Assembly (NCBI GenBank): GCA_002839645.1
Contig: PGYL01000031.1
Coordinates: 34,641 to 81,673, forward strand
DNA from: Methanomicrobiales archaeon HGW-Methanomicrobiales-2
Lineage (GTDB): Archaea > Halobacteriota > Methanomicrobia > Methanomicrobiales > Methanoculleaceae
Length of the DNA stretch: 47,033 nucleotides
Direction of reading: 5' to 3'
Position 1 is the first letter of the stretch. Each line of letters begins with the position of its first letter. The notes below the pieces were generated by a model. It made no database searches. It saw nothing but the letters and a program-made list of their open reading frames with translations, and was not told where the DNA came from. The position numbers and the translations under genes were made by a program. Below, one piece after another: positions 1 through 47,033 of the stretch.

Positions 1-1
1 C

Positions 2-454
2 CGCACCGTTGGCCTGGTCTGCCAGCATGCCGACTACCAGCTCTTCGGGGAGACCATTGCCGAGGAACTTGCCTTTGCCCCCTCAAACCTCGGCACCCCT
101 CCGGTCGTGATAATGCAGCGGATCGAACGCGTGCGAGAAGATCTCGGTATCGGGCATCTGGGGCTCGATGTCTCGCCGCTTGCCCTCTCTGTCGGAGAAA
201 AACAACGTGTCAGCATCGCGTCCGTCCTGACGATGGATACGCCTGTCCTGGCGCTCGACGAGCCGACGCTCGGGCTCGATCCCGCTGCCAAGCAGCGACT
301 GGCCGGGCTTATCGATACACTCTGCGCCCATGGAAAGGCGGTCGTCATCGCGACCCATGATGCAGAGTTCTCCGGTGCAATCGCGGACAGGATTGTCAGG
401 ATCGAGCGCGGACGCGTCGTGGACGATTGCAGAGTACAGGAGGAACAGGCATGA
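2..454 (+). CDS. ECF/cobalt-type ABC transporter ATP-binding protein, 5' end outside window
   Basis: ATPase subunit of an energy-coupling-factor type importer, acting on the cytoplasmic face of the membrane. The frame is open from base 2, so the Walker A region lies outside the window. Visible motifs are the Q-loop (VGLVCQHADYQLF), an ABC signature read as LSVGEKQRV, Walker B plus catalytic Glu (VLALDEPT), a D-loop (GLDP) and the H-loop (ATHD). The internal ATG at 107 is not the true start because the Q-loop lies upstream of it in the same frame. The TGA stop overlaps the ATG of the EcfT gene (ATGA), so the two are translationally coupled. The nearby cobalamin genes suggest cobalt as substrate, but no substrate-specific component is visible. 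The signature has SVGE rather than SGGQ, an accepted but less common variant. Confidence 0.9.
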   Translation, partial: RTVGLVCQHADYQLFGETIAEELAFAPSNLGTPPVVIMQRIERVREDLGIGHLGLDVSPLALSVGEKQRVSIASVLTMDTPVLALDEPTLGLDPAAKQRLAGLIDTLCAHGKAVVIATHDAEFSGAIADRIVRIERGRVVDDCRVQEEQA

Positions 455-1266
455 CCGGGAGAGACGAGCGGCACGGTCGGAGGCATGCTTACCGGGCAGT
501 GGGGTATATCCCGGTAGATTCGTTCCTTCACCGGATGGACCCGAGGACCAAACTCCTGACCGCGCTTGCGATAAGTATCGCCGCGTTTGCCACGACATCG
601 CCGGTTCGCACCACGCTCCTCTTTGCCTTCGTTGTCGGCCTTGCGGCTGCTGCAGGACTTGTGAGACCGCTTTTTCGGGCGCTCTTCCTCCTCCTGCCGC
701 TCCTTTTCTTCATCGTCGCGGTCGATGTCTTCTTTCCCGAGGAGACCTGGGGCTACGTGTATTTTTCGGCCCAGGTGGGCCCGTTCTCGCCGGTGATAAC
801 CTCCGGTGGGCTGCTCTATGCTGCGGCGAAGGGGATCAGGGTTCTTGTCATCGGAGGGATCTCGTTCCTCTTCGTGATGACCACCTCATATACCGATTTC
901 GTCGCCAGCCTTCGTATCAGCCGGTTGCCTCCGACCATCGCTTTCTCCCTTGGGTATGCGCTGAAGTCGATGACAGCCCTCTACGACGATCTCAGAAATA
1001 TCATGGATGCCCAGCGTTCCAGAGGGCTTGAGTTCGACCGGGGGACGTTCATCAAAAACAGGAGAAAGTTAATGGCACTTGGTATACCGATGACGATATC
1101 GATTCTGCACCGGGCCCGAGACGTGACCGAAGCGATGCAGAGCAGGGGATTCGCCTCGACCGCAAGGCCCACCTGCTATCGCCCTCCCCGTCCCGGGAGG
1201 AGCGACCTCCTCCTGCTCGTCGTGCTTGTACTCTCGGTGTCCGGCATCGCAATGGTGCCGGTGTAG
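451..1266 (+). CDS. Energy-coupling factor transporter transmembrane protein (EcfT/CbiQ family)
   Basis: Membrane coupling subunit linking the ATPases of an ECF transporter to a substrate-binding S component. The protein is about 271 residues, with an N-terminal cytoplasmic stretch, hydrophobic segments around residues 35-110 and a C-terminal hydrophobic helix. It carries the two family coupling signatures as SRG triplets (in DAQRSRGLEF and EAMQSRGF). ATG 451 is chosen because it overlaps the upstream stop and has an AGGAGG ribosome-binding site at 438-443; an in-frame ATG at 427 would overlap the ATPase gene for longer. The gene ends 15 bp from a convergent gene. CbiQ (cobalt) or a general EcfT cannot be told apart from this sequence. 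Confidence 0.9.
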   Translation: MTGRDERHGRRHAYRAVGYIPVDSFLHRMDPRTKLLTALAISIAAFATTSPVRTTLLFAFVVGLAAAAGLVRPLFRALFLLLPLLFFIVAVDVFFPEETWGYVYFSAQVGPFSPVITSGGLLYAAAKGIRVLVIGGISFLFVMTTSYTDFVASLRISRLPPTIAFSLGYALKSMTALYDDLRNIMDAQRSRGLEFDRGTFIKNRRKLMALGIPMTISILHRARDVTEAMQSRGFASTARPTCYRPPRPGRSDLLLLVVLVLSVSGIAMVPV

Positions 1267-1281
1267 GGGGGCGGCTCTCGC

Positions 1282-2169
1282 TCACCGGACGGCTTCGGCC
1301 GCCTCTTCCTTCGGCCCGAACTCTTTTTTGATCCCCTCCGCGAACTTCTCGTACCCTATCTCGTCCATCTGGTCGGCGAGAGGCCGGCCGCTCCAGGCGT
1401 TGCGGTAGATCCAGTAGACGATGCGGTCGACAACCTCGACGACCTCCTCCTCGGTCTCGACGGTGACGAGTTCCCTTCCTGCGGCGGGGGAGGCTCCGCG
1501 CCGGCCGCCAATCATGATCTGGTAGTGGTCGTACTCCGTCTTCAGGAGATGATAGGGGCAGGAGTGGACACAAACGCCGCACTGGACGCATTTGCTCTCA
1601 TCAAGAACCGATGCGCCGTTCTTCAACACGATGGCACACTGTTTGCAGTACTCCACGCAGGTGCCGCACCCCGTACAGAGCCCGGGGGTGCGCAGCGGCC
1701 TGATCCTCCCGATGATCCCGATGTCGTTTAAGAGTGGGCTGTTGCACATGTAGGTGCAGCCGGATATGGCGATGCGGAGCCGTATCGGGAGTTCTTTCCC
1801 GAAGACCCGTTCGTCGACCTTCCGTGCGAGGTCGATCGTCTCGCAGTTAGCGTACTTGCACCGCTCTGTCCCCGGGCAGGCCATGATGTTTACTACTTCG
1901 TTATACTCTGCCCCGATGGGCGTCCCGTTTTTATCGAGGGCTTTCACGATCTTCTTGAGGTTCTCGGGGTTCACGTGCGGGATCTCCACCGTCTGGCGCA
2001 TGGTGAGGTGGAGCGAGCCGTCCCCGTACTTTTCGCTGATCCTGGCGAGTTGCTTGACCTGCGCTGCAGAGAGTACTCCTGCCGGAACCCTCAGCCGTAT
2101 CGTCGCGTAGTCTGCGTTCCGCTCGGTGATGATCCCTCCCCGGGAGTGGAGGGTATAGTCTTGCTTCAT
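1282..2169 (-). CDS. Dissimilatory sulfite-reductase-like protein (siroheme/4Fe-4S plus ferredoxin domain)
   Basis: About 295 residues. An N-terminal nitrite/sulfite reductase half-domain is followed by the coupled siroheme-[4Fe-4S] motif, seen as CPGTERC (C-x5-C) and later CTYMC (C-x3-C). A two-cluster ferredoxin insert comes next (CTGCGTCVEYC and CVQCGVCVHSCP). This matches the small Dsr-like proteins known in methanogens, whose physiological role is unsettled; sulfite or nitrite reduction, or a role in tetrapyrrole chemistry, are possible. ATG 2169 (MKQDYTL) is chosen because homologues begin at this region; the 40 residues upstream in frame are low-complexity and run into cobS. It lies 37 bp downstream of cobS on the same strand, so it may be co-transcribed with the cobalamin genes. 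Confidence 0.85.
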   Translation of the reverse strand: MKQDYTLHSRGGIITERNADYATIRLRVPAGVLSAAQVKQLARISEKYGDGSLHLTMRQTVEIPHVNPENLKKIVKALDKNGTPIGAEYNEVVNIMACPGTERCKYANCETIDLARKVDERVFGKELPIRLRIAISGCTYMCNSPLLNDIGIIGRIRPLRTPGLCTGCGTCVEYCKQCAIVLKNGASVLDESKCVQCGVCVHSCPYHLLKTEYDHYQIMIGGRRGASPAAGRELVTVETEEEVVEVVDRIVYWIYRNAWSGRPLADQMDEIGYEKFAEGIKKEFGPKEEAAEAVR

Positions 2170-2206
2170 TCTACAGTAGTAGCGGCCGCCGTGATGAAAA
2201 AGGTGA

Positions 2207-2917
2207 TTACAGGAGGGCAAGGAGGAGGATGATCCCCGCCCGGGTGATCTCGTTTGTGGCGCCGACAACGTCGCCGTTGACGCCGCCAAAAAGCCGCCGG
2301 GAGAGAAGCATCATCAGTGCGACGATACCAAATGTGACCGCGAGGGCGAGCGCGATACTCGCCCGGGGTACCGGCAGCAGGAAGAGGGGCAGCGCAAGCA
2401 GGGTGGCCGGGACGAGGAACCAGGGTTTTGCAAACCCATGAAGGTAGGAGTGGATCCCCTCCCGGAACGGCACGCCGAGCGTGGTGAGGCAGGACATCGC
2501 GACTTTTGCCGAGACCTCGGCGATGAGGATGGCCGCCGGGAGGTATGCAACGCTCTGGAGTCCGGCAAACGCAAGGAGCGTGACGACGATCCCTGCCGCG
2601 ACAGCCCCGGCCCCGGTGGTCCGGTCGGTCATGGCCGCAATCCTCTTCTCCCGGCTCCCGTGGGCCATGAGCCCGTCGCCGAAGTCCAGCAGGCCGTCGA
2701 AGTGATTGCATCCGGAGAGAAGGAGCACCAGGGCGAGGGCGACGGCCGCGCCCACCACCGGGGATGCTATCCAGCAGGCGATACCGGCCGCTATCCCGCC
2801 GATGACGTATCCGGCGAGCGGGTAGAGGTAGGAGCGGCGGGCGAAGTGCTCGAAGTCGACGGGTCTCCCGAGAGGGAGCGGGGTGCAGAACTGCAGGAGG
2901 GCAATGACGGACTTCAC
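2207..2917 (-). CDS. cobS: Adenosylcobinamide-GDP ribazoletransferase
   Basis: Cobalamin synthase, the integral membrane enzyme that joins adenosylcobinamide-GDP to alpha-ribazole (or its phosphate) to make the complete B12 cofactor. It is 236 residues with a hydrophobic multi-helix profile and the acidic signature near residues 68-80 (GCNHFDGLLDFGDGLMA), followed by MTDRTTGAGA, where the family has its conserved Asp/Gly segment. The start is GTG at 2917, which overlaps the cobZ stop as GTGA, so translation is coupled to cobZ. cobT diverges upstream. Methanogens need B12 for methyl transfer, so this is a housekeeping locus. Confidence 0.93.
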   Translation of the reverse strand: MKSVIALLQFCTPLPLGRPVDFEHFARRSYLYPLAGYVIGGIAAGIACWIASPVVGAAVALALVLLLSGCNHFDGLLDFGDGLMAHGSREKRIAAMTDRTTGAGAVAAGIVVTLLAFAGLQSVAYLPAAILIAEVSAKVAMSCLTTLGVPFREGIHSYLHGFAKPWFLVPATLLALPLFLLPVPRASIALALAVTFGIVALMMLLSRRLFGGVNGDVVGATNEITRAGIILLLALL

Positions 2918-3357
2918 ATCGATCCCATCGACTCGCTGTAGAGGCGTGACGTGCAGCCCGCGATCAGCCCGGCGACGGCATCGTCGAGGAACGGCCCGAG
3001 TTTACTCAAGATCCCGGGTTTCTTCTGGTCGTAGCGGGTGAACTCGAACCGCGCATAGGTCCCCCCGATCACCTCGGCGATGGCCATCCCGATGATCTCG
3101 TCGGAGAGGAGGAAGACCGGGTCGTCTGCGATCTCGGAGTTCTTCCGCTTCCAGTAGAGTTCGTCCTCAAGCAGGATGGCGCCGAGGAGGAGCGACGATA
3201 TGTTGGGATCGAGAAAGGCCTTCCCGATCTTCTCATCCAGCAGCTTTGCAGCCTCTTCTGCTCCGATCCCGTGGGTGATGTAGAGTTCCATCGCGGAGGC
3301 GACGATATCTTTTCTTGTGATACCCTTCTCTTCCAGCCTGCGCTCTATCTCGAACAT
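2914..3357 (-). CDS. cobZ: Alpha-ribazole-phosphate phosphatase, archaeal CobZ (PgpA-like family)
   Basis: A 147-residue soluble protein of the phosphatidylglycerophosphatase A/CobZ family. In archaea CobZ removes the phosphate from alpha-ribazole 5'-phosphate or adenosylcobalamin 5'-phosphate and replaces the unrelated bacterial CobC. The family pattern is visible: the ITRKDIVASAMELY start, a central LLLGAILLEDELYW segment, and a C-terminal LGPFLDDAVAGLIAGC stretch resembling the PgpA acidic motif. Overlap with cobS (GTGA) and divergence from cobT support the B12 assignment over phospholipid metabolism. A lipid phosphatase role cannot be excluded from sequence alone. Confidence 0.8.
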   Translation of the reverse strand: MFEIERRLEEKGITRKDIVASAMELYITHGIGAEEAAKLLDEKIGKAFLDPNISSLLLGAILLEDELYWKRKNSEIADDPVFLLSDEIIGMAIAEVIGGTYARFEFTRYDQKKPGILSKLGPFLDDAVAGLIAGCTSRLYSESMGSM

Positions 3358-3572
3358 TGTTCAAGTATTGAAAGCGGAGGTATTTTGGCGTTTGGGTTTA
3401 ACGACTGTCCGCAGGACAGGAGTTCGAGAAAACCCGAAGGGTTTTCGATGACGACGCTCCGGCATACCCGGCAACTGCGCCCCCCTCCTCGCTCACACCC
3501 GACACCCGCATCCCGTCCCACGAAACCCCCGACAGCAATCTCTTCTATCCTGCGGCACCTACCCTGTACCTG
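3358..3572. repeat. Divergent cobZ-cobT intergenic region with two short hairpins
   Basis: This 215 bp region separates cobZ (left) and cobT (right) and must hold both promoters. Two adjacent perfect hairpins are present: CTGTCC-GCA-GGACAG at 3405-3419 and GAAAACCC-GAA-GGGTTTTC at 3428-3446. The first hairpin runs directly into GGAGTTCGAG. The same hairpin-then-GGAGTTYGAG arrangement occurs inverted at about 9932-9960, and similar core words occur near 36986 and 37033, so this looks like a short dispersed palindromic motif rather than a cob-specific operator. A cobalamin riboswitch box was not recognised. Confidence 0.5.
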
Positions 3573-4589
3573 ATGTCTCACCCATTCCTCTCAGAAGATC
3601 CAGGGTTCCGGCCACAGCGCCCGATGATGGCGCTTATCCTCGGCAACACCATGCTCTCCACCGTCCCCGGCATATCGGGCGCCGGGCCGACACCGGAAAA
3701 GACCCTGCTCACGCCGGTCCTGGACGCGGAACTCGTCACGACCGGCGCTATCACGAGCGTCCCGGCCCGGCCGAACACGCCTACCGGGTGCCCGACACCG
3801 GCGACCATCACTCGGTCCATGATAGAGTTGACCGGGCTTGCCCCCGTCCTCATCAACGCGGGGCTCGCCCATGCCCCCACCGTCCCCTGCCTGGACGTCT
3901 ACGGAAGCCCCGGGGGCGATCCCCGGAAGGAGGACGCGGTGCCGCATGCCGCTCTCCTCTTTGAGCGGGGCGAGATGGTCGGCCGGCTTCTCTCGCAGTA
4001 CAGCGACTTTTTGATGCTCGGGGAGTGCGTCCCCGGCGGGACGACCACTGCCCTCTGCGTCCTCCGGGCGCTTGGCTACGACGCCTCGGTCAGCAGTGCC
4101 TTTGCCGAGAACCCCATCGGGCTGAAAGACGCCGTTTGCAGGGAGGTGCTTGCCCGGATAGATGAGGCGGGCGCGAGAGGGCCCCTTGAGATCCTCCGGG
4201 CCGCGGGCGATCCCATGATGCCGGTGGCGGCAGGGATCGCGAGCGCGTATACCGGCGACATCCTCTTCGCCGGCGGGACCCAGATGCTCGCCGTCGCGGC
4301 TACCTTAAAGGTGCTCGGGAGGCGGGTGCCGCACCTGGCGACGACGGTCTACGTCAGGGACGACCCCTCCGCCGGGTTCGTCCGCTCGGTCGCCGATGTC
4401 GGCACCACCGCGTACTTCGTCGACCCGAACTTCGCCGGTATCGGGCACGTCGGGCTCGCCCGCTACTGCATCGGCGAGGTCAAGGAAGGGATGGGTGCCG
4501 GCGGGGCCCTGACGCTCGCCTACCTGATGGGCCACGATCCCGAGGAGATTACCCGGAAAGTCTTTGATTTCGTCACAAAGTATGCTTGA
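3573..4589 (+). CDS. cobT: Nicotinate-nucleotide-dimethylbenzimidazole phosphoribosyltransferase family protein (archaeal CobT)
   Basis: Makes alpha-ribazole phosphate, or the equivalent nucleotide of another lower-ligand base, by phosphoribosyl transfer from nicotinate mononucleotide. This supplies the nucleotide loop joined by CobS. It is 338 residues, as in the archaeal subfamily, with glycine-rich segments GAGPTPEKT, GECVPGGTTTALCVL and AGIASAYTGDILFAGGTQM typical of the family. The start at ATG 3573 is the first in a frame that matches family length. It diverges from cobZ-cobS. Which base is activated cannot be read from the sequence. Confidence 0.92.
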   Translation: MSHPFLSEDPGFRPQRPMMALILGNTMLSTVPGISGAGPTPEKTLLTPVLDAELVTTGAITSVPARPNTPTGCPTPATITRSMIELTGLAPVLINAGLAHAPTVPCLDVYGSPGGDPRKEDAVPHAALLFERGEMVGRLLSQYSDFLMLGECVPGGTTTALCVLRALGYDASVSSAFAENPIGLKDAVCREVLARIDEAGARGPLEILRAAGDPMMPVAAGIASAYTGDILFAGGTQMLAVAATLKVLGRRVPHLATTVYVRDDPSAGFVRSVADVGTTAYFVDPNFAGIGHVGLARYCIGEVKEGMGAGGALTLAYLMGHDPEEITRKVFDFVTKYA

Positions 4590-4626
4590 GGGAAGGACTA
4601 TACCTTTTTACATCGACCTATAAGCA

Positions 4627-5181
4627 ATGCTTCCACTCTATGTGGTCAACAATCACGGGCAGTTCAACCACCTGATCCTCAGGACGCTCCGTGATATGGA
4701 CCTCGAGACCACGATGATCTCCAATGAGACGCCGCCGGCCGAGGTCGCCCGGGGCTGCCGCGGCATCATCCTCGGCGGCGGCCCGACCCTGGACCGCATC
4801 GGGGTCGCTCCCGCGTACCTCGACCTCGGCCTCCCGGTCCTCGGGATCTGTCTTGGTCTGCACATCATGGCGACGGCCCGGGGGGGCGCAGTCCGCCAGG
4901 GAGCGAGTGGGGGATTCGGTGCGGTCGAGGTGGATATCCTCGAACAGAGTAGCCTCCTCCAGGGCTACCCGAACAGGATCAATGTATGGGCGTCTCATGC
5001 GGATGAGGTCTCGGTGGTTCCGGAAGGATTTGTCCGGCTTGCGGAGTCGGTCATCTGCGGTGTGGAGGCGATGGCATCTCCCGATGAGCGCCTCTATGGT
5101 GTCCAGTGGCACCCGGAGGTCAGCCACACCGTCAACGGGCGGCTTCTCTTCGAGAATTTTGACCGGATATGCCTGGAGTAG
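4627..5181 (+). CDS. guaAA: GMP synthase glutamine amidotransferase subunit A
   Basis: Class I glutamine amidotransferase that supplies ammonia to a separate GuaA synthetase subunit for GMP formation; archaea commonly split this enzyme. It is 184 residues. The catalytic triad is visible: Cys in GICLG (about residue 79), and His and Glu in the terminal WHPEV segment (about residues 163-165). The oxyanion region ILGGGPTL is also present. A T-rich TATA-like stretch (cctttttacat) lies about 25-30 bp upstream, so the transcript leader is short. Its 3' end overlaps the YkgJ-type gene by 13 bp. The synthetase subunit is not in the window. Confidence 0.93.
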   Translation: MLPLYVVNNHGQFNHLILRTLRDMDLETTMISNETPPAEVARGCRGIILGGGPTLDRIGVAPAYLDLGLPVLGICLGLHIMATARGGAVRQGASGGFGAVEVDILEQSSLLQGYPNRINVWASHADEVSVVPEGFVRLAESVICGVEAMASPDERLYGVQWHPEVSHTVNGRLLFENFDRICLE

Positions 5182-5711
5182 ATGATGTTGCGAACCGGGT
5201 CGGGTCCTTCGGGTTCCATTGCCGGGAGTGCGGTGCCTGCTGCCGGCGGGTCGCGGAGGACTCGAACCTCGTGCTGGTGAGCCCTGCTGAGGTTCGGGCA
5301 ATCATGGCGTCGACCGGCATGGCCTGGGACGAGGTCGCCGGGCCCTATCCCGACTTCATCGATGCCGGGAACGGCGGGGGGTACACCCTTGCCTGGTGCA
5401 TCAGGCGAACGGCTGATGCCTGTATCTTTCTCCGGGACGGGCGGTGTTCGGTCTATGCCCATCGCCCCTGGATCTGCCGGACCTACCCGTTTATGCTGGT
5501 GGACGACGACCTGCTGGTCTCGGAATGCCCCGGCCTCGGCACACCTCTCTCTCCCGGCGACGCGCACGATGCAGCGGTAGACCTCTGCAGGCGGCAGGCA
5601 GCCGAAGCGGCAGAGGAGGCCGGTCTCCGTGCTGTCTACCGCGAGGCGACGGTGCCGCCGGGGAAGCGCGCCGTGATCGACAGTGAAGGTGTAAAGGTGC
5701 TCAATGGCTGA
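5169..5711 (+). CDS. YkgJ-family Cys-cluster (putative Zn/Fe-binding) protein
   Basis: A 180-residue soluble protein with the family metal-binding pattern: an N-terminal CRECGACC cluster (about residues 18-25), a central Cys in the LAWCIRR segment, and RCSVYAHRPWICRTYPF (about residues 92-109). Such proteins are thought to chelate zinc or iron-sulfur species; their substrate is generally unknown. It overlaps guaAA by 13 bp and the TraB-family gene by 8 bp, so the three genes form one transcriptional unit. The overlap does not itself show a functional link with GMP synthesis. Confidence 0.85.
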   Translation: MPGVDDVANRVGSFGFHCRECGACCRRVAEDSNLVLVSPAEVRAIMASTGMAWDEVAGPYPDFIDAGNGGGYTLAWCIRRTADACIFLRDGRCSVYAHRPWICRTYPFMLVDDDLLVSECPGLGTPLSPGDAHDAAVDLCRRQAAEAAEEAGLRAVYREATVPPGKRAVIDSEGVKVLNG

Positions 5712-6900
5712 GATCTGTCTCGTCGGGACGGCCCATGTCTCGCAGAAGAGTGTTGACGAAGTCCGTTCCGCGATCGAGGAGTTCCAGCCCGACATCGTCG
5801 GCGTCGAGCTTGACCGGGGCCGGTTCATATCGCTCACGCAGGAGGTGGCCGAGCCCTCGGTCACGGATATCCTGAAAGGCGGGAACTTCGGCAGGCTCCT
5901 CGTCCAGTGGGTGCTCACCTACATCCAGCAGCGGATCGGCGCCGAGACCGGTGTGAAACCCGGTGCCGAGATGCTGGTCGCCATCGAGGAGGCTGAGGCG
6001 CACCAGAAACCCGTGGCGCTCATCGACCGGGATATCCGGATCACGCTTGCCCGGTTCTGGGGCATGATGGGAATCTGGGAGAAGATCAAGCTCCTCGGGG
6101 CCCTGATGTACTCCATGGTGAGTGTCGAGGGCCAGAAGATCGATGTAGACGAGTTCACGAATCAGGACGTGGTGAGTGCCGCGATGGAGGAGTTCCGGAA
6201 GTTCTCTCCCCGGGGTGCTCAGGCCCTGATCGATGAGCGGGATGCGTATCTTGCTCATCAGATCCTGATGCTCGGGGGCCGGTATGAGCGGGTGCTGGCG
6301 GTCGTCGGTGCCGGACATATCCGGGGGGTGCAGCGTTACCTTGATGCGCCGGAGACGCTGCCGCCGCTTCCGGGCCTGACTGCCGAGGTGAAGGGCCTGC
6401 CGTGGGCAAAGATCATCGGGGTGGGTGTCACCGTCTTCTTCCTTCTTCTGATAGCCGCGATAGCCTTCTCTGGTGTGGGGTTGGAAGTTCTGTTGACCGC
6501 CCTTCTCTACTGGATACTGATCACGGGCTCTTTAAGCGCCGTATTCACGCTGCTCGCCGGCGGGCATCCCCTCTCGGCTGCTACGGCGTTCGCCGTCTCC
6601 TGGATGACGTCGCTCCACCCGCTGCTTGCGGCGGGATGGTTTGCCGCCATCGTTGAAGCGAAGATACGGAGACCTACTGCCGGGGAGTTACGGCAGATCA
6701 TCGCTGCCGAGACCTTCTCGGAGATGCGGAAGATCCCGCTCTTCCGGGTGGTGCTGGTCGCCGCTCTCGCAAACGTCGGGTGCACGCTCGGGGTCATCGT
6801 ATACTTCATGTTCATCTTTCCGATCCTCGGGATCGACCCGAAGTTGATCGTTATCGACGGCTTCTCGAATATGTGGCAGATGATAATGGGTCTCTTCTAG
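5704..6900 (+). CDS. TraB/PrgY-family membrane protein
   Basis: A 398-residue protein. An N-terminal TraB domain (about residues 1-225) has the conserved GTAHVS start, VELDRGR, and a GAGHIRGV motif near residue 200. Four or more hydrophobic helices follow in the C-terminal 170 residues (segments starting KIIGVGVTVFFLLL, LLTALLYWILITG, HPLLAAGWFAAIV and VVLVAALANVGCTLGVIVYFMF). Relatives include pheromone-shutdown proteins of enterococci and eukaryotic mitochondrial TraB proteins; in archaea the role is unknown and a membrane-bound metalloprotease has been suggested for the fold. It is last in the guaAA-ykgJ-traB overlap group. A GC hairpin-like stretch after the stop may end transcription. 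Confidence 0.87.
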   Translation: MAEICLVGTAHVSQKSVDEVRSAIEEFQPDIVGVELDRGRFISLTQEVAEPSVTDILKGGNFGRLLVQWVLTYIQQRIGAETGVKPGAEMLVAIEEAEAHQKPVALIDRDIRITLARFWGMMGIWEKIKLLGALMYSMVSVEGQKIDVDEFTNQDVVSAAMEEFRKFSPRGAQALIDERDAYLAHQILMLGGRYERVLAVVGAGHIRGVQRYLDAPETLPPLPGLTAEVKGLPWAKIIGVGVTVFFLLLIAAIAFSGVGLEVLLTALLYWILITGSLSAVFTLLAGGHPLSAATAFAVSWMTSLHPLLAAGWFAAIVEAKIRRPTAGELRQIIAAETFSEMRKIPLFRVVLVAALANVGCTLGVIVYFMFIFPILGIDPKLIVIDGFSNMWQMIMGLF

Positions 6901-6975
6901 GCCCGCTCCCCGAAGGGGGCATCCCCATCTCCGTTTCCCCAAGGTATTTAGGCCTGGAGTGCCCACCATCGTTGC

Positions 6976-7506
6976 ATGAGTCCGATTGGCGGAACGGTTA
7001 ATCTTGGTGTCACCGTGATAAGGAGCAGGCACAGCGTGCGGAAGTACAAGGACAACCCTATCGAGGAGAAGACCATCAAGGATGCTCTCGACTGCGCACG
7101 TCTTGCCCCTACTGCCAGGAACGAGCAGCCCTGGCTTTTTGGGACCGTCCAGAACCGTGATATGCTGCGGGCGATTGCGGATCTGACCGATCACGCCGGG
7201 TTCATTGCCGATGCGCCCATCTGCTTTGTTGTCTTCGGGAAGAGAGATGCGAAGTACTACCTCGAAGACTGCTGTGCGGCGACGATGCAGCTCCTCCTCG
7301 CGCTCCAGGCATGGGGGGTCGGGTCCTGCTGGGTTGCGGGAGAGAAGAAGGACTACGCCGAAGATGTCCGGAAACTCCTCAACGTCCCGGAGGAGTACAC
7401 GCTTGTATCCCTCGTGCCTGCGGGGTACCCTGAGGAGATCCTGATCGCAGATAAGAAACTCCTCGATGAGGTCACGTTCTTCGAGCGCTACGAGGAAGAA
7501 AAATAA
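6976..7506 (+). CDS. Nitroreductase-family FMN oxidoreductase
   Basis: A 176-residue flavoprotein of the nitroreductase superfamily. The N-terminal SRHSVRKYKDNPI motif binds the FMN phosphate, APTARNEQPW is the usual second FMN loop, and the WGVGSCW segment precedes the C-terminal loop LVPAGYPEE. The family reduces nitro compounds, quinones or flavins with NAD(P)H; the substrate here is unknown. A TATA-like GTATTTAGG lies about 27 bp before the ATG with no clear ribosome-binding site, which suggests a leaderless or nearly leaderless mRNA. Confidence 0.88.
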   Translation: MSPIGGTVNLGVTVIRSRHSVRKYKDNPIEEKTIKDALDCARLAPTARNEQPWLFGTVQNRDMLRAIADLTDHAGFIADAPICFVVFGKRDAKYYLEDCCAATMQLLLALQAWGVGSCWVAGEKKDYAEDVRKLLNVPEEYTLVSLVPAGYPEEILIADKKLLDEVTFFERYEEEK

Positions 7507-7526
7507 GCCGTATAACCCGAATTATC

Positions 7527-7562
7527 TTTTTTACCCCGCTTCAGGTGCCCCGGCGACACCTG
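7527..7562 (+). terminator. T-run and hairpin between convergent genes
   Basis: TTTTTT at 7527-7532 lies just after the nitroreductase stop and fits an archaeal T-rich terminator. A perfect hairpin CAGGTG-9nt-CACCTG follows at 7542-7562, immediately before the end of the convergent DUF2115 gene, and could serve either strand. Confidence 0.5.
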
Positions 7563-7567
7563 TACGC

Positions 7568-8188
7568 TCACTCGTCGCTCTGCTTGGCCGGGCAGTAGGG
7601 GCAGAGGGCGTTCTCGACGTCGTCGGCCTTCTCCCGGATGGGGCAGAGGTAATCGTCGCCCCTGATTTCGACCTCGAGCCCGCCGGGGAACGGCGTGCCC
7701 ACCGGGTGACCTGGGAGCCCGAGGACGAACATGTTGAAGGCGGCAAGGAGGAAGTAAAGCAGGTCCAGGGGCCGTTTCTCCTCTTCTTGTCCGGTGCACG
7801 TCCTCTCGACCATCTCGCAGAAATCCTGGAACTCCGTAGTAAGCGGCTCATTCTGTATGTCCAGGTCGCCTCGGCGGACACTGGAGATGAGGGTGTGATG
7901 CGTCTCAAAGATCATCTCCATCATCCGGGGATAGAGACGCCGCCGGTAACCGGCGGGGACGGACCTGAGGTCCTGCTCCACCCTCCCCCGCATCGCCTGG
8001 AGATCGATGAGCGAGTAGCCTGAGACCTCCCGGTAGAGGACCTCCGCGAGGTCTGCCCGGGTCTTTGCCGACCGCAGGCGGGCGCAGGCCTGCTGGATGC
8101 CTTCAGGGTCCCGGATCGTGTTCATCGTATCACGCAGGTGATCTTTGACCGTGAATGGTATCAGTCCTTCCTCCTCGTGTTGCCGCAT
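7568..8188 (-). CDS. DUF2115 family protein (methanogen-specific)
   Basis: A 206-residue protein resembling the DUF2115/UPF0305 family found in methanogens. It is mostly helical and charged, with a central YRREL-type region (RRRLYPRMMEMIFE), a C-terminal GLPGHPVGTPFPGG segment and a terminal CPIR...CPYCPAKQ Cys pattern that could bind a metal. No function is known. It diverges from amt across an 82 bp region with a shared AT-rich promoter. The start at 8188 (MRQHEEEG) lies right beside that TATA region, so the mRNA may have almost no leader; a downstream Met is also possible. Confidence 0.75.
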   Translation of the reverse strand: MRQHEEEGLIPFTVKDHLRDTMNTIRDPEGIQQACARLRSAKTRADLAEVLYREVSGYSLIDLQAMRGRVEQDLRSVPAGYRRRLYPRMMEMIFETHHTLISSVRRGDLDIQNEPLTTEFQDFCEMVERTCTGQEEEKRPLDLLYFLLAAFNMFVLGLPGHPVGTPFPGGLEVEIRGDDYLCPIREKADDVENALCPYCPAKQSDE

Positions 8189-8206
8189 TAGATATATTTA
8201 TATCTG
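8189..8206. promoter_or_regulatory. Palindromic TATA region between DUF2115 gene and amt
   Basis: AGATATATTTATATCT contains arms AGATATA and TATATCT separated by TT. It can act as a TATA box in either direction. For amt it lies about 70 bp before the start codon, giving an expected leader of about 45 nt. Confidence 0.6.
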
Positions 8207-8227
8207 TAAGAAGGCAACTTCCTTCCG

Positions 8228-8278
8228 ATGAACTGCAAGAACTACCTGTGGACGTTCCGGAGGCCGGGGTATGATTGA
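8228..8278 (+). other. Possible 16-codon leader ORF before amt
   Basis: An ATG at 8228 opens a 16-codon frame ([16 protein letters not shown]) whose TGA at 8276-8278 overlaps the amt start codon region (ATG at 8271). It lies wholly inside the expected amt leader. Overlap of a short ORF stop with the next start is typical of translational coupling, but no homology supports it and it may be chance. Confidence 0.25.
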
Positions 8279-9464
8279 TACCGGCGCTACGGCGTTTATC
8301 CTCATCTGTACGGCTATGGTCATGTTGATGACGCCGGGAGTAGGGCTCTTCTACGGTGGGCTCGTGCGGCGGAAGAACTTCATCTCCATGCTCGCGCTGG
8401 CGTTCATCGCATTTGCCCTCGTCAGCATCCAGTGGGTCGTCTTCGGCTACAGCCTGGCCTTCGGCACCGATATCAACGGGCTGATCGGGGGCCTGGAGTA
8501 CGCCTTCCTGCAGGGTGTCGGGATGGAGGGCGACGGTATTCCGGACCTGCTCTTTATGGCTTTCCAGATGGTCTTTGCGGGCCTCACGCTTGCAATCGTG
8601 ACGTCTGGAGTTGCAGAGCGGATAAAGATCAGTTCGTTCGTCGTCTTCGGCCTGCTCTGGACAACGCTGGTCTACGACCCGCTTGCCCACTGGGCGTGGG
8701 GCGGCGGATGGGCTGCGCAGCTTGGTGCGCTCGACTTTGCCGGCGGTACGGTCGTCCATATCAGTTCCGGCTTCTCGGCGCTGGCACTGGCGCTCGTCAT
8801 CGGAAAGCGTCTCGGATTCGGTTCACACGGCATGGAGCCGAACAACATCCCGATGGTCCTCCTCGGCGGGGCGCTCCTCTGGTTCGGGTGGTTCGGATTC
8901 AACGCCGGTAGCGCCCTCACCGCGAACGGCCTTGCGGCAAACGCGTTCGTCGTGACGAGTATCGCCGCCGCCGCGGGGGCTCTCTCCTGGCTCTGCACCG
9001 CCTGGGTTCGCGGCAGGCCGGGTTCGGTCGGGATCATCAGCGGGGCCATTGCCGGCCTCGTCGCCATCACTCCGGCAGCGGGATTCGTCACGCCCATGGC
9101 CGCCATTCCGATCGGCGCCGCTGCCGGTCTTGTCTGCTACGGGGCCCTGTTCTTCCGGGTCCGGAGGGGCTGGGATGAGAGCCTCGATGCATGGGCGATC
9201 CACGGTATGGGCGGCATCTTCGGCGCCCTCGCTACCGGGGTCTTTGCGGTCGCGGCAATAGGGGGCGTAGATGGTCTGCTCTACGGGAACCCGGGTCAGT
9301 TCCTCATCCAGCTCGTGGATGTGGCTGTGGTCGTGGCCTACGCGTTCGGCGCGACCTACGTCATCGCGAGGGTCATCGATGCGGTGATGGGCCTGCGCGT
9401 CACCGAAGAGGAAGAGTATGTCGGACTGGACATCGCCCAGCACGGCGAGTCCGTGCGGGTGTGA
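8271..9464 (+). CDS. amt: Ammonium transporter
   Basis: Amt/MEP/Rh-family channel that conducts ammonium across the cytoplasmic membrane. It is 397 residues with about 11 transmembrane segments. Both pore histidines are present, in [10 protein letters not shown] (about residue 164) and [13 protein letters not shown] (about residue 310). Signature segments [15 protein letters not shown] and [10 protein letters not shown] match the family. There is no signal peptide. glnK follows 10 bp downstream, the near-universal arrangement in which GlnK plugs the trimeric channel when nitrogen is plentiful. Confidence 0.97.
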
Positions 9465-9474
9465 GGTGGTGCAG

Positions 9475-9813
9475 ATGAAGATGGTCCTTGCAGTTATCCG
9501 GCCTGAGATGTTCGATGCCGTGAGAGCGGCACTCGAGGTGGAGGGCATAAACGGGATGACCGTGAGCGAGGTCATGGGCCGGGGGACGCAGAAGGGCATC
9601 ACCCTCCAGTTCAGGGGAAAGACGATGCCGGTCGAGCTCATCCCGAAGGTGAAGATCGAGATGGTCGTCAGGGATGCCGATGTCGAGAAGATTATCGGAA
9701 TCGTCCGGGCGCACGGCCGGACCGGCAAGCCGGGCGACGGCAGGATCTTCGTCCTTCCGGTCGAGAGCATCTGCAGGGTGCGGACGGACCTCGACGATCC
9801 GGCCGACCTATAA
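9475..9813 (+). CDS. glnK: PII signal-transduction protein (GlnK) lacking the T-loop Tyr
   Basis: A 112-residue trimeric PII regulator that normally senses ATP/ADP and 2-oxoglutarate and blocks Amt. The family features are a MKMVLAVIRPEMFDAVRAAL start, the T-loop base GRGTQKG, LIPKVKIEMVV after the loop, and the C-terminal signature TGKPGDGRIFVLPVE. ATG 9475 is chosen over the upstream ATG at 9418 because it gives the canonical N terminus and has a GAGGTGGT ribosome-binding site. The T-loop reads RGKTMPVELIPK, so the tyrosine that is uridylylated in bacteria, and kept in many archaeal GlnK proteins, is replaced by Met. The partner amt lies 10 bp upstream. Confidence 0.95.
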   Translation: MKMVLAVIRPEMFDAVRAALEVEGINGMTVSEVMGRGTQKGITLQFRGKTMPVELIPKVKIEMVVRDADVEKIIGIVRAHGRTGKPGDGRIFVLPVESICRVRTDLDDPADL

Positions 9814-9816
9814 CCC

Positions 9817-9824
9817 TTCTTTTT
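9817..9824 (+). terminator. T-rich terminator after glnK
   Basis: TTCTTTTT directly after the glnK stop fits the oligo-T terminators of archaea. It is followed by a 470 bp region without a gene that contains a structured repeat. Confidence 0.45.
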
Positions 9825-9991
9825 GAGGTCGCCCTGGAACGCCTTTGCGCGGAGGGAGCCTAGCACCTGACGGCGTTCACATTTTAGACGTACTGTCTTT
9901 CGCACCTTTGGCCAGTCGCCATTTACACTGTCGGTGCTCAAACTCCGTTCCTGGAGGAACGTCATCCTCTGATGCGTGGGTTCACAACTCA

Positions 9992-10176
9992 TGCACGGCT
10001 TTCCAGTGGATATCGCCACGCACTGCCCCCGTCCCCAAGGGGGCGGGGGAGGAGGCCGGAGGCCGGGCGGGGTGGGGGTTACATGCTCTCTTAAGGGATG
10101 GAGACAGGGGAAGGGGGCAAGCCCCCCTCCCCGTCAGCCCCTCCCCAATGGCGATATTCACCACGGTCCACTGCAT
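9992..10176 (+). repeat. Dispersed structured repeat, copy A
   Basis: First of three related copies in the window. The ends are inverted: CAGTGGATATCGCCA at 10004-10018 faces TGGCGATA (10149-10156) and TCCACTG (10167-10173). Inside are a perfect 11-bp stem (10026-10036 with 10039-10049, including one T:G pair), a GGCC-GGA-GGCC hairpin (10054-10064), a G-rich stretch able to form a quadruplex, and a GGGGGC-AA-GCCCCC hairpin (10113-10126) flanked by GGGG and CCCC. Copy B lies at 45928-46146; an inverted partial copy C is at the right edge. It has no coding frame worth calling. It may be a MITE or a structured RNA; the orientation is arbitrary. Confidence 0.8.
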
Positions 10177-10288
10177 CGGGTTTTCCATCTTTTAGATGTT
10201 TTACCTGTCACGACCCGTAACTGCCGGCGTCTCTACTCCCGCGGCTTGCCCCTCACACGGTTCACCCTTCGAACCCTTTCTACCGCCT

Positions 10289-11251
10289 TCACTCCCGGAA
10301 ATGCGGCAGGACCTCGTTCGTGTAGAACTCCATGAACTCCCGCTGCTGGTGCCCGATCTGGTGGATGCAGACGTGGTCGAACCCCATCTTGATGCGCTCT
10401 TCGATCTTTTTGATATGCGCTTCCGGGTCGGGACCGCAGACGACGTGCTCCGCCACATCCTCCGGCGTCACCATCTTCGCCACCTGCTCGTAGTGGACCG
10501 GCGTGGGGAGAAGCCGGTTGAGTTCCCCGGTATTTGCTGCGATGGGCCACTGCTCGTAGGCGGTCGTCTGCCCCTCCTCCTCGGTCTCGGCCCAGCAGAC
10601 CGAAGTCTCGACGTATGCCGGTTTATCGCCGCCCCCGGAGTCCCGGAAGATGATGAGGTTCTCCTCCGCGTTGCTGCCCGGATTGATGAACCCGTCACCG
10701 GCCCGGGCGGCCAGGGAAGCGCTGATCGGGCCTTCTGACGCGATGTAGATCGGGGGGAGTTTTTCCGGGAGCGTGAAGACCTGAGCGTTCTCGAGGGTGT
10801 AGAAGGAGCCGTAATGATCCTGCATGCCCCCCTTCCAGAGCATCCTGATCACCTCCACCGCCTCCTCGAGCATCTGTATCCGGACCGGCGCAGGGGGCCA
10901 GGGGTCACCGAAAACGTGCTCGTTGAGGTTTTCGCCCGACCCGAGACCCAGGATAAACCGCTCCGGCATCATCGCGGCGGCGGTTGCGGCAGCCTGAGCG
11001 ATGACGCCGGGATGTATCCGTATCGTCGGGCAGGTGACTCCCGTCACCAGCGGGAGATCCGCCGTCACCTGGGAGATGCCGCCGATGACCCCCCAGACGA
11101 ACGGGCTCTGCCCCTGCCGGTTCGTCCAGGGGTGGTAGTGGTCCGAGATCATGGCAAACGCAAAGCCGGCATCCTCCGCCTGCCGGGCGTTGCAGACCAG
11201 GTCAAGGGGAGGATGCTCCTCGCATGCCAGTTTATAGCCTATTTCAACCAT
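10289..11251 (-). CDS. F420-dependent LLM-class oxidoreductase (TIGR03557/Adf-like)
   Basis: A 320-residue luciferase-like TIM-barrel protein of the coenzyme F420-using group that includes F420-dependent glucose-6-phosphate and alcohol dehydrogenases. The N-terminal MVEIGYKLACEEH, the SDHYHPW segment (about residue 37) and ILGLGSGENLNEHVFGDPWP (about residues 101-120) are typical of this group. It probably transfers hydride between F420 and a small alcohol or aldehyde; the substrate is not readable. The start ATG 11251 has a weak AAGG site a few bases upstream. It lies alone, facing repeat copy A and diverging from HPS-RraA. Confidence 0.88.
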   Translation of the reverse strand: MVEIGYKLACEEHPPLDLVCNARQAEDAGFAFAMISDHYHPWTNRQGQSPFVWGVIGGISQVTADLPLVTGVTCPTIRIHPGVIAQAAATAAAMMPERFILGLGSGENLNEHVFGDPWPPAPVRIQMLEEAVEVIRMLWKGGMQDHYGSFYTLENAQVFTLPEKLPPIYIASEGPISASLAARAGDGFINPGSNAEENLIIFRDSGGGDKPAYVETSVCWAETEEEGQTTAYEQWPIAANTGELNRLLPTPVHYEQVAKMVTPEDVAEHVVCGPDPEAHIKKIEERIKMGFDHVCIHQIGHQQREFMEFYTNEVLPHFRE

Positions 11252-11311
11252 CCTTCAATCACATCCCGCCGATACAGCCGCCCTATCGCTCCGTCGTCGG
11301 GGCATGATGGG

Positions 11312-11329
11312 GCCGGCGTGGGCGCCGGC
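11312..11329. repeat. Perfect 7-bp hairpin in divergent intergenic region
   Basis: GCCGGCG-TGGG-CGCCGGC lies between the LLM oxidoreductase and HPS-RraA genes. A TATA-like GATAAATAC near 11370 lies about 30 bp before the HPS-RraA ATG. The hairpin sits upstream of that promoter, so it would be an operator or an element of the opposite transcript rather than a terminator. Confidence 0.35.
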
Positions 11330-11406
11330 TACCTCAAGCATCTCACGGCATATAGGTTTCCCCGGTCCGGCACCTGATAAATACAACCCTTGCCATACTG
11401 TACTGC

Positions 11407-12696
11407 ATGGCAACGCCTACTCTCCAGGTGGCGCTCGATCTCCTCGAGCTCGATCGTGCGGTAGAGATCGCAGATGAGGCGGTTCGTGGCGGGGCGGACT
11501 GGATTGAGGTCGGGACTCCCCTGATCAAGAGCGAGGGGATGCAGGCCGTGCGGATGCTCCGGGAACGGTTCCCCGGCCATGAGATCGTGGCGGACATGAA
11601 GATCGCCGACACCGGGGCCGTCGAGGTAGAGATGGCGGCGAAGTCCGGTGCCGGCATCGTCTGCATCCTCGCCGACGCCGACGACACCGTGATCGCCGAG
11701 GCGGTCCGTTCCGCCCGCAAGTACGGCGTCCGGCTCATGGCCGACCTCATCAACGTCGCCGACCCCGTCTCCCGGTCGCGGGAACTTGCGGCGCTCGGTG
11801 TCGATTACATCAACGCCCACGTAGGCATCGACCAGCAGATGATCGGCAAATCGTCGCTCGACCTCCTCCGCCGCCTTGCCGGCGAAGTGGGTACGCCCGT
11901 CGCCGTCGCAGGAGGGCTCGATGCAGAGACTGCATCTGAGGCGGTTGCCGCCGGGGCTTCGGTCGTCATTGTTGGGGGCAACATCATCAAGGCTGCCGAC
12001 GTGACCGGGGCGGCGCGGCGGGTCCGGAATGCTATCGACCGGCCTGAGATCAGGCCACGGGAGGAGGAGAGTCGTGATGCCGTCATCCGCCGCCTCTTCC
12101 AAGCCGTCTCCGCACCGAACGTCACCGATGCCATGCACCGGAAGGGGGCTATGGCGGGGGTCGTCTCCCTCTGCGGCCGGGTCAAAGCGGTCGGCCCGGC
12201 GGTGACGGTTCGTACCGTCGCCGGAGACTGGGCAAAACCCGTCGAGGCGATCGACGTCGCCAGGCCGGGAGACGTCCTCGTCATCAGCAACGACGGAAGG
12301 AAGGACGTCGCACCCTGGGGAGAACTTGCCACCCACTCCGCGAAGAACCGGGGAGTTGCGGGCGTCGTGATCGACGGGGCGGCCCGGGATGTGGACGATA
12401 TCAGGGAAATGGGGTTTCCGCTCTTCGCTACGGGGACCGTCCCGAACGCCGGGGACCCCAAGGGTCTTGGGGAGATCAACACTGAGATTGCCTGTTGCGG
12501 GCAGGAAGTACGGCCGGGTGACTGGATCGTCGCCGACGAGAGCGGTGTCGTGGTGGTCCCCCGGGAGCGCGCCTACGAGGTCGCACGCCGGGCGACGGAG
12601 GTGAAGAAGACCGAGGAGAGGATCCGCGAGGAGATCCGGCGCGGGCGGACACTCTCAGAGGTCTCTGAACTCCTGAAATGGGAGAAGCGGCACTGA
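11407..12696 (+). CDS. Bifunctional 3-hexulose-6-phosphate synthase / RraA-like protein
   Basis: A 429-residue fusion. Residues 1-215 are a KDPG/orotidine-decarboxylase-type TIM barrel of the hexulose-phosphate synthase group ([57 protein letters not shown]). Residues 225-429 are an RraA/dimethylmenaquinone-methyltransferase-like domain ([36 protein letters not shown]). In methanogens lacking the oxidative pentose-phosphate pathway, HPS cleaves or makes hexulose-6-phosphate for ribose-phosphate supply. The RraA-like half may act as an aldolase/decarboxylase rather than an RNase E regulator, since archaea lack RNase E. A TATA-like box about 30 bp upstream suggests a very short leader. Confidence 0.9.
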
Positions 12697-12746
12697 CCGA
12701 CGGCGACCCCTCTGCCTTTATCTGAACGTGTGACATAGTTACCGAT

Positions 12747-12768
12747 CACCCGGAACCCGGGTGGTTTT
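12747..12768 (+). promoter_or_regulatory. Hairpin plus T-run before the DUF1538 operon
   Basis: CACCCGG-AAC-CCGGGTG at 12747-12763 is followed by GGTTTT. This intrinsic-terminator-like element lies between HPS-RraA and the DUF1538 operon, 20 bp before the first start codon, which has its own GGGGAGG ribosome-binding site. It may end the HPS-RraA transcript or attenuate the operon. Confidence 0.4.
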
Positions 12769-12786
12769 CCGGGGAGGAGCGGTAGC

Positions 12787-13482
12787 ATGTTGCAGGATAT
12801 CAGGGAGGCGGTCGTTGAAGTTCTCCGTGCGGTCCTCCCCATCATCCTGATCATCGTCGTCCTCGAGGTCGGGGTGCTCGGTGCGGCACCGTCTGATCTC
12901 CTCCTGTTTCTGCTCGGGAGCGGCATGGTCGTCCTCGGGATCGCGCTCTTCCTCTCCGGCGTGAAGGCGGGCCTTCTTCCCATCGGCGAGGCGATCGGGT
13001 CTGAACTCCCTGCCCGGGGTTCACTCGCACTGGTCGTTGCTGGATCGTTCCTGTTTGGCTTTCTGACGATCGTCGCCGAGCCGAATATCCGTGTCCTCAC
13101 AGACATGCTTGACACCGCCTCGGGGGGCGGCATCCCGTCCGGCCCCCTGACCCTCGTGATCGCGGTCAGTGTCGGGTTCATTGTCACCGCGGGAGTCCTC
13201 CGGATCATCTTCGGAGTCCCTCTTGCTTACCTTTTTGCCGCCAGTTATGGTGTTATCATCGTCCTTGCACCGTTTACGTCGCTGGATTTCCTGGCTGTCG
13301 CGGTTGATGCAGGCGGCATAACGACCGGACTTTTGACGATCCCGATCATTCTGGCGCTCGGAACCGGCGTCAGTGCGGTTCTTGCCGGGCGTTCGGCCCT
13401 CACGGACGGTTTCGGGCTGGTCGGGCTTGCTTCCCTTGGTCCGATCCTCGGCGTCATGCTGATGGGGATGGTTTATCCATGA
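12787..13482 (+). CDS. DUF1538 family membrane protein, first half
   Basis: A 231-residue integral membrane protein with about six to seven hydrophobic segments. The repeat-half pattern is visible: a SGVKAGLLPIGEAIG loop, then AEPNIRVLTDML, then DAGGITTGLLTIPIILALGTG and GFGLVGLASLGPILGVMLMGMVY. The last two look like transport signatures. The next gene carries the same set of motifs, so the two are homologous halves that in bacteria usually occur as one longer protein. Function is unknown; transport is inferred from topology. The stop overlaps the next start (ATGA), and the third gene is a PII-like regulator. A strong GGGGAGG site precedes the ATG. Confidence 0.85.
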   Translation: MLQDIREAVVEVLRAVLPIILIIVVLEVGVLGAAPSDLLLFLLGSGMVVLGIALFLSGVKAGLLPIGEAIGSELPARGSLALVVAGSFLFGFLTIVAEPNIRVLTDMLDTASGGGIPSGPLTLVIAVSVGFIVTAGVLRIIFGVPLAYLFAASYGVIIVLAPFTSLDFLAVAVDAGGITTGLLTIPIILALGTGVSAVLAGRSALTDGFGLVGLASLGPILGVMLMGMVYP

Positions 13483-14207
13483 TTCTGGAACTCTTTGAGG
13501 GGATGGGCCAGATCTTTCTTGAGGTTGCCCAGGCGCTCCTTCCCCTGCTCATCTTCTTTGGAGTATTTCAGGTGCTCTTCCTGAAACTTCCGCGGGTTTA
13601 CGTCGTAAACCTCGTGCGTGGCATCCTGGTTGCGTTCCTCGGCATGGTGCTCTTCCTTCAGGGAGTGAATGTCGCGTTCCTGCCGGCGGGCCGGGAGATT
13701 GGAGAGGCAGTCACAGCATTCGGCCAGCAGTGGCTGCTCATCCCACTCGGATTTGTCCTGGGGTTTCTTGCCACCTACGCAGAGCCCGCGGTCCGGGTTC
13801 TCGGCTACCAGGTCGCAGAGTCATCGAGTGGCTACATCAGGGAATCCATGATCGTCTACACCCTCTCGTTCGCGGTTGCGATCTCCGTGTCGCTCGGTAT
13901 GGCCCGTCTTGTCTACGGCATCCCGCTGCTCTACATTCTCATCCCGGGCTACTTCCTCGTCATCATCCTTCTCTTTCTCACCGATCGAGAGTTTGTCGGG
14001 ATCGCGTTTGATTCAGGGGGTGTCGCTACCGGCCCGATGGCCGTCACCTTCCTCCTCTCCCTTGCCGTCGGGGTTGCGGCGGGGATCGAAGGCCGCAACC
14101 CCGTCACGGACGGGTTCGGGCTGATCGCGCTGATAGCGCTTGCACCCATCCTCTCGGTGCTGATGCTCGGCATCCTCTACCGGAGAACACGAGGTGAAGA
14201 TACGTGA
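13479..14207 (+). CDS. DUF1538 family membrane protein, second half
   Basis: A 242-residue membrane protein paralogous to the upstream gene. It shares LQGVNVAFLPAGREIGEA, a conserved AEPAVRVLGYQV segment, DSGGVATGPMAVTFLLSLAVG, NPVTDGFGLIALIALAPILSVLMLGILY and a hydrophobic profile of about seven segments. The two halves probably assemble as a pseudo-twofold heterodimer, as in transporters built from inverted or tandem repeats. It overlaps its neighbours by 4 bp on both sides (ATGA, then GTGA). No substrate can be inferred. Confidence 0.85.
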   Translation: MILELFEGMGQIFLEVAQALLPLLIFFGVFQVLFLKLPRVYVVNLVRGILVAFLGMVLFLQGVNVAFLPAGREIGEAVTAFGQQWLLIPLGFVLGFLATYAEPAVRVLGYQVAESSSGYIRESMIVYTLSFAVAISVSLGMARLVYGIPLLYILIPGYFLVIILLFLTDREFVGIAFDSGGVATGPMAVTFLLSLAVGVAAGIEGRNPVTDGFGLIALIALAPILSVLMLGILYRRTRGEDT

Positions 14208-14581
14208 GTAACAATTCCGATAATGAGCTGATCGTCACGATTGTAAAACGGGGCTGGTCCGAGCCGGTAATAACGGCGGCCCGCGGCGCCGGGGCTGAGG
14301 GGGGGACTATCCTCCTCGGCCGCGGGACCGGCATTCATGAGATGAAGACCCTTCTTGGTATCGCCATCGAGCCTGAGAAAGAGATCGTCCTGACGGTCGT
14401 CGCTGCATACCAGACCGATGTGGTGCTGGATGCGATCGTCGCCGCCGCCGAACTGGATCGGCCGGGGATGGGCCTCGCATTCGTCATCCCGATCCGGCGC
14501 ATCGCAGGAAGGGTTCACATGTTCCTCAAAGATGAGGCAGAAGAGCCTGAGGGCCCGGGAGTGCCCCGGAGCCCGATTTGA
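14204..14581 (+). CDS. PII-like nitrogen-regulatory-type protein linked to DUF1538
   Basis: A 125-residue protein of the PII superfamily. The core beta-alpha-beta pattern begins IVTIVKRGWSEPVITAARGAGAEGGTILLGRGTG (ligand-loop region), then EIVLTVVAAYQTDVVLDAIVAAAELDRPGMGLAFVIPIRRIAG. It has a short T-loop with no modifiable Tyr and no canonical TGxxGDGKIFV ending, so it is a PII-like branch rather than GlnK. The start is GTG 14204, overlapping the second DUF1538 gene as GTGA. The arrangement parallels amt-glnK and suggests that it gates the DUF1538 pair in response to a nucleotide or metabolite. Confidence 0.85.
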   Translation: MSNNSDNELIVTIVKRGWSEPVITAARGAGAEGGTILLGRGTGIHEMKTLLGIAIEPEKEIVLTVVAAYQTDVVLDAIVAAAELDRPGMGLAFVIPIRRIAGRVHMFLKDEAEEPEGPGVPRSPI

Positions 14582-14590
14582 GCCCCGGGA

Positions 14591-15022
14591 TTACCGTGAG
14601 AGAGACGCTTTGAGGAGTTCTCCGCCACGGTCAAGGATCTGCCGGACAGCGTCCTCGACTTGGTCCACGCGCAGGATCAGGACCGCCTCATCCTTCCCCG
14701 AGTAGGCATAGGCGTACTCGATGTTGATCCCTGCATCCCCGAGTAGGGCTGCAATATCCGAGAGGCCGCCGGGCTCGTCACGCATCTTCACGCCGATCAC
14801 ATCGGTGAATGAGACGCGGAACCCGAGATCGGTCAGCGTCCGGTGGGCGTCCTCCGGCCGGTCGACGAGCGCACGGACAACCCCGAACCCGTCCGCCTCG
14901 GCGATACTGAACGCAAAGATGTTGATCCCGGCATCCCGCAACGCTCCGGCGATCGCCGCAAGACGCCCCGGGCGGTTCTCCGAAAAGATTGAGATCTGTT
15001 TGACGATATACGATTTCTCCAT
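14591..15022 (-). CDS. Tandem ACT-domain protein
   Basis: A 143-residue protein made of two ACT ligand-binding domains. The first runs through KQISIFSENRPGRLAAIAGALRDAGINIFAFS and the second through DVIGVKMRDEPGGLSDIAALLGDAGINIEYAYAYSG. Each has the Gly-rich turn that usually binds an amino acid. It overlaps the upstream PaaK gene by one base (TAATG) with an AGGAGG site before its ATG, so it is co-translated with the ligases and probably senses an amino acid, perhaps an aromatic one. It faces the PII gene 9 bp away. Confidence 0.88.
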   Translation of the reverse strand: MEKSYIVKQISIFSENRPGRLAAIAGALRDAGINIFAFSIAEADGFGVVRALVDRPEDAHRTLTDLGFRVSFTDVIGVKMRDEPGGLSDIAALLGDAGINIEYAYAYSGKDEAVLILRVDQVEDAVRQILDRGGELLKASLSR

Positions 15023-16323
15023 TATAATGACCTCCTGTCAACAACTTTCTTCGACTTGCCCTCGAACCGCGGAAGAGTTCCCGGTTCGACCAGTTCCACA
15101 TCCACGCCCACGTTCAGGGAACCCCGGAGGCGATGCTCCACCTTCCTCTTGATCACCATAAGCTCGGTGATCTTGTCGGAGAACGCCTCTTCGCTCACCT
15201 CTACCCGCACGAGCATGGAATCAAGTGCACCCTTCCGGTCGACGACGATCTGGAAGTGCCTGCCGACCTGTGGGATCTCAAGCAGCGCATGCTCCACCTG
15301 CGACGGGAAGACGTTGATGCCGCGGATGATCAGCATGTCGTCCACCCTTCCGCGGATCCGGCCGATGCGCGGGTGGGTCCGGCCGCAGGCGCAGGCGTCC
15401 TCTTCAAGGGCGGTGAGATCCCCGATCCGGTACCTGACCATGGGAAGGGCCTCTTTCTGCAGCATGGTGATGGTCAGTTCGCCCTGTTCTCCGGGCGCGA
15501 GCACTTCGCCGGTCGCGGGGTCCACGATCTCCACGAGTGCGAGGTCCCCCCAGATGTGGATCCCCTGCTGCTCGGCGCATTCGGTGAACATCGGGCCGGA
15601 GAGTTCGCTTGTCCCATAGATGTCGTAGGCACGGATGCCGAGCCAGTCCTCTATCCGGCCCCGCATCTGCTCCGACCAGGGTTCGGCGCCGAGGAAGCCG
15701 ATGCGAAGGTCGGTATCGTTCTTGATCGAGACGCCCATCTTCTCCGCCACCTCCCCCATGTGGAGGAGGTAGGAGGGGGTGCAGGCGATGGCGGTGACGT
15801 GGAGGTCCTGCATGAGCTCGACCTGCCGCTCGGTGTTCCCGACGCTTGTGGGGAGGACGGTCGCGCCGACACGCTCGGCACCGTAATGCGCGCCGAGGCC
15901 GCCAGTGAAGAGGCCGTAGCCGTAACTCACCTGGATCACGTCACCCCGCCCGAGGCCGCAGGAGGAGAACCCCCGTGCCAGGGACTCGCTCCAGTTCTCG
16001 ATGTCGCGTTCTGTATAGCCGACGACCGTCGGTTTCCCCGTCGTCCCGGAGGAGACGTGGTACCTGACCAGTTCGTTCTGTTCAGCGGAGAAGATCTTGT
16101 CGGGGTAGCCGTCCCGCAGGTCCCGCTTGTACATGAACGGGAGTTTCGCGACATCCTCAAGCGTCCTGATGTCGTCGGGGTGAACATGGTGCTCCTTCAT
16201 CCGGCGCCGGTAGAAGTCGTTGAAGCTGTAAAGCCGGTAGACCAGGGATTTGGCGAGTTTGAACTGGAGCCGCTGCAGTTCTTCAGGTGTGATCTCTTCC
16301 ATCCGCGGATTCCAGGGCGCCAT
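15022..16323 (-). CDS. Phenylacetate-CoA ligase family (PaaK) AMP-forming acyl-CoA synthetase, paralogue 1
   Basis: A 433-residue adenylate-forming enzyme. The P-loop reads SSGTTGKPTVVGYT (about residues 91-104); other motifs are YDIYGTSELSGP (about residue 226), YRIGDLT, and the hinge/C-terminal region IRGRVDDMLIIRGINVFPSQVE with the terminal PRFEGKSKKVVDRR carrying the adenylation Lys. It should activate an aryl acid such as phenylacetate or indoleacetate to its CoA ester with ATP. In archaea such ligases often work with indolepyruvate:ferredoxin oxidoreductase in aromatic amino-acid interconversion, but iorAB is not in the window. Overlaps of one base link it to both neighbours. Confidence 0.9.
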   Translation of the reverse strand: MAPWNPRMEEITPEELQRLQFKLAKSLVYRLYSFNDFYRRRMKEHHVHPDDIRTLEDVAKLPFMYKRDLRDGYPDKIFSAEQNELVRYHVSSGTTGKPTVVGYTERDIENWSESLARGFSSCGLGRGDVIQVSYGYGLFTGGLGAHYGAERVGATVLPTSVGNTERQVELMQDLHVTAIACTPSYLLHMGEVAEKMGVSIKNDTDLRIGFLGAEPWSEQMRGRIEDWLGIRAYDIYGTSELSGPMFTECAEQQGIHIWGDLALVEIVDPATGEVLAPGEQGELTITMLQKEALPMVRYRIGDLTALEEDACACGRTHPRIGRIRGRVDDMLIIRGINVFPSQVEHALLEIPQVGRHFQIVVDRKGALDSMLVRVEVSEEAFSDKITELMVIKRKVEHRLRGSLNVGVDVELVEPGTLPRFEGKSKKVVDRRSL

Positions 16324-17612
16324 CAGAGCACTCCCCGCCGGTCGATGACCCGCTTTGCCTTCCCCTCGAACCGGGGCAGCGACCCCGGTTCCACCAGTTT
16401 CACCGCGGTCCGGAGTCCGAGCGTGTTATGGAGCTCGCCGGCGATTCCCTTCTGCATACGGGCCAGCTCCTGCAGTTCACCGGAGAAACCCGCTCTGCTC
16501 ATCTCCACTTCAATTGTCATCTCATCAAGATGTTTGACACGGTCGATATATACGATGAACTGCTCCCCGACCTCGGGAAGGGCCCGAAGCACGTGCTCGA
16601 TCTGGGACGGGAAGACGTTGATCCCCCGGATGACCAGCATATCGTCGCTCCGTCCCGTGATCCGCTCGATCTTACACCCGCGCCCGCAGGCGCACTCATC
16701 ATCCATCAGCCGGGTCACGTCGCCGGTGCGGTAGCGGATGAGCGGCAGAGCCTCCTTGACGAGCGGCGTGATGACGAGTTCGCCCCGTTCGCCGGGAGCG
16801 AGCCGCTCGCCGGTCTCGGGATCGATGATCTCTGCAAGGTAGCAGTCGTGCCAGATGTGGAGGCCGTTCCTCTCCGGGCACTCGAATGCCACCCCTGGTC
16901 CATACATCTCCGAGAGCCCATAACTGTCGTAGGCCTTCACGCCGAGACGCCGCTCGAGTTCCACCCGCATGCTCTCCGACCAGGGTTCGGCACCGAATAT
17001 CCCGGTCTTGAGGGTCTCCAGTGTCTTTCCCATCGACTCGGCCACCTCGGCGAGGTGGAGAGCGTAGCTTGGCGTGCAGTGGATGGCGGTCACCCCGAAG
17101 TCCTCGATCATCTCGATCTGGCGGCGGGTGTTCCCTGTCGCACTCGGGATCACGGTCATACCGATCTTCTCGGCGCCGTAGTGGAACCCGAGTCCCCCGG
17201 TGAAGAGGCCGTAGTTGACGGCGTTCTGAAAGATATCGTCCTCTCCAAGGCCGATCATCGTCATGTTCCGCGCGATCAGGTCTGACCAGTTATCCAGGTC
17301 CTGCCGGGTGTAGCCGACGACGGTCGGTTTCCCCGTCGTGCCCGATGTGGTGTGGATCCGGACGATCTCTTTCATGGGAACCGCAAAGAGGCCGAACGGG
17401 TATCCAGCCCGGAGTTCCTGTTTGTAGGTGAAGGGAAGTTTCTGCACGTCGTCGAGCGTCCTGATATCGTCCGGCGAGATGCCCGCTTCCTTGAACTTTC
17501 TCTGGTATAGCCCTACCTTCTGTGCCTGATGCAGCGACCATTTCAGCCGCTTCAGTTGAAGATCCGCGAGCTCATCAGGCCGGATCGTCTCCATTGCTCT
17601 GTTCCAGAACAT
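16323..17612 (-). CDS. Phenylacetate-CoA ligase family (PaaK) acyl-CoA synthetase, paralogue 2
   Basis: A 429-residue paralogue of the next gene, with TTSGTTGKPTVVGYT, YDSYGLSEMYGPG, YRTGDVTRL, ITGRSDDMLVIRGINVFPSQIE and terminal LPRFEGKAKRVIDRR. Its Cys pair CACGRGCK and a similar CACGRTH in paralogue 1 may form a small metal-binding loop, as in several PaaK proteins. The start ATG 17612 (MFWNRAMETIRP) matches the usual PaaK N terminus; an in-frame ATG at 17654 would add 14 residues. It is the first gene of the paaK2-paaK1-ACT group. The paralogues probably differ in preferred aryl acid. Confidence 0.9.
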   Translation of the reverse strand: MFWNRAMETIRPDELADLQLKRLKWSLHQAQKVGLYQRKFKEAGISPDDIRTLDDVQKLPFTYKQELRAGYPFGLFAVPMKEIVRIHTTSGTTGKPTVVGYTRQDLDNWSDLIARNMTMIGLGEDDIFQNAVNYGLFTGGLGFHYGAEKIGMTVIPSATGNTRRQIEMIEDFGVTAIHCTPSYALHLAEVAESMGKTLETLKTGIFGAEPWSESMRVELERRLGVKAYDSYGLSEMYGPGVAFECPERNGLHIWHDCYLAEIIDPETGERLAPGERGELVITPLVKEALPLIRYRTGDVTRLMDDECACGRGCKIERITGRSDDMLVIRGINVFPSQIEHVLRALPEVGEQFIVYIDRVKHLDEMTIEVEMSRAGFSGELQELARMQKGIAGELHNTLGLRTAVKLVEPGSLPRFEGKAKRVIDRRGVL

Positions 17613-17760
17613 AATATCCCATCGGTGTTTTGCCGGCCGCATACTGTCCGGCATCCGTTATCCGGTTGCGGTAATCCCGGCGGCGGTCCGGTGACCTGCG
17701 AGAGCCGCACCGCCGGGCATACTCTACCTCTACATGGGCGGGCGGTGCGGAAAAGGTTTG

Positions 17761-18798
17761 TCAATCCGTGGCACGGTATGCTATGGCAGCATCCGGTTCC
17801 TCTCCCACCGGGACGGGCCACCCGGCCCTCCCTTCGCGGAACATGTCCAGAACAAAGTCGACAAACATCCGTGCTTCGTCCGGGTGGGGTGCGTTTGTGG
17901 GAATCGTGACGGCGTAGACGATTGGTTGCCCGATCCGCTCGCTTCCGATGGACCGGAACCGCTCAAAGCCGAGGGTCACGTGCACCTTCCGGTAATCGTC
18001 GGCGTGGGCCGCAGAACCAAGGTTGATCTCAGGAGGGAGGTCGATCCACCGGAGCCCATGTTCCTCCGCGACGCTCTGGTACTCGAAAGCGTAGTCGATC
18101 CCGCCTGCATCGAGGAGCGAGAGAAGGTAGATGCTCCCATCACGGATGGCGACCTTCTCGTCTGCCGGCCTCATCCGTTCCGGCAGGGTGATCGTCGTTA
18201 CGCCCTCCGCGCGGGCAGGTACGAGCGGCGGGTCGAAGGAACCTCCGATGACTGCCTCAAAGAGCCCGGGCTCACTGTAATGCTCCCCGGCAAGCGCCGT
18301 CACCATCAGCGCACGGTAGCCGCAGGCGTCGAGCATGGGGTTTGAGAACCCCACTCGCACGTCCGGACGGGCCAGGATCCGGTACCAGTTCTCCGCCGTT
18401 ATCTCATCCGCGCCGGCGCTCCGGTCGGTGTATGCGATCACGATCTCGTTTGCTGCGAAGGGAACGTACCAGTCGGTGTAGTTTCCTTCTCCCTCGCTCA
18501 TCGGGATGTACATCATATCCGGGATCAGCGAGGCATCCGCGACCGCGACAACATCGATCGCCCGATGAAGGTCCGTCACCTGCCGGATGGCCTGGATGCT
18601 CCCGTGCCCTTCGACGCGGACGTCGATCTCCGGGTGCCGGCTCTCGAAGGCGGCCTCCACCTCCTCCAGTGGGGCAAGGAGGCTCCCGGCCGGGACCACC
18701 GTGAGGGCGGTGCGCTCCGGTCCGGGATCGGTGCAGCCTCCTGACGCCGCGAGGAGCGCGAGGGCGAGCAGAGCGAGGATCACTGCCGGCCGGGTCAT
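17761..18798 (-). CDS. WtpA-like substrate-binding lipoprotein (tungstate/molybdate type)
   Basis: A 345-residue exported lipoprotein: a hydrophobic signal of about 20 residues, then lipobox AASGGC (Cys about residue 22). The body resembles the WtpA/ModA periplasmic-binding group: LTVVPAGSLLAPLEEVEAAF, DVVAVADASLIPDMM, NEIVIAYTDRSAG, VGFSNPMLDACGYRALM, and a C-terminal YAVTIPTNAPHPDEARMFVDFVLD. WtpA binds tungstate or molybdate for an ABC importer, but no permease or ATPase gene is present here. It is the last gene of the exported-protein operon and overlaps the upstream SUOX-fold lipoprotein gene by ATGA. It may capture oxyanions or serve only as a sensor. Confidence 0.85.
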   Translation of the reverse strand: MTRPAVILALLALALLAASGGCTDPGPERTALTVVPAGSLLAPLEEVEAAFESRHPEIDVRVEGHGSIQAIRQVTDLHRAIDVVAVADASLIPDMMYIPMSEGEGNYTDWYVPFAANEIVIAYTDRSAGADEITAENWYRILARPDVRVGFSNPMLDACGYRALMVTALAGEHYSEPGLFEAVIGGSFDPPLVPARAEGVTTITLPERMRPADEKVAIRDGSIYLLSLLDAGGIDYAFEYQSVAEEHGLRWIDLPPEINLGSAAHADDYRKVHVTLGFERFRSIGSERIGQPIVYAVTIPTNAPHPDEARMFVDFVLDMFREGRAGWPVPVGEEPDAAIAYRATD

Positions 18799-19364
18799 CT
18801 CCTGTGGACCTCGAGCCGGTCAACCCACTTCACCCAGGGGCTTCCTTCGGTGATGACGTCAGGATTCTCGGTGATGACGACGAGGCGAAGCGGCCCGCCG
18901 TCTTCGTACGCCAGGGGTTCCCCGTCCTGTTCGTAGGCCAGGATCACGCGGAGTGTCGGTGCGGGGATCTCGTGGAGGTTCTCGTCGAAGGTGAAGAACT
19001 CCTCTCCTCTCAGCTGCGCGGCATCGAAGACCCAGAGGTAGCCGTCTTCTGCGGAGACGTAGATCAGGTCGTCTGCGCCGGCCCCGCCTGCCATCTCAAC
19101 GAGATCGGCGAGCAGTGCGCCGCGGTAGCGGTTCGGGCCGTACTTGATCCCGACCGTCGAGACCGAGTAGCCGTAACCCTCGACGGCAGGCAGTGCCCGG
19201 ATCTCGGGGTGTGTGAGCACTCTCTCCGGGTCGCCGGCAAGCGTCAGGTTCCAGGCCACCTCGTCAGCGACGACAGCCGGGCCGAGACACCCGGATGCGA
19301 GGGCCGCAGCCCCGATCAGCAGCACAGCGAGGAGGGTCTGATAGCCCCGGTGCATCGGGATCAC
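18795..19364 (-). CDS. Exported lipoprotein with sulfite-oxidase-like (SUOX) fold domain
   Basis: A 189-residue protein with a signal peptide and lipobox LASGC (Cys about residue 26). The rest matches the molybdopterin-binding oxidoreductase fold by its order of elements: RYRGALLADLVEMAGGAGADDLIYVSAEDGY, then ILAYEQDGEPLAYEDGGPLRLVV, then WVKWVDRLEV. Where true enzymes have the molybdenum-ligating Cys, this protein reads SVSTVGIKY, so it probably does not bind the cofactor in the usual way. The start is GTG 19364, overlapping the upstream stop as GTGA, with GGAGAGGGGC just before it. Its partners are the WtpA-like protein and a second SUOX-fold protein. Confidence 0.75.
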   Translation of the reverse strand: MIPMHRGYQTLLAVLLIGAAALASGCLGPAVVADEVAWNLTLAGDPERVLTHPEIRALPAVEGYGYSVSTVGIKYGPNRYRGALLADLVEMAGGAGADDLIYVSAEDGYLWVFDAAQLRGEEFFTFDENLHEIPAPTLRVILAYEQDGEPLAYEDGGPLRLVVITENPDVITEGSPWVKWVDRLEVHRR

Positions 19365-20197
19365 GCCCCTCTCCGGGCATGGAGCGCCGCCGCAGCGAGG
19401 GCCGCAGCAAGCGTCACCCCGAGGGGGAGCGGGGTTGTCGGCGGTTCGGTCGTCGTCTCCGCTCCCGGGCCGTCGAGAGATCCTGCAAGGGCCCCCTTCT
19501 CGCCGTGGAAGCCACCGGTGTAGACCCGGACCTCATCTATCCACTTCACCGTGAGACCTCCGGTGGAGGGATAGAGGTCGTAGAAGTGCTGGGCCGACTC
19601 CGGGAGCGTATCGTACATATCCTGGTTCCCGTAGACCTGGAGGCCTTCAGCGTTGGTCGAGTCGTCGGCAAAGAAGACGAGGCGCATCCCGGTGTAATAG
19701 TCGGGGACGTAACCGCACCCCTGCCGCTCGCCTGCCCCTGTCTCGGCGCCGTTGTACCAACAGATCCCTATGGGTCCCTGGCGGGGATCGGGCGTGTAGA
19801 CATTCTGGTAGGCAAACTCGACATGGTAGCCGTCGGCCGCCCGGACCATGATCTCGTCCCCGGGTTCGGCGCCGCCGACCAGCTCGGCGAGGTCACGAAC
19901 GGCCGTTCCCTTCACGGCTCCCCTGTCCTTGAAGTTCGTCGTCTCCTCAGGGTCCCACTTGTCCCCCTCGAAGACCGGGCCCTGGTGGTAGTAGTGGGTC
20001 ACGCCGTCCCCGAGGACCGGGAGGTTTGCCTCCATCCAGCGATAGTCAATCGTTGTCTCGTTTAAGACGGTGGCGCCGTCAGCTGCAATTTTTACAACGT
20101 GCAGTTCTGTCGTCGGGGCCGCCGAGGCGGCAACGGCGAGCATGCTCACGCAGAGGAGCGCAAGCAGTATCTTTGACAATATACGCATCATCTTCAT
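19361..20197 (-). CDS. Secreted SUOX-fold-like protein with C-terminal membrane anchor
   Basis: A 278-residue protein with a cleavable signal (MKMMRILSKILLALLCVS...AASA) and a long domain that recurs in two other proteins of the window. Shared landmarks are TTELHVV, a YRWMEANLPV segment, HYYHQGPVFEGD, AVKGTAVRDLAELVGG, RAADGYHVEF, PDPRQGP and GYVPDYYTGMRLVFFAD, ending in LTVKWIDEVRVYTGG. The KGT...DL...GG, ADGY and KWID elements fit the SUOX fold without its Cys. A Thr/Pro-rich linker and a hydrophobic C-terminal segment ending ARRGA anchor it to the membrane. The start ATG 20197 overlaps the phosphoesterase stop (ATGA); an ATG two codons later is better spaced from GGAG. Confidence 0.78.
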   Translation of the reverse strand: MKMMRILSKILLALLCVSMLAVAASAAPTTELHVVKIAADGATVLNETTIDYRWMEANLPVLGDGVTHYYHQGPVFEGDKWDPEETTNFKDRGAVKGTAVRDLAELVGGAEPGDEIMVRAADGYHVEFAYQNVYTPDPRQGPIGICWYNGAETGAGERQGCGYVPDYYTGMRLVFFADDSTNAEGLQVYGNQDMYDTLPESAQHFYDLYPSTGGLTVKWIDEVRVYTGGFHGEKGALAGSLDGPGAETTTEPPTTPLPLGVTLAAALAAAALHARRGA

Positions 20198-21381
20198 CTC
20201 CGTAATCTGTGCAATTCTGATGTATCGAGGAGGAATGCCAGCACATCCCACCATCCGGCATCTGCGGGGAGGCGGACGGCGTCGATCACGGTCCCTGGTG
20301 GGTACGGCGTCACTTCGCCGTCTTCCGCGACCTCCGCGACCGCGACCATCTCGAGATCGATGGCATCGGGGCTGATGGTAGCCCGGACATAGCCGAGGGT
20401 CTGCCCGCGACCCGCCTGGTACCCCTCGGGCTTCTCCTCCGCGAGCGCGTAGAACGGAGCCCCGCCGCACCCGACGACGAAGTATTCCGTCCCGCCTGCC
20501 CGGTAGCGCTCGTATGCGTGAGTGTGCGCGCTAAAGACAGCTTCCACGTCGTTGTTCGATAAAATTTCGCCCCACTCGTTCCTGATCGCCTGGTCTCCTC
20601 CGGGATGCTTCAGGTCGGAGCTGAACGGCGGATGGTGGAACGCCGCGATCTTCCGGGGCAGGGGGGACGCGAGGTCTTCTTTTAGCCATGCGGTCTGGGT
20701 CTCCATATCCGCCCATGCCCGGTCGTTGCTGTCGAGGACGGTCACGTGGAGGCTGCCGGCGTCGAAGGAATAGTATGGCGGCAGATCGAAGACGGCGGAG
20801 AACGCCTCCGCGGATCCGTCATGGTTGCCCGGCACCGGAACCAGGGTCGTGTTCCGGAGCATGGGTCCCGCTACCGCGAAGAACTCGTCCCATTCCTCCT
20901 CCTCGCAGATGAAATCGCCGGTATGGATGACGAAGAGAATATCCTCCTCAGCGGCTATCCTCTCCGCCACCAGACCGTGCCGCTCGGCCTGGGTGAAGAA
21001 GGGCTTCTGAGCCCGGGTGTCGCCGTAGATGATGCAGGTGAACGCCTCGTCCCCGAATGTCGTAAACCTGCAGTCTCCTGTTGTCTCGTTCCCGGCTCCG
21101 ACACGATAGCGGTAGGTGGTCGCCGGGGTAAGGCCCGTGAGCAGCACATGGTGGATGGTCCCCGTCCCGGGAGAGGGTGTGCGGTACGTCTCGCCGCCCT
21201 CGGGAGCGTATTCGACCCAACCCTCTGCTTCTCCAACGATTCTCCAGCTGACGACCGCCGAGTTCTCGCTGGTGTTCGTAACATATGGTCCCCAGACGAC
21301 GGCGGCTGATGCCCCCGGGAGGAGAAGTGCGAGCAGCACGGCAGCAACTGCCACGAAACGGAAGTTCCGGCACCGGATCAT
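20194..21381 (-). CDS. Secreted purple-acid-phosphatase-like metallophosphoesterase
   Basis: A 395-residue exported enzyme. A signal peptide (about residues 1-26) is followed by a fibronectin-like N-terminal domain (WGPYVTNTSENSAVVSW to TTYRYRVGAG) and a calcineurin-type phosphoesterase domain. The metal ligands are visible in GDTR, HTGDF, GNHDG, HHPPF and SAHTHAYER, in the correct order. It should hydrolyse phosphate esters outside the cell, with two metal ions. Both ends overlap neighbours by 4 bp, placing it inside the exported-protein operon. The final residues lack a membrane anchor. Confidence 0.88.
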   Translation of the reverse strand: MIRCRNFRFVAVAAVLLALLLPGASAAVVWGPYVTNTSENSAVVSWRIVGEAEGWVEYAPEGGETYRTPSPGTGTIHHVLLTGLTPATTYRYRVGAGNETTGDCRFTTFGDEAFTCIIYGDTRAQKPFFTQAERHGLVAERIAAEEDILFVIHTGDFICEEEEWDEFFAVAGPMLRNTTLVPVPGNHDGSAEAFSAVFDLPPYYSFDAGSLHVTVLDSNDRAWADMETQTAWLKEDLASPLPRKIAAFHHPPFSSDLKHPGGDQAIRNEWGEILSNNDVEAVFSAHTHAYERYRAGGTEYFVVGCGGAPFYALAEEKPEGYQAGRGQTLGYVRATISPDAIDLEMVAVAEVAEDGEVTPYPPGTVIDAVRLPADAGWWDVLAFLLDTSELHRLRR

Positions 21382-23948
21382 TGGGCATCCTCCAGGACCA
21401 CCATGCGCCGGGTCGTCTCTCCCGGCCTCACCAGCACGTCCTCGATTGTCCTGGAGTCATCCTCAGAGACGGCCCTGACCTCGTAAGTCCCGATGTTCAT
21501 GCCGGCGAAGGTATGCGGCGTCTTCTCCCCGGTGTACCGGCCATACAGGTAGATCTTCGCGTCCGGGACCGTGCTCTCGACGAGGAGGTTCCCGTGGGTA
21601 TACTCGCGGAGCGTGCAGGTGATGGCACCGCCGGTGTCCGATCCCTCCGGTATCGTGATAACCTCCTCGGCGGGGAGGTAGCCGGGCATCGAGACCAGGA
21701 TCCGGTGCTGGCCGGGGGAGAGGCCGTCCACCCGGCATGGCGTGATCTTCCCGGTGGGGAACCCGTCGATGAAGACCGCGGCACCTTCGGGACCTGAACT
21801 GACGCTGATCGAGACGGCATCTTCGCTCTGCGGTTCTACCGTGTACGCCTCACCGGCCACGATGCTCGAGGGGATCGCATGTGAGCGATAGGTTCCGTTC
21901 CAGAAGACAGTGATCCAGGATTTTACGCCTTCGACCGCTGCATCACCCGGGATGGTGCCGGCAGGGTAGAACCCGTTCACTGTGAACTTCTCACCCTGAT
22001 AGGTCTCCGAATCAATCCTGACGGTTTTCTTGCACTGGGTTGTCAGGCCGTCGAGGAAGACCGGCGCTACTGCATCGGGGTAAACCCAGGCCTGGAGCGT
22101 CTCAAACCGGTAGCCGGACTCTTCTTTGTTCCTATCTGGAGCGCTCTCTTCGACCAGAATGTTGTGCAGGCCTTCACGGAGGCCGTAGGCGACCTGAGGC
22201 GTCTTCCAGACCTGTTTTTTGTTGTCGATGACGATTGTCATGCCCGGAGGGTACGATTCGATGTAGAGCCCGCCGGAGTGATTCGTCATGATCCGCGTCT
22301 CACCCAACGTCTGTCCGGGGAGCACAGGGGTGCCGGTCGGCACGGGGGTTATAGCACCTTCGCCGGGGGCGGGGGTGCTCTCCGGCCCCGGTGGGGCTAT
22401 CGTATCCTCTCCCATTCCGAAGAACAAGAGCAGCCCGTTCATGAAAGTGAGGATGGTTTCGATGAAAGCCTCAATAGGGTTGTTCGGCGCCGGGTGCCCG
22501 ATTACGGGTTCATCGCGGCCTGTGGTGGTGTTCGCTCCGGCCTCACCGCCTGCCGGGGAGAGGAGCAGATCAAGGGCGATATGCCCGCCCTCATCGACAG
22601 TGACGGTCCTGGTGGCGTTCCGGTAGCCCGGCATCACGAGATGGATCGTATGCTCGCCGGTCGGGACATCTTCCAGGGTCACATCTGTCCAGAACCCCGT
22701 TGCGTTTCCGTCAAGGTAGATGCTTGCGTTCGTTGGAACCGAGGATACGGTGATCCTTCCATTTCCCGTGGTGGCTTTGCCTGTGGTACTGTTTTCGAAG
22801 ACCAGATCAAGGAGACTGCACTCGTCCCCCTCGATGGTGACAGCCCGGGTGATATTCCGGTAACCCGGCAGCACGAGTTCGATCGTATGATCGCCGGACG
22901 GGACATCTTCCAGGGTCGCATCTGTCCAGAACCCTGTGGCGTTCCCGTCGAGGTAGATACTCGCGTTCATCGGGACCGAGGTGATGGCGATGCTCCCGTT
23001 CCTGGAGCCTCCGCCACCACTGCTGCTACCGCCGCCTGATTCGGTCTCGGGGGTGAGGTTGAACTCAACCCCGGCAACAGCGTTCGCGACAACATCGACC
23101 CATATATCACCGGGCTGGATGAATCCCTCCTTCTCGACCCGGACGGCAACGGTCCCTGTCTCGATCCCGGAGAGGGTGCAGGGAGTCGTATCGCCGGTCT
23201 CTTCGCCGTCAATGAAGATGGCGGCCCCGGGGGGTGTCGAGTTTACGTGTATGCTCCCGGTGGGCTCTTCATTGCTGTAGATTATGACGTCGCTCACGTA
23301 CTGCACGGAGAGGCCCGTGGTGGTAGGGATTCCGGGCTGGAAGAAGTACCAGTCGTCGGGATCAAAGCACTCATGCATATCCCATATGCCGAAGGCGTGG
23401 ATGCCGTTTTGGTTGGTCGAAGTATCCGCGAAGAAGATAAGGCGCATCCCGGTGTAGTAGTCAGGGACATACCCCTCGTCGGCTCGATACCAGGTGACGA
23501 CCATCGGCCCCTGCCGGGGCTCCGGTTCGTAGACGTTCCGATACGGGAATGTCTTCGACATCCCATCTACTGCCCGGACCTTGATGGTATCCTCCTCAGC
23601 CATCCCGCCGACAAGGTTGCAGATCTCCTTGAGATCCGTCCCCTTCACCGCGCCCATATCCTTCTCAAGAACGTTGACGTCCTCTTCGGGGTTCCAGGGG
23701 TCTCCCTCAAAGACCGGCCCCTGATGATAATAGTGGGTCGTCCCGTCTCCCTGGACTGGAAGGTTCGCCTCCATCCAGCGGTAGTCGACCGTCGTCTCGT
23801 CGAGGACGGTAACGCCGTCGGCTGCATACCTGACGACGTGCAGTTCGGTCGTCGGGGCTGCGGTGGCCGGGGCTGCGAGTGCCAGGAGGACGCAGAGTGC
23901 GAAGATACAGAGATGCAGGGCACAGCCCTGCCGGTGCGCTGATACCAT
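21378..23948 (-). CDS. Large secreted protein: SUOX-like domain plus multiple PEGA repeats
   Basis: An 856-residue protein. The order is: signal peptide (about 1-30); a SUOX-like domain (about 32-230) sharing WMEANLPV, HYYHQGPVFEGD, AVKGT and PDYYTGMRLIFFADTSTN with its operon partner; then at least five PEGA repeats. Two near-identical PEGA copies contain NASIYLDGNATGFWTD. Gly/Ser linkers and a Pro-rich middle (about 500-550) separate the repeats. PEGA domains are short beta-sandwiches thought to bind surface-layer or cell-wall components. GAGGAG lies before the ATG. A seven-T run and a TATA-like stretch at 23961-23976 separate it from the upstream gene, so it probably begins the five-gene operon. 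Confidence 0.85.
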   Translation of the reverse strand: MVSAHRQGCALHLCIFALCVLLALAAPATAAPTTELHVVRYAADGVTVLDETTVDYRWMEANLPVQGDGTTHYYHQGPVFEGDPWNPEEDVNVLEKDMGAVKGTDLKEICNLVGGMAEEDTIKVRAVDGMSKTFPYRNVYEPEPRQGPMVVTWYRADEGYVPDYYTGMRLIFFADTSTNQNGIHAFGIWDMHECFDPDDWYFFQPGIPTTTGLSVQYVSDVIIYSNEEPTGSIHVNSTPPGAAIFIDGEETGDTTPCTLSGIETGTVAVRVEKEGFIQPGDIWVDVVANAVAGVEFNLTPETESGGGSSSGGGGSRNGSIAITSVPMNASIYLDGNATGFWTDATLEDVPSGDHTIELVLPGYRNITRAVTIEGDECSLLDLVFENSTTGKATTGNGRITVSSVPTNASIYLDGNATGFWTDVTLEDVPTGEHTIHLVMPGYRNATRTVTVDEGGHIALDLLLSPAGGEAGANTTTGRDEPVIGHPAPNNPIEAFIETILTFMNGLLLFFGMGEDTIAPPGPESTPAPGEGAITPVPTGTPVLPGQTLGETRIMTNHSGGLYIESYPPGMTIVIDNKKQVWKTPQVAYGLREGLHNILVEESAPDRNKEESGYRFETLQAWVYPDAVAPVFLDGLTTQCKKTVRIDSETYQGEKFTVNGFYPAGTIPGDAAVEGVKSWITVFWNGTYRSHAIPSSIVAGEAYTVEPQSEDAVSISVSSGPEGAAVFIDGFPTGKITPCRVDGLSPGQHRILVSMPGYLPAEEVITIPEGSDTGGAITCTLREYTHGNLLVESTVPDAKIYLYGRYTGEKTPHTFAGMNIGTYEVRAVSEDDSRTIEDVLVRPGETTRRMVVLEDAQ

Positions 23949-23960
23949 GTTTTACTCCTC

Positions 23961-23976
23961 AATATTCATAAAAAAA
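23961..23976 (-). terminator. T-run terminator and TATA-like promoter before the exported-protein operon
   Basis: On the minus strand a run of seven T directly follows the end of the 332-codon gene and is followed by ATGAATATTG, then GAGGAG and the start of the PEGA gene. The first part fits a terminator. The AT-rich segment could supply part of a promoter, though its spacing to the start is tight. Confidence 0.45.
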
Positions 23977-23980
23977 GGGG

Positions 23981-24979
23981 CTACTTCCTCCTCATGAGGA
24001 GGAATGCCGTCAGTGCTGCAATCAGCACGACTGCGAGGGCCAGCGCCCAGGTCGGGAGCGCAGGTCCGGGTTCCGTGGCTGGAGTCCTCGTTTCCTCTGC
24101 TCCCGCTGCCACTGTCTCCGGGATGGTCCATGCCAGGGCATAGATGCTGAAGTGTTCGACCTCTGCGGTGATCGTCCGCGTGGCGGGGTCCACCGTGGCG
24201 GTGATCTCCTGCCATTCGCCGCTCTCGGGGTTGTACCACATCACCGAGAGTGTCGCGCCTTCGCCGATCTTTGCCCACTCTTCCGCCGAGAGGGTGTAGG
24301 TGAGAACGGCCGGCGGGTCGAACGTGGCGCCCGCAGGTCCGCATGAGAGCGCAATGGCAACTGTCGTTCCCGGCGGTGCGGGTGGGACTTCAGCCGGAGC
24401 AACTTCGCTGCAGGTCACCTCGCCGAGCGGGTTGCCGTCTCTGTCGCGGGCGACGGTGCCCCCGGGTATCGTCACGGCACCGATCTCGTTCTCGGTCCTG
24501 ACTGTCACCTGTTCGAGCACCATTCCGGTCGTTGAAGTCGTAAGGGACGCACGCCCGGTGAAGACCTCCGGGACTGCAGGAGCATTCGGGTCATAGGCTA
24601 TCTCCGACCCGGGGTCTTTGGAGGAGGACCCTCCGCTGCTGGGACCGCCGCCCCCACCACCGCCGCCACCGCTGCCGGGCGTGGGCGTAGGCGTGCTCTC
24701 CCCGGCGGCAGCAGTCAGGTCAAGGACCGTCACCGCTTCGGATGTGAAGGTCGCGGTCTCCTGTGCGGCCACTCCGTTGACGTAGAACGTGATCGTCGCT
24801 CCCGCCTGATCTGAGGTTGCCATCACGGCAAGGCGGCCCACGAGATTTCGGTCGGAACCGCCATACCGTCCGGCATCCACCGTCTGAACCGAACCGCACT
24901 CGACGCCTCCGATCGTTGCGGTGATCACAGTCCCGGCCGGTGCGGGAGAGCCGGCGATCGTCACGTCTCCGTAGAACAC
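23981..24979 (-). CDS. Surface-protein gene lacking a signal peptide, probably 5'-truncated
   Basis: 332 codons from GTG 24979. It begins directly in a folded domain (FYGDVTIAGSPAPAGTVITATI) that in related archaeal surface proteins follows a signal peptide. A Gly/Ser/Pro linker, a beta-rich middle domain (about 130-290; IGAVTIPGGTVARDRDGNP, HFSIYALAW) and a C-terminal transmembrane anchor ending LLMRRK follow. The frame upstream of the GTG has no ATG before a TGA at 25034-25036, and no other frame offers a hydrophobic leader. There is no ribosome-binding site. The product is anchored but has no export signal, so this is either a truncated gene or one whose start was lost. It is 60 bp from the stop of the 1194-residue protein. 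Confidence 0.65.
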   Translation of the reverse strand: MFYGDVTIAGSPAPAGTVITATIGGVECGSVQTVDAGRYGGSDRNLVGRLAVMATSDQAGATITFYVNGVAAQETATFTSEAVTVLDLTAAAGESTPTPTPGSGGGGGGGGGPSSGGSSSKDPGSEIAYDPNAPAVPEVFTGRASLTTSTTGMVLEQVTVRTENEIGAVTIPGGTVARDRDGNPLGEVTCSEVAPAEVPPAPPGTTVAIALSCGPAGATFDPPAVLTYTLSAEEWAKIGEGATLSVMWYNPESGEWQEITATVDPATRTITAEVEHFSIYALAWTIPETVAAGAEETRTPATEPGPALPTWALALAVVLIAALTAFLLMRRK

Positions 24980-25039
24980 GTGAGGGAAAACGGGGAGAGT
25001 ATCCCCACAGCACCATACCGTAGCATCGCCCGTTCACCT

Positions 25040-28000
25040 TCAGGCGCCGATGGCAGCAAGCGTATCCGCCTCAGTCATGTAGACCCAGTAACCCCGCATG
25101 GGCTCCATCGTGCGCTCGTCGCTGTGAGAATTGCTGTCGCCGCGGATGATCGAGACATCATACTTCTGTTCCTCCGCATCGAAGCCGATCAGGGTCGTCC
25201 AGTGGTTCCCGAGCGAGAGCAGGGTGCTTGCCGCGGACGTGGGTTCGGTGTCCGTAAAGCCGATCGCGTTCCAGCCTTTGCCGAGGTTCTTCGCGGGCGG
25301 GAGGTCGGGCCCGCCGGGGGCGAAGGTCAGGGGGACGGTGCAGGCCTCGTTTGAGTAGATCCAGACACCGTCGATCGGCTGGAAGGAGTCGGCCGCGACA
25401 ACGATCTGCCACTTCTGCTCCAGGCCGTTGTAGATCAGGATCGAGTGGTCGGCGGTATCGACTGTATCGAATACGGCGAAGGTGTTGCTGCCGTCAGCAA
25501 GCCGCTCCGGTGTCGAGACGAAGTTCCAGCCCTCTTCAAGGGAGATCGTCGCATCGCCCGTGGGCGGCTCCACGATGATCGGCACGCCGGCGAGGACGAT
25601 CTCGTCGATGCTCCCGACCTTCTGCTTGTTGGAGGTCAGGGCGGTGCCGACGAGTTTCAGCGGCCAGGGTGCTTTGTCGCCGTCTTTTGGCAGCGGCGCG
25701 CCGTCGATCTCGTCCGCGACGATGATGTTGTTGTTCCGCGCAATGAACGAACTGTTGAATTCAGCAGAGAAGTCGTCACCGGTGCCCTTCGTGCCGTCCG
25801 GACCGTAGTCGATGACGGTCACGTTGTAGCCCGCTGCTGCAAGGTCGTCACGGAAGGGGTCAGTTCCCGCGCTGTGTTTGTTGCCGTCGTCGACCCAGCC
25901 GCAGAGGAGCCAGAGCGGCATCCCGGACCAGACCTGGCCTTCGCCATCCGTCCAGGTCGCGCTGTGCATGCCCATGGCGCAGGCCTTGCCCGACTCGAAG
26001 TAGGAGCGGGTGACGGTGTCGGTGATGGCGCCGGTCAGGACGAGGTTCCAGTCCTCACGTGCGCCCGGTTTGATCTCGATGGTCGCGATCTTCTGGTTGG
26101 AGACACCTGCCGCCGAGGGGTACTGGATGCTGTCCTCCCAGTAGTAGTGCCAGTACGGTTCAGCGAGGCATACTCGCATATCTTCAGCACCGAAGACTCC
26201 GTCGGGGGTGTTGAAGAAGAGGCGCGGTCCGGCACGGTAGTCGGGCGCGTAACCATCCCGCTCCGTCCACCAGGCGACAATAGCCTCGCCCTGCCGGTCG
26301 AGTGGTGTGTAGAGGTTAGTGTAGTTGAGTTTGGCTTCGTAGCCGTCGGCTGCGAGAAGCTCGACCTCCCCTCCCTCCGGGACTCCGCCCACGAGGTCAC
26401 AGAGGTCCCTGATTGAGGTCCCCTTCACGACATCGTCGACTTTACCGAGATTTATGTCCTCTTCAGGGTTCCAGATGTCGTCCGGGACGAAGGTTGGGCC
26501 CTGGAACCTGAGCCGGATACCGTTCTCGCCGCCGATGACGTCCAGATTTGCTTCCATCCACGTGATGGTCTTCGTCGTCTCGTTTACAACGGTCACGCCG
26601 TCGGAGGCGTACAGGACGATGTGGATGGACGGGGCTTCAGTCGGCTCCTGGAAGTCGACGAGCTGGATCTTCTGGACGTTTCCTATGCTCTTGCTCCCGG
26701 CTGCCCCCGCACCCACGAGGCGGAGCGGGTAGGCGTTCCCTTCGATCGGGGTGCCGTTGACCGTGTTTGCGACGATGTAGTCGAGCGGACTCGCCATGAT
26801 ATCCTGGCTTGAGAACTCCTTGCTGTAGGGGTTTTCTCCGCCGGAGGAGACGATCACGGTGTAGCCTGCCTGAGCGAGGCCGATGTTGAAGGCTCCCGAA
26901 CCATGCATGACGTCGTCGTCAACCCAGCCGCAGAGGACCTTTAACGGGACGCCGGTCCAGGTGCTGACACCATCATTGTAGGTCTTCGTGTGGTAGCCGC
27001 ACTCTTCGAACTCCTCTTTCGTGAGGAGGTCTGCGACCTTCGGTCCCTCGACCGCGAGCGTCCACTCCGATTCGGTGATCTCGTCCGGCAGCCCTTCGAG
27101 GGTGATCGTTGCGATGCTGCCGATCTTCTGCTTGTTGGTCAGGGACGGGCCGACGAGTTTCAGCGGCCAGGACGGCTTGTCGCCGTCGGCGGGGAGTGGT
27201 GCCGCGTTCATCTTGTCGGCAACGAGATAGGTGTCGTTCCGAGCGATGTCGGCGCTATTGAACGTGGCGCTAAACCCGTCACTCGCAGTCACCCGCACGG
27301 TGTAGCCTTCGGCCGCCCGCGTGTCGTTCAGTGTCCAGTGGCTGCCATCCTCCATGTCATCGATGACGGCCACCAGGTACCAGAGCGGTATGCCGGTCCA
27401 GACCTGCTCGTCGCCGTCGGTATAACTCTCGCCGTGGCAATCGACCCCGTCCTCAAACTCCGCCTGCGTGAGCGTCCGGTTGAACGCGCCCGCGAGCGTG
27501 ATCTCCCATTCATCGGAGGGTTCGGAGAGGCCGATGAGTTCGATCGAGGTGATGGCGCCGACCAGCTGGCCGGCGCTCACGTCGGCCCCGACGAGCCGGA
27601 GCGGCCAGCAGGGTTTGTTCTTCTCGCCGATGGTCTCCGGGAGCTCGGTGCCGTTGAGGGTGTTTGCGATGATGATCTCATCGTTCTTTGCGACGCTTGC
27701 GCTCTGGAGGTTGATAGAGTAGCCGTCGTCGGAGGTGATCTTGATCGAGTAGCCCTGTGCGGCGAGTTCCTCGTTGAATGCGCCGGACCCATGTCTCTTA
27801 TCATCGTCGATGAGGCCGACAAGGTACCAGAGAGGCATGCCGCTCCACTCGCCGCCGTTCTCATCGGTGTAGGTGGCGACATGCCCGCAGGCGATCCCGT
27901 CCTCGAAGTAGTCCTGGTCGACGGTCTCGGTCGAGGCACCCTTGAGCGTGATGGACCATCCGGATGGTGTCGGGGTCGGTGTCGGCGTCACTGTTCCATC

Positions 28001-28624
28001 CAGATCAACTTCGATCCAGATCAGCGCTGTTGCGACCTCCGGCGTCGGGTCGTTGCCGTAGCAGAAGACGACTTCGTCGCCGTCGGCAAGTGCGAGAACA
28101 TTGAGGGCGTTGGCGGAGTCGCTGTATCCGTCTCTCTCAACGTCGTTGACGTAACAGGCCCACTCGGCCTCGTGCTTAACAAAATCGTAATCCCCGATGT
28201 TGTCGAGCAGGAGAATCTGGCTTGTATCCCACTTCTTGTCGGTGACGTCGTAGGTGAAGCCCTCGCGCTCCGCTACCGCCTGGAGAGCCCCGAGCGGGGT
28301 TAGGTTGACAACGGTATAGGAAGCACCGGTTCCGGAACTAGCCGTGCACTCGAACGTGCCGTCCGTCAGTGCAACTGTCCCGTTGAAGAGTATCACGGGG
28401 CCCTCAGACAGGGTCCCGGCGAATCTCATACCCGACTCCTCTGTCGGTATCACCGTTGGCGTCTCTGTCTCAGTCACTTCAGGGGTCACCGTGGTATTCA
28501 CGGCGCTCTCCCCCGGGCTCACGTTCCCGCCAGGGAGCGTTGCCCCTGCTGCCGGCAGTACCAGCAGCGAGCATACCATCAGTACAAACAGGATGTACTG
28601 AACTGCTTTTCTCTTTTCAGTCAT
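25040..28624 (-). CDS. 1194-residue secreted multidomain protein with tandem SUOX-like repeats
   Basis: Signal peptide about 1-28; a Thr/Pro-rich linker; a DUF4430-like domain (about 70-190, with VNLTPLGALQAVAEREGFTY); three SUOX-like repeats of about 147 residues (about 223-370, 371-517, 518-663). Each repeat has a W(S/T)G(M/I/V)PL start, a Gly-Tyr strand, and an ANTLNGTELP-like then PLRLVGA-like ending. A longer SUOX-like domain (about 664-857, WMEANLDVIGG, RLRFQGPTF) and a fourth repeat (about 858-1013) follow. A C-terminal module with EEGWNFVSTPERLADG and GKGWNAIGFTDTE is common in methanogen surface proteins. No SUOX repeat shows the cofactor Cys at the usual place. ATG 28624 is preferred because a signal peptide follows it. 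Confidence 0.85.
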   Translation of the reverse strand: MTEKRKAVQYILFVLMVCSLLVLPAAGATLPGGNVSPGESAVNTTVTPEVTETETPTVIPTEESGMRFAGTLSEGPVILFNGTVALTDGTFECTASSGTGASYTVVNLTPLGALQAVAEREGFTYDVTDKKWDTSQILLLDNIGDYDFVKHEAEWACYVNDVERDGYSDSANALNVLALADGDEVVFCYGNDPTPEVATALIWIEVDLDGTVTPTPTPTPSGWSITLKGASTETVDQDYFEDGIACGHVATYTDENGGEWSGMPLWYLVGLIDDDKRHGSGAFNEELAAQGYSIKITSDDGYSINLQSASVAKNDEIIIANTLNGTELPETIGEKNKPCWPLRLVGADVSAGQLVGAITSIELIGLSEPSDEWEITLAGAFNRTLTQAEFEDGVDCHGESYTDGDEQVWTGIPLWYLVAVIDDMEDGSHWTLNDTRAAEGYTVRVTASDGFSATFNSADIARNDTYLVADKMNAAPLPADGDKPSWPLKLVGPSLTNKQKIGSIATITLEGLPDEITESEWTLAVEGPKVADLLTKEEFEECGYHTKTYNDGVSTWTGVPLKVLCGWVDDDVMHGSGAFNIGLAQAGYTVIVSSGGENPYSKEFSSQDIMASPLDYIVANTVNGTPIEGNAYPLRLVGAGAAGSKSIGNVQKIQLVDFQEPTEAPSIHIVLYASDGVTVVNETTKTITWMEANLDVIGGENGIRLRFQGPTFVPDDIWNPEEDINLGKVDDVVKGTSIRDLCDLVGGVPEGGEVELLAADGYEAKLNYTNLYTPLDRQGEAIVAWWTERDGYAPDYRAGPRLFFNTPDGVFGAEDMRVCLAEPYWHYYWEDSIQYPSAAGVSNQKIATIEIKPGAREDWNLVLTGAITDTVTRSYFESGKACAMGMHSATWTDGEGQVWSGMPLWLLCGWVDDGNKHSAGTDPFRDDLAAAGYNVTVIDYGPDGTKGTGDDFSAEFNSSFIARNNNIIVADEIDGAPLPKDGDKAPWPLKLVGTALTSNKQKVGSIDEIVLAGVPIIVEPPTGDATISLEEGWNFVSTPERLADGSNTFAVFDTVDTADHSILIYNGLEQKWQIVVAADSFQPIDGVWIYSNEACTVPLTFAPGGPDLPPAKNLGKGWNAIGFTDTEPTSAASTLLSLGNHWTTLIGFDAEEQKYDVSIIRGDSNSHSDERTMEPMRGYWVYMTEADTLAAIGA

Positions 28625-28679
28625 CAAATCAACTCTTTTCTGTTCATAATCTTTCTCAGAGGCCTGTCTGGAGAAATAA

Positions 28680-28753
28680 CATTTTAAACTGGGATCTGGG
28701 GATGTAAAAAAGTTGCAGTTAATTAACTTGCTTAAGTTAACTTGTTTATATTG
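28680..28753. promoter_or_regulatory. AT-rich regulatory region with overlapping inverted repeats
   Basis: Lies between the 1194-residue protein gene (left) and the Cas1-like gene (right). It contains TTAACTT-GCTT-AAGTTAA at 28723-28740, the palindrome GTTAATTAAC at 28718-28727, and two direct copies of TTAACTTG at 28723 and 28737, 14 bp apart. GTTTATATT at 28744-28752 is a TATA candidate on the plus strand and, read inverted, on the minus strand. AGTTTAAAATG near 28690 is another minus-strand candidate, about 60 bp before the ATG of the secreted protein. The spacing fits a dimeric regulator. Confidence 0.5.
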
Positions 28754-28880
28754 ACTGGGATCCCGTTCTTCCCCCACCTGCCCTGCACCGTGAGGATCTC
28801 CCCGGATCCCGCGAATCGATGCATTCATCACCGAAAACCGCCCAATATTCATTTCCAGAGTGATTGGATGACTCCAGGAG

Positions 28881-29699
28881 GTGAAGCACCTCCTGGTCGT
28901 CGGCGGCCATACCCTGCACACCTCGGCGGTGACAAACCTCCTCAAAGCCGGTGCTGCCATCACCTTCTTCGATATCGACGGCACGCCCGTCGGATACCTG
29001 TATCCCTACGGCTACCGGCCGGACGAGGCGGTGCGCCTTGCCCAGGAACGGGCCGCCCCCCACCGGTTCGCGCAGCCGCTGGCAACGGCCGGCCTCCAGT
29101 CGAGGCTTCTCCTCCTTGAGGAACTCTACGACCGCGCCGGGCAGGACATCTTCTACGCCGGAGAGCTTGACTTCCTCCACCAGGCCAGGGAGGAACTCGC
29201 GGTCGCGGTCACCATGGAGGAACTCCGGAGGCTCTCCCGCCTGACCGCCGATATGTACTATGAGATCCTCTCCCGCACGCTTCCGCCGGGACTCGGGTTC
29301 CGGCGCAGGACGAGCCGCCCTTACCTCGACCCCGTCAATGCCATGTTTTCGCTTGGATACGCGATGCTTTATGGCAACTGTTGCGTCTCAATGATCGGTG
29401 CCCACCTCGACCCCGACCTCGGCATGCTTCACGAGGGGGCCGGGAGCTTCGTCCACGACCTCATCGAACCGCAGAAAGCGACGATGGTGGACCGTGCCGT
29501 CCTCCGGTTTGCCCGGGACGAGGTCTCGGACGGGGACTATGAATGTGGTGAAAAGAGATGCTATCTTGATGGGAACCTCTCGGCCCGGCTGGTCACGGCG
29601 CTCCGCGACTCCATCGACCAGTCGCGTATCGATGCTCAGGTGCGCATCCTGCGTGACGCGCTCCTCACGAACGCCGAGTTTCACGTGCTGTACTGGTAA
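28881..29699 (+). CDS. Solo Cas1-like protein, shortened and lacking the first catalytic Glu
   Basis: 272 residues. The body follows Cas1: HLLVVGGHTLHTSAVTNLL, ITFFDIDGTPVGYLYPYG, a helical middle, RRTSRPYLDPVNAMFSLGYAMLYG, and the catalytic block GMLHEGAGSFVHDLIEP (His184, Asp193 and Glu196 in the expected order). In the LSRLTADMYY segment Ser119 stands where Cas1 has its first metal-binding Glu. The start is GTG 28881, with GGAG touching it and a TGA two codons upstream in frame, so about 25-30 residues of the usual N-terminal strand region are absent. No cas2, other cas gene or CRISPR array is in the window. Solo Cas1 proteins outside CRISPR loci are known in methanogens; integration activity here is doubtful. 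Confidence 0.78.
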   Translation: MKHLLVVGGHTLHTSAVTNLLKAGAAITFFDIDGTPVGYLYPYGYRPDEAVRLAQERAAPHRFAQPLATAGLQSRLLLLEELYDRAGQDIFYAGELDFLHQAREELAVAVTMEELRRLSRLTADMYYEILSRTLPPGLGFRRRTSRPYLDPVNAMFSLGYAMLYGNCCVSMIGAHLDPDLGMLHEGAGSFVHDLIEPQKATMVDRAVLRFARDEVSDGDYECGEKRCYLDGNLSARLVTALRDSIDQSRIDAQVRILRDALLTNAEFHVLYW

Positions 29700-29968
29700 C
29701 TGCCCCGCTGGATGGTGAACTCGGCGTAGGCGGCAGGGGGGATCTCCTGCTGGATAAGATCCCTGACGACGACCCGGGGGCACCCATAAAGCATGGAGAC
29801 GAACTTGTCGAGGACGACGGGTTCGGCGGTTGCGGTGATGAGCACCCTCCCGTCAGGGAGGTTCATCGCCTCGCCGCCGACCCCGAGGTTGGTGGCGATC
29901 CTCTTGATGCACGCGCGAAACCCGACGCCCTGCACCCTTCCTGAGATCCTGATCTCGAGCGTCTTCAC
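29681..29968 (-). CDS. acyP: Acylphosphatase
   Basis: A 95-residue enzyme that hydrolyses acylphosphates such as carbamoyl or acetyl phosphate. The family pattern is ISGRVQGVGFRACIKRIA with the catalytic Arg of GFR, and AMNLPDGRVLI with the catalytic Asn. The start is GTG 29968, overlapping the stop of the upstream 1188-residue gene as GTGA. Its 3' end overlaps the end of the convergent Cas1-like gene by 19 bp. Confidence 0.92.
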   Translation of the reverse strand: MKTLEIRISGRVQGVGFRACIKRIATNLGVGGEAMNLPDGRVLITATAEPVVLDKFVSMLYGCPRVVVRDLIQQEIPPAAYAEFTIQRGSYQYST

Positions 29969-32900
29969 AGCCAGTGCTCCTGGATGATCCGCATGGACAT
30001 ATCCAGCTCGTCGTAGACTTCGTCCCGGAGCGTCGAGTCGCGGATGTTGAGGGCTTCGCTCACAGCCATGTCGAGGATCTCCCGTGAGCGGTCTTCGTAG
30101 CGCTCCGCGTAGATCCGGCACGCGATATCACCGAGCACAAAGGCCCGCCGCGAGAGCGGCCTGATGATCCGTGCCTCTTCGAGCGCACAGAGGAGCATCC
30201 TGTCCGCAACCTCATGCTGTCCTGCGTTCCTGGCGATGAGGTAGAGTTCGGTGTAGTAAGTCGCCCGTTTTGCCCGGTCCGGTGCCGCCCGTATCGCCCG
30301 GTCGAGTGTCACCATGTCTTTTGTGGTGTAATTGCCGCTCCGGATCTTATCCCGGCAGTCGAGGATCCTGCCGTAGACCGTGTTCTTCCATGACTGGGGC
30401 ATGGCCTGCTCGAGCTGGACCATCAGGCTGTACCGGATCCGGTCATCGTCGATGGTGGAGACGATATCGGCAGCCCGCTGCTGGACGGCTGGCTTCCCAC
30501 TCGCCCGGTAGAACGAGAAGAGCATCTGGGCCATCCGCTGTTGCGTCATGGCGGTGATGAACGGGATCTGGACGTAGCCGGTGGTTCTCTCCATACCTTC
30601 CAGCAGTTCATCAATCTCCTTTTCGTCACCGTAGGACTCGGCGAACTGCGCCACGTCAAAGAGCATCGAGAGCCGCACATAGGGAGAAGGAATGCTCACG
30701 ACGGTGTGGCACATTGCCGAGAGGATATCCTTTCGCTGTGCAGGTTCGGTGACCATATCAAAGACCGCTGCGAGAGCATCCACGTACTCGACCGGATCCT
30801 CGATCCTGCTGACCTGCCCGATCGCCCACTCGACGTCCTTCTCCTGCGGGCTTACGGCGCTGAGGCTTCTTGCGGCGTAGATCAGGTTCTTCCTGACGAA
30901 TGCTTCCCGTTCCTGCCCCACGAACTCAAGCGTCTCCTGCGCCTCGGCAAGGTAACTTCTGGCTGTGCTATGGTCGATCCCGGCCATGAGTCCGGCGAGG
31001 TCGGAGAGCATGATCGCACGGATGGGCGGCTCGGAGATGGTGCCGATGGTCTCATGGAGCCTCCTGATGATTGTCTCGGCCCGCTCTTCGTCGCCGAGGA
31101 CCGAATAGGCGCTCACGATCCGGTACATCCCGGAGTAGCGCGCATAGACGTCGCCGGTGTGCTCGAAGAGGCGGTACATCAACTCGAGGACCGGCTGTGT
31201 CGTCGCTCCCCCCTCGATCCCCTCGAGCAGGTAAGCCGTCACTTCATAAGGATCGGCCGAGTCGAACTCCTTTGTGTAACTGGTGAAGAAGGTGAGAATC
31301 CTCTGGATCATGGCGGTCCGTTCGTAATTCCCCTCGATCTCCAGGGAGAAGAGCGTCATGGGGACCGCAAAGATCGGACTTCTATAGACCTGCGTGTACT
31401 CAAGCATGATATCGACGTAACTCGCGATCTTGATCGATATCTCCTCGCGCGGGACGCTGGTCTGGAGGAGGGCGAGCGCGATCTCGAATGGTTCCATCAT
31501 GCCGTCGAAGATCCGGGCCTTCCCCCGGGAGAGCTGGTCCGCCGCCTGCAGGCTCCCGACCCGGACGTAGCCCTCGATGAGGGGGTCGGCCAGCTGCCGC
31601 TGCAGGGACGGGTCGCTGATCTGGGAGAGGATCTGGGCTGCCTCATCCAGCGCCCGGAGCGAGAGCTGCTCGATACCGTACATGATCAGGCCGTGGATAA
31701 CCTTGCCCATCGCGAAGAGGCAGTAGTCCCGCTCCAGCAGGGATGTGGAGAGGACCCGCATCCCGTGAAGCAGGTCGAGGTCGCCGTCCTCTACGGCGAG
31801 CACGGCCGCCTGGTCCACGATGCCGCCCATCGCCTCGGCCCGTGCCCGCTGATCCATGATCTCGCAGGTGAGGGCTGTCGCATGCCGGAGGAGGTCCCGG
31901 TCTTTCCGGGTGACGCCGATCCGTGCCATCTCGACGGCGATGGTCGAGATTGCCTGCTCACGCAGGGTCTGCTCTTCGATCTGGCTCACCATGTCCACGA
32001 GGGCCGATGGGTCGTTCTGGCGGACGAACCCCCGCTCGATCAGGATGGTGTTGCACTCAAGGAGCAGGGGGTCCTGTGCACGGTGCGATCCTGCGAGCTC
32101 CTTTATGGCCGGTATGTGCCTGACGACTTCGTCAAAGTCGTACTCCTTGCAGAAGTCGGTCACCGCCTGGTGTACCAGCGAGTCGGCAATATCGATATCC
32201 AGTGTGGCGAGGATGTTCTCACGGACGAGTTTGATCTCGTCACGCCGGACACCCTCCTTGATCAGGCGGACACTGGTGTCGAAAAATTGGGCGTTGATCC
32301 TCTGCGTGCTGGTGCTGGCCTTCTTCATGACCTCGATCGCGTGGTAGAAGTCGCCCATCCGGGAGAGTGCGTCGGTGATCTGCCGGTAGAGTTGGGCCGC
32401 CTTTGCGGCGTCACAGGACTCGTCGATCAACGGTGTAATGTCGAGGAGGATGGTCGGGTTACCGCTCTTCTCGACGACTGCAATCCCGGAGAGGACGATC
32501 TCCTCGATGGGGAGTTGGGTCTCTCCCACGCCGCGGGCATTGAACTCGAACGCCTTCTCGAGGAACCAGCGGTCGCCACTCCGCTCTGCCTTTTTCAAGA
32601 GTTCAAGGACAAGGGTCTGGCCCGCCCACAATTTTTCGTCGTCGATCCTGAGCAGTTTGGAATATACCTGTTTCTTGTCCCGCTGGCGGTCGAGGAGCTG
32701 CTCGGTCAGGATCGCGAGGACCTCAGTGAGCCGCTCTTCGGGTAAGTCCGGGAGGGAGTCTATGATCTGCTCGACGTCGGAGATCTCCTTCTTCAGCGAG
32801 GATTTCCAGGTCGCGTCCACGATGTCGGCGATCGAGTTGGTGCGCCGGATCTTCTGGTTGATCTCGGTAGCGCTCGAAAGTCCGCTGATCACCAGGTTGA

Positions 32901-33531
32901 TATTCCCCGACTCAATGCCGGAGCCGGCGATCGCCCGGGCAACATCGGCGTGGAGTTGCGATTGTCTTGATATGTCGCCGATCTCGGGGAGCATCTGGAG
33001 GGCATACTGCATGATATCGACGTTGTGATGTTTCTGTCCGTATTGGATGAAGAGCGGGATGATCTCGGAGAGGATTGCTGAGCGGTATTTACGGATGCTG
33101 ATCTTATCGAAGGCTTCTCCTCCTCTCTCAATATAGTGGATGTCGCCGGTATCGACCCCGGCCTGGACCAGATCGCGGGAGATCCCGGCGAGGATGTCGG
33201 ACTGGTGGCTCTTACGGTCGAGTTTGTCGACCAGGGTAAATATTACGGAGAACCAGGCTTCATCCTTTTTCTCGCTGTAGAGCGTGGCCGCACGTCTGGC
33301 GAGGGCGAATATCTCTTCTTTGGTCGGTTCGACGAGCTGGCTTAAGAGTTCGGGCTGGGCTTCGTCGAACGCCGCTTCGACCAGGGCGGCATTCATCTGC
33401 TCGTAGAGTGATTTCTTCTCCTTCCTCGTCTGGGTCTCCGATATGTCCGAAACTACCTTTTCAAGCTCACGCAGATCGCCAGAAGAGATAGCGGAGTCGA
33501 TCTTCTGTTTCATCTGTAGGTTTCCATCCAT
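29965..33531 (-). CDS. Giant alpha-solenoid-like protein of unknown function
   Basis: 1188 residues, no signal peptide, no transmembrane segment and no catalytic motif seen. It is almost entirely helical, with repeated units of about 35-40 residues having alternating hydrophobic and charged faces; examples are DISRQSQLHADVARAIAGSG, DPSLQRQLADPLIEGYVRVG and DEERAETIIRRLHETIG. This looks like an ARM/HEAT/TPR-type scaffold acting in the cytoplasm. A TATA box (ATCTATATATC, minus strand, near 33581-33590) lies about 50-60 bp before ATG 33531; a second Met six codons in is possible. acyP is coupled downstream (GTGA). Function cannot be assigned. Confidence 0.8.
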   Translation of the reverse strand: MDGNLQMKQKIDSAISSGDLRELEKVVSDISETQTRKEKKSLYEQMNAALVEAAFDEAQPELLSQLVEPTKEEIFALARRAATLYSEKKDEAWFSVIFTLVDKLDRKSHQSDILAGISRDLVQAGVDTGDIHYIERGGEAFDKISIRKYRSAILSEIIPLFIQYGQKHHNVDIMQYALQMLPEIGDISRQSQLHADVARAIAGSGIESGNINLVISGLSSATEINQKIRRTNSIADIVDATWKSSLKKEISDVEQIIDSLPDLPEERLTEVLAILTEQLLDRQRDKKQVYSKLLRIDDEKLWAGQTLVLELLKKAERSGDRWFLEKAFEFNARGVGETQLPIEEIVLSGIAVVEKSGNPTILLDITPLIDESCDAAKAAQLYRQITDALSRMGDFYHAIEVMKKASTSTQRINAQFFDTSVRLIKEGVRRDEIKLVRENILATLDIDIADSLVHQAVTDFCKEYDFDEVVRHIPAIKELAGSHRAQDPLLLECNTILIERGFVRQNDPSALVDMVSQIEEQTLREQAISTIAVEMARIGVTRKDRDLLRHATALTCEIMDQRARAEAMGGIVDQAAVLAVEDGDLDLLHGMRVLSTSLLERDYCLFAMGKVIHGLIMYGIEQLSLRALDEAAQILSQISDPSLQRQLADPLIEGYVRVGSLQAADQLSRGKARIFDGMMEPFEIALALLQTSVPREEISIKIASYVDIMLEYTQVYRSPIFAVPMTLFSLEIEGNYERTAMIQRILTFFTSYTKEFDSADPYEVTAYLLEGIEGGATTQPVLELMYRLFEHTGDVYARYSGMYRIVSAYSVLGDEERAETIIRRLHETIGTISEPPIRAIMLSDLAGLMAGIDHSTARSYLAEAQETLEFVGQEREAFVRKNLIYAARSLSAVSPQEKDVEWAIGQVSRIEDPVEYVDALAAVFDMVTEPAQRKDILSAMCHTVVSIPSPYVRLSMLFDVAQFAESYGDEKEIDELLEGMERTTGYVQIPFITAMTQQRMAQMLFSFYRASGKPAVQQRAADIVSTIDDDRIRYSLMVQLEQAMPQSWKNTVYGRILDCRDKIRSGNYTTKDMVTLDRAIRAAPDRAKRATYYTELYLIARNAGQHEVADRMLLCALEEARIIRPLSRRAFVLGDIACRIYAERYEDRSREILDMAVSEALNIRDSTLRDEVYDELDMSMRIIQEHWL

Positions 33532-33745
33532 TTTGATCAGCGCTCTCCATTGGGTTCTGCATCATGCATATCCATTATCAGATATATAGATTGCCCCCCT
33601 GTCACAAGAATGTTTTTCAATGGGATTCAGGGAGATCCTCGAAAATATTGGGGGTATGGTAGATGGTAAGAGTCTCTTGCAGCACTCAGGATGGAATGCT
33701 TCATGGGGGGTCGATCTCACTTAGAGAATCAGGCAGGTGAGGCGT
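33532..33745 (-). promoter_or_regulatory. Promoter region of the giant solenoid gene
   Basis: These 214 bp separate glmM from the solenoid gene. The minus strand carries the strong TATA-like TCTATATATCTG at about 33579-33590. The rest (33600-33745) shows no gene or strong hairpin. Confidence 0.5.
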
Positions 33746-35110
33746 TCATACCTGCCTGACCACCCGCATAATCTCCTGATACATGGCATTCGCGACGCCC
33801 TGGTCCTTTGCCTCGATCATGATCCGGATCATCGGTTCCGTGCCCGATGCCCGCACCAGAGCCCAGGCGTTGTCCCTGACGATCTTGATGCCGTCGATCT
33901 TCTCGATGGTCTCTCCGGAGAATGCTTCTTCCACGGCGCGGACCAGTGCGGAAGGGTCCGGGGCGTGATGTTTCTCCTTGATCAGGTGGTATGCCGGCAG
34001 TTCATCGAGGATCTCCGAGAGTTTCCTGCCGTTGTGGCTCGCGAGAACCGCCACCATCATGGCGGCGGTCATGCCTCCATCCCGGCAGAACTGATGGTCG
34101 GCATAGATCAGGCCGCCGTTTCCTTCACCCCCAAACGAGACTTTCTCTCCCCTGCCCATCAGCTCGATCATCCTCCTTGCGACGTAGATACTTCCGACAG
34201 GGGTGTAGTCGACAGTACACCCGTGCCTCTCTGCGATATCCCGGATCAGCCGGGAGGTGGCGACAGGGGTGACGACGAGCCCGCCACCGTTCCTGGCGCA
34301 GACGTAGTCTTCGATCAGACCGAACTCATAGTTCTCTTCGATATAGCGTCCTATGGTGTCAACGAAGACCGCCCGATCAGCATCGCCGTCATGTGCCACT
34401 CCAAAGGCGGCACCCGTGGCGATGACCATCTCCGAGAGGGGCTGCAGCCCTTCGGGGGTTGGCTCGGGCATCCTGCCCGGGAAGGTGCCGTCAAGCCGGG
34501 CGTTGATGGTATGGACCCGACAGCCCATCCTTGAGAGGATGATCGGGGTCGTGAGCGCCGCGGGGCCGGAGCCGGGGTCGACGACGACGGTCATGCCCTT
34601 GCCGATGCCCGCCGGGAAGTGCCCCACGACGGCCTGAATGTACTCCTCGATCCGGTCGGGTGCGGTGGCTTCCGCGCCGACTCCGTCCCAGGGAGCCACG
34701 TTGAACTCCCCGGCAAAGAACCGGTCTTCGAGCTTGATGATCTCATCATCAGACATCTCGGTACCGTCAGCCTCGACGATCTTCACGCCGTTATACTCGG
34801 GCGGGTTGTGGGATGCGGTGATCATCGCGCCGCCGGCAAACCGGTTGGTCTTTATGATATACTGGAGGGCCGGTGTGGGGAGAATGCCCACGTCGACTAC
34901 GTCGCACCCGGTCATCAGAAGCCCGGCCTTGAGGGCGTGGGCCAGGGCTTCACCGGATGTCCGTGTGTCTCTGCCGACTGCTATGGTGCCTTTCCTCATC
35001 GATCCGAGCGCGGCGCCGATCTTGAGGACGAGATCCGGTGTCATCATCTCTCCGATCACGCCCCGCACGCCGTTGGTTCCAAACATCCGTTTTCCGTTCA
35101 TCTCTGTCAT
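33746..35110 (-). CDS. glmM: Phosphoglucosamine mutase / phosphohexomutase
   Basis: A 454-residue alpha-D-phosphohexomutase. The phosphoserine loop is TASHNP (Ser about residue 97), the metal loop DGDADR (about residues 237-242), the sugar-binding loop GEGNGG (about 320), and the phosphate-binding loop RASGTEPMIRI near the C terminus. The N-terminal FGTNGVRG favours GlmM (glucosamine-6-P to glucosamine-1-P) over PGM/PMM. The product feeds UDP-GlcNAc for glycoproteins and lipids. Start ATG 35110 overlaps the MobB-MoaE stop (ATGA). Confidence 0.92.
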   Translation of the reverse strand: MTEMNGKRMFGTNGVRGVIGEMMTPDLVLKIGAALGSMRKGTIAVGRDTRTSGEALAHALKAGLLMTGCDVVDVGILPTPALQYIIKTNRFAGGAMITASHNPPEYNGVKIVEADGTEMSDDEIIKLEDRFFAGEFNVAPWDGVGAEATAPDRIEEYIQAVVGHFPAGIGKGMTVVVDPGSGPAALTTPIILSRMGCRVHTINARLDGTFPGRMPEPTPEGLQPLSEMVIATGAAFGVAHDGDADRAVFVDTIGRYIEENYEFGLIEDYVCARNGGGLVVTPVATSRLIRDIAERHGCTVDYTPVGSIYVARRMIELMGRGEKVSFGGEGNGGLIYADHQFCRDGGMTAAMMVAVLASHNGRKLSEILDELPAYHLIKEKHHAPDPSALVRAVEEAFSGETIEKIDGIKIVRDNAWALVRASGTEPMIRIMIEAKDQGVANAMYQEIMRVVRQV

Positions 35111-35862
35111 TTCTCCGCGTCGTGTAATTCCCGTTTGAGTCTATCGATTGCACTGCTGGCGGCGGCGAACGCCTCCTCTCTGTGCTCAGCGAGTATAGCA
35201 AGATAGGTTATATCTTCTCCGGCATAGAGCCGCCCTTTCCGGTGGTAGAACCGTGCACCGATGATCCCCGGGACTGCTTCCATCTCTCTATGGATGCTCT
35301 CGGTCAGGGCGTCGACGGTCTCGTCGAACTCCAGGTATTCGGTCCGCTCGGTGCCGGTCCACTCCCGGACAATCCCGTTGAACGTGAGGACGGCCCCTGC
35401 ATGTGAGACGCCGCACTCGCGCCGGAGCTCCCGGACCAGCCCCTCGATGGTATAGTAGTCCTCGAACTCCGGTAGTGCGGCGATCACCTCATCGATGGTA
35501 GGGTTCCGGAGCACGACGTTCTCGCCGGGAAGGTCGCCTATCACTACCCTCGGGAACGGCCGGGTCTTGAACCCCTCGAGTATGGCATATTCAACGCCGG
35601 TGTTGCAGAGGGTTGCCAGGGTGGAGTCGAGGTCGTTCTCGCGCCTGACGATGACCGACTTCTCTTCGTCGACGCCGCCGGATATAGCGGCATGCGATTC
35701 ATAGTACAGCGTTGTGTCTTTTCCGGGCTCGAGTCGAAATCCGTGGTGCCCCAGGTGCTTGATCGCTCCGACGGTCCCGCGTGAGGAGAGCGCCCCGATC
35801 AGGCTCCTTATGAATGTGGTCTTCCCTGTGTTTGAGCGGCCGACAATCTGAATGATCTTCAT
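35107..35862 (-). CDS. MobB-MoaE fusion for molybdopterin cofactor synthesis
   Basis: 251 residues. Residues 1-145 are a MobB GTP-binding domain with Walker A GRSNTGKTT and a GHHGFRLEPGKDT switch-like segment. Residues about 150-251 are a MoaE-like domain (GAVLTFNGIVREWTGTERTEYLEFD, GARFYHRKGRLYAGEDITYLAILAEHREEAFAA). MoaE is the catalytic subunit of molybdopterin synthase; the usual PIWKKE tail motif is replaced here by RLKRELHDAEK, keeping two Lys but not in the same spacing. The fusion suggests coupling of two steps of molybdenum or tungsten cofactor production. Both ends overlap neighbours by 4 bp. Confidence 0.88.
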   Translation of the reverse strand: MKIIQIVGRSNTGKTTFIRSLIGALSSRGTVGAIKHLGHHGFRLEPGKDTTLYYESHAAISGGVDEEKSVIVRRENDLDSTLATLCNTGVEYAILEGFKTRPFPRVVIGDLPGENVVLRNPTIDEVIAALPEFEDYYTIEGLVRELRRECGVSHAGAVLTFNGIVREWTGTERTEYLEFDETVDALTESIHREMEAVPGIIGARFYHRKGRLYAGEDITYLAILAEHREEAFAAASSAIDRLKRELHDAEK

Positions 35863-36410
35863 GCGTCCTCATTTCCCTCTGTTATCGGGTTCTCCTCTCC
35901 TTCCTGGCCGGGCCTGGACTTTAAGATGACCGACGCCGCCTCGGCCACGCCCCGCATCACCTCGGTGATCCGGTCCTCGACGTCGATCTCGTCGTCGAGG
36001 TTCAGGCTCGTTCCTTCCACCTCCAGCAGGAACCGGGCGACCTCGCTCGCCTCAAAGAGGATCTCGTCGAGTTCTTCTGCGGTGAAGAATCCGCACATGG
36101 CCCCGTAGAAGAACGTGGCTCCTGCTTTCTTCACCTTCTTCTTGAACGAGCTCCGCGCCTGATTGACCGCCTGCGGGGTGTAGGAGTCGACCATGAACGG
36201 GCAGAGTTCAGGGAGGTTTTCCCCGATGAACGTCATCTCCGAGCCGTTGGTGGTCTTGAAGTCTGCGCAGAGGCGTGCGATCGCCCACTCGCGGGCGGTG
36301 ATGTGGGTGTGTTTGCGCAGGAACTGGTTTACCCGCTGGTAGGTGGCGCCGTCTACTTTCTTGAATTTCTGATACTTGTTCGAGTCTTTGATGCTGTCAG
36401 GCTCTTCCAT
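35859..36410 (-). CDS. DUF5806-like conserved archaeal protein
   Basis: 183 residues, cytoplasmic and largely helical. The FKKVDGATYQRVNQFLRKHTHITAREWAIARLCADF start and GENLPELCPFMVDSYTPQAVNQARSSF middle resemble a family well conserved in euryarchaea, including haloarchaea. Its role is unknown. Start ATG 36410 is chosen because homology begins there and AGGTAA precedes it; the same frame stays open a further 264 codons upstream but that stretch is low-complexity. TGAAATATC near 36440 is a TATA candidate about 30 bp upstream. It overlaps MobB-MoaE (ATGA). Confidence 0.78.
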   Translation of the reverse strand: MEEPDSIKDSNKYQKFKKVDGATYQRVNQFLRKHTHITAREWAIARLCADFKTTNGSEMTFIGENLPELCPFMVDSYTPQAVNQARSSFKKKVKKAGATFFYGAMCGFFTAEELDEILFEASEVARFLLEVEGTSLNLDDEIDVEDRITEVMRGVAEAASVILKSRPGQEGEENPITEGNEDA

Positions 36411-38008
36411 TTTACCTATCCCTCTTGTTGGTTTTGATATTTCAATAAGGCTGGTCGAACGACGGCGCCCGGGGCGACTGAGGTGCCGGCTGAGAGAATC
36501 GGGTGTTCCGCGGGTCAGGTTGTGCGCAGGTTCCGTGGTCTCGCGGTTGCCCCTGCCCCAACTAACATATAGCATCATGTGGTTTATATCTGTCTCTTCG
36601 ATCCCGGGGTCGGGATGGGAGTTCGGTCGTTTTGCAACCGGTGCTTTCGCAATCTGGACATTATGTGTGGTTTCCTGCCTGTGTGAGGTCCGGCCCCTCA
36701 ATGGGCGGGCCCGGAGAGCAGACGCCGGGTATCCTGCCCGGAGGGGGTAACTGTGGGCGGGAAAGTTCCCCGGCATAGGGCAGGCTGTGACGCTCCGTAA
36801 CCTGCAGGCGTGCGGCTCGCGATGCCGGAGAACGATGTCCCATGGGGCACCTGGCCGGGGATACGGGGGGTGTCGGCCTTGAGGTGCGATAGACGGAACG
36901 CAACTGATCTGAGGTGCGATGGGTGGAATGCGGCCCGCGATGGGGCGAGGGTATAGGGGCCGCAGGGGCTGTGTTCTTCCTGGGGCGGAGCTGGAGCACC
37001 GCCGGGTGCGATCCGCGCCGTTCCGTGAGGGGCGGAGTTGGAGCGCCGGAGCTTGAACTGTCATCGACCTTCGAGATGTTCCCGGGCTCTCGTGAATTTC
37101 AAGCAGGTGTTGTGATACTCTGCCGGATGGTCGCCCTGGTTTTGGTGCCTCCGTATCGTGCTTTTGGGCCAGGATCTCGGGCTCCCGCATATGGAAGGTC
37201 ACTGGTGAGGGCGATCCGCTGTATAAGCCCCTCTATGGGGGTCCTTTATATGTGGGCGGGGGCTGCGGGCTTCATGGCACCGAGGTGCTTCCGGATCGTT
37301 CACTTTCTCCCCGCACGGTAGGGGATTCATATGCCCGGACGAGGACGTATTCAACAGGGTCTGTTTCCCGTCCACCCGGGATGGCAGCCCCATACCTCCT
37401 AACTCCGATGCCTCCTGCATCACCGGAAATATTCTTTTTTATGGTGCGGAACTGAATTTGTCTCCTTCTGATTTCCGGGCGGTTTGCTGAAAATATTGTT
37501 TCCGAAGGGGCTGGTCGGGGCCCCTTTCGCCGGGAATTCTGGGTTGCCCCGGGCCACGGCACGGCTCCCGAAAAGGCCTATATCCTGTTTCTGTTAGATG
37601 AATCGGGCCGTGATTGGCATCTCTTTTGTTCCTCCCTGGCCGACTTCTCCTTCCCGCGTCTCCTGATGCGATACCTGGCCGAATCCCCGTGTGCTACGGC
37701 CCTTGCCTGCCCTGGATGTCGTATTCTATAACGGTTGTCGCCCGGGTCCTGGCCTCGTGCGATATGCGTATCCCCGGGGGGAATGAACCTCTTCCGGATG
37801 TATTTTCCCCGGCAGATGCTCCTGCTCTGCGGGGTGGTTGAGCCGGGTGGAGCACGGCCCCCTCGCGGTAAGATCTTGAGGTCCGTCCGATACTAACTGG
37901 CTAATCTCTGATGGGGTCCTATGGGGGGCTCTCCGGGTCAAATACCTCTTGCGGGGAATAGGCATTTACCGCAATTTTGATATGCTTCGTTGTTCTAATC
38001 AATAATCA
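36411..38008. other. Gene-poor 1.6 kb region with degenerate repeats
   Basis: No convincing gene was found. Frames that stay open are Arg/Pro/Gly-rich and lack domains. The region holds imperfect direct repeats: GAGGTGCGAT(A/G)G at 36880-36901 and 36910-36931, and CGGAG(C/T)TGGAGC(A/G)CCG at 36986-37001 and 37033-37048. The latter matches the minus-strand word at 9932-9947. GC skew is variable and some words recall structured RNA, but no known RNA family was recognised. It may be a decayed integrated element, since a tyrosine recombinase lies directly to its right. Confidence 0.5.
37275..37440 (+). ncRNA. Candidate small RNA (promoter and T-run only)
   Basis: A good TATA box, TTTATATG, lies at 37246-37253, and a T-run (TTTTTT, 37435-37440) ends a 165 bp stretch without a sensible ORF. 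The first possible product from the predicted start would be only 15 codons (MAPRCFRIVHFLPAR). The evidence is a promoter and terminator pair; no family or conserved fold was recognised. Confidence 0.25.
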
Positions 38009-38929
38009 ATGGAAAACACCCTCTTCTCAGAGTGGCTGGAGCGCTTCGGCAACTACCTCCGGATGCGGAATTACTCCCCGAGGACCATCAAAAAGTACGA
38101 CCAGACCATTCAGCGCTTCGCCCGGTACGCCTGGCTCCGGCAGCATTCGGATCCGGGCAAGGTCTCGTTCAATGAGGGGGCGTTCGAGAACGCTCCCCTG
38201 GATGCGGATGTCAACGTCTCTGCGGCCCTCGTCACCGATTTCTTCTCCTGTATTTCGGAAGGGTGGGAGTATAAGCCCAAAACTCTCCACCGGATGATAT
38301 CGACGCTCTCTTCGTTCTATCGGTATCTCTACGCACAGGGGGTCGTGGTTGCCGACCCGATGCTCGGGGTGGAGCGGCCCCGGATCAAGAATCAGGAACT
38401 GAAATACCTCAAGCACAGTCAGGTTCTCCGCCTGATTAACACGATCGAGGGCGAGCGGGACCGGTTGATCGTCCGCCTCATCTACGCCACCGGCGTCCGC
38501 GTTTCGGAGCTCTGCGCGATAAACGTAGAAGATATCGATTTCGAGGAGCAGACGATCCGGGTCAAGGGAAAAGGCGACAAGATCAGGACCGTCTTCGTCG
38601 ACGAAGAGACGCTTGAGGAGCTCAACCGGTTCATCGGCAATATGATCGTGGGGCCGCTCTTTCTGGGCCAGCAGGGCAACCACCTCTCTCCCCGGACTGT
38701 CCAGCATCTTTTCAAGCAGTACGCCCCCGCCGGGATTACGCCGCATAAAATCCGGCATTCCTACGCGAGCGAGCTCTACCGGCGCTCAAAGAACCTCCGC
38801 GTCGTGCAGGAGAACCTGGGGCACTCTTCTATCAAGACGACCGAAATCTACCTGCATACCGACATCGATGAGCGCAAACGTGTTTATCAGCAATATTTCC
38901 CGCTCTCGAACGGGAAACGGGAAGAGTAA
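38009..38929 (+). CDS. xerA: Tyrosine recombinase (XerA-like integrase)
   Basis: A 306-residue site-specific recombinase. The N-terminal core-binding domain runs from ERFGNYLRMRNYSPRTIKKY. The catalytic domain has Arg in YATGVRVSEL (about residue 164), Lys in KGKGDKIR, HKIRHSYASE (about residue 248), His in LGHSSIKTT and the Tyr nucleophile in TEIYLHTD (about residue 284). In archaea XerA resolves chromosome dimers at a dif site; integrases of mobile elements look similar. It sits alone beside the 1.6 kb gene-poor region, so a mobile-element origin is possible. No obvious att or dif site was recognised in the 50 bp upstream. Confidence 0.9.
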   Translation: MENTLFSEWLERFGNYLRMRNYSPRTIKKYDQTIQRFARYAWLRQHSDPGKVSFNEGAFENAPLDADVNVSAALVTDFFSCISEGWEYKPKTLHRMISTLSSFYRYLYAQGVVVADPMLGVERPRIKNQELKYLKHSQVLRLINTIEGERDRLIVRLIYATGVRVSELCAINVEDIDFEEQTIRVKGKGDKIRTVFVDEETLEELNRFIGNMIVGPLFLGQQGNHLSPRTVQHLFKQYAPAGITPHKIRHSYASELYRRSKNLRVVQENLGHSSIKTTEIYLHTDIDERKRVYQQYFPLSNGKREE

Positions 38930-39166
38930 ATCCGGTCGGCCGGTGCCGGTAAACTGCATGATGCTATATGGGGTGGGTTGACGGGGTTCCCGCTCTCTCC
39001 CCTTCGGGCATCGCCGGTGAGGCATAACTGCGACCCCCGGGGCATGTGAACGATGCATGGGTGACGCAGGCTCACGCGAAGCCACGAAAGGGTCCCGTTC
39101 TGGATGCACATCGGCCCCACCTCCTTCCGGCAACGCTCAAATCACTGGAGTGCCTATCGTACTCAT
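38930..39166. other. Intergenic stretch without recognised features
   Basis: 237 bp between the recombinase and the epimerase gene. GC-rich sequence with no clear TATA box, hairpin or ORF. An in-frame ATG at 39104 precedes the epimerase start, but its 21 codons do not resemble the family. Confidence 0.4.
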
Positions 39167-40102
39167 ATGCGCTACATCGTCACAGGCGGAGCGGGGTTCA
39201 TCGGCTCCAACCTCGCAGAGCGACTGGCACGCGACGACCACGAAGTTGTGGTCATCGACGACCTCGTCACCGGGCGGCGTGAGAATATCGAGCACCTGAT
39301 CAGCCGCCCCCGGGTGACGTTCATCGAGGGGAGCGTCACCGACCTCGCCCTGCTCACCGATGCCTTTTCCGGGGCGGACGGCATCTTCCACCAGGCAGCC
39401 ATCGCCTCGGTCCCCCGATCCGTGGCAAAGCCTCTCGAGACAAACGCGGTGAACGTGGCCGGAACCGTGAACGTCCTCTGGGCCGCAAAGGAGTGCGGCG
39501 TTCCGGCCGTCGTGGCGGCTTCCACCTCGGCGATCTACGGAGACGACCCGGCTTTCCCCAAACGCGAGACGATGGCGCCGACACCCCTCTCCCCCTATGC
39601 GGTCTCAAAACTCGCGGGCGAGTACTACGGAAAGGTCTTTTCGGACCTCTACGGTATCCGGACGGTCTTCCTCCGCTACTTCAATGTCTTTGGTCCCCGG
39701 CAGGACCCGAACTCCGAGTACGCGGCGGTGATCCCGAAGTTCATCACCCGCCTGCTCGATGGGAAGCCACCGATCATCTACGGCGACGGGGAGCAGACCC
39801 GGGACTTCATCTTCGTGGCGGATGTCGTCCGGGCAAACATCCTGGCGATGGAGAGCAACGCCTCCGGTGTCTTCAACATCGCCGGGGGCAGCAGGATCAG
39901 CCTCAACGAACTCGCCGGGAGTCTCTCGGAGATCACCGGGGTACATCACCGGCCGGTGTATGAGCCGCCGCGGTCGGGGGATGTGCGTGACTCGCTCGCC
40001 GACATATCCCGGGCCGGAGAAGCCTTCGGTTTCTCCCCCCGCCGCACGCTCGCTGAGGGGCTCCGCGAGACGGTGGCATGGTTTGGGGATGCCGGCCAGT
40101 AA
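39167..40102 (+). CDS. NAD-dependent nucleotide-sugar epimerase/dehydratase (GalE/WbpP type)
   Basis: 311 residues, extended short-chain dehydrogenase. MRYIVTGGAGFIGSN is the NAD-binding GxxGxxG loop; VIDDLVTGRREN follows; the catalytic Ser and YxxxK are in AASTSAIYGD and SPYAVSKLAGEYY; and PRSGDVRDSLADIS near residue 275 is typical of the UDP-GlcNAc 4-epimerase (WbpP/TviC-like) branch. It probably makes UDP-Gal or UDP-GalNAc for surface glycans. Start ATG 39167 is used because the Rossmann motif begins there. manC lies nearby. Confidence 0.88.
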   Translation: MRYIVTGGAGFIGSNLAERLARDDHEVVVIDDLVTGRRENIEHLISRPRVTFIEGSVTDLALLTDAFSGADGIFHQAAIASVPRSVAKPLETNAVNVAGTVNVLWAAKECGVPAVVAASTSAIYGDDPAFPKRETMAPTPLSPYAVSKLAGEYYGKVFSDLYGIRTVFLRYFNVFGPRQDPNSEYAAVIPKFITRLLDGKPPIIYGDGEQTRDFIFVADVVRANILAMESNASGVFNIAGGSRISLNELAGSLSEITGVHHRPVYEPPRSGDVRDSLADISRAGEAFGFSPRRTLAEGLRETVAWFGDAGQ

Positions 40103-40186
40103 CCGCTCCCCGACCCGGAGGCCGGCGCCGGACATCCCGGCTGCCGATCGCGGGTTGCCCCGACTTCGGGCATGAGATCTGCAGGA

Positions 40187-40225
40187 ACTTATATATCGTC
40201 ACTCTGCAGTAAGGGGTGCGAGGTG
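40187..40225 (+). promoter_or_regulatory. TATA box and ribosome-binding site of TPR gene
   Basis: CTTATATATCG at about 40187-40197 is a strong TATA box. GCGAGGTGCC at 40217-40226 precedes the ATG at 40233. Confidence 0.6.
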
Positions 40226-40232
40226 CCAACGT

Positions 40233-40673
40233 ATGCCCCGATTAACTACACCGGAGACCCCCCGTAAGGGGGATAAAAGAGATGCGTCACGGGCGTACAC
40301 TGACGCGATCGTGGAGACCCTGGACCCCGCGGCCCACAACAACAGGGGCGTGGCGCTCGAGAGGCAGGGTCGTTATGAAGAGGCGCTGACTGCGTTCAGC
40401 GCGGCGCTCCTCTCCGACAACGAGGATGTTTACGCCTGGAACAACCGGGCAGTGATCCTCACCCGGCTCGGCCGCCCCCAGGAAGCGGTGCTTGCGTGCA
40501 GGCAGGCGCTCGCGATCGACCGGTCGTGCATCTTCGCCTGGGTTACCTACGGTATGGTGCTCGGCAGGCTCGGGAATTACCAGGGGGCCGAACGGGTCCT
40601 TGCGGTGGCAGAAGACCTCGATCCGCAGGCCCGTGCGCTCTACCCCGGGAACTCGACGATGACCCGGGCTTGA
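40233..40673 (+). CDS. Short TPR-repeat protein
   Basis: 146 residues. About three tetratricopeptide repeats span residues 32-135: AAHNNRGVALERQGRYEEALTAFSAAL, DVYAWNNRAVILTRLGRPQEAVLACRQAL and CIFAWVTYGMVLGRLGNYQGAERVLAVA. It is cytoplasmic and probably a protein-protein adaptor. The partner is unknown. A strong promoter precedes it and TTTTTT follows the stop. Confidence 0.85.
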   Translation: MPRLTTPETPRKGDKRDASRAYTDAIVETLDPAAHNNRGVALERQGRYEEALTAFSAALLSDNEDVYAWNNRAVILTRLGRPQEAVLACRQALAIDRSCIFAWVTYGMVLGRLGNYQGAERVLAVAEDLDPQARALYPGNSTMTRA

Positions 40674-40685
40674 GTGGGGTCACTC

Positions 40686-40691
40686 TTTTTT
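40686..40691 (+). terminator. Oligo-T terminator after TPR gene
   Basis: TTTTTT about 13 bp after the TPR gene stop. The following 250 bp to manC hold no convincing gene; GAGTATACAATTG at about 40901-40913 is a TATA candidate for manC. Confidence 0.45.
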
Positions 40692-40939
40692 CCGGAGGAT
40701 CGGATGGAACGGTCGGCAGGTCTCCCGGCTCCGGATGCTGTGGTCGAGGGCCGATACACTCTCAGGTGCTATACGGGCGGTCTTACATTCCTGTTCCCAT
40801 CCCGCATGCATCCCTGCCCGACCACCCCGGATCGCGAGGCCGCCGGGTCTCCCCGAACCCGCCGGAGACCTTACGTTTTTATCTCCCTTACCGCAATAGA
40901 GTATACAATTGAGTGCCCCTCCGGCACGGAGTCTATCCC

Positions 40940-42289
40940 ATGAAGACGCTTATTCTTGCAGGCGGGAGCGGCACCCCCCTCTTCCCCCTCTCGAGGGAAC
41001 ACTACCCCAAGCAGTTCATCCCGCTGATCGACGACGAGTCTCTCTTCCAGAAGACCGTGAAGAGGTCGCTCCTCTTCTCCTCCCCGCAGGAGATTGCCAT
41101 CGTCACCAACACGGACCACAAGTTTCTGGTCCGGGACCAGCTCGCCGCCATCGGGTGTGATTGCCGGGTCCTCGTGGAGCCGGTAGGCAGGAACACCCTG
41201 CCGGCGATCTACTACGGCGTCAGGGAGATCGCCGGGGACGGATCCCGGACGGTCGCGGTGCTGCCCTCGGACCACCTGATCACCGCGACCGGGCCGTTTC
41301 AAGAGGCCTTCCGGCGGGCGGAGCGGCTTGCGAAGGACCACCTGGTAGTTTTCGGGGTGCGGCCGACCCTCCCCCACACCGGCTACGGCTACATCCGCCC
41401 GGGCGAGCCCGTGGCGGACGGTTCGCTCGTGGACGCCTTCGTGGAGAAGCCCGACCTTGCGACCGCCGAGAAGTATGTCGCGGACGGCTACCTCTGGAAC
41501 TCCGGCATGTTCTGCTTCGACGCCGATCTCTTTCTTTCCGAGTGCGAGGCGTGCGCACCTGAGGTGGCCCGGGCGTTCGAGCACCCCCTGGAGGAGGCAT
41601 ACGGCGCAACCCCTGCCCTCTCCATCGACTACGGGATCATGGAGAAGACCCGGCGGGCGGCGGTGGTGCCACTCGAAGCTGACTGGAGCGACGTCGGAAA
41701 CTTCGACGCCCTCTACGCCGCACTGCCAAAGAACGGCAACGACAACGCGGTCAGGGGCGAGCATATCGGGATCGGCTCCTCTGAAAACCTGATCATCGCT
41801 GACCGGTTGATCGCCACCGTCGGGATTCACAACCTTGCCATCGTCGAGACGAAGGACGCGATCCTGGTCGCTGCCCGGGACGAGGCCCAGCGGGTGGGCG
41901 AGATCGCGAAAGCCCTCCGTGAGAAGGGAGACTCCCGTGCGCTCTTCCACACGCAGGTCCACCGGCCCTGGGGCTCCTACATAAACCTCGAGGAGGGGCA
42001 GTCGTATAAGATCAAGCGGGTCACCGTCCCCCCGAATCGCCGCCTCTCCCTCCAGATGCACCACCACCGGTCCGAGCACTGGGTGGTCGTCACCGGGTGC
42101 GCTGAGGTGACGATTGCCGATGCGACCTACCTCCTCCGGAACGGCGAGTCCACCTTCGTCCCGGCGGGAACGGTCCACCGGCTCGCGAACCCCGGCCTTC
42201 TGCCGCTGGAGTTGATTGAGGTCCAGATAGGGGAGTACACCGGCGAGGACGACATCGTCCGGTTCGAGGACGACTTCGAGCGGACGTGA
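40940..42289 (+). CDS. manC: Mannose-1-phosphate guanylyltransferase / mannose-6-phosphate isomerase
   Basis: 449 residues. Residues 1-290 are a nucleotidyltransferase domain making GDP-mannose (LPSDHLI, DAFVEKPDLATAEKYVADG, WNSGMF, SIDYGIMEKT). Residues 340-449 are a cupin-type isomerase domain (HRPWGSY, LSLQMHHHRSEHWVVVTG, FVPAGTVHRLANPG). The start ATG 40940 gives MKTLILAGGSG; the ATG at 40913 adds nine poorly matching residues. The nucleotide-binding signature reads GGSGTPLFPLSREHYPKQF, so the invariant Arg (GTRLWPLSR) is replaced by Pro. This would be expected to harm catalysis unless it is a sequencing error. GDP-mannose feeds glycans and glycolipids. Confidence 0.9.
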   Translation: MKTLILAGGSGTPLFPLSREHYPKQFIPLIDDESLFQKTVKRSLLFSSPQEIAIVTNTDHKFLVRDQLAAIGCDCRVLVEPVGRNTLPAIYYGVREIAGDGSRTVAVLPSDHLITATGPFQEAFRRAERLAKDHLVVFGVRPTLPHTGYGYIRPGEPVADGSLVDAFVEKPDLATAEKYVADGYLWNSGMFCFDADLFLSECEACAPEVARAFEHPLEEAYGATPALSIDYGIMEKTRRAAVVPLEADWSDVGNFDALYAALPKNGNDNAVRGEHIGIGSSENLIIADRLIATVGIHNLAIVETKDAILVAARDEAQRVGEIAKALREKGDSRALFHTQVHRPWGSYINLEEGQSYKIKRVTVPPNRRLSLQMHHHRSEHWVVVTGCAEVTIADATYLLRNGESTFVPAGTVHRLANPGLLPLELIEVQIGEYTGEDDIVRFEDDFERT

Positions 42290-42367
42290 GCACCGGCCGG
42301 CGGTCCACCGGCCCTCTCCGGCTCCGCGTCTTTCCGCGACCAAACCGATATAATCCCACAATGCATA

Positions 42368-42395
42368 GAATATAAGAGCCGATACCGCAGGTATC
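42368..42395 (+). promoter_or_regulatory. tRNA promoter and adjacent hairpin
   Basis: GAATATAAGAGCC at 42368-42380 is a TATA box placed for transcription of the tRNA 37 bp downstream. GATACC-GCA-GGTATC at 42381-42395 lies between the box and the tRNA and may be in its leader. Confidence 0.55.
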
Positions 42396-42416
42396 AGCCG
42401 TAAGTTCATTTCTGTC

Positions 42417-42489
42417 ACCCCCGTAGTGTAGCGGTCAATCATGCAGGACTTTGGATCCGGCGACGGCGGTTCGAATCCGCCCGGGGGTA
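42417..42489 (+). tRNA. tRNA-Gln (anticodon TTG)
   Basis: A 73-nt cloverleaf. The acceptor arms ACCCCCG and CGGGGGT pair fully; the T-arm is GGCGG-TTCGAAT-CCGCC; the anticodon loop is CTTTGGA with anticodon TTG (42451-42453) reading CAA/CAG. Discriminator base is A and CCA is not encoded. The anticodon stem CAGGA/TCCGG has an A:G mismatch at its second pair, which is unusual for an active tRNA. No intron is seen. Confidence 0.93.
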
Positions 42490-42604
42490 CTACATTCGTC
42501 CGATCCTCACATTGCCGTATCTTCCATGTGAGCATTTCGCGGTCACCCTCATCTCGTTTAGCGAAATCGAAAGAGACTTCCTGGCGTACGGCGAGCATAC
42601 GAGA

Positions 42605-43000
42605 ATGACTGCCCTCTCCCCTATCCTGATCGCCCCCTGCGGTATCAACTGCGGGCTCTGCATCGGCTACCTGCGGGAGAAAAACAGATGCCCGGGCTGC
42701 CGGACGGATGATGCCGGCAGACTGAACGCATATTGCGCCCGATGCAGGATCCGGCAGTGCGAAGACCGTACGGGGAAGTACTGCTACGAATGCACCGGAT
42801 ATCCCTGCGCGCGGCTGAAACACCTGGACAAGCGCTATGCAAAATACCGGACGAGTGTGCTCGACAACCTGCGCGAGATACGGGAGCAGGGAGTCGTGGA
42901 GTTCGTCGAACAGGAGAAGGTCCGCTGGACATGCCCGCAGTGCGGACATACCCTCAGCATGCACAGGGATCGATGCCTGCACTGTGGTCGGACGTGGTGA
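42605..43000 (+). CDS. DUF3795-type cysteine-rich protein
   Basis: 131 residues. The first half has the DUF3795 pattern IAPCGINCGLCIGYLREKNRCPGCR, then CARCRIRQC and CYECTGYPCARLKHLDKRY. The C terminus ends in a zinc-ribbon-like CPQCGHTLSMHRDRCLHCG. It probably binds one or more zinc ions; the function is unknown. Start ATG 42605 is chosen for its family-like N terminus (ALSPILIAPCG); the ORF extends 31 codons upstream with poor sequence. The tRNA ends 115 bp upstream. Confidence 0.82.
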   Translation: MTALSPILIAPCGINCGLCIGYLREKNRCPGCRTDDAGRLNAYCARCRIRQCEDRTGKYCYECTGYPCARLKHLDKRYAKYRTSVLDNLREIREQGVVEFVEQEKVRWTCPQCGHTLSMHRDRCLHCGRTW

Positions 43001-43097
43001 GGAGGGAGCATCACCCGCATCGCCGCCCGGATGGGCCCGGTATCGTCGATACCTTTTTTGCGCTCGTTCCCCTCCTGCCTCCCCGGTGCCATTGAGT

Positions 43098-44390
43098 ATG
43101 ACCGAAGTTGATACGAGGATACGATCAATCCATGCCCGCGAGATACTGGACTCGCGGGGGAACCCGACCGTCGAAGCGGATGTTACACTCGCCGGCGGGG
43201 CGTCCGGGCGGGCCGCGACCCCGTCCGGCGCATCGACCGGTAAACACGAAGCCATCGAGTTCAGGGACGGCGTAAAAGACCGTTACGGCGGAAAAGGGGT
43301 GCAGAGCCCCGTCGCCCGGGTCAACGGCGAGATCGCCGTTACCCTGCAGGGCATGGACGCCCGCGATCAGGCGGCGGTGGACGGGGCGCTCATCGATCTT
43401 GACGGAACACCGAATAAGCGGAACCTGGGCGCCAACGCCACGCTTGCGGTCTCCATGGCCGTCGCGCGGGCTGCCGCCGCCGCAGAGGGTCTCTGGCTCT
43501 GGGAGTACCTGGGAGACCCATTTAAGCCGCTCCTTCCTGTCCCGATGATGAACATCCTCAACGGCGGAGTCCATGCCAACTGGCAGGGGCCGGACTTTCA
43601 GGAGTACATGATCGCCCCGTACGGTGCTCCAGGCGTCGCGGAAGCGGTCCGGTGGGGGAGCGAGACCTACCATGCGCTCAGAGAGATCCTCAAAGCGCAG
43701 GACTACACGACCGGCGTCGGCGACGAAGGCGGGTTTGCCCCTGCAGTCTCCACGAACACCGAGCCGCTCGACCTGATCGTGGAAGCAATCGAACGGGCAG
43801 GCTACGTCCCCGGCAAGGAGATTGGGATTGCTCTCGACCCGGCATCGAGCGCGTTCTACAATGATAGCGTCTATAACCTCAGGACCGAAGGGCTGACCCT
43901 GACTGCTGCTGAGATGGTGGACCGATACCGCGACCTTGTGGCGTCATACCCGGTCATCGTCATCGAGGACGGCCTTGCCGAGGATGACTGGGACGGCTGG
44001 CGGCTGCTCACCAGGACGATCGGGGATAAGGTGGAACTCGTCGGCGACGACCTCTTTGTCACGAACGTCGATCGGATCGATATGGGTATCCGGAAGGGGG
44101 CCGCCAACGCCGTCCTGATCAAGCCCAACCAGATAGGGACAGTGACCGAGACGATCGCCGCGGTGCGTCTCGCCCAGCAGCAGAACTGGGGCGCGATGGT
44201 CTCCCACCGGAGCGGCGAGACCGTCGACACGTTCATCGCCGACTTCACCGTCGCCATGCAGACGGGCCATCTCAAGACCGGCGCACCGGCACGAGGCGAG
44301 CGGGTGGAGAAGTACAATCAACTGATGAGGATCGAGGAGGCGGCAGGAGATACGGCCCGGTATGCCGGACGGAGCGGGTTCGTTCGGTAG
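43098..44390 (+). CDS. eno: Enolase
   Basis: Phosphopyruvate hydratase (2-phosphoglycerate to phosphoenolpyruvate), used in gluconeogenesis by methanogens. 430 residues. Key features are REILDSRGNPTVEADV, SGASTGKHEA, the metal/catalytic segments GDEGGFAP and VIEDGLAEDDWDG, LIKPNQIGT with the catalytic Lys, and MVSHRSGETVD. The ATG at 43098 is chosen; the same frame continues upstream to 42837 without family similarity. Confidence 0.97.
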   Translation: MTEVDTRIRSIHAREILDSRGNPTVEADVTLAGGASGRAATPSGASTGKHEAIEFRDGVKDRYGGKGVQSPVARVNGEIAVTLQGMDARDQAAVDGALIDLDGTPNKRNLGANATLAVSMAVARAAAAAEGLWLWEYLGDPFKPLLPVPMMNILNGGVHANWQGPDFQEYMIAPYGAPGVAEAVRWGSETYHALREILKAQDYTTGVGDEGGFAPAVSTNTEPLDLIVEAIERAGYVPGKEIGIALDPASSAFYNDSVYNLRTEGLTLTAAEMVDRYRDLVASYPVIVIEDGLAEDDWDGWRLLTRTIGDKVELVGDDLFVTNVDRIDMGIRKGAANAVLIKPNQIGTVTETIAAVRLAQQQNWGAMVSHRSGETVDTFIADFTVAMQTGHLKTGAPARGERVEKYNQLMRIEEAAGDTARYAGRSGFVR

Positions 44391-44642
44391 GGTCTCTAAG
44401 GCATTGATACATTACCGGTAACAGGGATCGGGTAGGGGTTGCTCTCCCGGAGGTCCCCGTGGGTTATCAGCCAGGAGACTGCTTTGAGATCTCCGGGGCC
44501 CGGCGTCGGCGAGGGAAACCCAGATGAGGCTCCTTTCTGCCAGTCTTGCCTCGAACGAGGCGTTTTCGCCCTTCTCCCGGAACCCGTTCGTCCTGCAACT
44601 CCCCCGGGTTCCACACATTTCTTAAGGCCTCCCAACCGAATC
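44391..44642 (+). terminator. Enolase-antiporter intergenic region with terminator-like hairpin
   Basis: 252 bp. GCCTCG-AA-CGAGGC at 44548-44561 is a perfect 6-bp hairpin followed by GTTTT, an intrinsic-terminator shape 158 nt after the enolase stop. ATTTCTTAAGG near 44616 is a possible TATA box for the antiporter. The rest shows no gene; no known riboswitch was recognised. Confidence 0.4.
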
Positions 44643-45833
44643 ATGAACACAATGGAAAGCGCATTATCTATCGAGCTCCAGGTGAGCCTCCTCCTCTTCC
44701 TCGCGCTCGCCGGCTACCTCCTGGCATCCAGGATCAACCAGTCGGCGACGATCGGGGCCATCCTCGTCGGGATCCTGGTCGGACCGAGCGTGCTCGGCCT
44801 GATCACCTACACGGACTTTGTCGCGAGCCTGGCCCACATGGGGGCGATCATCCTCCTCTTCGCCATCGGGTTCGAGTTCAATCTCAAGGATATCCTCACG
44901 CTTCGTAACGGCGTCATCTCGTTCTTCGGCGTGGTCGTCCCGTGGGTAGGCGGCTACGCCACGGCCGTCCTCTTTGGATTCGACTTCGCAACTGCAGTCT
45001 TCGTCGGCACGGCGTTGACCGCGACGAGTACCGCCATCACCGCAAACGTTCTCAAGGAGATCGGCATGCTCCAGACCGGGGCAGCGAAGGCGATCATCGG
45101 CGCAGCAGTCATCGACGATATCCTCTCCCTCCTGGCGCTCTCCGTCACTCTGGACCTGGTGGCCGGGGAAGGCTCGCTGGGAGCGCTCGCCCAGACGGTC
45201 GCCATGGCTGTGATCTTTGTTGCCGTCGCCGGTACCGTCGGGGTCTTCGTCGTACGAAGACTCATCCAGCGGATGGAGACATCCGCCCTGACGCAGCAGT
45301 ACCCGGGTTTTGTCTTCATCTTTGCCCTGATGCTGGCGTTCCTCTACGCGATGGTCGCCGACCTCATCGGTCTATCGGGGATCATCGGGGCGTTTCTCGC
45401 CGGGATCGCCTTCAGCGATGTCCAACTCCGGCAGAGTAAGAGCGTCAAACTGGGCGCTGAATACTTCGAGATCGTCTTCGCCTCGATCTTCTTCATATCG
45501 CTTGGTGTCCTCGTCGATATCCGGGCACTCACCCCTGAGATCGCTCTCTTCGTTGCGGCGCTGACCGTGGTCGCTCTCGTCACCAAGATCGTCGGGTGCG
45601 GCCTCCCTGCCCGGCTGATGGGGATGTGCCGGGAGGATTCCCTCATCGTCGGGTTCGGGATGGCGGCGCGGGGAGAAGTGACGATGATCATCGCGCTGAT
45701 CGGACTGAACGCAGGATTCATCGACCAGGGTATCTTTGTTGCCTGCATCCTGATGAGCCTGCTGACCACCCTTGTGACCCCGATCGTCTACCGGAACTGG
45801 TTCTTCAAGGGCGCATACTGCACCCCGGAGTGA
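44643..45833 (+). CDS. CPA2-family cation:proton antiporter (Kef/NapA-like)
   Basis: A 396-residue membrane protein with about 12 helices that exchanges Na+ or K+ for H+. The ion-binding Asp pair is in GAAVIDDILSLLAL (about residues 159-160), and GTALTATSTAITANVLKE is the unwound-helix segment. SLGVLVDI and FGMAARGEVTMIIALIGL are further family signatures. No C-terminal TrkA (RCK) regulatory domain is present. Start ATG 44643 gives MNTMESALSIELQ; an in-frame ATG at 44439 would add 68 unlikely residues. Cation and direction are not readable. Confidence 0.92.
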   Translation: MNTMESALSIELQVSLLLFLALAGYLLASRINQSATIGAILVGILVGPSVLGLITYTDFVASLAHMGAIILLFAIGFEFNLKDILTLRNGVISFFGVVVPWVGGYATAVLFGFDFATAVFVGTALTATSTAITANVLKEIGMLQTGAAKAIIGAAVIDDILSLLALSVTLDLVAGEGSLGALAQTVAMAVIFVAVAGTVGVFVVRRLIQRMETSALTQQYPGFVFIFALMLAFLYAMVADLIGLSGIIGAFLAGIAFSDVQLRQSKSVKLGAEYFEIVFASIFFISLGVLVDIRALTPEIALFVAALTVVALVTKIVGCGLPARLMGMCREDSLIVGFGMAARGEVTMIIALIGLNAGFIDQGIFVACILMSLLTTLVTPIVYRNWFFKGAYCTPE

Positions 45834-45927
45834 TGCAGGGCTCCCCCCTGCTGTTTTCTTCCCAAGAACGGCTTTGTTGAACCCCCACTTGTTTGCTCCA
45901 GATGGCCGCAATCAGGGGTACTCGGGG

Positions 45928-46146
45928 GCACGGCTTTCCACCGGGTATCGCACCTGACGGTGCTCGTGCTCCGGATGCCCCATCCATCGCAATCGCCATG
46001 ACTGCCCCCGCCCCCTGGGGGCGGGGGAGGAGCGCGAAGCGCGGGCGGGGTGGGGGCTAGGTATCCCTTATGAGTTGGAGACGGGGGGGGACCCCCTCCC
46101 CGTCAGCCCCACCCCCAATGGCGATAGCCACCACGGTCCACGGCAT
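45928..46146 (+). repeat. Dispersed structured repeat, copy B
   Basis: Starts GCACGGCTTTCCACCGGG, aligned with copy A's GCACGGCTTTCCAGTGGA, and ends TGGCGATAGCCACCACGGT followed by CCACGGCAT. It has about 45 extra bases near its left end, then a second ATCGCCA at 45992-45998. The 11-bp stem (46005-46015 with 46017-46027) is fully Watson-Crick, with C where copy A has the T of its T:G pair. The next hairpin is GCGC-GAA-GCGC (46032-46042) instead of GGCC-GGA-GGCC in copy A, so the pairing is kept although the bases differ. A shorter G/C hairpin lies near 46084-46101. It sits between the antiporter and the ferritin-like gene. Confidence 0.8.
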
Positions 46147-46311
46147 GAGGAGATGCCCGAGAAAAATGGTCGTCCCGGGGACAAGCCGGGTCCGGCACCA
46201 GCCTCAGCAGGGTAAGGATGAAGATCAGAATAGGGTTTCAACAAAGCCCAAAAACTCTCTTACTTCCCTCTGCGCCCGGTGGGAAAAAGAGGCGGGGCGC
46301 GAGCCCCTGCC

Positions 46312-46767
46312 TCACCAGGCTTCCGGAAACGCCATGTTGGTGTAGATGTCCTCGAGGCGTGCCTTGTGGCCCCGTTCCATCGCCGCGAGGCTCTCGAAGA
46401 GTTCAATCTGATCCGGGTCCACGCTCAGGCCCGCGAGCTGGGTATACATCTGCATCGCGTCGAGTTCCTTTCGGATCGCGATAACGAGGCCGTCGAGCGG
46501 TTTTAAGTCGGCGGAGAGCGGCGGTGTCTCCAGGGCGTCGGCGACCTTGTAGTCCCGCTTCGTGTCGAACGCGAGTTTCCCCGGCTCCTTCATCTGAAGG
46601 CCCTCCAGGGTCTTTCTGTGGTTGCTCTCCTCCCCGGCGAGCTCATTGAAGAGGTTCTTTAAGTTCTCATCCGTGACCTTCTCCCTGACTGTCCGGTAGA
46701 AGGTGTATGCCTCGACCTCCCGGTCGATGGCGTTCGATATGATTGAGCGATACTCTTCGGCATCCAT
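46312..46767 (-). CDS. Ferritin-like/rubrerythrin-type diiron protein
   Basis: 151 residues, a four-helix bundle without a rubredoxin domain. Ligand candidates are EVEAYTFYR (Glu about residue 20), EESNHRKT (Glu/His about 50), a central RKELDAMQMY (about 107) and AAMERGHK (about 129). The family scavenges peroxide or oxygen in anaerobes. ATG 46767 (MDAEEYRS) is chosen over the longer frame starting at 46845. GGTTTAAAAGTC on the minus strand at about 46800-46811 is a TATA box, giving a leader of about 16 nt. Confidence 0.85.
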   Translation of the reverse strand: MDAEEYRSIISNAIDREVEAYTFYRTVREKVTDENLKNLFNELAGEESNHRKTLEGLQMKEPGKLAFDTKRDYKVADALETPPLSADLKPLDGLVIAIRKELDAMQMYTQLAGLSVDPDQIELFESLAAMERGHKARLEDIYTNMAFPEAW

Positions 46768-46981
46768 GGTTTCATGCACCGGTGGACAGTAGCACCCGGG
46801 ACTTTTAAACCTTATTAGGCCGGGCTTTGGTATGGTGTTGGACAAGGTGTGTGAGAGGCCCGCAGGTTTTCATGTGTGGTTGTCAGGGCAGCGATGATTG
46901 GGGAGGAAATCCGGGAGGTTCGAAGAGGCTGAGAAGCTTCGATTTGCGACAAACAAGGTGACCGAATCGAGGGAAAATCCG

Positions 46982-47033
46982 GATGCAGTGGACCGTGGGA
47001 GTATCGCCATGGGGGGTGGGGGCAGGGGAGGGG
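46982..47033 (-). repeat. Dispersed structured repeat, copy C (partial, inverted)
   Basis: GATGCAGTGGACCGTGG at 46982-46998 and TATCGCCAT at 47002-47010 are the reverse complement of the right end of copies A and B. They are followed by G-rich sequence matching the complement of the C-rich inner segment. The copy is inverted relative to A and B and cut by the window edge. The preceding 46846-46981 holds no gene that I can support. Confidence 0.75.

What the first reader, a model, noticed from the sequence alone, without database searches (positions are those of the whole stretch)
9992..10176. Dispersed element with inverted ends and covarying hairpins (copy A compared with B and C)
Three copies occur in 37 kb, two in one orientation and one inverted. 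The outer ends are inverted repeats (TATCGCCA facing TGGCGATA; CAGTGGA facing TCCACTG). Inside, stems keep pairing although their bases differ: GGCC/GGCC in A becomes GCGC/GCGC in B, and a T:G pair becomes C:G in the 11-bp stem. Paired changes suggest selection on structure, in RNA or in single-stranded DNA. The G-tracts could also form a quadruplex. It is either a MITE moved by an unseen transposase or a family of structured non-coding RNAs. No known family was recognised.
Basis: partly seen in the sequence, partly recalled or inferred. Interest (0 to 1): 0.78.

Follow-up and report, generated by a model that had tools for sequence, protein, structure and literature searches.

The report
Invertible hairpin repeats in methanogen genomes
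Between the genes of Methanoculleus archaea sit dozens of copies of a non-coding DNA repeat built from nested hairpins, which differ in presence and orientation from species to species; it looks like a partly transposon-carried DNA palindrome rather than an RNA gene.

Summary
Window 9992-10176 is one of at least 44 copies in a 2.78-Mb Methanoculleus genome; 34 of 35 congeneric genomes match. The core (10011-10156) has five helices with real covariation (24 of 45 pairs change on both sides; shuffles 9.0). Rfam has no such family. Relatives in another family of the order share the layout, some in tandem arrays.

Mobility is shown for a subset. Copy C lies in a 379-bp miniature transposon (GGCTTTGTTGAA ends); sister copies have perfect 8-bp target duplications, and a congener has a 1010-bp IS5-family element with such ends. 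Copy A lacks these ends.

An RNA gene is not favoured: helix mismatches are G.U 49, A.C 54, and cores occur in both orientations in 22 of 34 locus groups. Two cases are clean in-place inversions; most others look like replacement. Copies favour gaps between convergent genes (29 of 49 classed).

Best reading: a selfish or neutral DNA palindrome, partly IS5-spread, remodelled by hairpin-directed strand switching (inferred). The strand tests are not unanimous.

The parts
9992..10010 (+). left outer arm (L arm, TGCACGGCTTTCCAGTGGA)
   Evidence: sharp similarity start at 9990-9995 among copies; L arm on the left in most copies
10011..10156 (+). core of copy A, five helices
   Evidence: alignment A1, pair counts
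10011..10018 (+). P1 5' side TATCGCCA, pairs with 10149-10156
   Evidence: 97.0% of cells paired
10023..10051 (+). P2 hairpin (C-rich then G-rich)
   Evidence: 95.7% paired
10054..10064 (+). P3 hairpin GGCC-GGA-GGCC (GCGC-GAA-GCGC in others)
   Evidence: 4 of 4 pairs with two-sided changes
10069..10077 (+). P4 5' side GGGGTGGGG, pairs with 10138-10146
   Evidence: 91.6% paired; its middle pair fails in 17 of 29
10078..10102 (+). variable stretch, can form a small hairpin (P5)
   Evidence: alignment; fold
10103..10135 (+). P6 hairpin, G tract facing C tract
   Evidence: 95.1% paired
10149..10156 (+). P1 3' side TGGCGATA
10157..10189 (+). right outer arm (R arm, contains CCACGGTCCACTG)
   Evidence: 64 matches with at most 1 mismatch in the genome, reversed-pattern control 13
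45870..46248 (+). IS5-type miniature element carrying copy C (GGCTTTGTTGAACCCC ... GGGTTTCAACAAAGCC)
   Evidence: flank repeat CAAGAAC/CAAAAAC is 6 of 7, imperfect
45949..45991 (+). double-hairpin module inserted in the left arm of copy C
   Evidence: linker at 45964, both hairpins
45992..46126 (+). core of copy C (GCGC variant of P3)
46969..47033 (-). third copy, inverted, truncated by the contig end

Best explanation
A family of non-coding, hairpin-forming DNA repeats (arms of about 20-35 nt around a 146-nt core with five helices) that lives in Methanoculleus intergenic DNA, mostly 3' of genes. Shown: high copy number, genus-wide spread, covarying stems, presence/absence and orientation differences at orthologous sites, two clean in-place inversions, and IS5-type carriage of a subset with 8-bp target duplications. 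Inferred: the repeat acts as DNA rather than RNA; paired stem changes, arm exchange (R/R, L/L, swapped) and inversions arise by strand switching in the extruded hairpin during replication or repair; the IS5 transposase spreads the carried subset in trans, while other copies persist and are rewritten in place or replaced from elsewhere. No host function is required; tolerance at gene 3' ends would explain the position.
For: Copies: 41 loci, 44 distinct after local re-search; 34 of 35 congeners. Covariation: 24 of 45 pairs two-sided versus 9.0 shuffled and 3-8 slid, 73 cores. Strand symmetry: G.U 49, A.C 54 in 73 cores, 16 versus 23 in 29 cores of the window's genome, against RNase P RNA 71 versus 18 in 30 genomes; fold z equal on both strands in 59 cores (-4.08, -4.01). 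Inversion: a 240-bp segment flipped at 93% identity between L038 and L244 with breakpoints within about 9 bp; site s1 flipped between G000 and G025 at 92%. Orientation: 390 same, 309 inverted, 8 both, 231 empty ordered pairs; 22 of 34 locus groups hold an inverted pair. IS5 carriage: perfect 8-bp repeats in L018, L205, L277, L327, L329 (5 of 9 TIR pairs); empty site L236; 1010-bp IS with an 8-bp repeat, transposase NF033579 at 231 bits versus cut-off 140. Position: 29 convergent, 17 tandem, 3 divergent; background 7, 20, 12.
Against: Opposite-oriented orthologous cores are usually not closest relatives: 34 pairs, mean identity 0.773, median percentile 0.275 among other cores, 3 of 34 above the background 95%; most therefore look like replacement or separate insertion, not simple inversion. 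RNAalifold-chosen pairs on other alignments gave G.U 41 versus A.C 4 (59 cores, 15 pairs) and 60 versus 10 (88 cores, 17 pairs), which would favour RNA; those folds did not recover the architecture and the program rewards G.U. In the window's genome the given strand folds better in 23 of 29 cores (p 0.003). The within-genus RNase P control is too small to discriminate (8 versus 6). No target duplication was seen at copies without IS5 ends. Of the 6 PF01609 matches in G000 only one locus was read, and it had no such ends.
Confidence: 0.55

Rival explanations
1. A structured non-coding RNA family transcribed from many loci; the stems are kept by selection on the RNA.
For: Strong covariation; the same layout in another family of the order; slight fold preference for the given strand in G000; RNAalifold counts favouring G.U.
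Against: A.C as frequent as G.U with the named structure; equal fold z on both strands in 59 cores; both orientations at orthologous sites; no Rfam family.
Confidence: 0.15
2. An element with its own site-specific system: a recombinase or transposase recognises the TATCGCCA inverted ends, flips or copies the core, and has not been recognised.
For: Sharp boundaries; orientation flips within conserved arms (e.g. L074 versus L057); arm-only versions without core in G034 and G024.
Against: No common neighbouring gene was noticed (not searched systematically); no Y1 transposase in 32 of 40 genomes including G000; no target duplication at the core ends.
Confidence: 0.17
3. A host-used 3' feature (transcription terminator, insulator or gyrase/nucleoid site between convergent genes), kept by selection in either orientation, like roles proposed for REP sequences.
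For: Convergent bias 29 of 49 against 7 of 39 background gaps, p 9e-5; a palindrome works in both orientations.
Against: 231 of 938 ordered orthologous pairs are empty; copy A's gap is 477 nt in G000 and 71, 64 and 45 nt in G024, G016, G018, so no single copy is needed. Neutral tolerance at 3' ends predicts the same bias.
Confidence: 0.13

Closest known systems
MITEs of IS5-family insertion sequences
   Same: copy C and sisters: terminal repeats, 8-bp target duplication, no transposase inside, autonomous IS5 partner in a congener
   Different: most copies, including A, lack these ends; the cargo is a multi-helix covarying core that also occurs without the vehicle
REP/BIME/REPIN repeats with RAYT transposases
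   Same: extragenic palindromes, many copies, inverted arms, proposed termination/supercoiling roles (PMC3733652 passages)
   Different: core is far larger (REPs 20-40 bp per that abstract); no Y1 transposase in G000 or in 32 of 40 genomes
CGTC-tagged REPs
   Same: palindromic repeats without a dedicated transposase (PMC3733652 passages)
   Different: 'Methano' does not occur in that text; size and multi-helix layout differ
Double-hairpin elements of organelle genomes
   Same: the about 45-nt nested module has two hairpins with changing stems and a fixed linker
   Different: the papers found concern mostly fungal and algal mitochondria (search listing only); here archaeal and nested in a larger repeat
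BOX (Streptococcus) and bcr1 (Bacillus) structured repeats (recalled, not looked up)
   Same: modular intergenic repeats of about 150 nt with conserved folding
   Different: different hosts and sequence; in-place inversion as here is not something I recall for them

Membership tests
MITE of IS5 family (copy C type) | terminal inverted repeats shared with an autonomous element | tested here: met
   GGCTYTGTTGAA ends in copy C and in the 1010-bp IS of L344
MITE of IS5 family (copy C type) | target-site duplication of fixed length | tested here: met
   perfect 8 bp in 5 of 9 TIR pairs; copy C itself imperfect, 6 of 7; IS in L344 perfect 8 bp
MITE of IS5 family (copy C type) | partner transposase is IS5 family | tested here: met
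   NF033579 231 bits, cut-off 140; PF01609 E 9e-22; in G001, not shown in G000
MITE of IS5 family (copy A) | terminal inverted repeats shared with an autonomous element | tested here: not met
   no GGCTTTGTTGAA pair around A (one search lists C6 matches only at 80510 and 80874)
REPIN/RAYT system | Y1 (RAYT) transposase in the genome | tested here: not met
   PF01797 absent from G000; match in 8 of 40 genomes
REPIN/RAYT system | GTAG tag at hairpin foot | not tested
   not scored systematically
Structured ncRNA family | matches a curated RNA family | tested here: not met
   only a tRNA at gathering score in the window; weak chance hits otherwise
Structured ncRNA family | covarying helices | tested here: met
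Structured ncRNA family | strand asymmetry (G.U tolerated, A.C not) | tested here: inconclusive
   49 versus 54 and 16 versus 23 against it; RNAalifold-chosen pairs for it; fold z mixed
Structured ncRNA family | transcript | not testable with these tools
   no RNA-seq available
Double-hairpin element (nested module) | two hairpins joined by a short linker, stems variable | tested here: met
   8 of 78 linker sites have both hairpins; controls 0 of 31 and 2 of 92
G-quadruplex | four G tracts folding together | not testable with these tools
   no quadruplex predictor or assay used

The most novel reading that the evidence does not exclude
An order-wide class of archaeal DNA palindromes whose layout, not sequence, is inherited: dispersed in Methanoculleus, tandem (periods about 266 and 251) in others, kept pairing-competent and flipped in place by DNA strand switching, and repeatedly combined with unrelated mobile units such as IS5 miniature elements and double-hairpin modules. 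Covariation here would be written by a mutational mechanism rather than by selection on RNA.
Probability: 0.3. Interest if true: 0.78.

Novelty: new variant of a known kind. Interest (0 to 1): 0.57.

Why it matters
Covariation is usually read as proof of a functional RNA. This family shows strong covariation with little strand asymmetry and with orientation changes, so it offers many natural replicates for testing whether replication template switching can write compensatory changes without RNA selection (the idea of PMC8794818). It also bears on how intergenic DNA of methanogens turns over, and on assembly breaks in these genomes.

Tried and rejected
RAYT/REPIN: rejected for G000 because no Y1 transposase was found. 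IS6-type transposase as partner of the GGCTTTGTTGAA ends: considered because of the 8-bp duplication, rejected because PF13610 is absent from 39 of 40 genomes and the partner found is IS5. Viral carriage: exact pattern, 0 matches in viral contigs. Known RNA: Rfam at gathering and lax thresholds. TnpB link: one copy (L113) seems to abut a tnpB-like fragment, judged by eye; not followed. Simple inversion as the general explanation of opposite orientations: weakened. Literature for Methanoculleus repeats: searches showed no description of this repeat; PMC6749651 (passages) lists 45- and 51-nt satellite families in Methanoculleus marisnigri that I could not compare. RNAalifold on the MAFFT alignment of other-genome cores failed to recover the architecture.

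Dropped rows: A1 holds 29 of 39 cores with both ends found (10 left out for insertions, deletions or odd length; 6 of 45 clusters had no recognisable ends). A2 holds 73 matches from 69 chosen loci; searches used 59 of the 73 (length 125-172). One search matched 59 of 61 genomes; 30 loci were returned and used. One search classed 57 places; 7 unclear and 1 inside an ORF are outside the 49; two gaps (L018, L020) hold two copies each and are not independent. The background gaps include element-bearing ones. Genes were called with my own codon model.

Full report
Observation. The element at 9992-10176 is real. Its outer ends are inverted repeats and it folds better than shuffled sequence on both strands (z -3.61 and -2.61; as DNA z -3.30). 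The window has copy A, copy C at 45992-46146 in the same orientation, and an inverted third copy cut by the contig end at 47033.

Copy number and spread. DNA search of the own genome gave 41 strong loci (only 40 of 94 first-look candidates were scored). Local re-search of fetched DNA gave 45 clusters, 44 distinct. An R-arm pattern gave 64 places, reversed-pattern control 13; 18 more places were read, most of them partial or diverged copies, one (L127) apparently chance. In the genus 34 of 35 genomes match. With a covariance model, 45 of 159 genomes of the order match: 33 of the window's genus, one sister-genus genome (G129) strongly while another of that genus (G100) has none, and 11 more distant genomes weakly. 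Scored more fully, G011 has 63 matches, G129 41, G030 28, G021 25, and G070, G099, G065 5, 6 and 4.

Anatomy. The core (10011-10156) has P1 TATCGCCA/TGGCGATA, P2, P3 (GGCC-GGA-GGCC), P4 closing a variable stretch, and the P6 hairpin. Outside lie an L arm and an R arm. In G000 34 copies are L|R, 4 R|R, 1 L|L, the rest incomplete or mixed, 5 not scored, of 53 examined.

Covariation. In 29 cores of G000 only 4 of 45 pairs change on both sides (shuffled 1.6). In 73 cores of other genomes 24 of 45 do (shuffled 9.0; slid versions 3-8; 94.1% of cells paired). Control (a) ignores relatedness, and the alignment was fitted to the structure, so the excess is somewhat inflated.

DNA or RNA. With the named structure, mismatches at Watson-Crick columns are G.U 49 and A.C 54 (73 cores), 12 and 17 (best 37), 16 and 23 (G000). 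RNase P RNA across the order gave 71 and 18, but within nine Methanoculleus only 8 and 6. Against this reading, RNAalifold-chosen pairs gave 41 and 4 or 60 and 10, on folds that did not recover the architecture; on the G000 alignment they gave 15 and 12. Fold z-scores: given strand -4.33, opposite -3.82 in 29 cores (given better in 23); -4.08 and -4.01 in 59 cores (30 of 59); RNase P -1.27 and -0.68 (20 of 30). I take DNA as more likely, not proven.

Sites in other species. Copy A lies between convergent genes. The orthologous gap is 477 nt in G000 and 71, 64 and 45 nt in G024, G016, G018; L082 (G034) has both arms but no core; others hold rearranged versions, with the core flipped between conserved halves in L074. 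Over all held loci, flank-matched ordered pairs are 390 same, 309 inverted, 8 both, 231 empty, in 34 locus groups, 22 with at least one inverted pair (pairs counted in both directions, not independent). Two inversions are clean: 240 bp at 93% between L038 and L244, and site s1 between G000 and G025 at 92%. Yet inverted orthologous cores are generally not closest kin (34 pairs, median percentile 0.275; same-orientation 42 pairs, 0.658), so replacement or ectopic copying must be common.

Vehicles. Copy C sits in a 379-bp element with GGCTTTGTTGAA ends. Nine such TIR pairs were found in held loci; five have perfect 8-bp flank repeats; copy C's is imperfect. L018 against L236 shows the empty site. 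Identical vehicle ends at contig ends (L324, L326, L328) suggest recent copies collapsed in assembly (inference). L344 of G001 holds a 1010-bp IS with such ends, an 8-bp repeat and an IS5 transposase. Copy A has no such ends. That some IS5 subgroups make 8-bp duplications is recalled.

Nested module. A double-hairpin module (GCACC hairpin, nine-base linker, second hairpin with varying stem) is inserted in arms and core; 8 of 78 linker sites in G000 DNA have both hairpins (controls 0 of 31, 2 of 92). Site s1 carries it inside the core in G010 and not in G000.

Distant relatives. L138 (G065) and L137/L144 (G099), in another family of the order, share the layout with different sequence (E 2e-7 to 5e-8 in that search; the free fold of L138 keeps P2 and P3 but pairs the 3' part differently). 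L138 and L159 show a 251-bp tandem array, L154 of G011 a 266-bp array of 4.1 units; L147 and L144 gave none.

Position. 29 convergent, 17 tandem, 3 divergent; background gaps of 50 nt or more 7, 20, 12; p 9e-5.

Verdict. A new variety of extragenic palindromic repeat, carried in part by IS5 miniature elements and remodelled at the DNA level by a mechanism that I infer to be strand switching. RNA function is less likely but not excluded.

Noticed in passing
45949-45991; L040; L118; L119: About 45-nt double-hairpin modules with variable but paired stems, inserted into arms and core; one clean presence/absence case between G010 and G000 at site s1.
   Followed up: partly
L113 (G000:C48:10704-11904): An R arm with a truncated core abuts what reads like a tnpB fragment (by eye, no profile search).
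   Followed up: no
window 46969-47033; L019, L124, L125, L126, L324, L326, L328: Several contigs of this assembly end inside or next to copies of the repeat or its IS5-type vehicle.
   Followed up: partly
L154 (G011), L138/L159 (G065): Tandem arrays of the unit with periods 266 and 251.
   Followed up: partly
L119, L131, L139: Some copies share longer flanks (CCCTACGAAACAACTGA on the left) that may mark a second vehicle type, also in G129.
   Followed up: no
L117 (G000:C66:22942-24142): A copy with a run of N and very long G/C homopolymers, probably an assembly artefact.
   Followed up: no

Follow-up and report, generated by a model that had tools for sequence, protein, structure and literature searches.

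The question raised by this locus is what an archaeal row of genes for exported proteins does when it brings together SUOX-fold proteins, a phosphoesterase and a WtpA-like binding protein. The locus lies within a stretch of 47,033 nucleotides from Methanomicrobiales archaeon HGW-Methanomicrobiales-2 (GCA_002839645.1 PGYL01000031.1:34641-81673), henceforth referred to as the window. The genes, designated A to G, and an element upstream of them are as follows.

E, 17761-18798, minus strand: WtpA-like oxyanion-binding lipoprotein (SBP_bac_11 and WtpA matches)
D, 18795-19364, minus strand: SUOX-fold lipoprotein without the Mo-ligating Cys (partial PF00174 match, 3e-12)
C, 19361-20197, minus strand: membrane-anchored SUOX-like protein without a Pfam family
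B, 20194-21381, minus strand: exported purple-acid-phosphatase-type metallophosphoesterase with Pur_ac_phosph_N (PF16656) and Metallophos (PF00149) domains
A, 21378-23948, minus strand: exported protein with an N-terminal C-like SUOX domain (50% identical to C) followed by PEGA repeats (2e-76, six PEGA stretches)
F, 23981-24979, minus strand: surface protein gene with a C-terminal anchor, having orthologues in the cassettes of genus-mates
G, 25040-28624, minus strand: large surface protein with four SUOX-type repeats and one C-like domain (PF00174, 8e-15)
Palindromic element GTTAACTTAAGCAAGTTAATTAAC, 28718-28741, minus strand: about 117 bp upstream of G, beside the TATA-like AATATAAAC

The sequence-only reading had described genes A to E as joined by 4-bp overlaps. 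These were confirmed as ATGA for A/B (21378-21381), B/C (20194-20197) and D/E (18795-18798), and as GTGA for C/D (19361-19364); the last depends on a GTG start of D, an alternative ATG at 19355 leaving a 5-bp gap instead. Export of all five products as one unit, also proposed earlier, was borne out by signal peptides read in A and B, a signal peptide and C-terminal hydrophobic anchor in C, and lipoboxes in D (LASGC) and E (AASGGC). The five genes thus stand as described, but the array does not end there: the cassette reaches further upstream to F and G, as in most relatives. The open reading frame of G runs on to 28984, the ATG with a signal peptide being at 28624. Between 23981 and 25040, at the 5' end of F, a related locus (L035) reads a signal-peptide start that the window does not. 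In the window the 5' end of F seems to have suffered a small deletion with a change of frame, unless the assembly is in error at this point. A Cas1 gene (PF01867, 7e-45; 28881-29699, plus strand) lies divergently upstream of G, and a repeat scan of positions 27000-34000 gave no CRISPR array near it.

Four related loci, among them L034, L041 and L059, keep the palindromic element at a distance of 116-117 bp upstream of G. The idea that it is an operator common to wtpABC was rejected: genome-wide, only the copy preceding G matches without a mismatch, and the palindrome is absent from the upstream regions of both canonical wtpA genes. A search of the window for riboswitches with Rfam returned a tRNA only.

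Conservation of the cassette was surveyed by searching 150 genomes of the same order for D; 56 of them, belonging to six families, have it. In nearly all of these 56, D adjoins an orthologue of E with at least 52% identity. Forty-eight loci were fetched and mapped by profiles together with the window; 48 of these carry D, and the order C-D-E is present in 47 of the 48, spanning six families of the order. The exception is L069, whose genome has E on a different contig (L080). The usual companions of this core are A, B and G in varying order, with G orthologues heading the cassette in many relatives, and the content of A, B, F and G differs from one relative to another. Conservation of the gene order outside a single strain, which the earlier reading needed, therefore holds across six families and beyond the order. 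In one mapped locus (L061, genome G023) E is broken into two frames by a frameshift or sequencing error. A Methanoculleus-type cassette of about 80% identity was also seen on a contig binned as a Clostridiaceae MAG (L089), which is probably mis-binned.

The succession of D and E across six families is more than chance. In four of four relatives checked (G015, G036, G040 and G041), every PF00174 match genome-wide falls in the cassette; such genes are scarce, so the linkage of D to E is no by-product of their abundance. The cassette was also lost as a whole, since a stub of the E C-terminus (57-74 residues aligned) remains between the same flanking genes, one for a 1188-residue protein and a phenylacetate-CoA-ligase-like pair, in three of the four genus-mates checked that lack the cassette. 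The fourth has no E stub. The stubs mark the places where the whole cassette has been lost:

E stub, L124:10121-10315
E stub, L125:9843-10037
E stub, L126:9955-10179

A tungsten enzyme of the AOR family is commoner in genomes with D (40/56) than in those without it (39/94; Fisher p 4e-4, genomes being counted without correction for relatedness).

The SUOX assignment of D was examined with an AlphaFold2 model (pLDDT 90). All 45 PDB matches returned by Foldseek at E<0.001 are SUOX-type, the best being PruR (7kom, 3e-7), followed by SorA, SoxC and sulfite oxidase; the fold first proposed for D is thus upheld, as is the absence of the Mo-ligating Cys. Apart from the lipobox, no Cys is conserved in the mature part of D. 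Where sulfite oxidase has its ligand, as judged by motif reading, D reads VSTVG with S69-T70 invariant in 29 sequences. D shares with sulfite oxidase and YedY (MsrP) of PF00174 the fold and the C-terminal GxPLR...VKW motif. It differs from them in lacking the Cys, and D is therefore not a Moco enzyme of that family; a role of the SUOX domains as Moco enzymes was excluded on the same ground. Two residues of D do not vary, the Arg of GxPLR and the Lys of WVKW, and profile alignments place both at positions common to sulfite oxidases; in sulfite oxidase the residues at these positions contact the cofactor.

Sequence searches of Pfam and the PDB left C without a match even with the threshold at E 10, and NCBIfam gave none either. 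Comparison of C with D by hhalign gave 96.8% over 40 columns, and a model of C (pLDDT 89) found PruR, SorA and YedY as best Foldseek matches (E 2e-3 to 5e-3, probability 0.99-1.00). A different fold for C was discarded because profile and structure comparisons both point to SUOX. The earlier description of C as SUOX-like is accordingly kept in a weaker form than that of D, and C is probably a more distant SUOX-fold protein.

PruR, the best structural match of both D and C, is a Cys-less SUOX-fold protein that binds reduced pterins (PMC13259868). D resembles it in being small, exported and of SUOX fold, and in lacking the Mo-ligating Cys. Unlike Vibrio PruR (7kom), which has Trp at the corresponding place (GPFWLI), D keeps the Arg in GxPLR. 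D is also, unlike PruR, linked to WtpABC, and the cassette and its mapped homologues have no gene for a DcpA-type periplasmic-domain partner.

In B, the metal and catalytic residues D121, D156, N186, H187, H249, H250, H286 and H288 are identical in 26 of 26 homologues. Because all eight purple-acid-phosphatase residues are kept, B probably works as an active phosphoesterase. A role in handling phosphate esters, as suggested from the sequence, may therefore apply to B. Like purple acid phosphatases, B combines an N-terminal Fn3-like domain with a metallophosphoesterase domain and has all the metal ligands; it differs from them in being archaeal, secreted and co-encoded with SUOX-fold and WtpA proteins.

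E scored 337 bits against the WtpA model TIGR03730, above its cut-off of 242.75, and 308 bits against the WtpA model NF003196, below its cut-off of 355. It matches the WtpA/ModA structure 3cfz in the PDB at 5e-69. Both Ser positions of the oxyanion site and the Asp ligand are invariant in 54 of 54 E sequences. In Pyrococcus furiosus WtpA, tungsten is coordinated by two carboxylates, Asp160 and Glu218 (PMC10221389). The equivalent of Glu218 (RSxE), mapped by motif and spacing and not by structure, is Ser in all 54 sequences, and a Glu stands elsewhere, at YxxEY, in 49 of them. The loss of Glu might be taken as a sign of another substrate; this is weakened by the presence of the same swap in most ordinary WtpA proteins of the same genomes. 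In a midpoint-rooted FastTree tree, WtpA proteins linked to SUOX genes, 54 of them archaeal and 10 belonging to a Chloroflexi class described below, were split from 16 ordinary ones with support of 0.89. E resembles WtpA of the P. furiosus type in passing TIGR03730, though not NF003196, and in keeping the oxyanion-site Ser residues and Asp; it is unlike it in branching apart from ordinary WtpA and travelling with SUOX-fold proteins.

A binding protein of this type would be expected beside a permease and an ATPase, and the first reading had found none. For the window this is correct: no WtpB or WtpC is encoded beside the cassette there, and the complete wtpABC of the source genome lies on another contig. 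Many relatives, among them every mapped member of genus g8, likewise have neither gene beside the cassette. In other relatives, however, the partner genes adjoin E. Seven loci of the order (L049, L052, L055, L056, L063, L065 and L068) have E followed directly by wtpB-wtpC, the permease and ATPase being called by their best NCBIfam matches, WtpB and WtpC; both matches of L068 are below the cut-offs of those models. A further five (L044, L046, L073, L074 and L078) have wtpBC or a complete wtpABC in the immediate neighbourhood. In two other families of this phylum the genes run A/B-C-D-E-wtpB or A/B-C-D-E-wtpB-wtpC (L114, L116 and L117). Shorter loci outside the order (L120 and L121) have E-wtpB. 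Outside the order, WtpB and WtpC are both encoded with E in L116, L117 and L121, and no wtpB stands behind E in L115, L118 or L119. On account of these neighbours, E as an orphan binding protein was rejected. In L114 and L116, B is fused to a C-like SUOX domain. Two of the loci also encode a 649-residue fusion of TupA-like and WtpA-like tungstate-binding proteins (L055:12547-14496 and L068:5892-7841), placed upstream of the C-D-E-wtpB-wtpC array.

A second form of the linkage was found in bacteria. A Chloroflexi MAG (L092) encodes, one after another, a SUOX lipoprotein of three domains, a WtpA-like protein and WtpB. When its class was searched, ten more strong E-type loci were found, each with the SUOX gene directly upstream and WtpB downstream. 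Strong E-type loci of this class thus have both neighbours in 11 of 11 cases, and no SUOX gene accompanies the nine ordinary WtpA loci, weaker in match, that this search also gave. B is mostly absent from this version. Two loci of the class (L135:1-2490 and L159:5639-8203) have SUOX domains and a WtpA-like protein in one open frame. An archaeal-type cassette, B-C-D-E-wtpB-wtpC, with a C 66% identical to that of the window, is present in one genome of the class (G552; L142/L166) and reflects either horizontal transfer or a binning error.

The best-supported reading of the cassette, given a probability of roughly 0.6, is a known transporter type (WtpABC) with undescribed partners, namely a tungstate/molybdate uptake variant with its own exported accessory proteins, the SUOX-fold binders and the phosphoesterase. 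It is favored because C-D-E is kept in nearly all mapped loci, because E adjoins wtpB/wtpC in the order, in other families and in the Chloroflexi class, because E keeps the Ser positions and Asp ligand while its Glu swap is common to ordinary WtpA, and because AOR-family enzymes are commoner in D-bearing genomes and the cassette is lost as a unit. The oxyanion site of E and its WtpB/WtpC linkage in relatives likewise sustain the link to oxyanion capture suggested from the sequence at the outset. Counted against the uptake reading are the missing WtpB/WtpC beside the cassette in the window and many relatives, the score of E under the NF003196 cut-off, and the presence of B, PEGA and repeat proteins, which are not standard transporter parts. 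A literature search covering few subscription journals found no description of this gene composition.

Under the uptake reading, the SUOX-fold domains of G, A, C and D, which lack the Cys, would bind a metal-bearing anion or a small pterin at the cell surface, and B may trim a phosphate-bearing form of that ligand. Released or concentrated tungstate or molybdate would then be handed to lipoprotein E, which would dock on the WtpBC membrane pump that in many relatives is encoded right behind or beside it. In the source genome, E would need the WtpBC of the separate wtpABC operon, presumably used in trans.

The alternative that survives best, although unlikely, is the scavenging of metal-pterins, in which the SUOX-fold proteins would bind extracellular molybdo- or tungstopterin from lysed cells, B would cleave off its phosphate or nucleotide, and the metal oxyanion thus set free would enter through E and WtpBC. 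The pterin-binding PruR as closest solved fold to D, the Arg and Lys that D retains at sulfite-oxidase positions, and the intact phosphoesterase site of B all speak for it. Moco is oxygen-labile, which weighs against its capture outside the cell, as does the Chloroflexi version mostly lacking B. According to a review (PMC13259868), moreover, the truncated site of PruR is probably too small to hold Moco. That the cassette is the first known system to scavenge the molybdenum/tungsten cofactor from outside, with SUOX proteins catching it, the phosphoesterase stripping it and a WtpABC variant importing the metal, is a bolder form of this proposal and somewhat less probable again.

PruR also offers a precedent for signalling, in which D and C would bind a reduced pterin or oxyanion and modulate a partner as PruR does, E being a sensor subunit and not part of the transporter. 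E does occur without WtpBC in many genomes. The cassette, however, encodes no output protein such as a membrane kinase or a GGDEF protein, and the linkage that recurs is to WtpB/WtpC, which leaves a sensing role quite improbable.

Still less probable is a general surface-layer cluster, its genes being neighbours solely through regulation or history. In its favor, PEGA and repeat proteins occur widely as surface modules, and the accessory genes A, B, F and G do vary. Against it stand the C-D-E core kept across families, the 4-bp coupling, loss as a whole unit and the separate occurrence of SUOX-WtpA-WtpB linkage in a class of bacteria. Acquisition of phosphate or phosphate esters, with E binding phosphate or another oxyanion, is the least probable of all, for although the exported phosphoesterase B is intact and usually in the cassette, E is WtpA-like and not PstS-like, with ligands of the tungsten/molybdenum type, and the linked transporter genes score best as WtpB/WtpC and not as Pst.

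Methanogens and their relatives require tungsten and molybdenum. If the uptake reading is true, the cassette would equip a textbook ABC transporter with surface proteins dedicated to it and would bear on how traces of the two metals are captured at the archaeal surface ahead of the pump. It would also account for a set of archaeal SUOX-fold proteins in which the metal ligand of the enzyme is missing.
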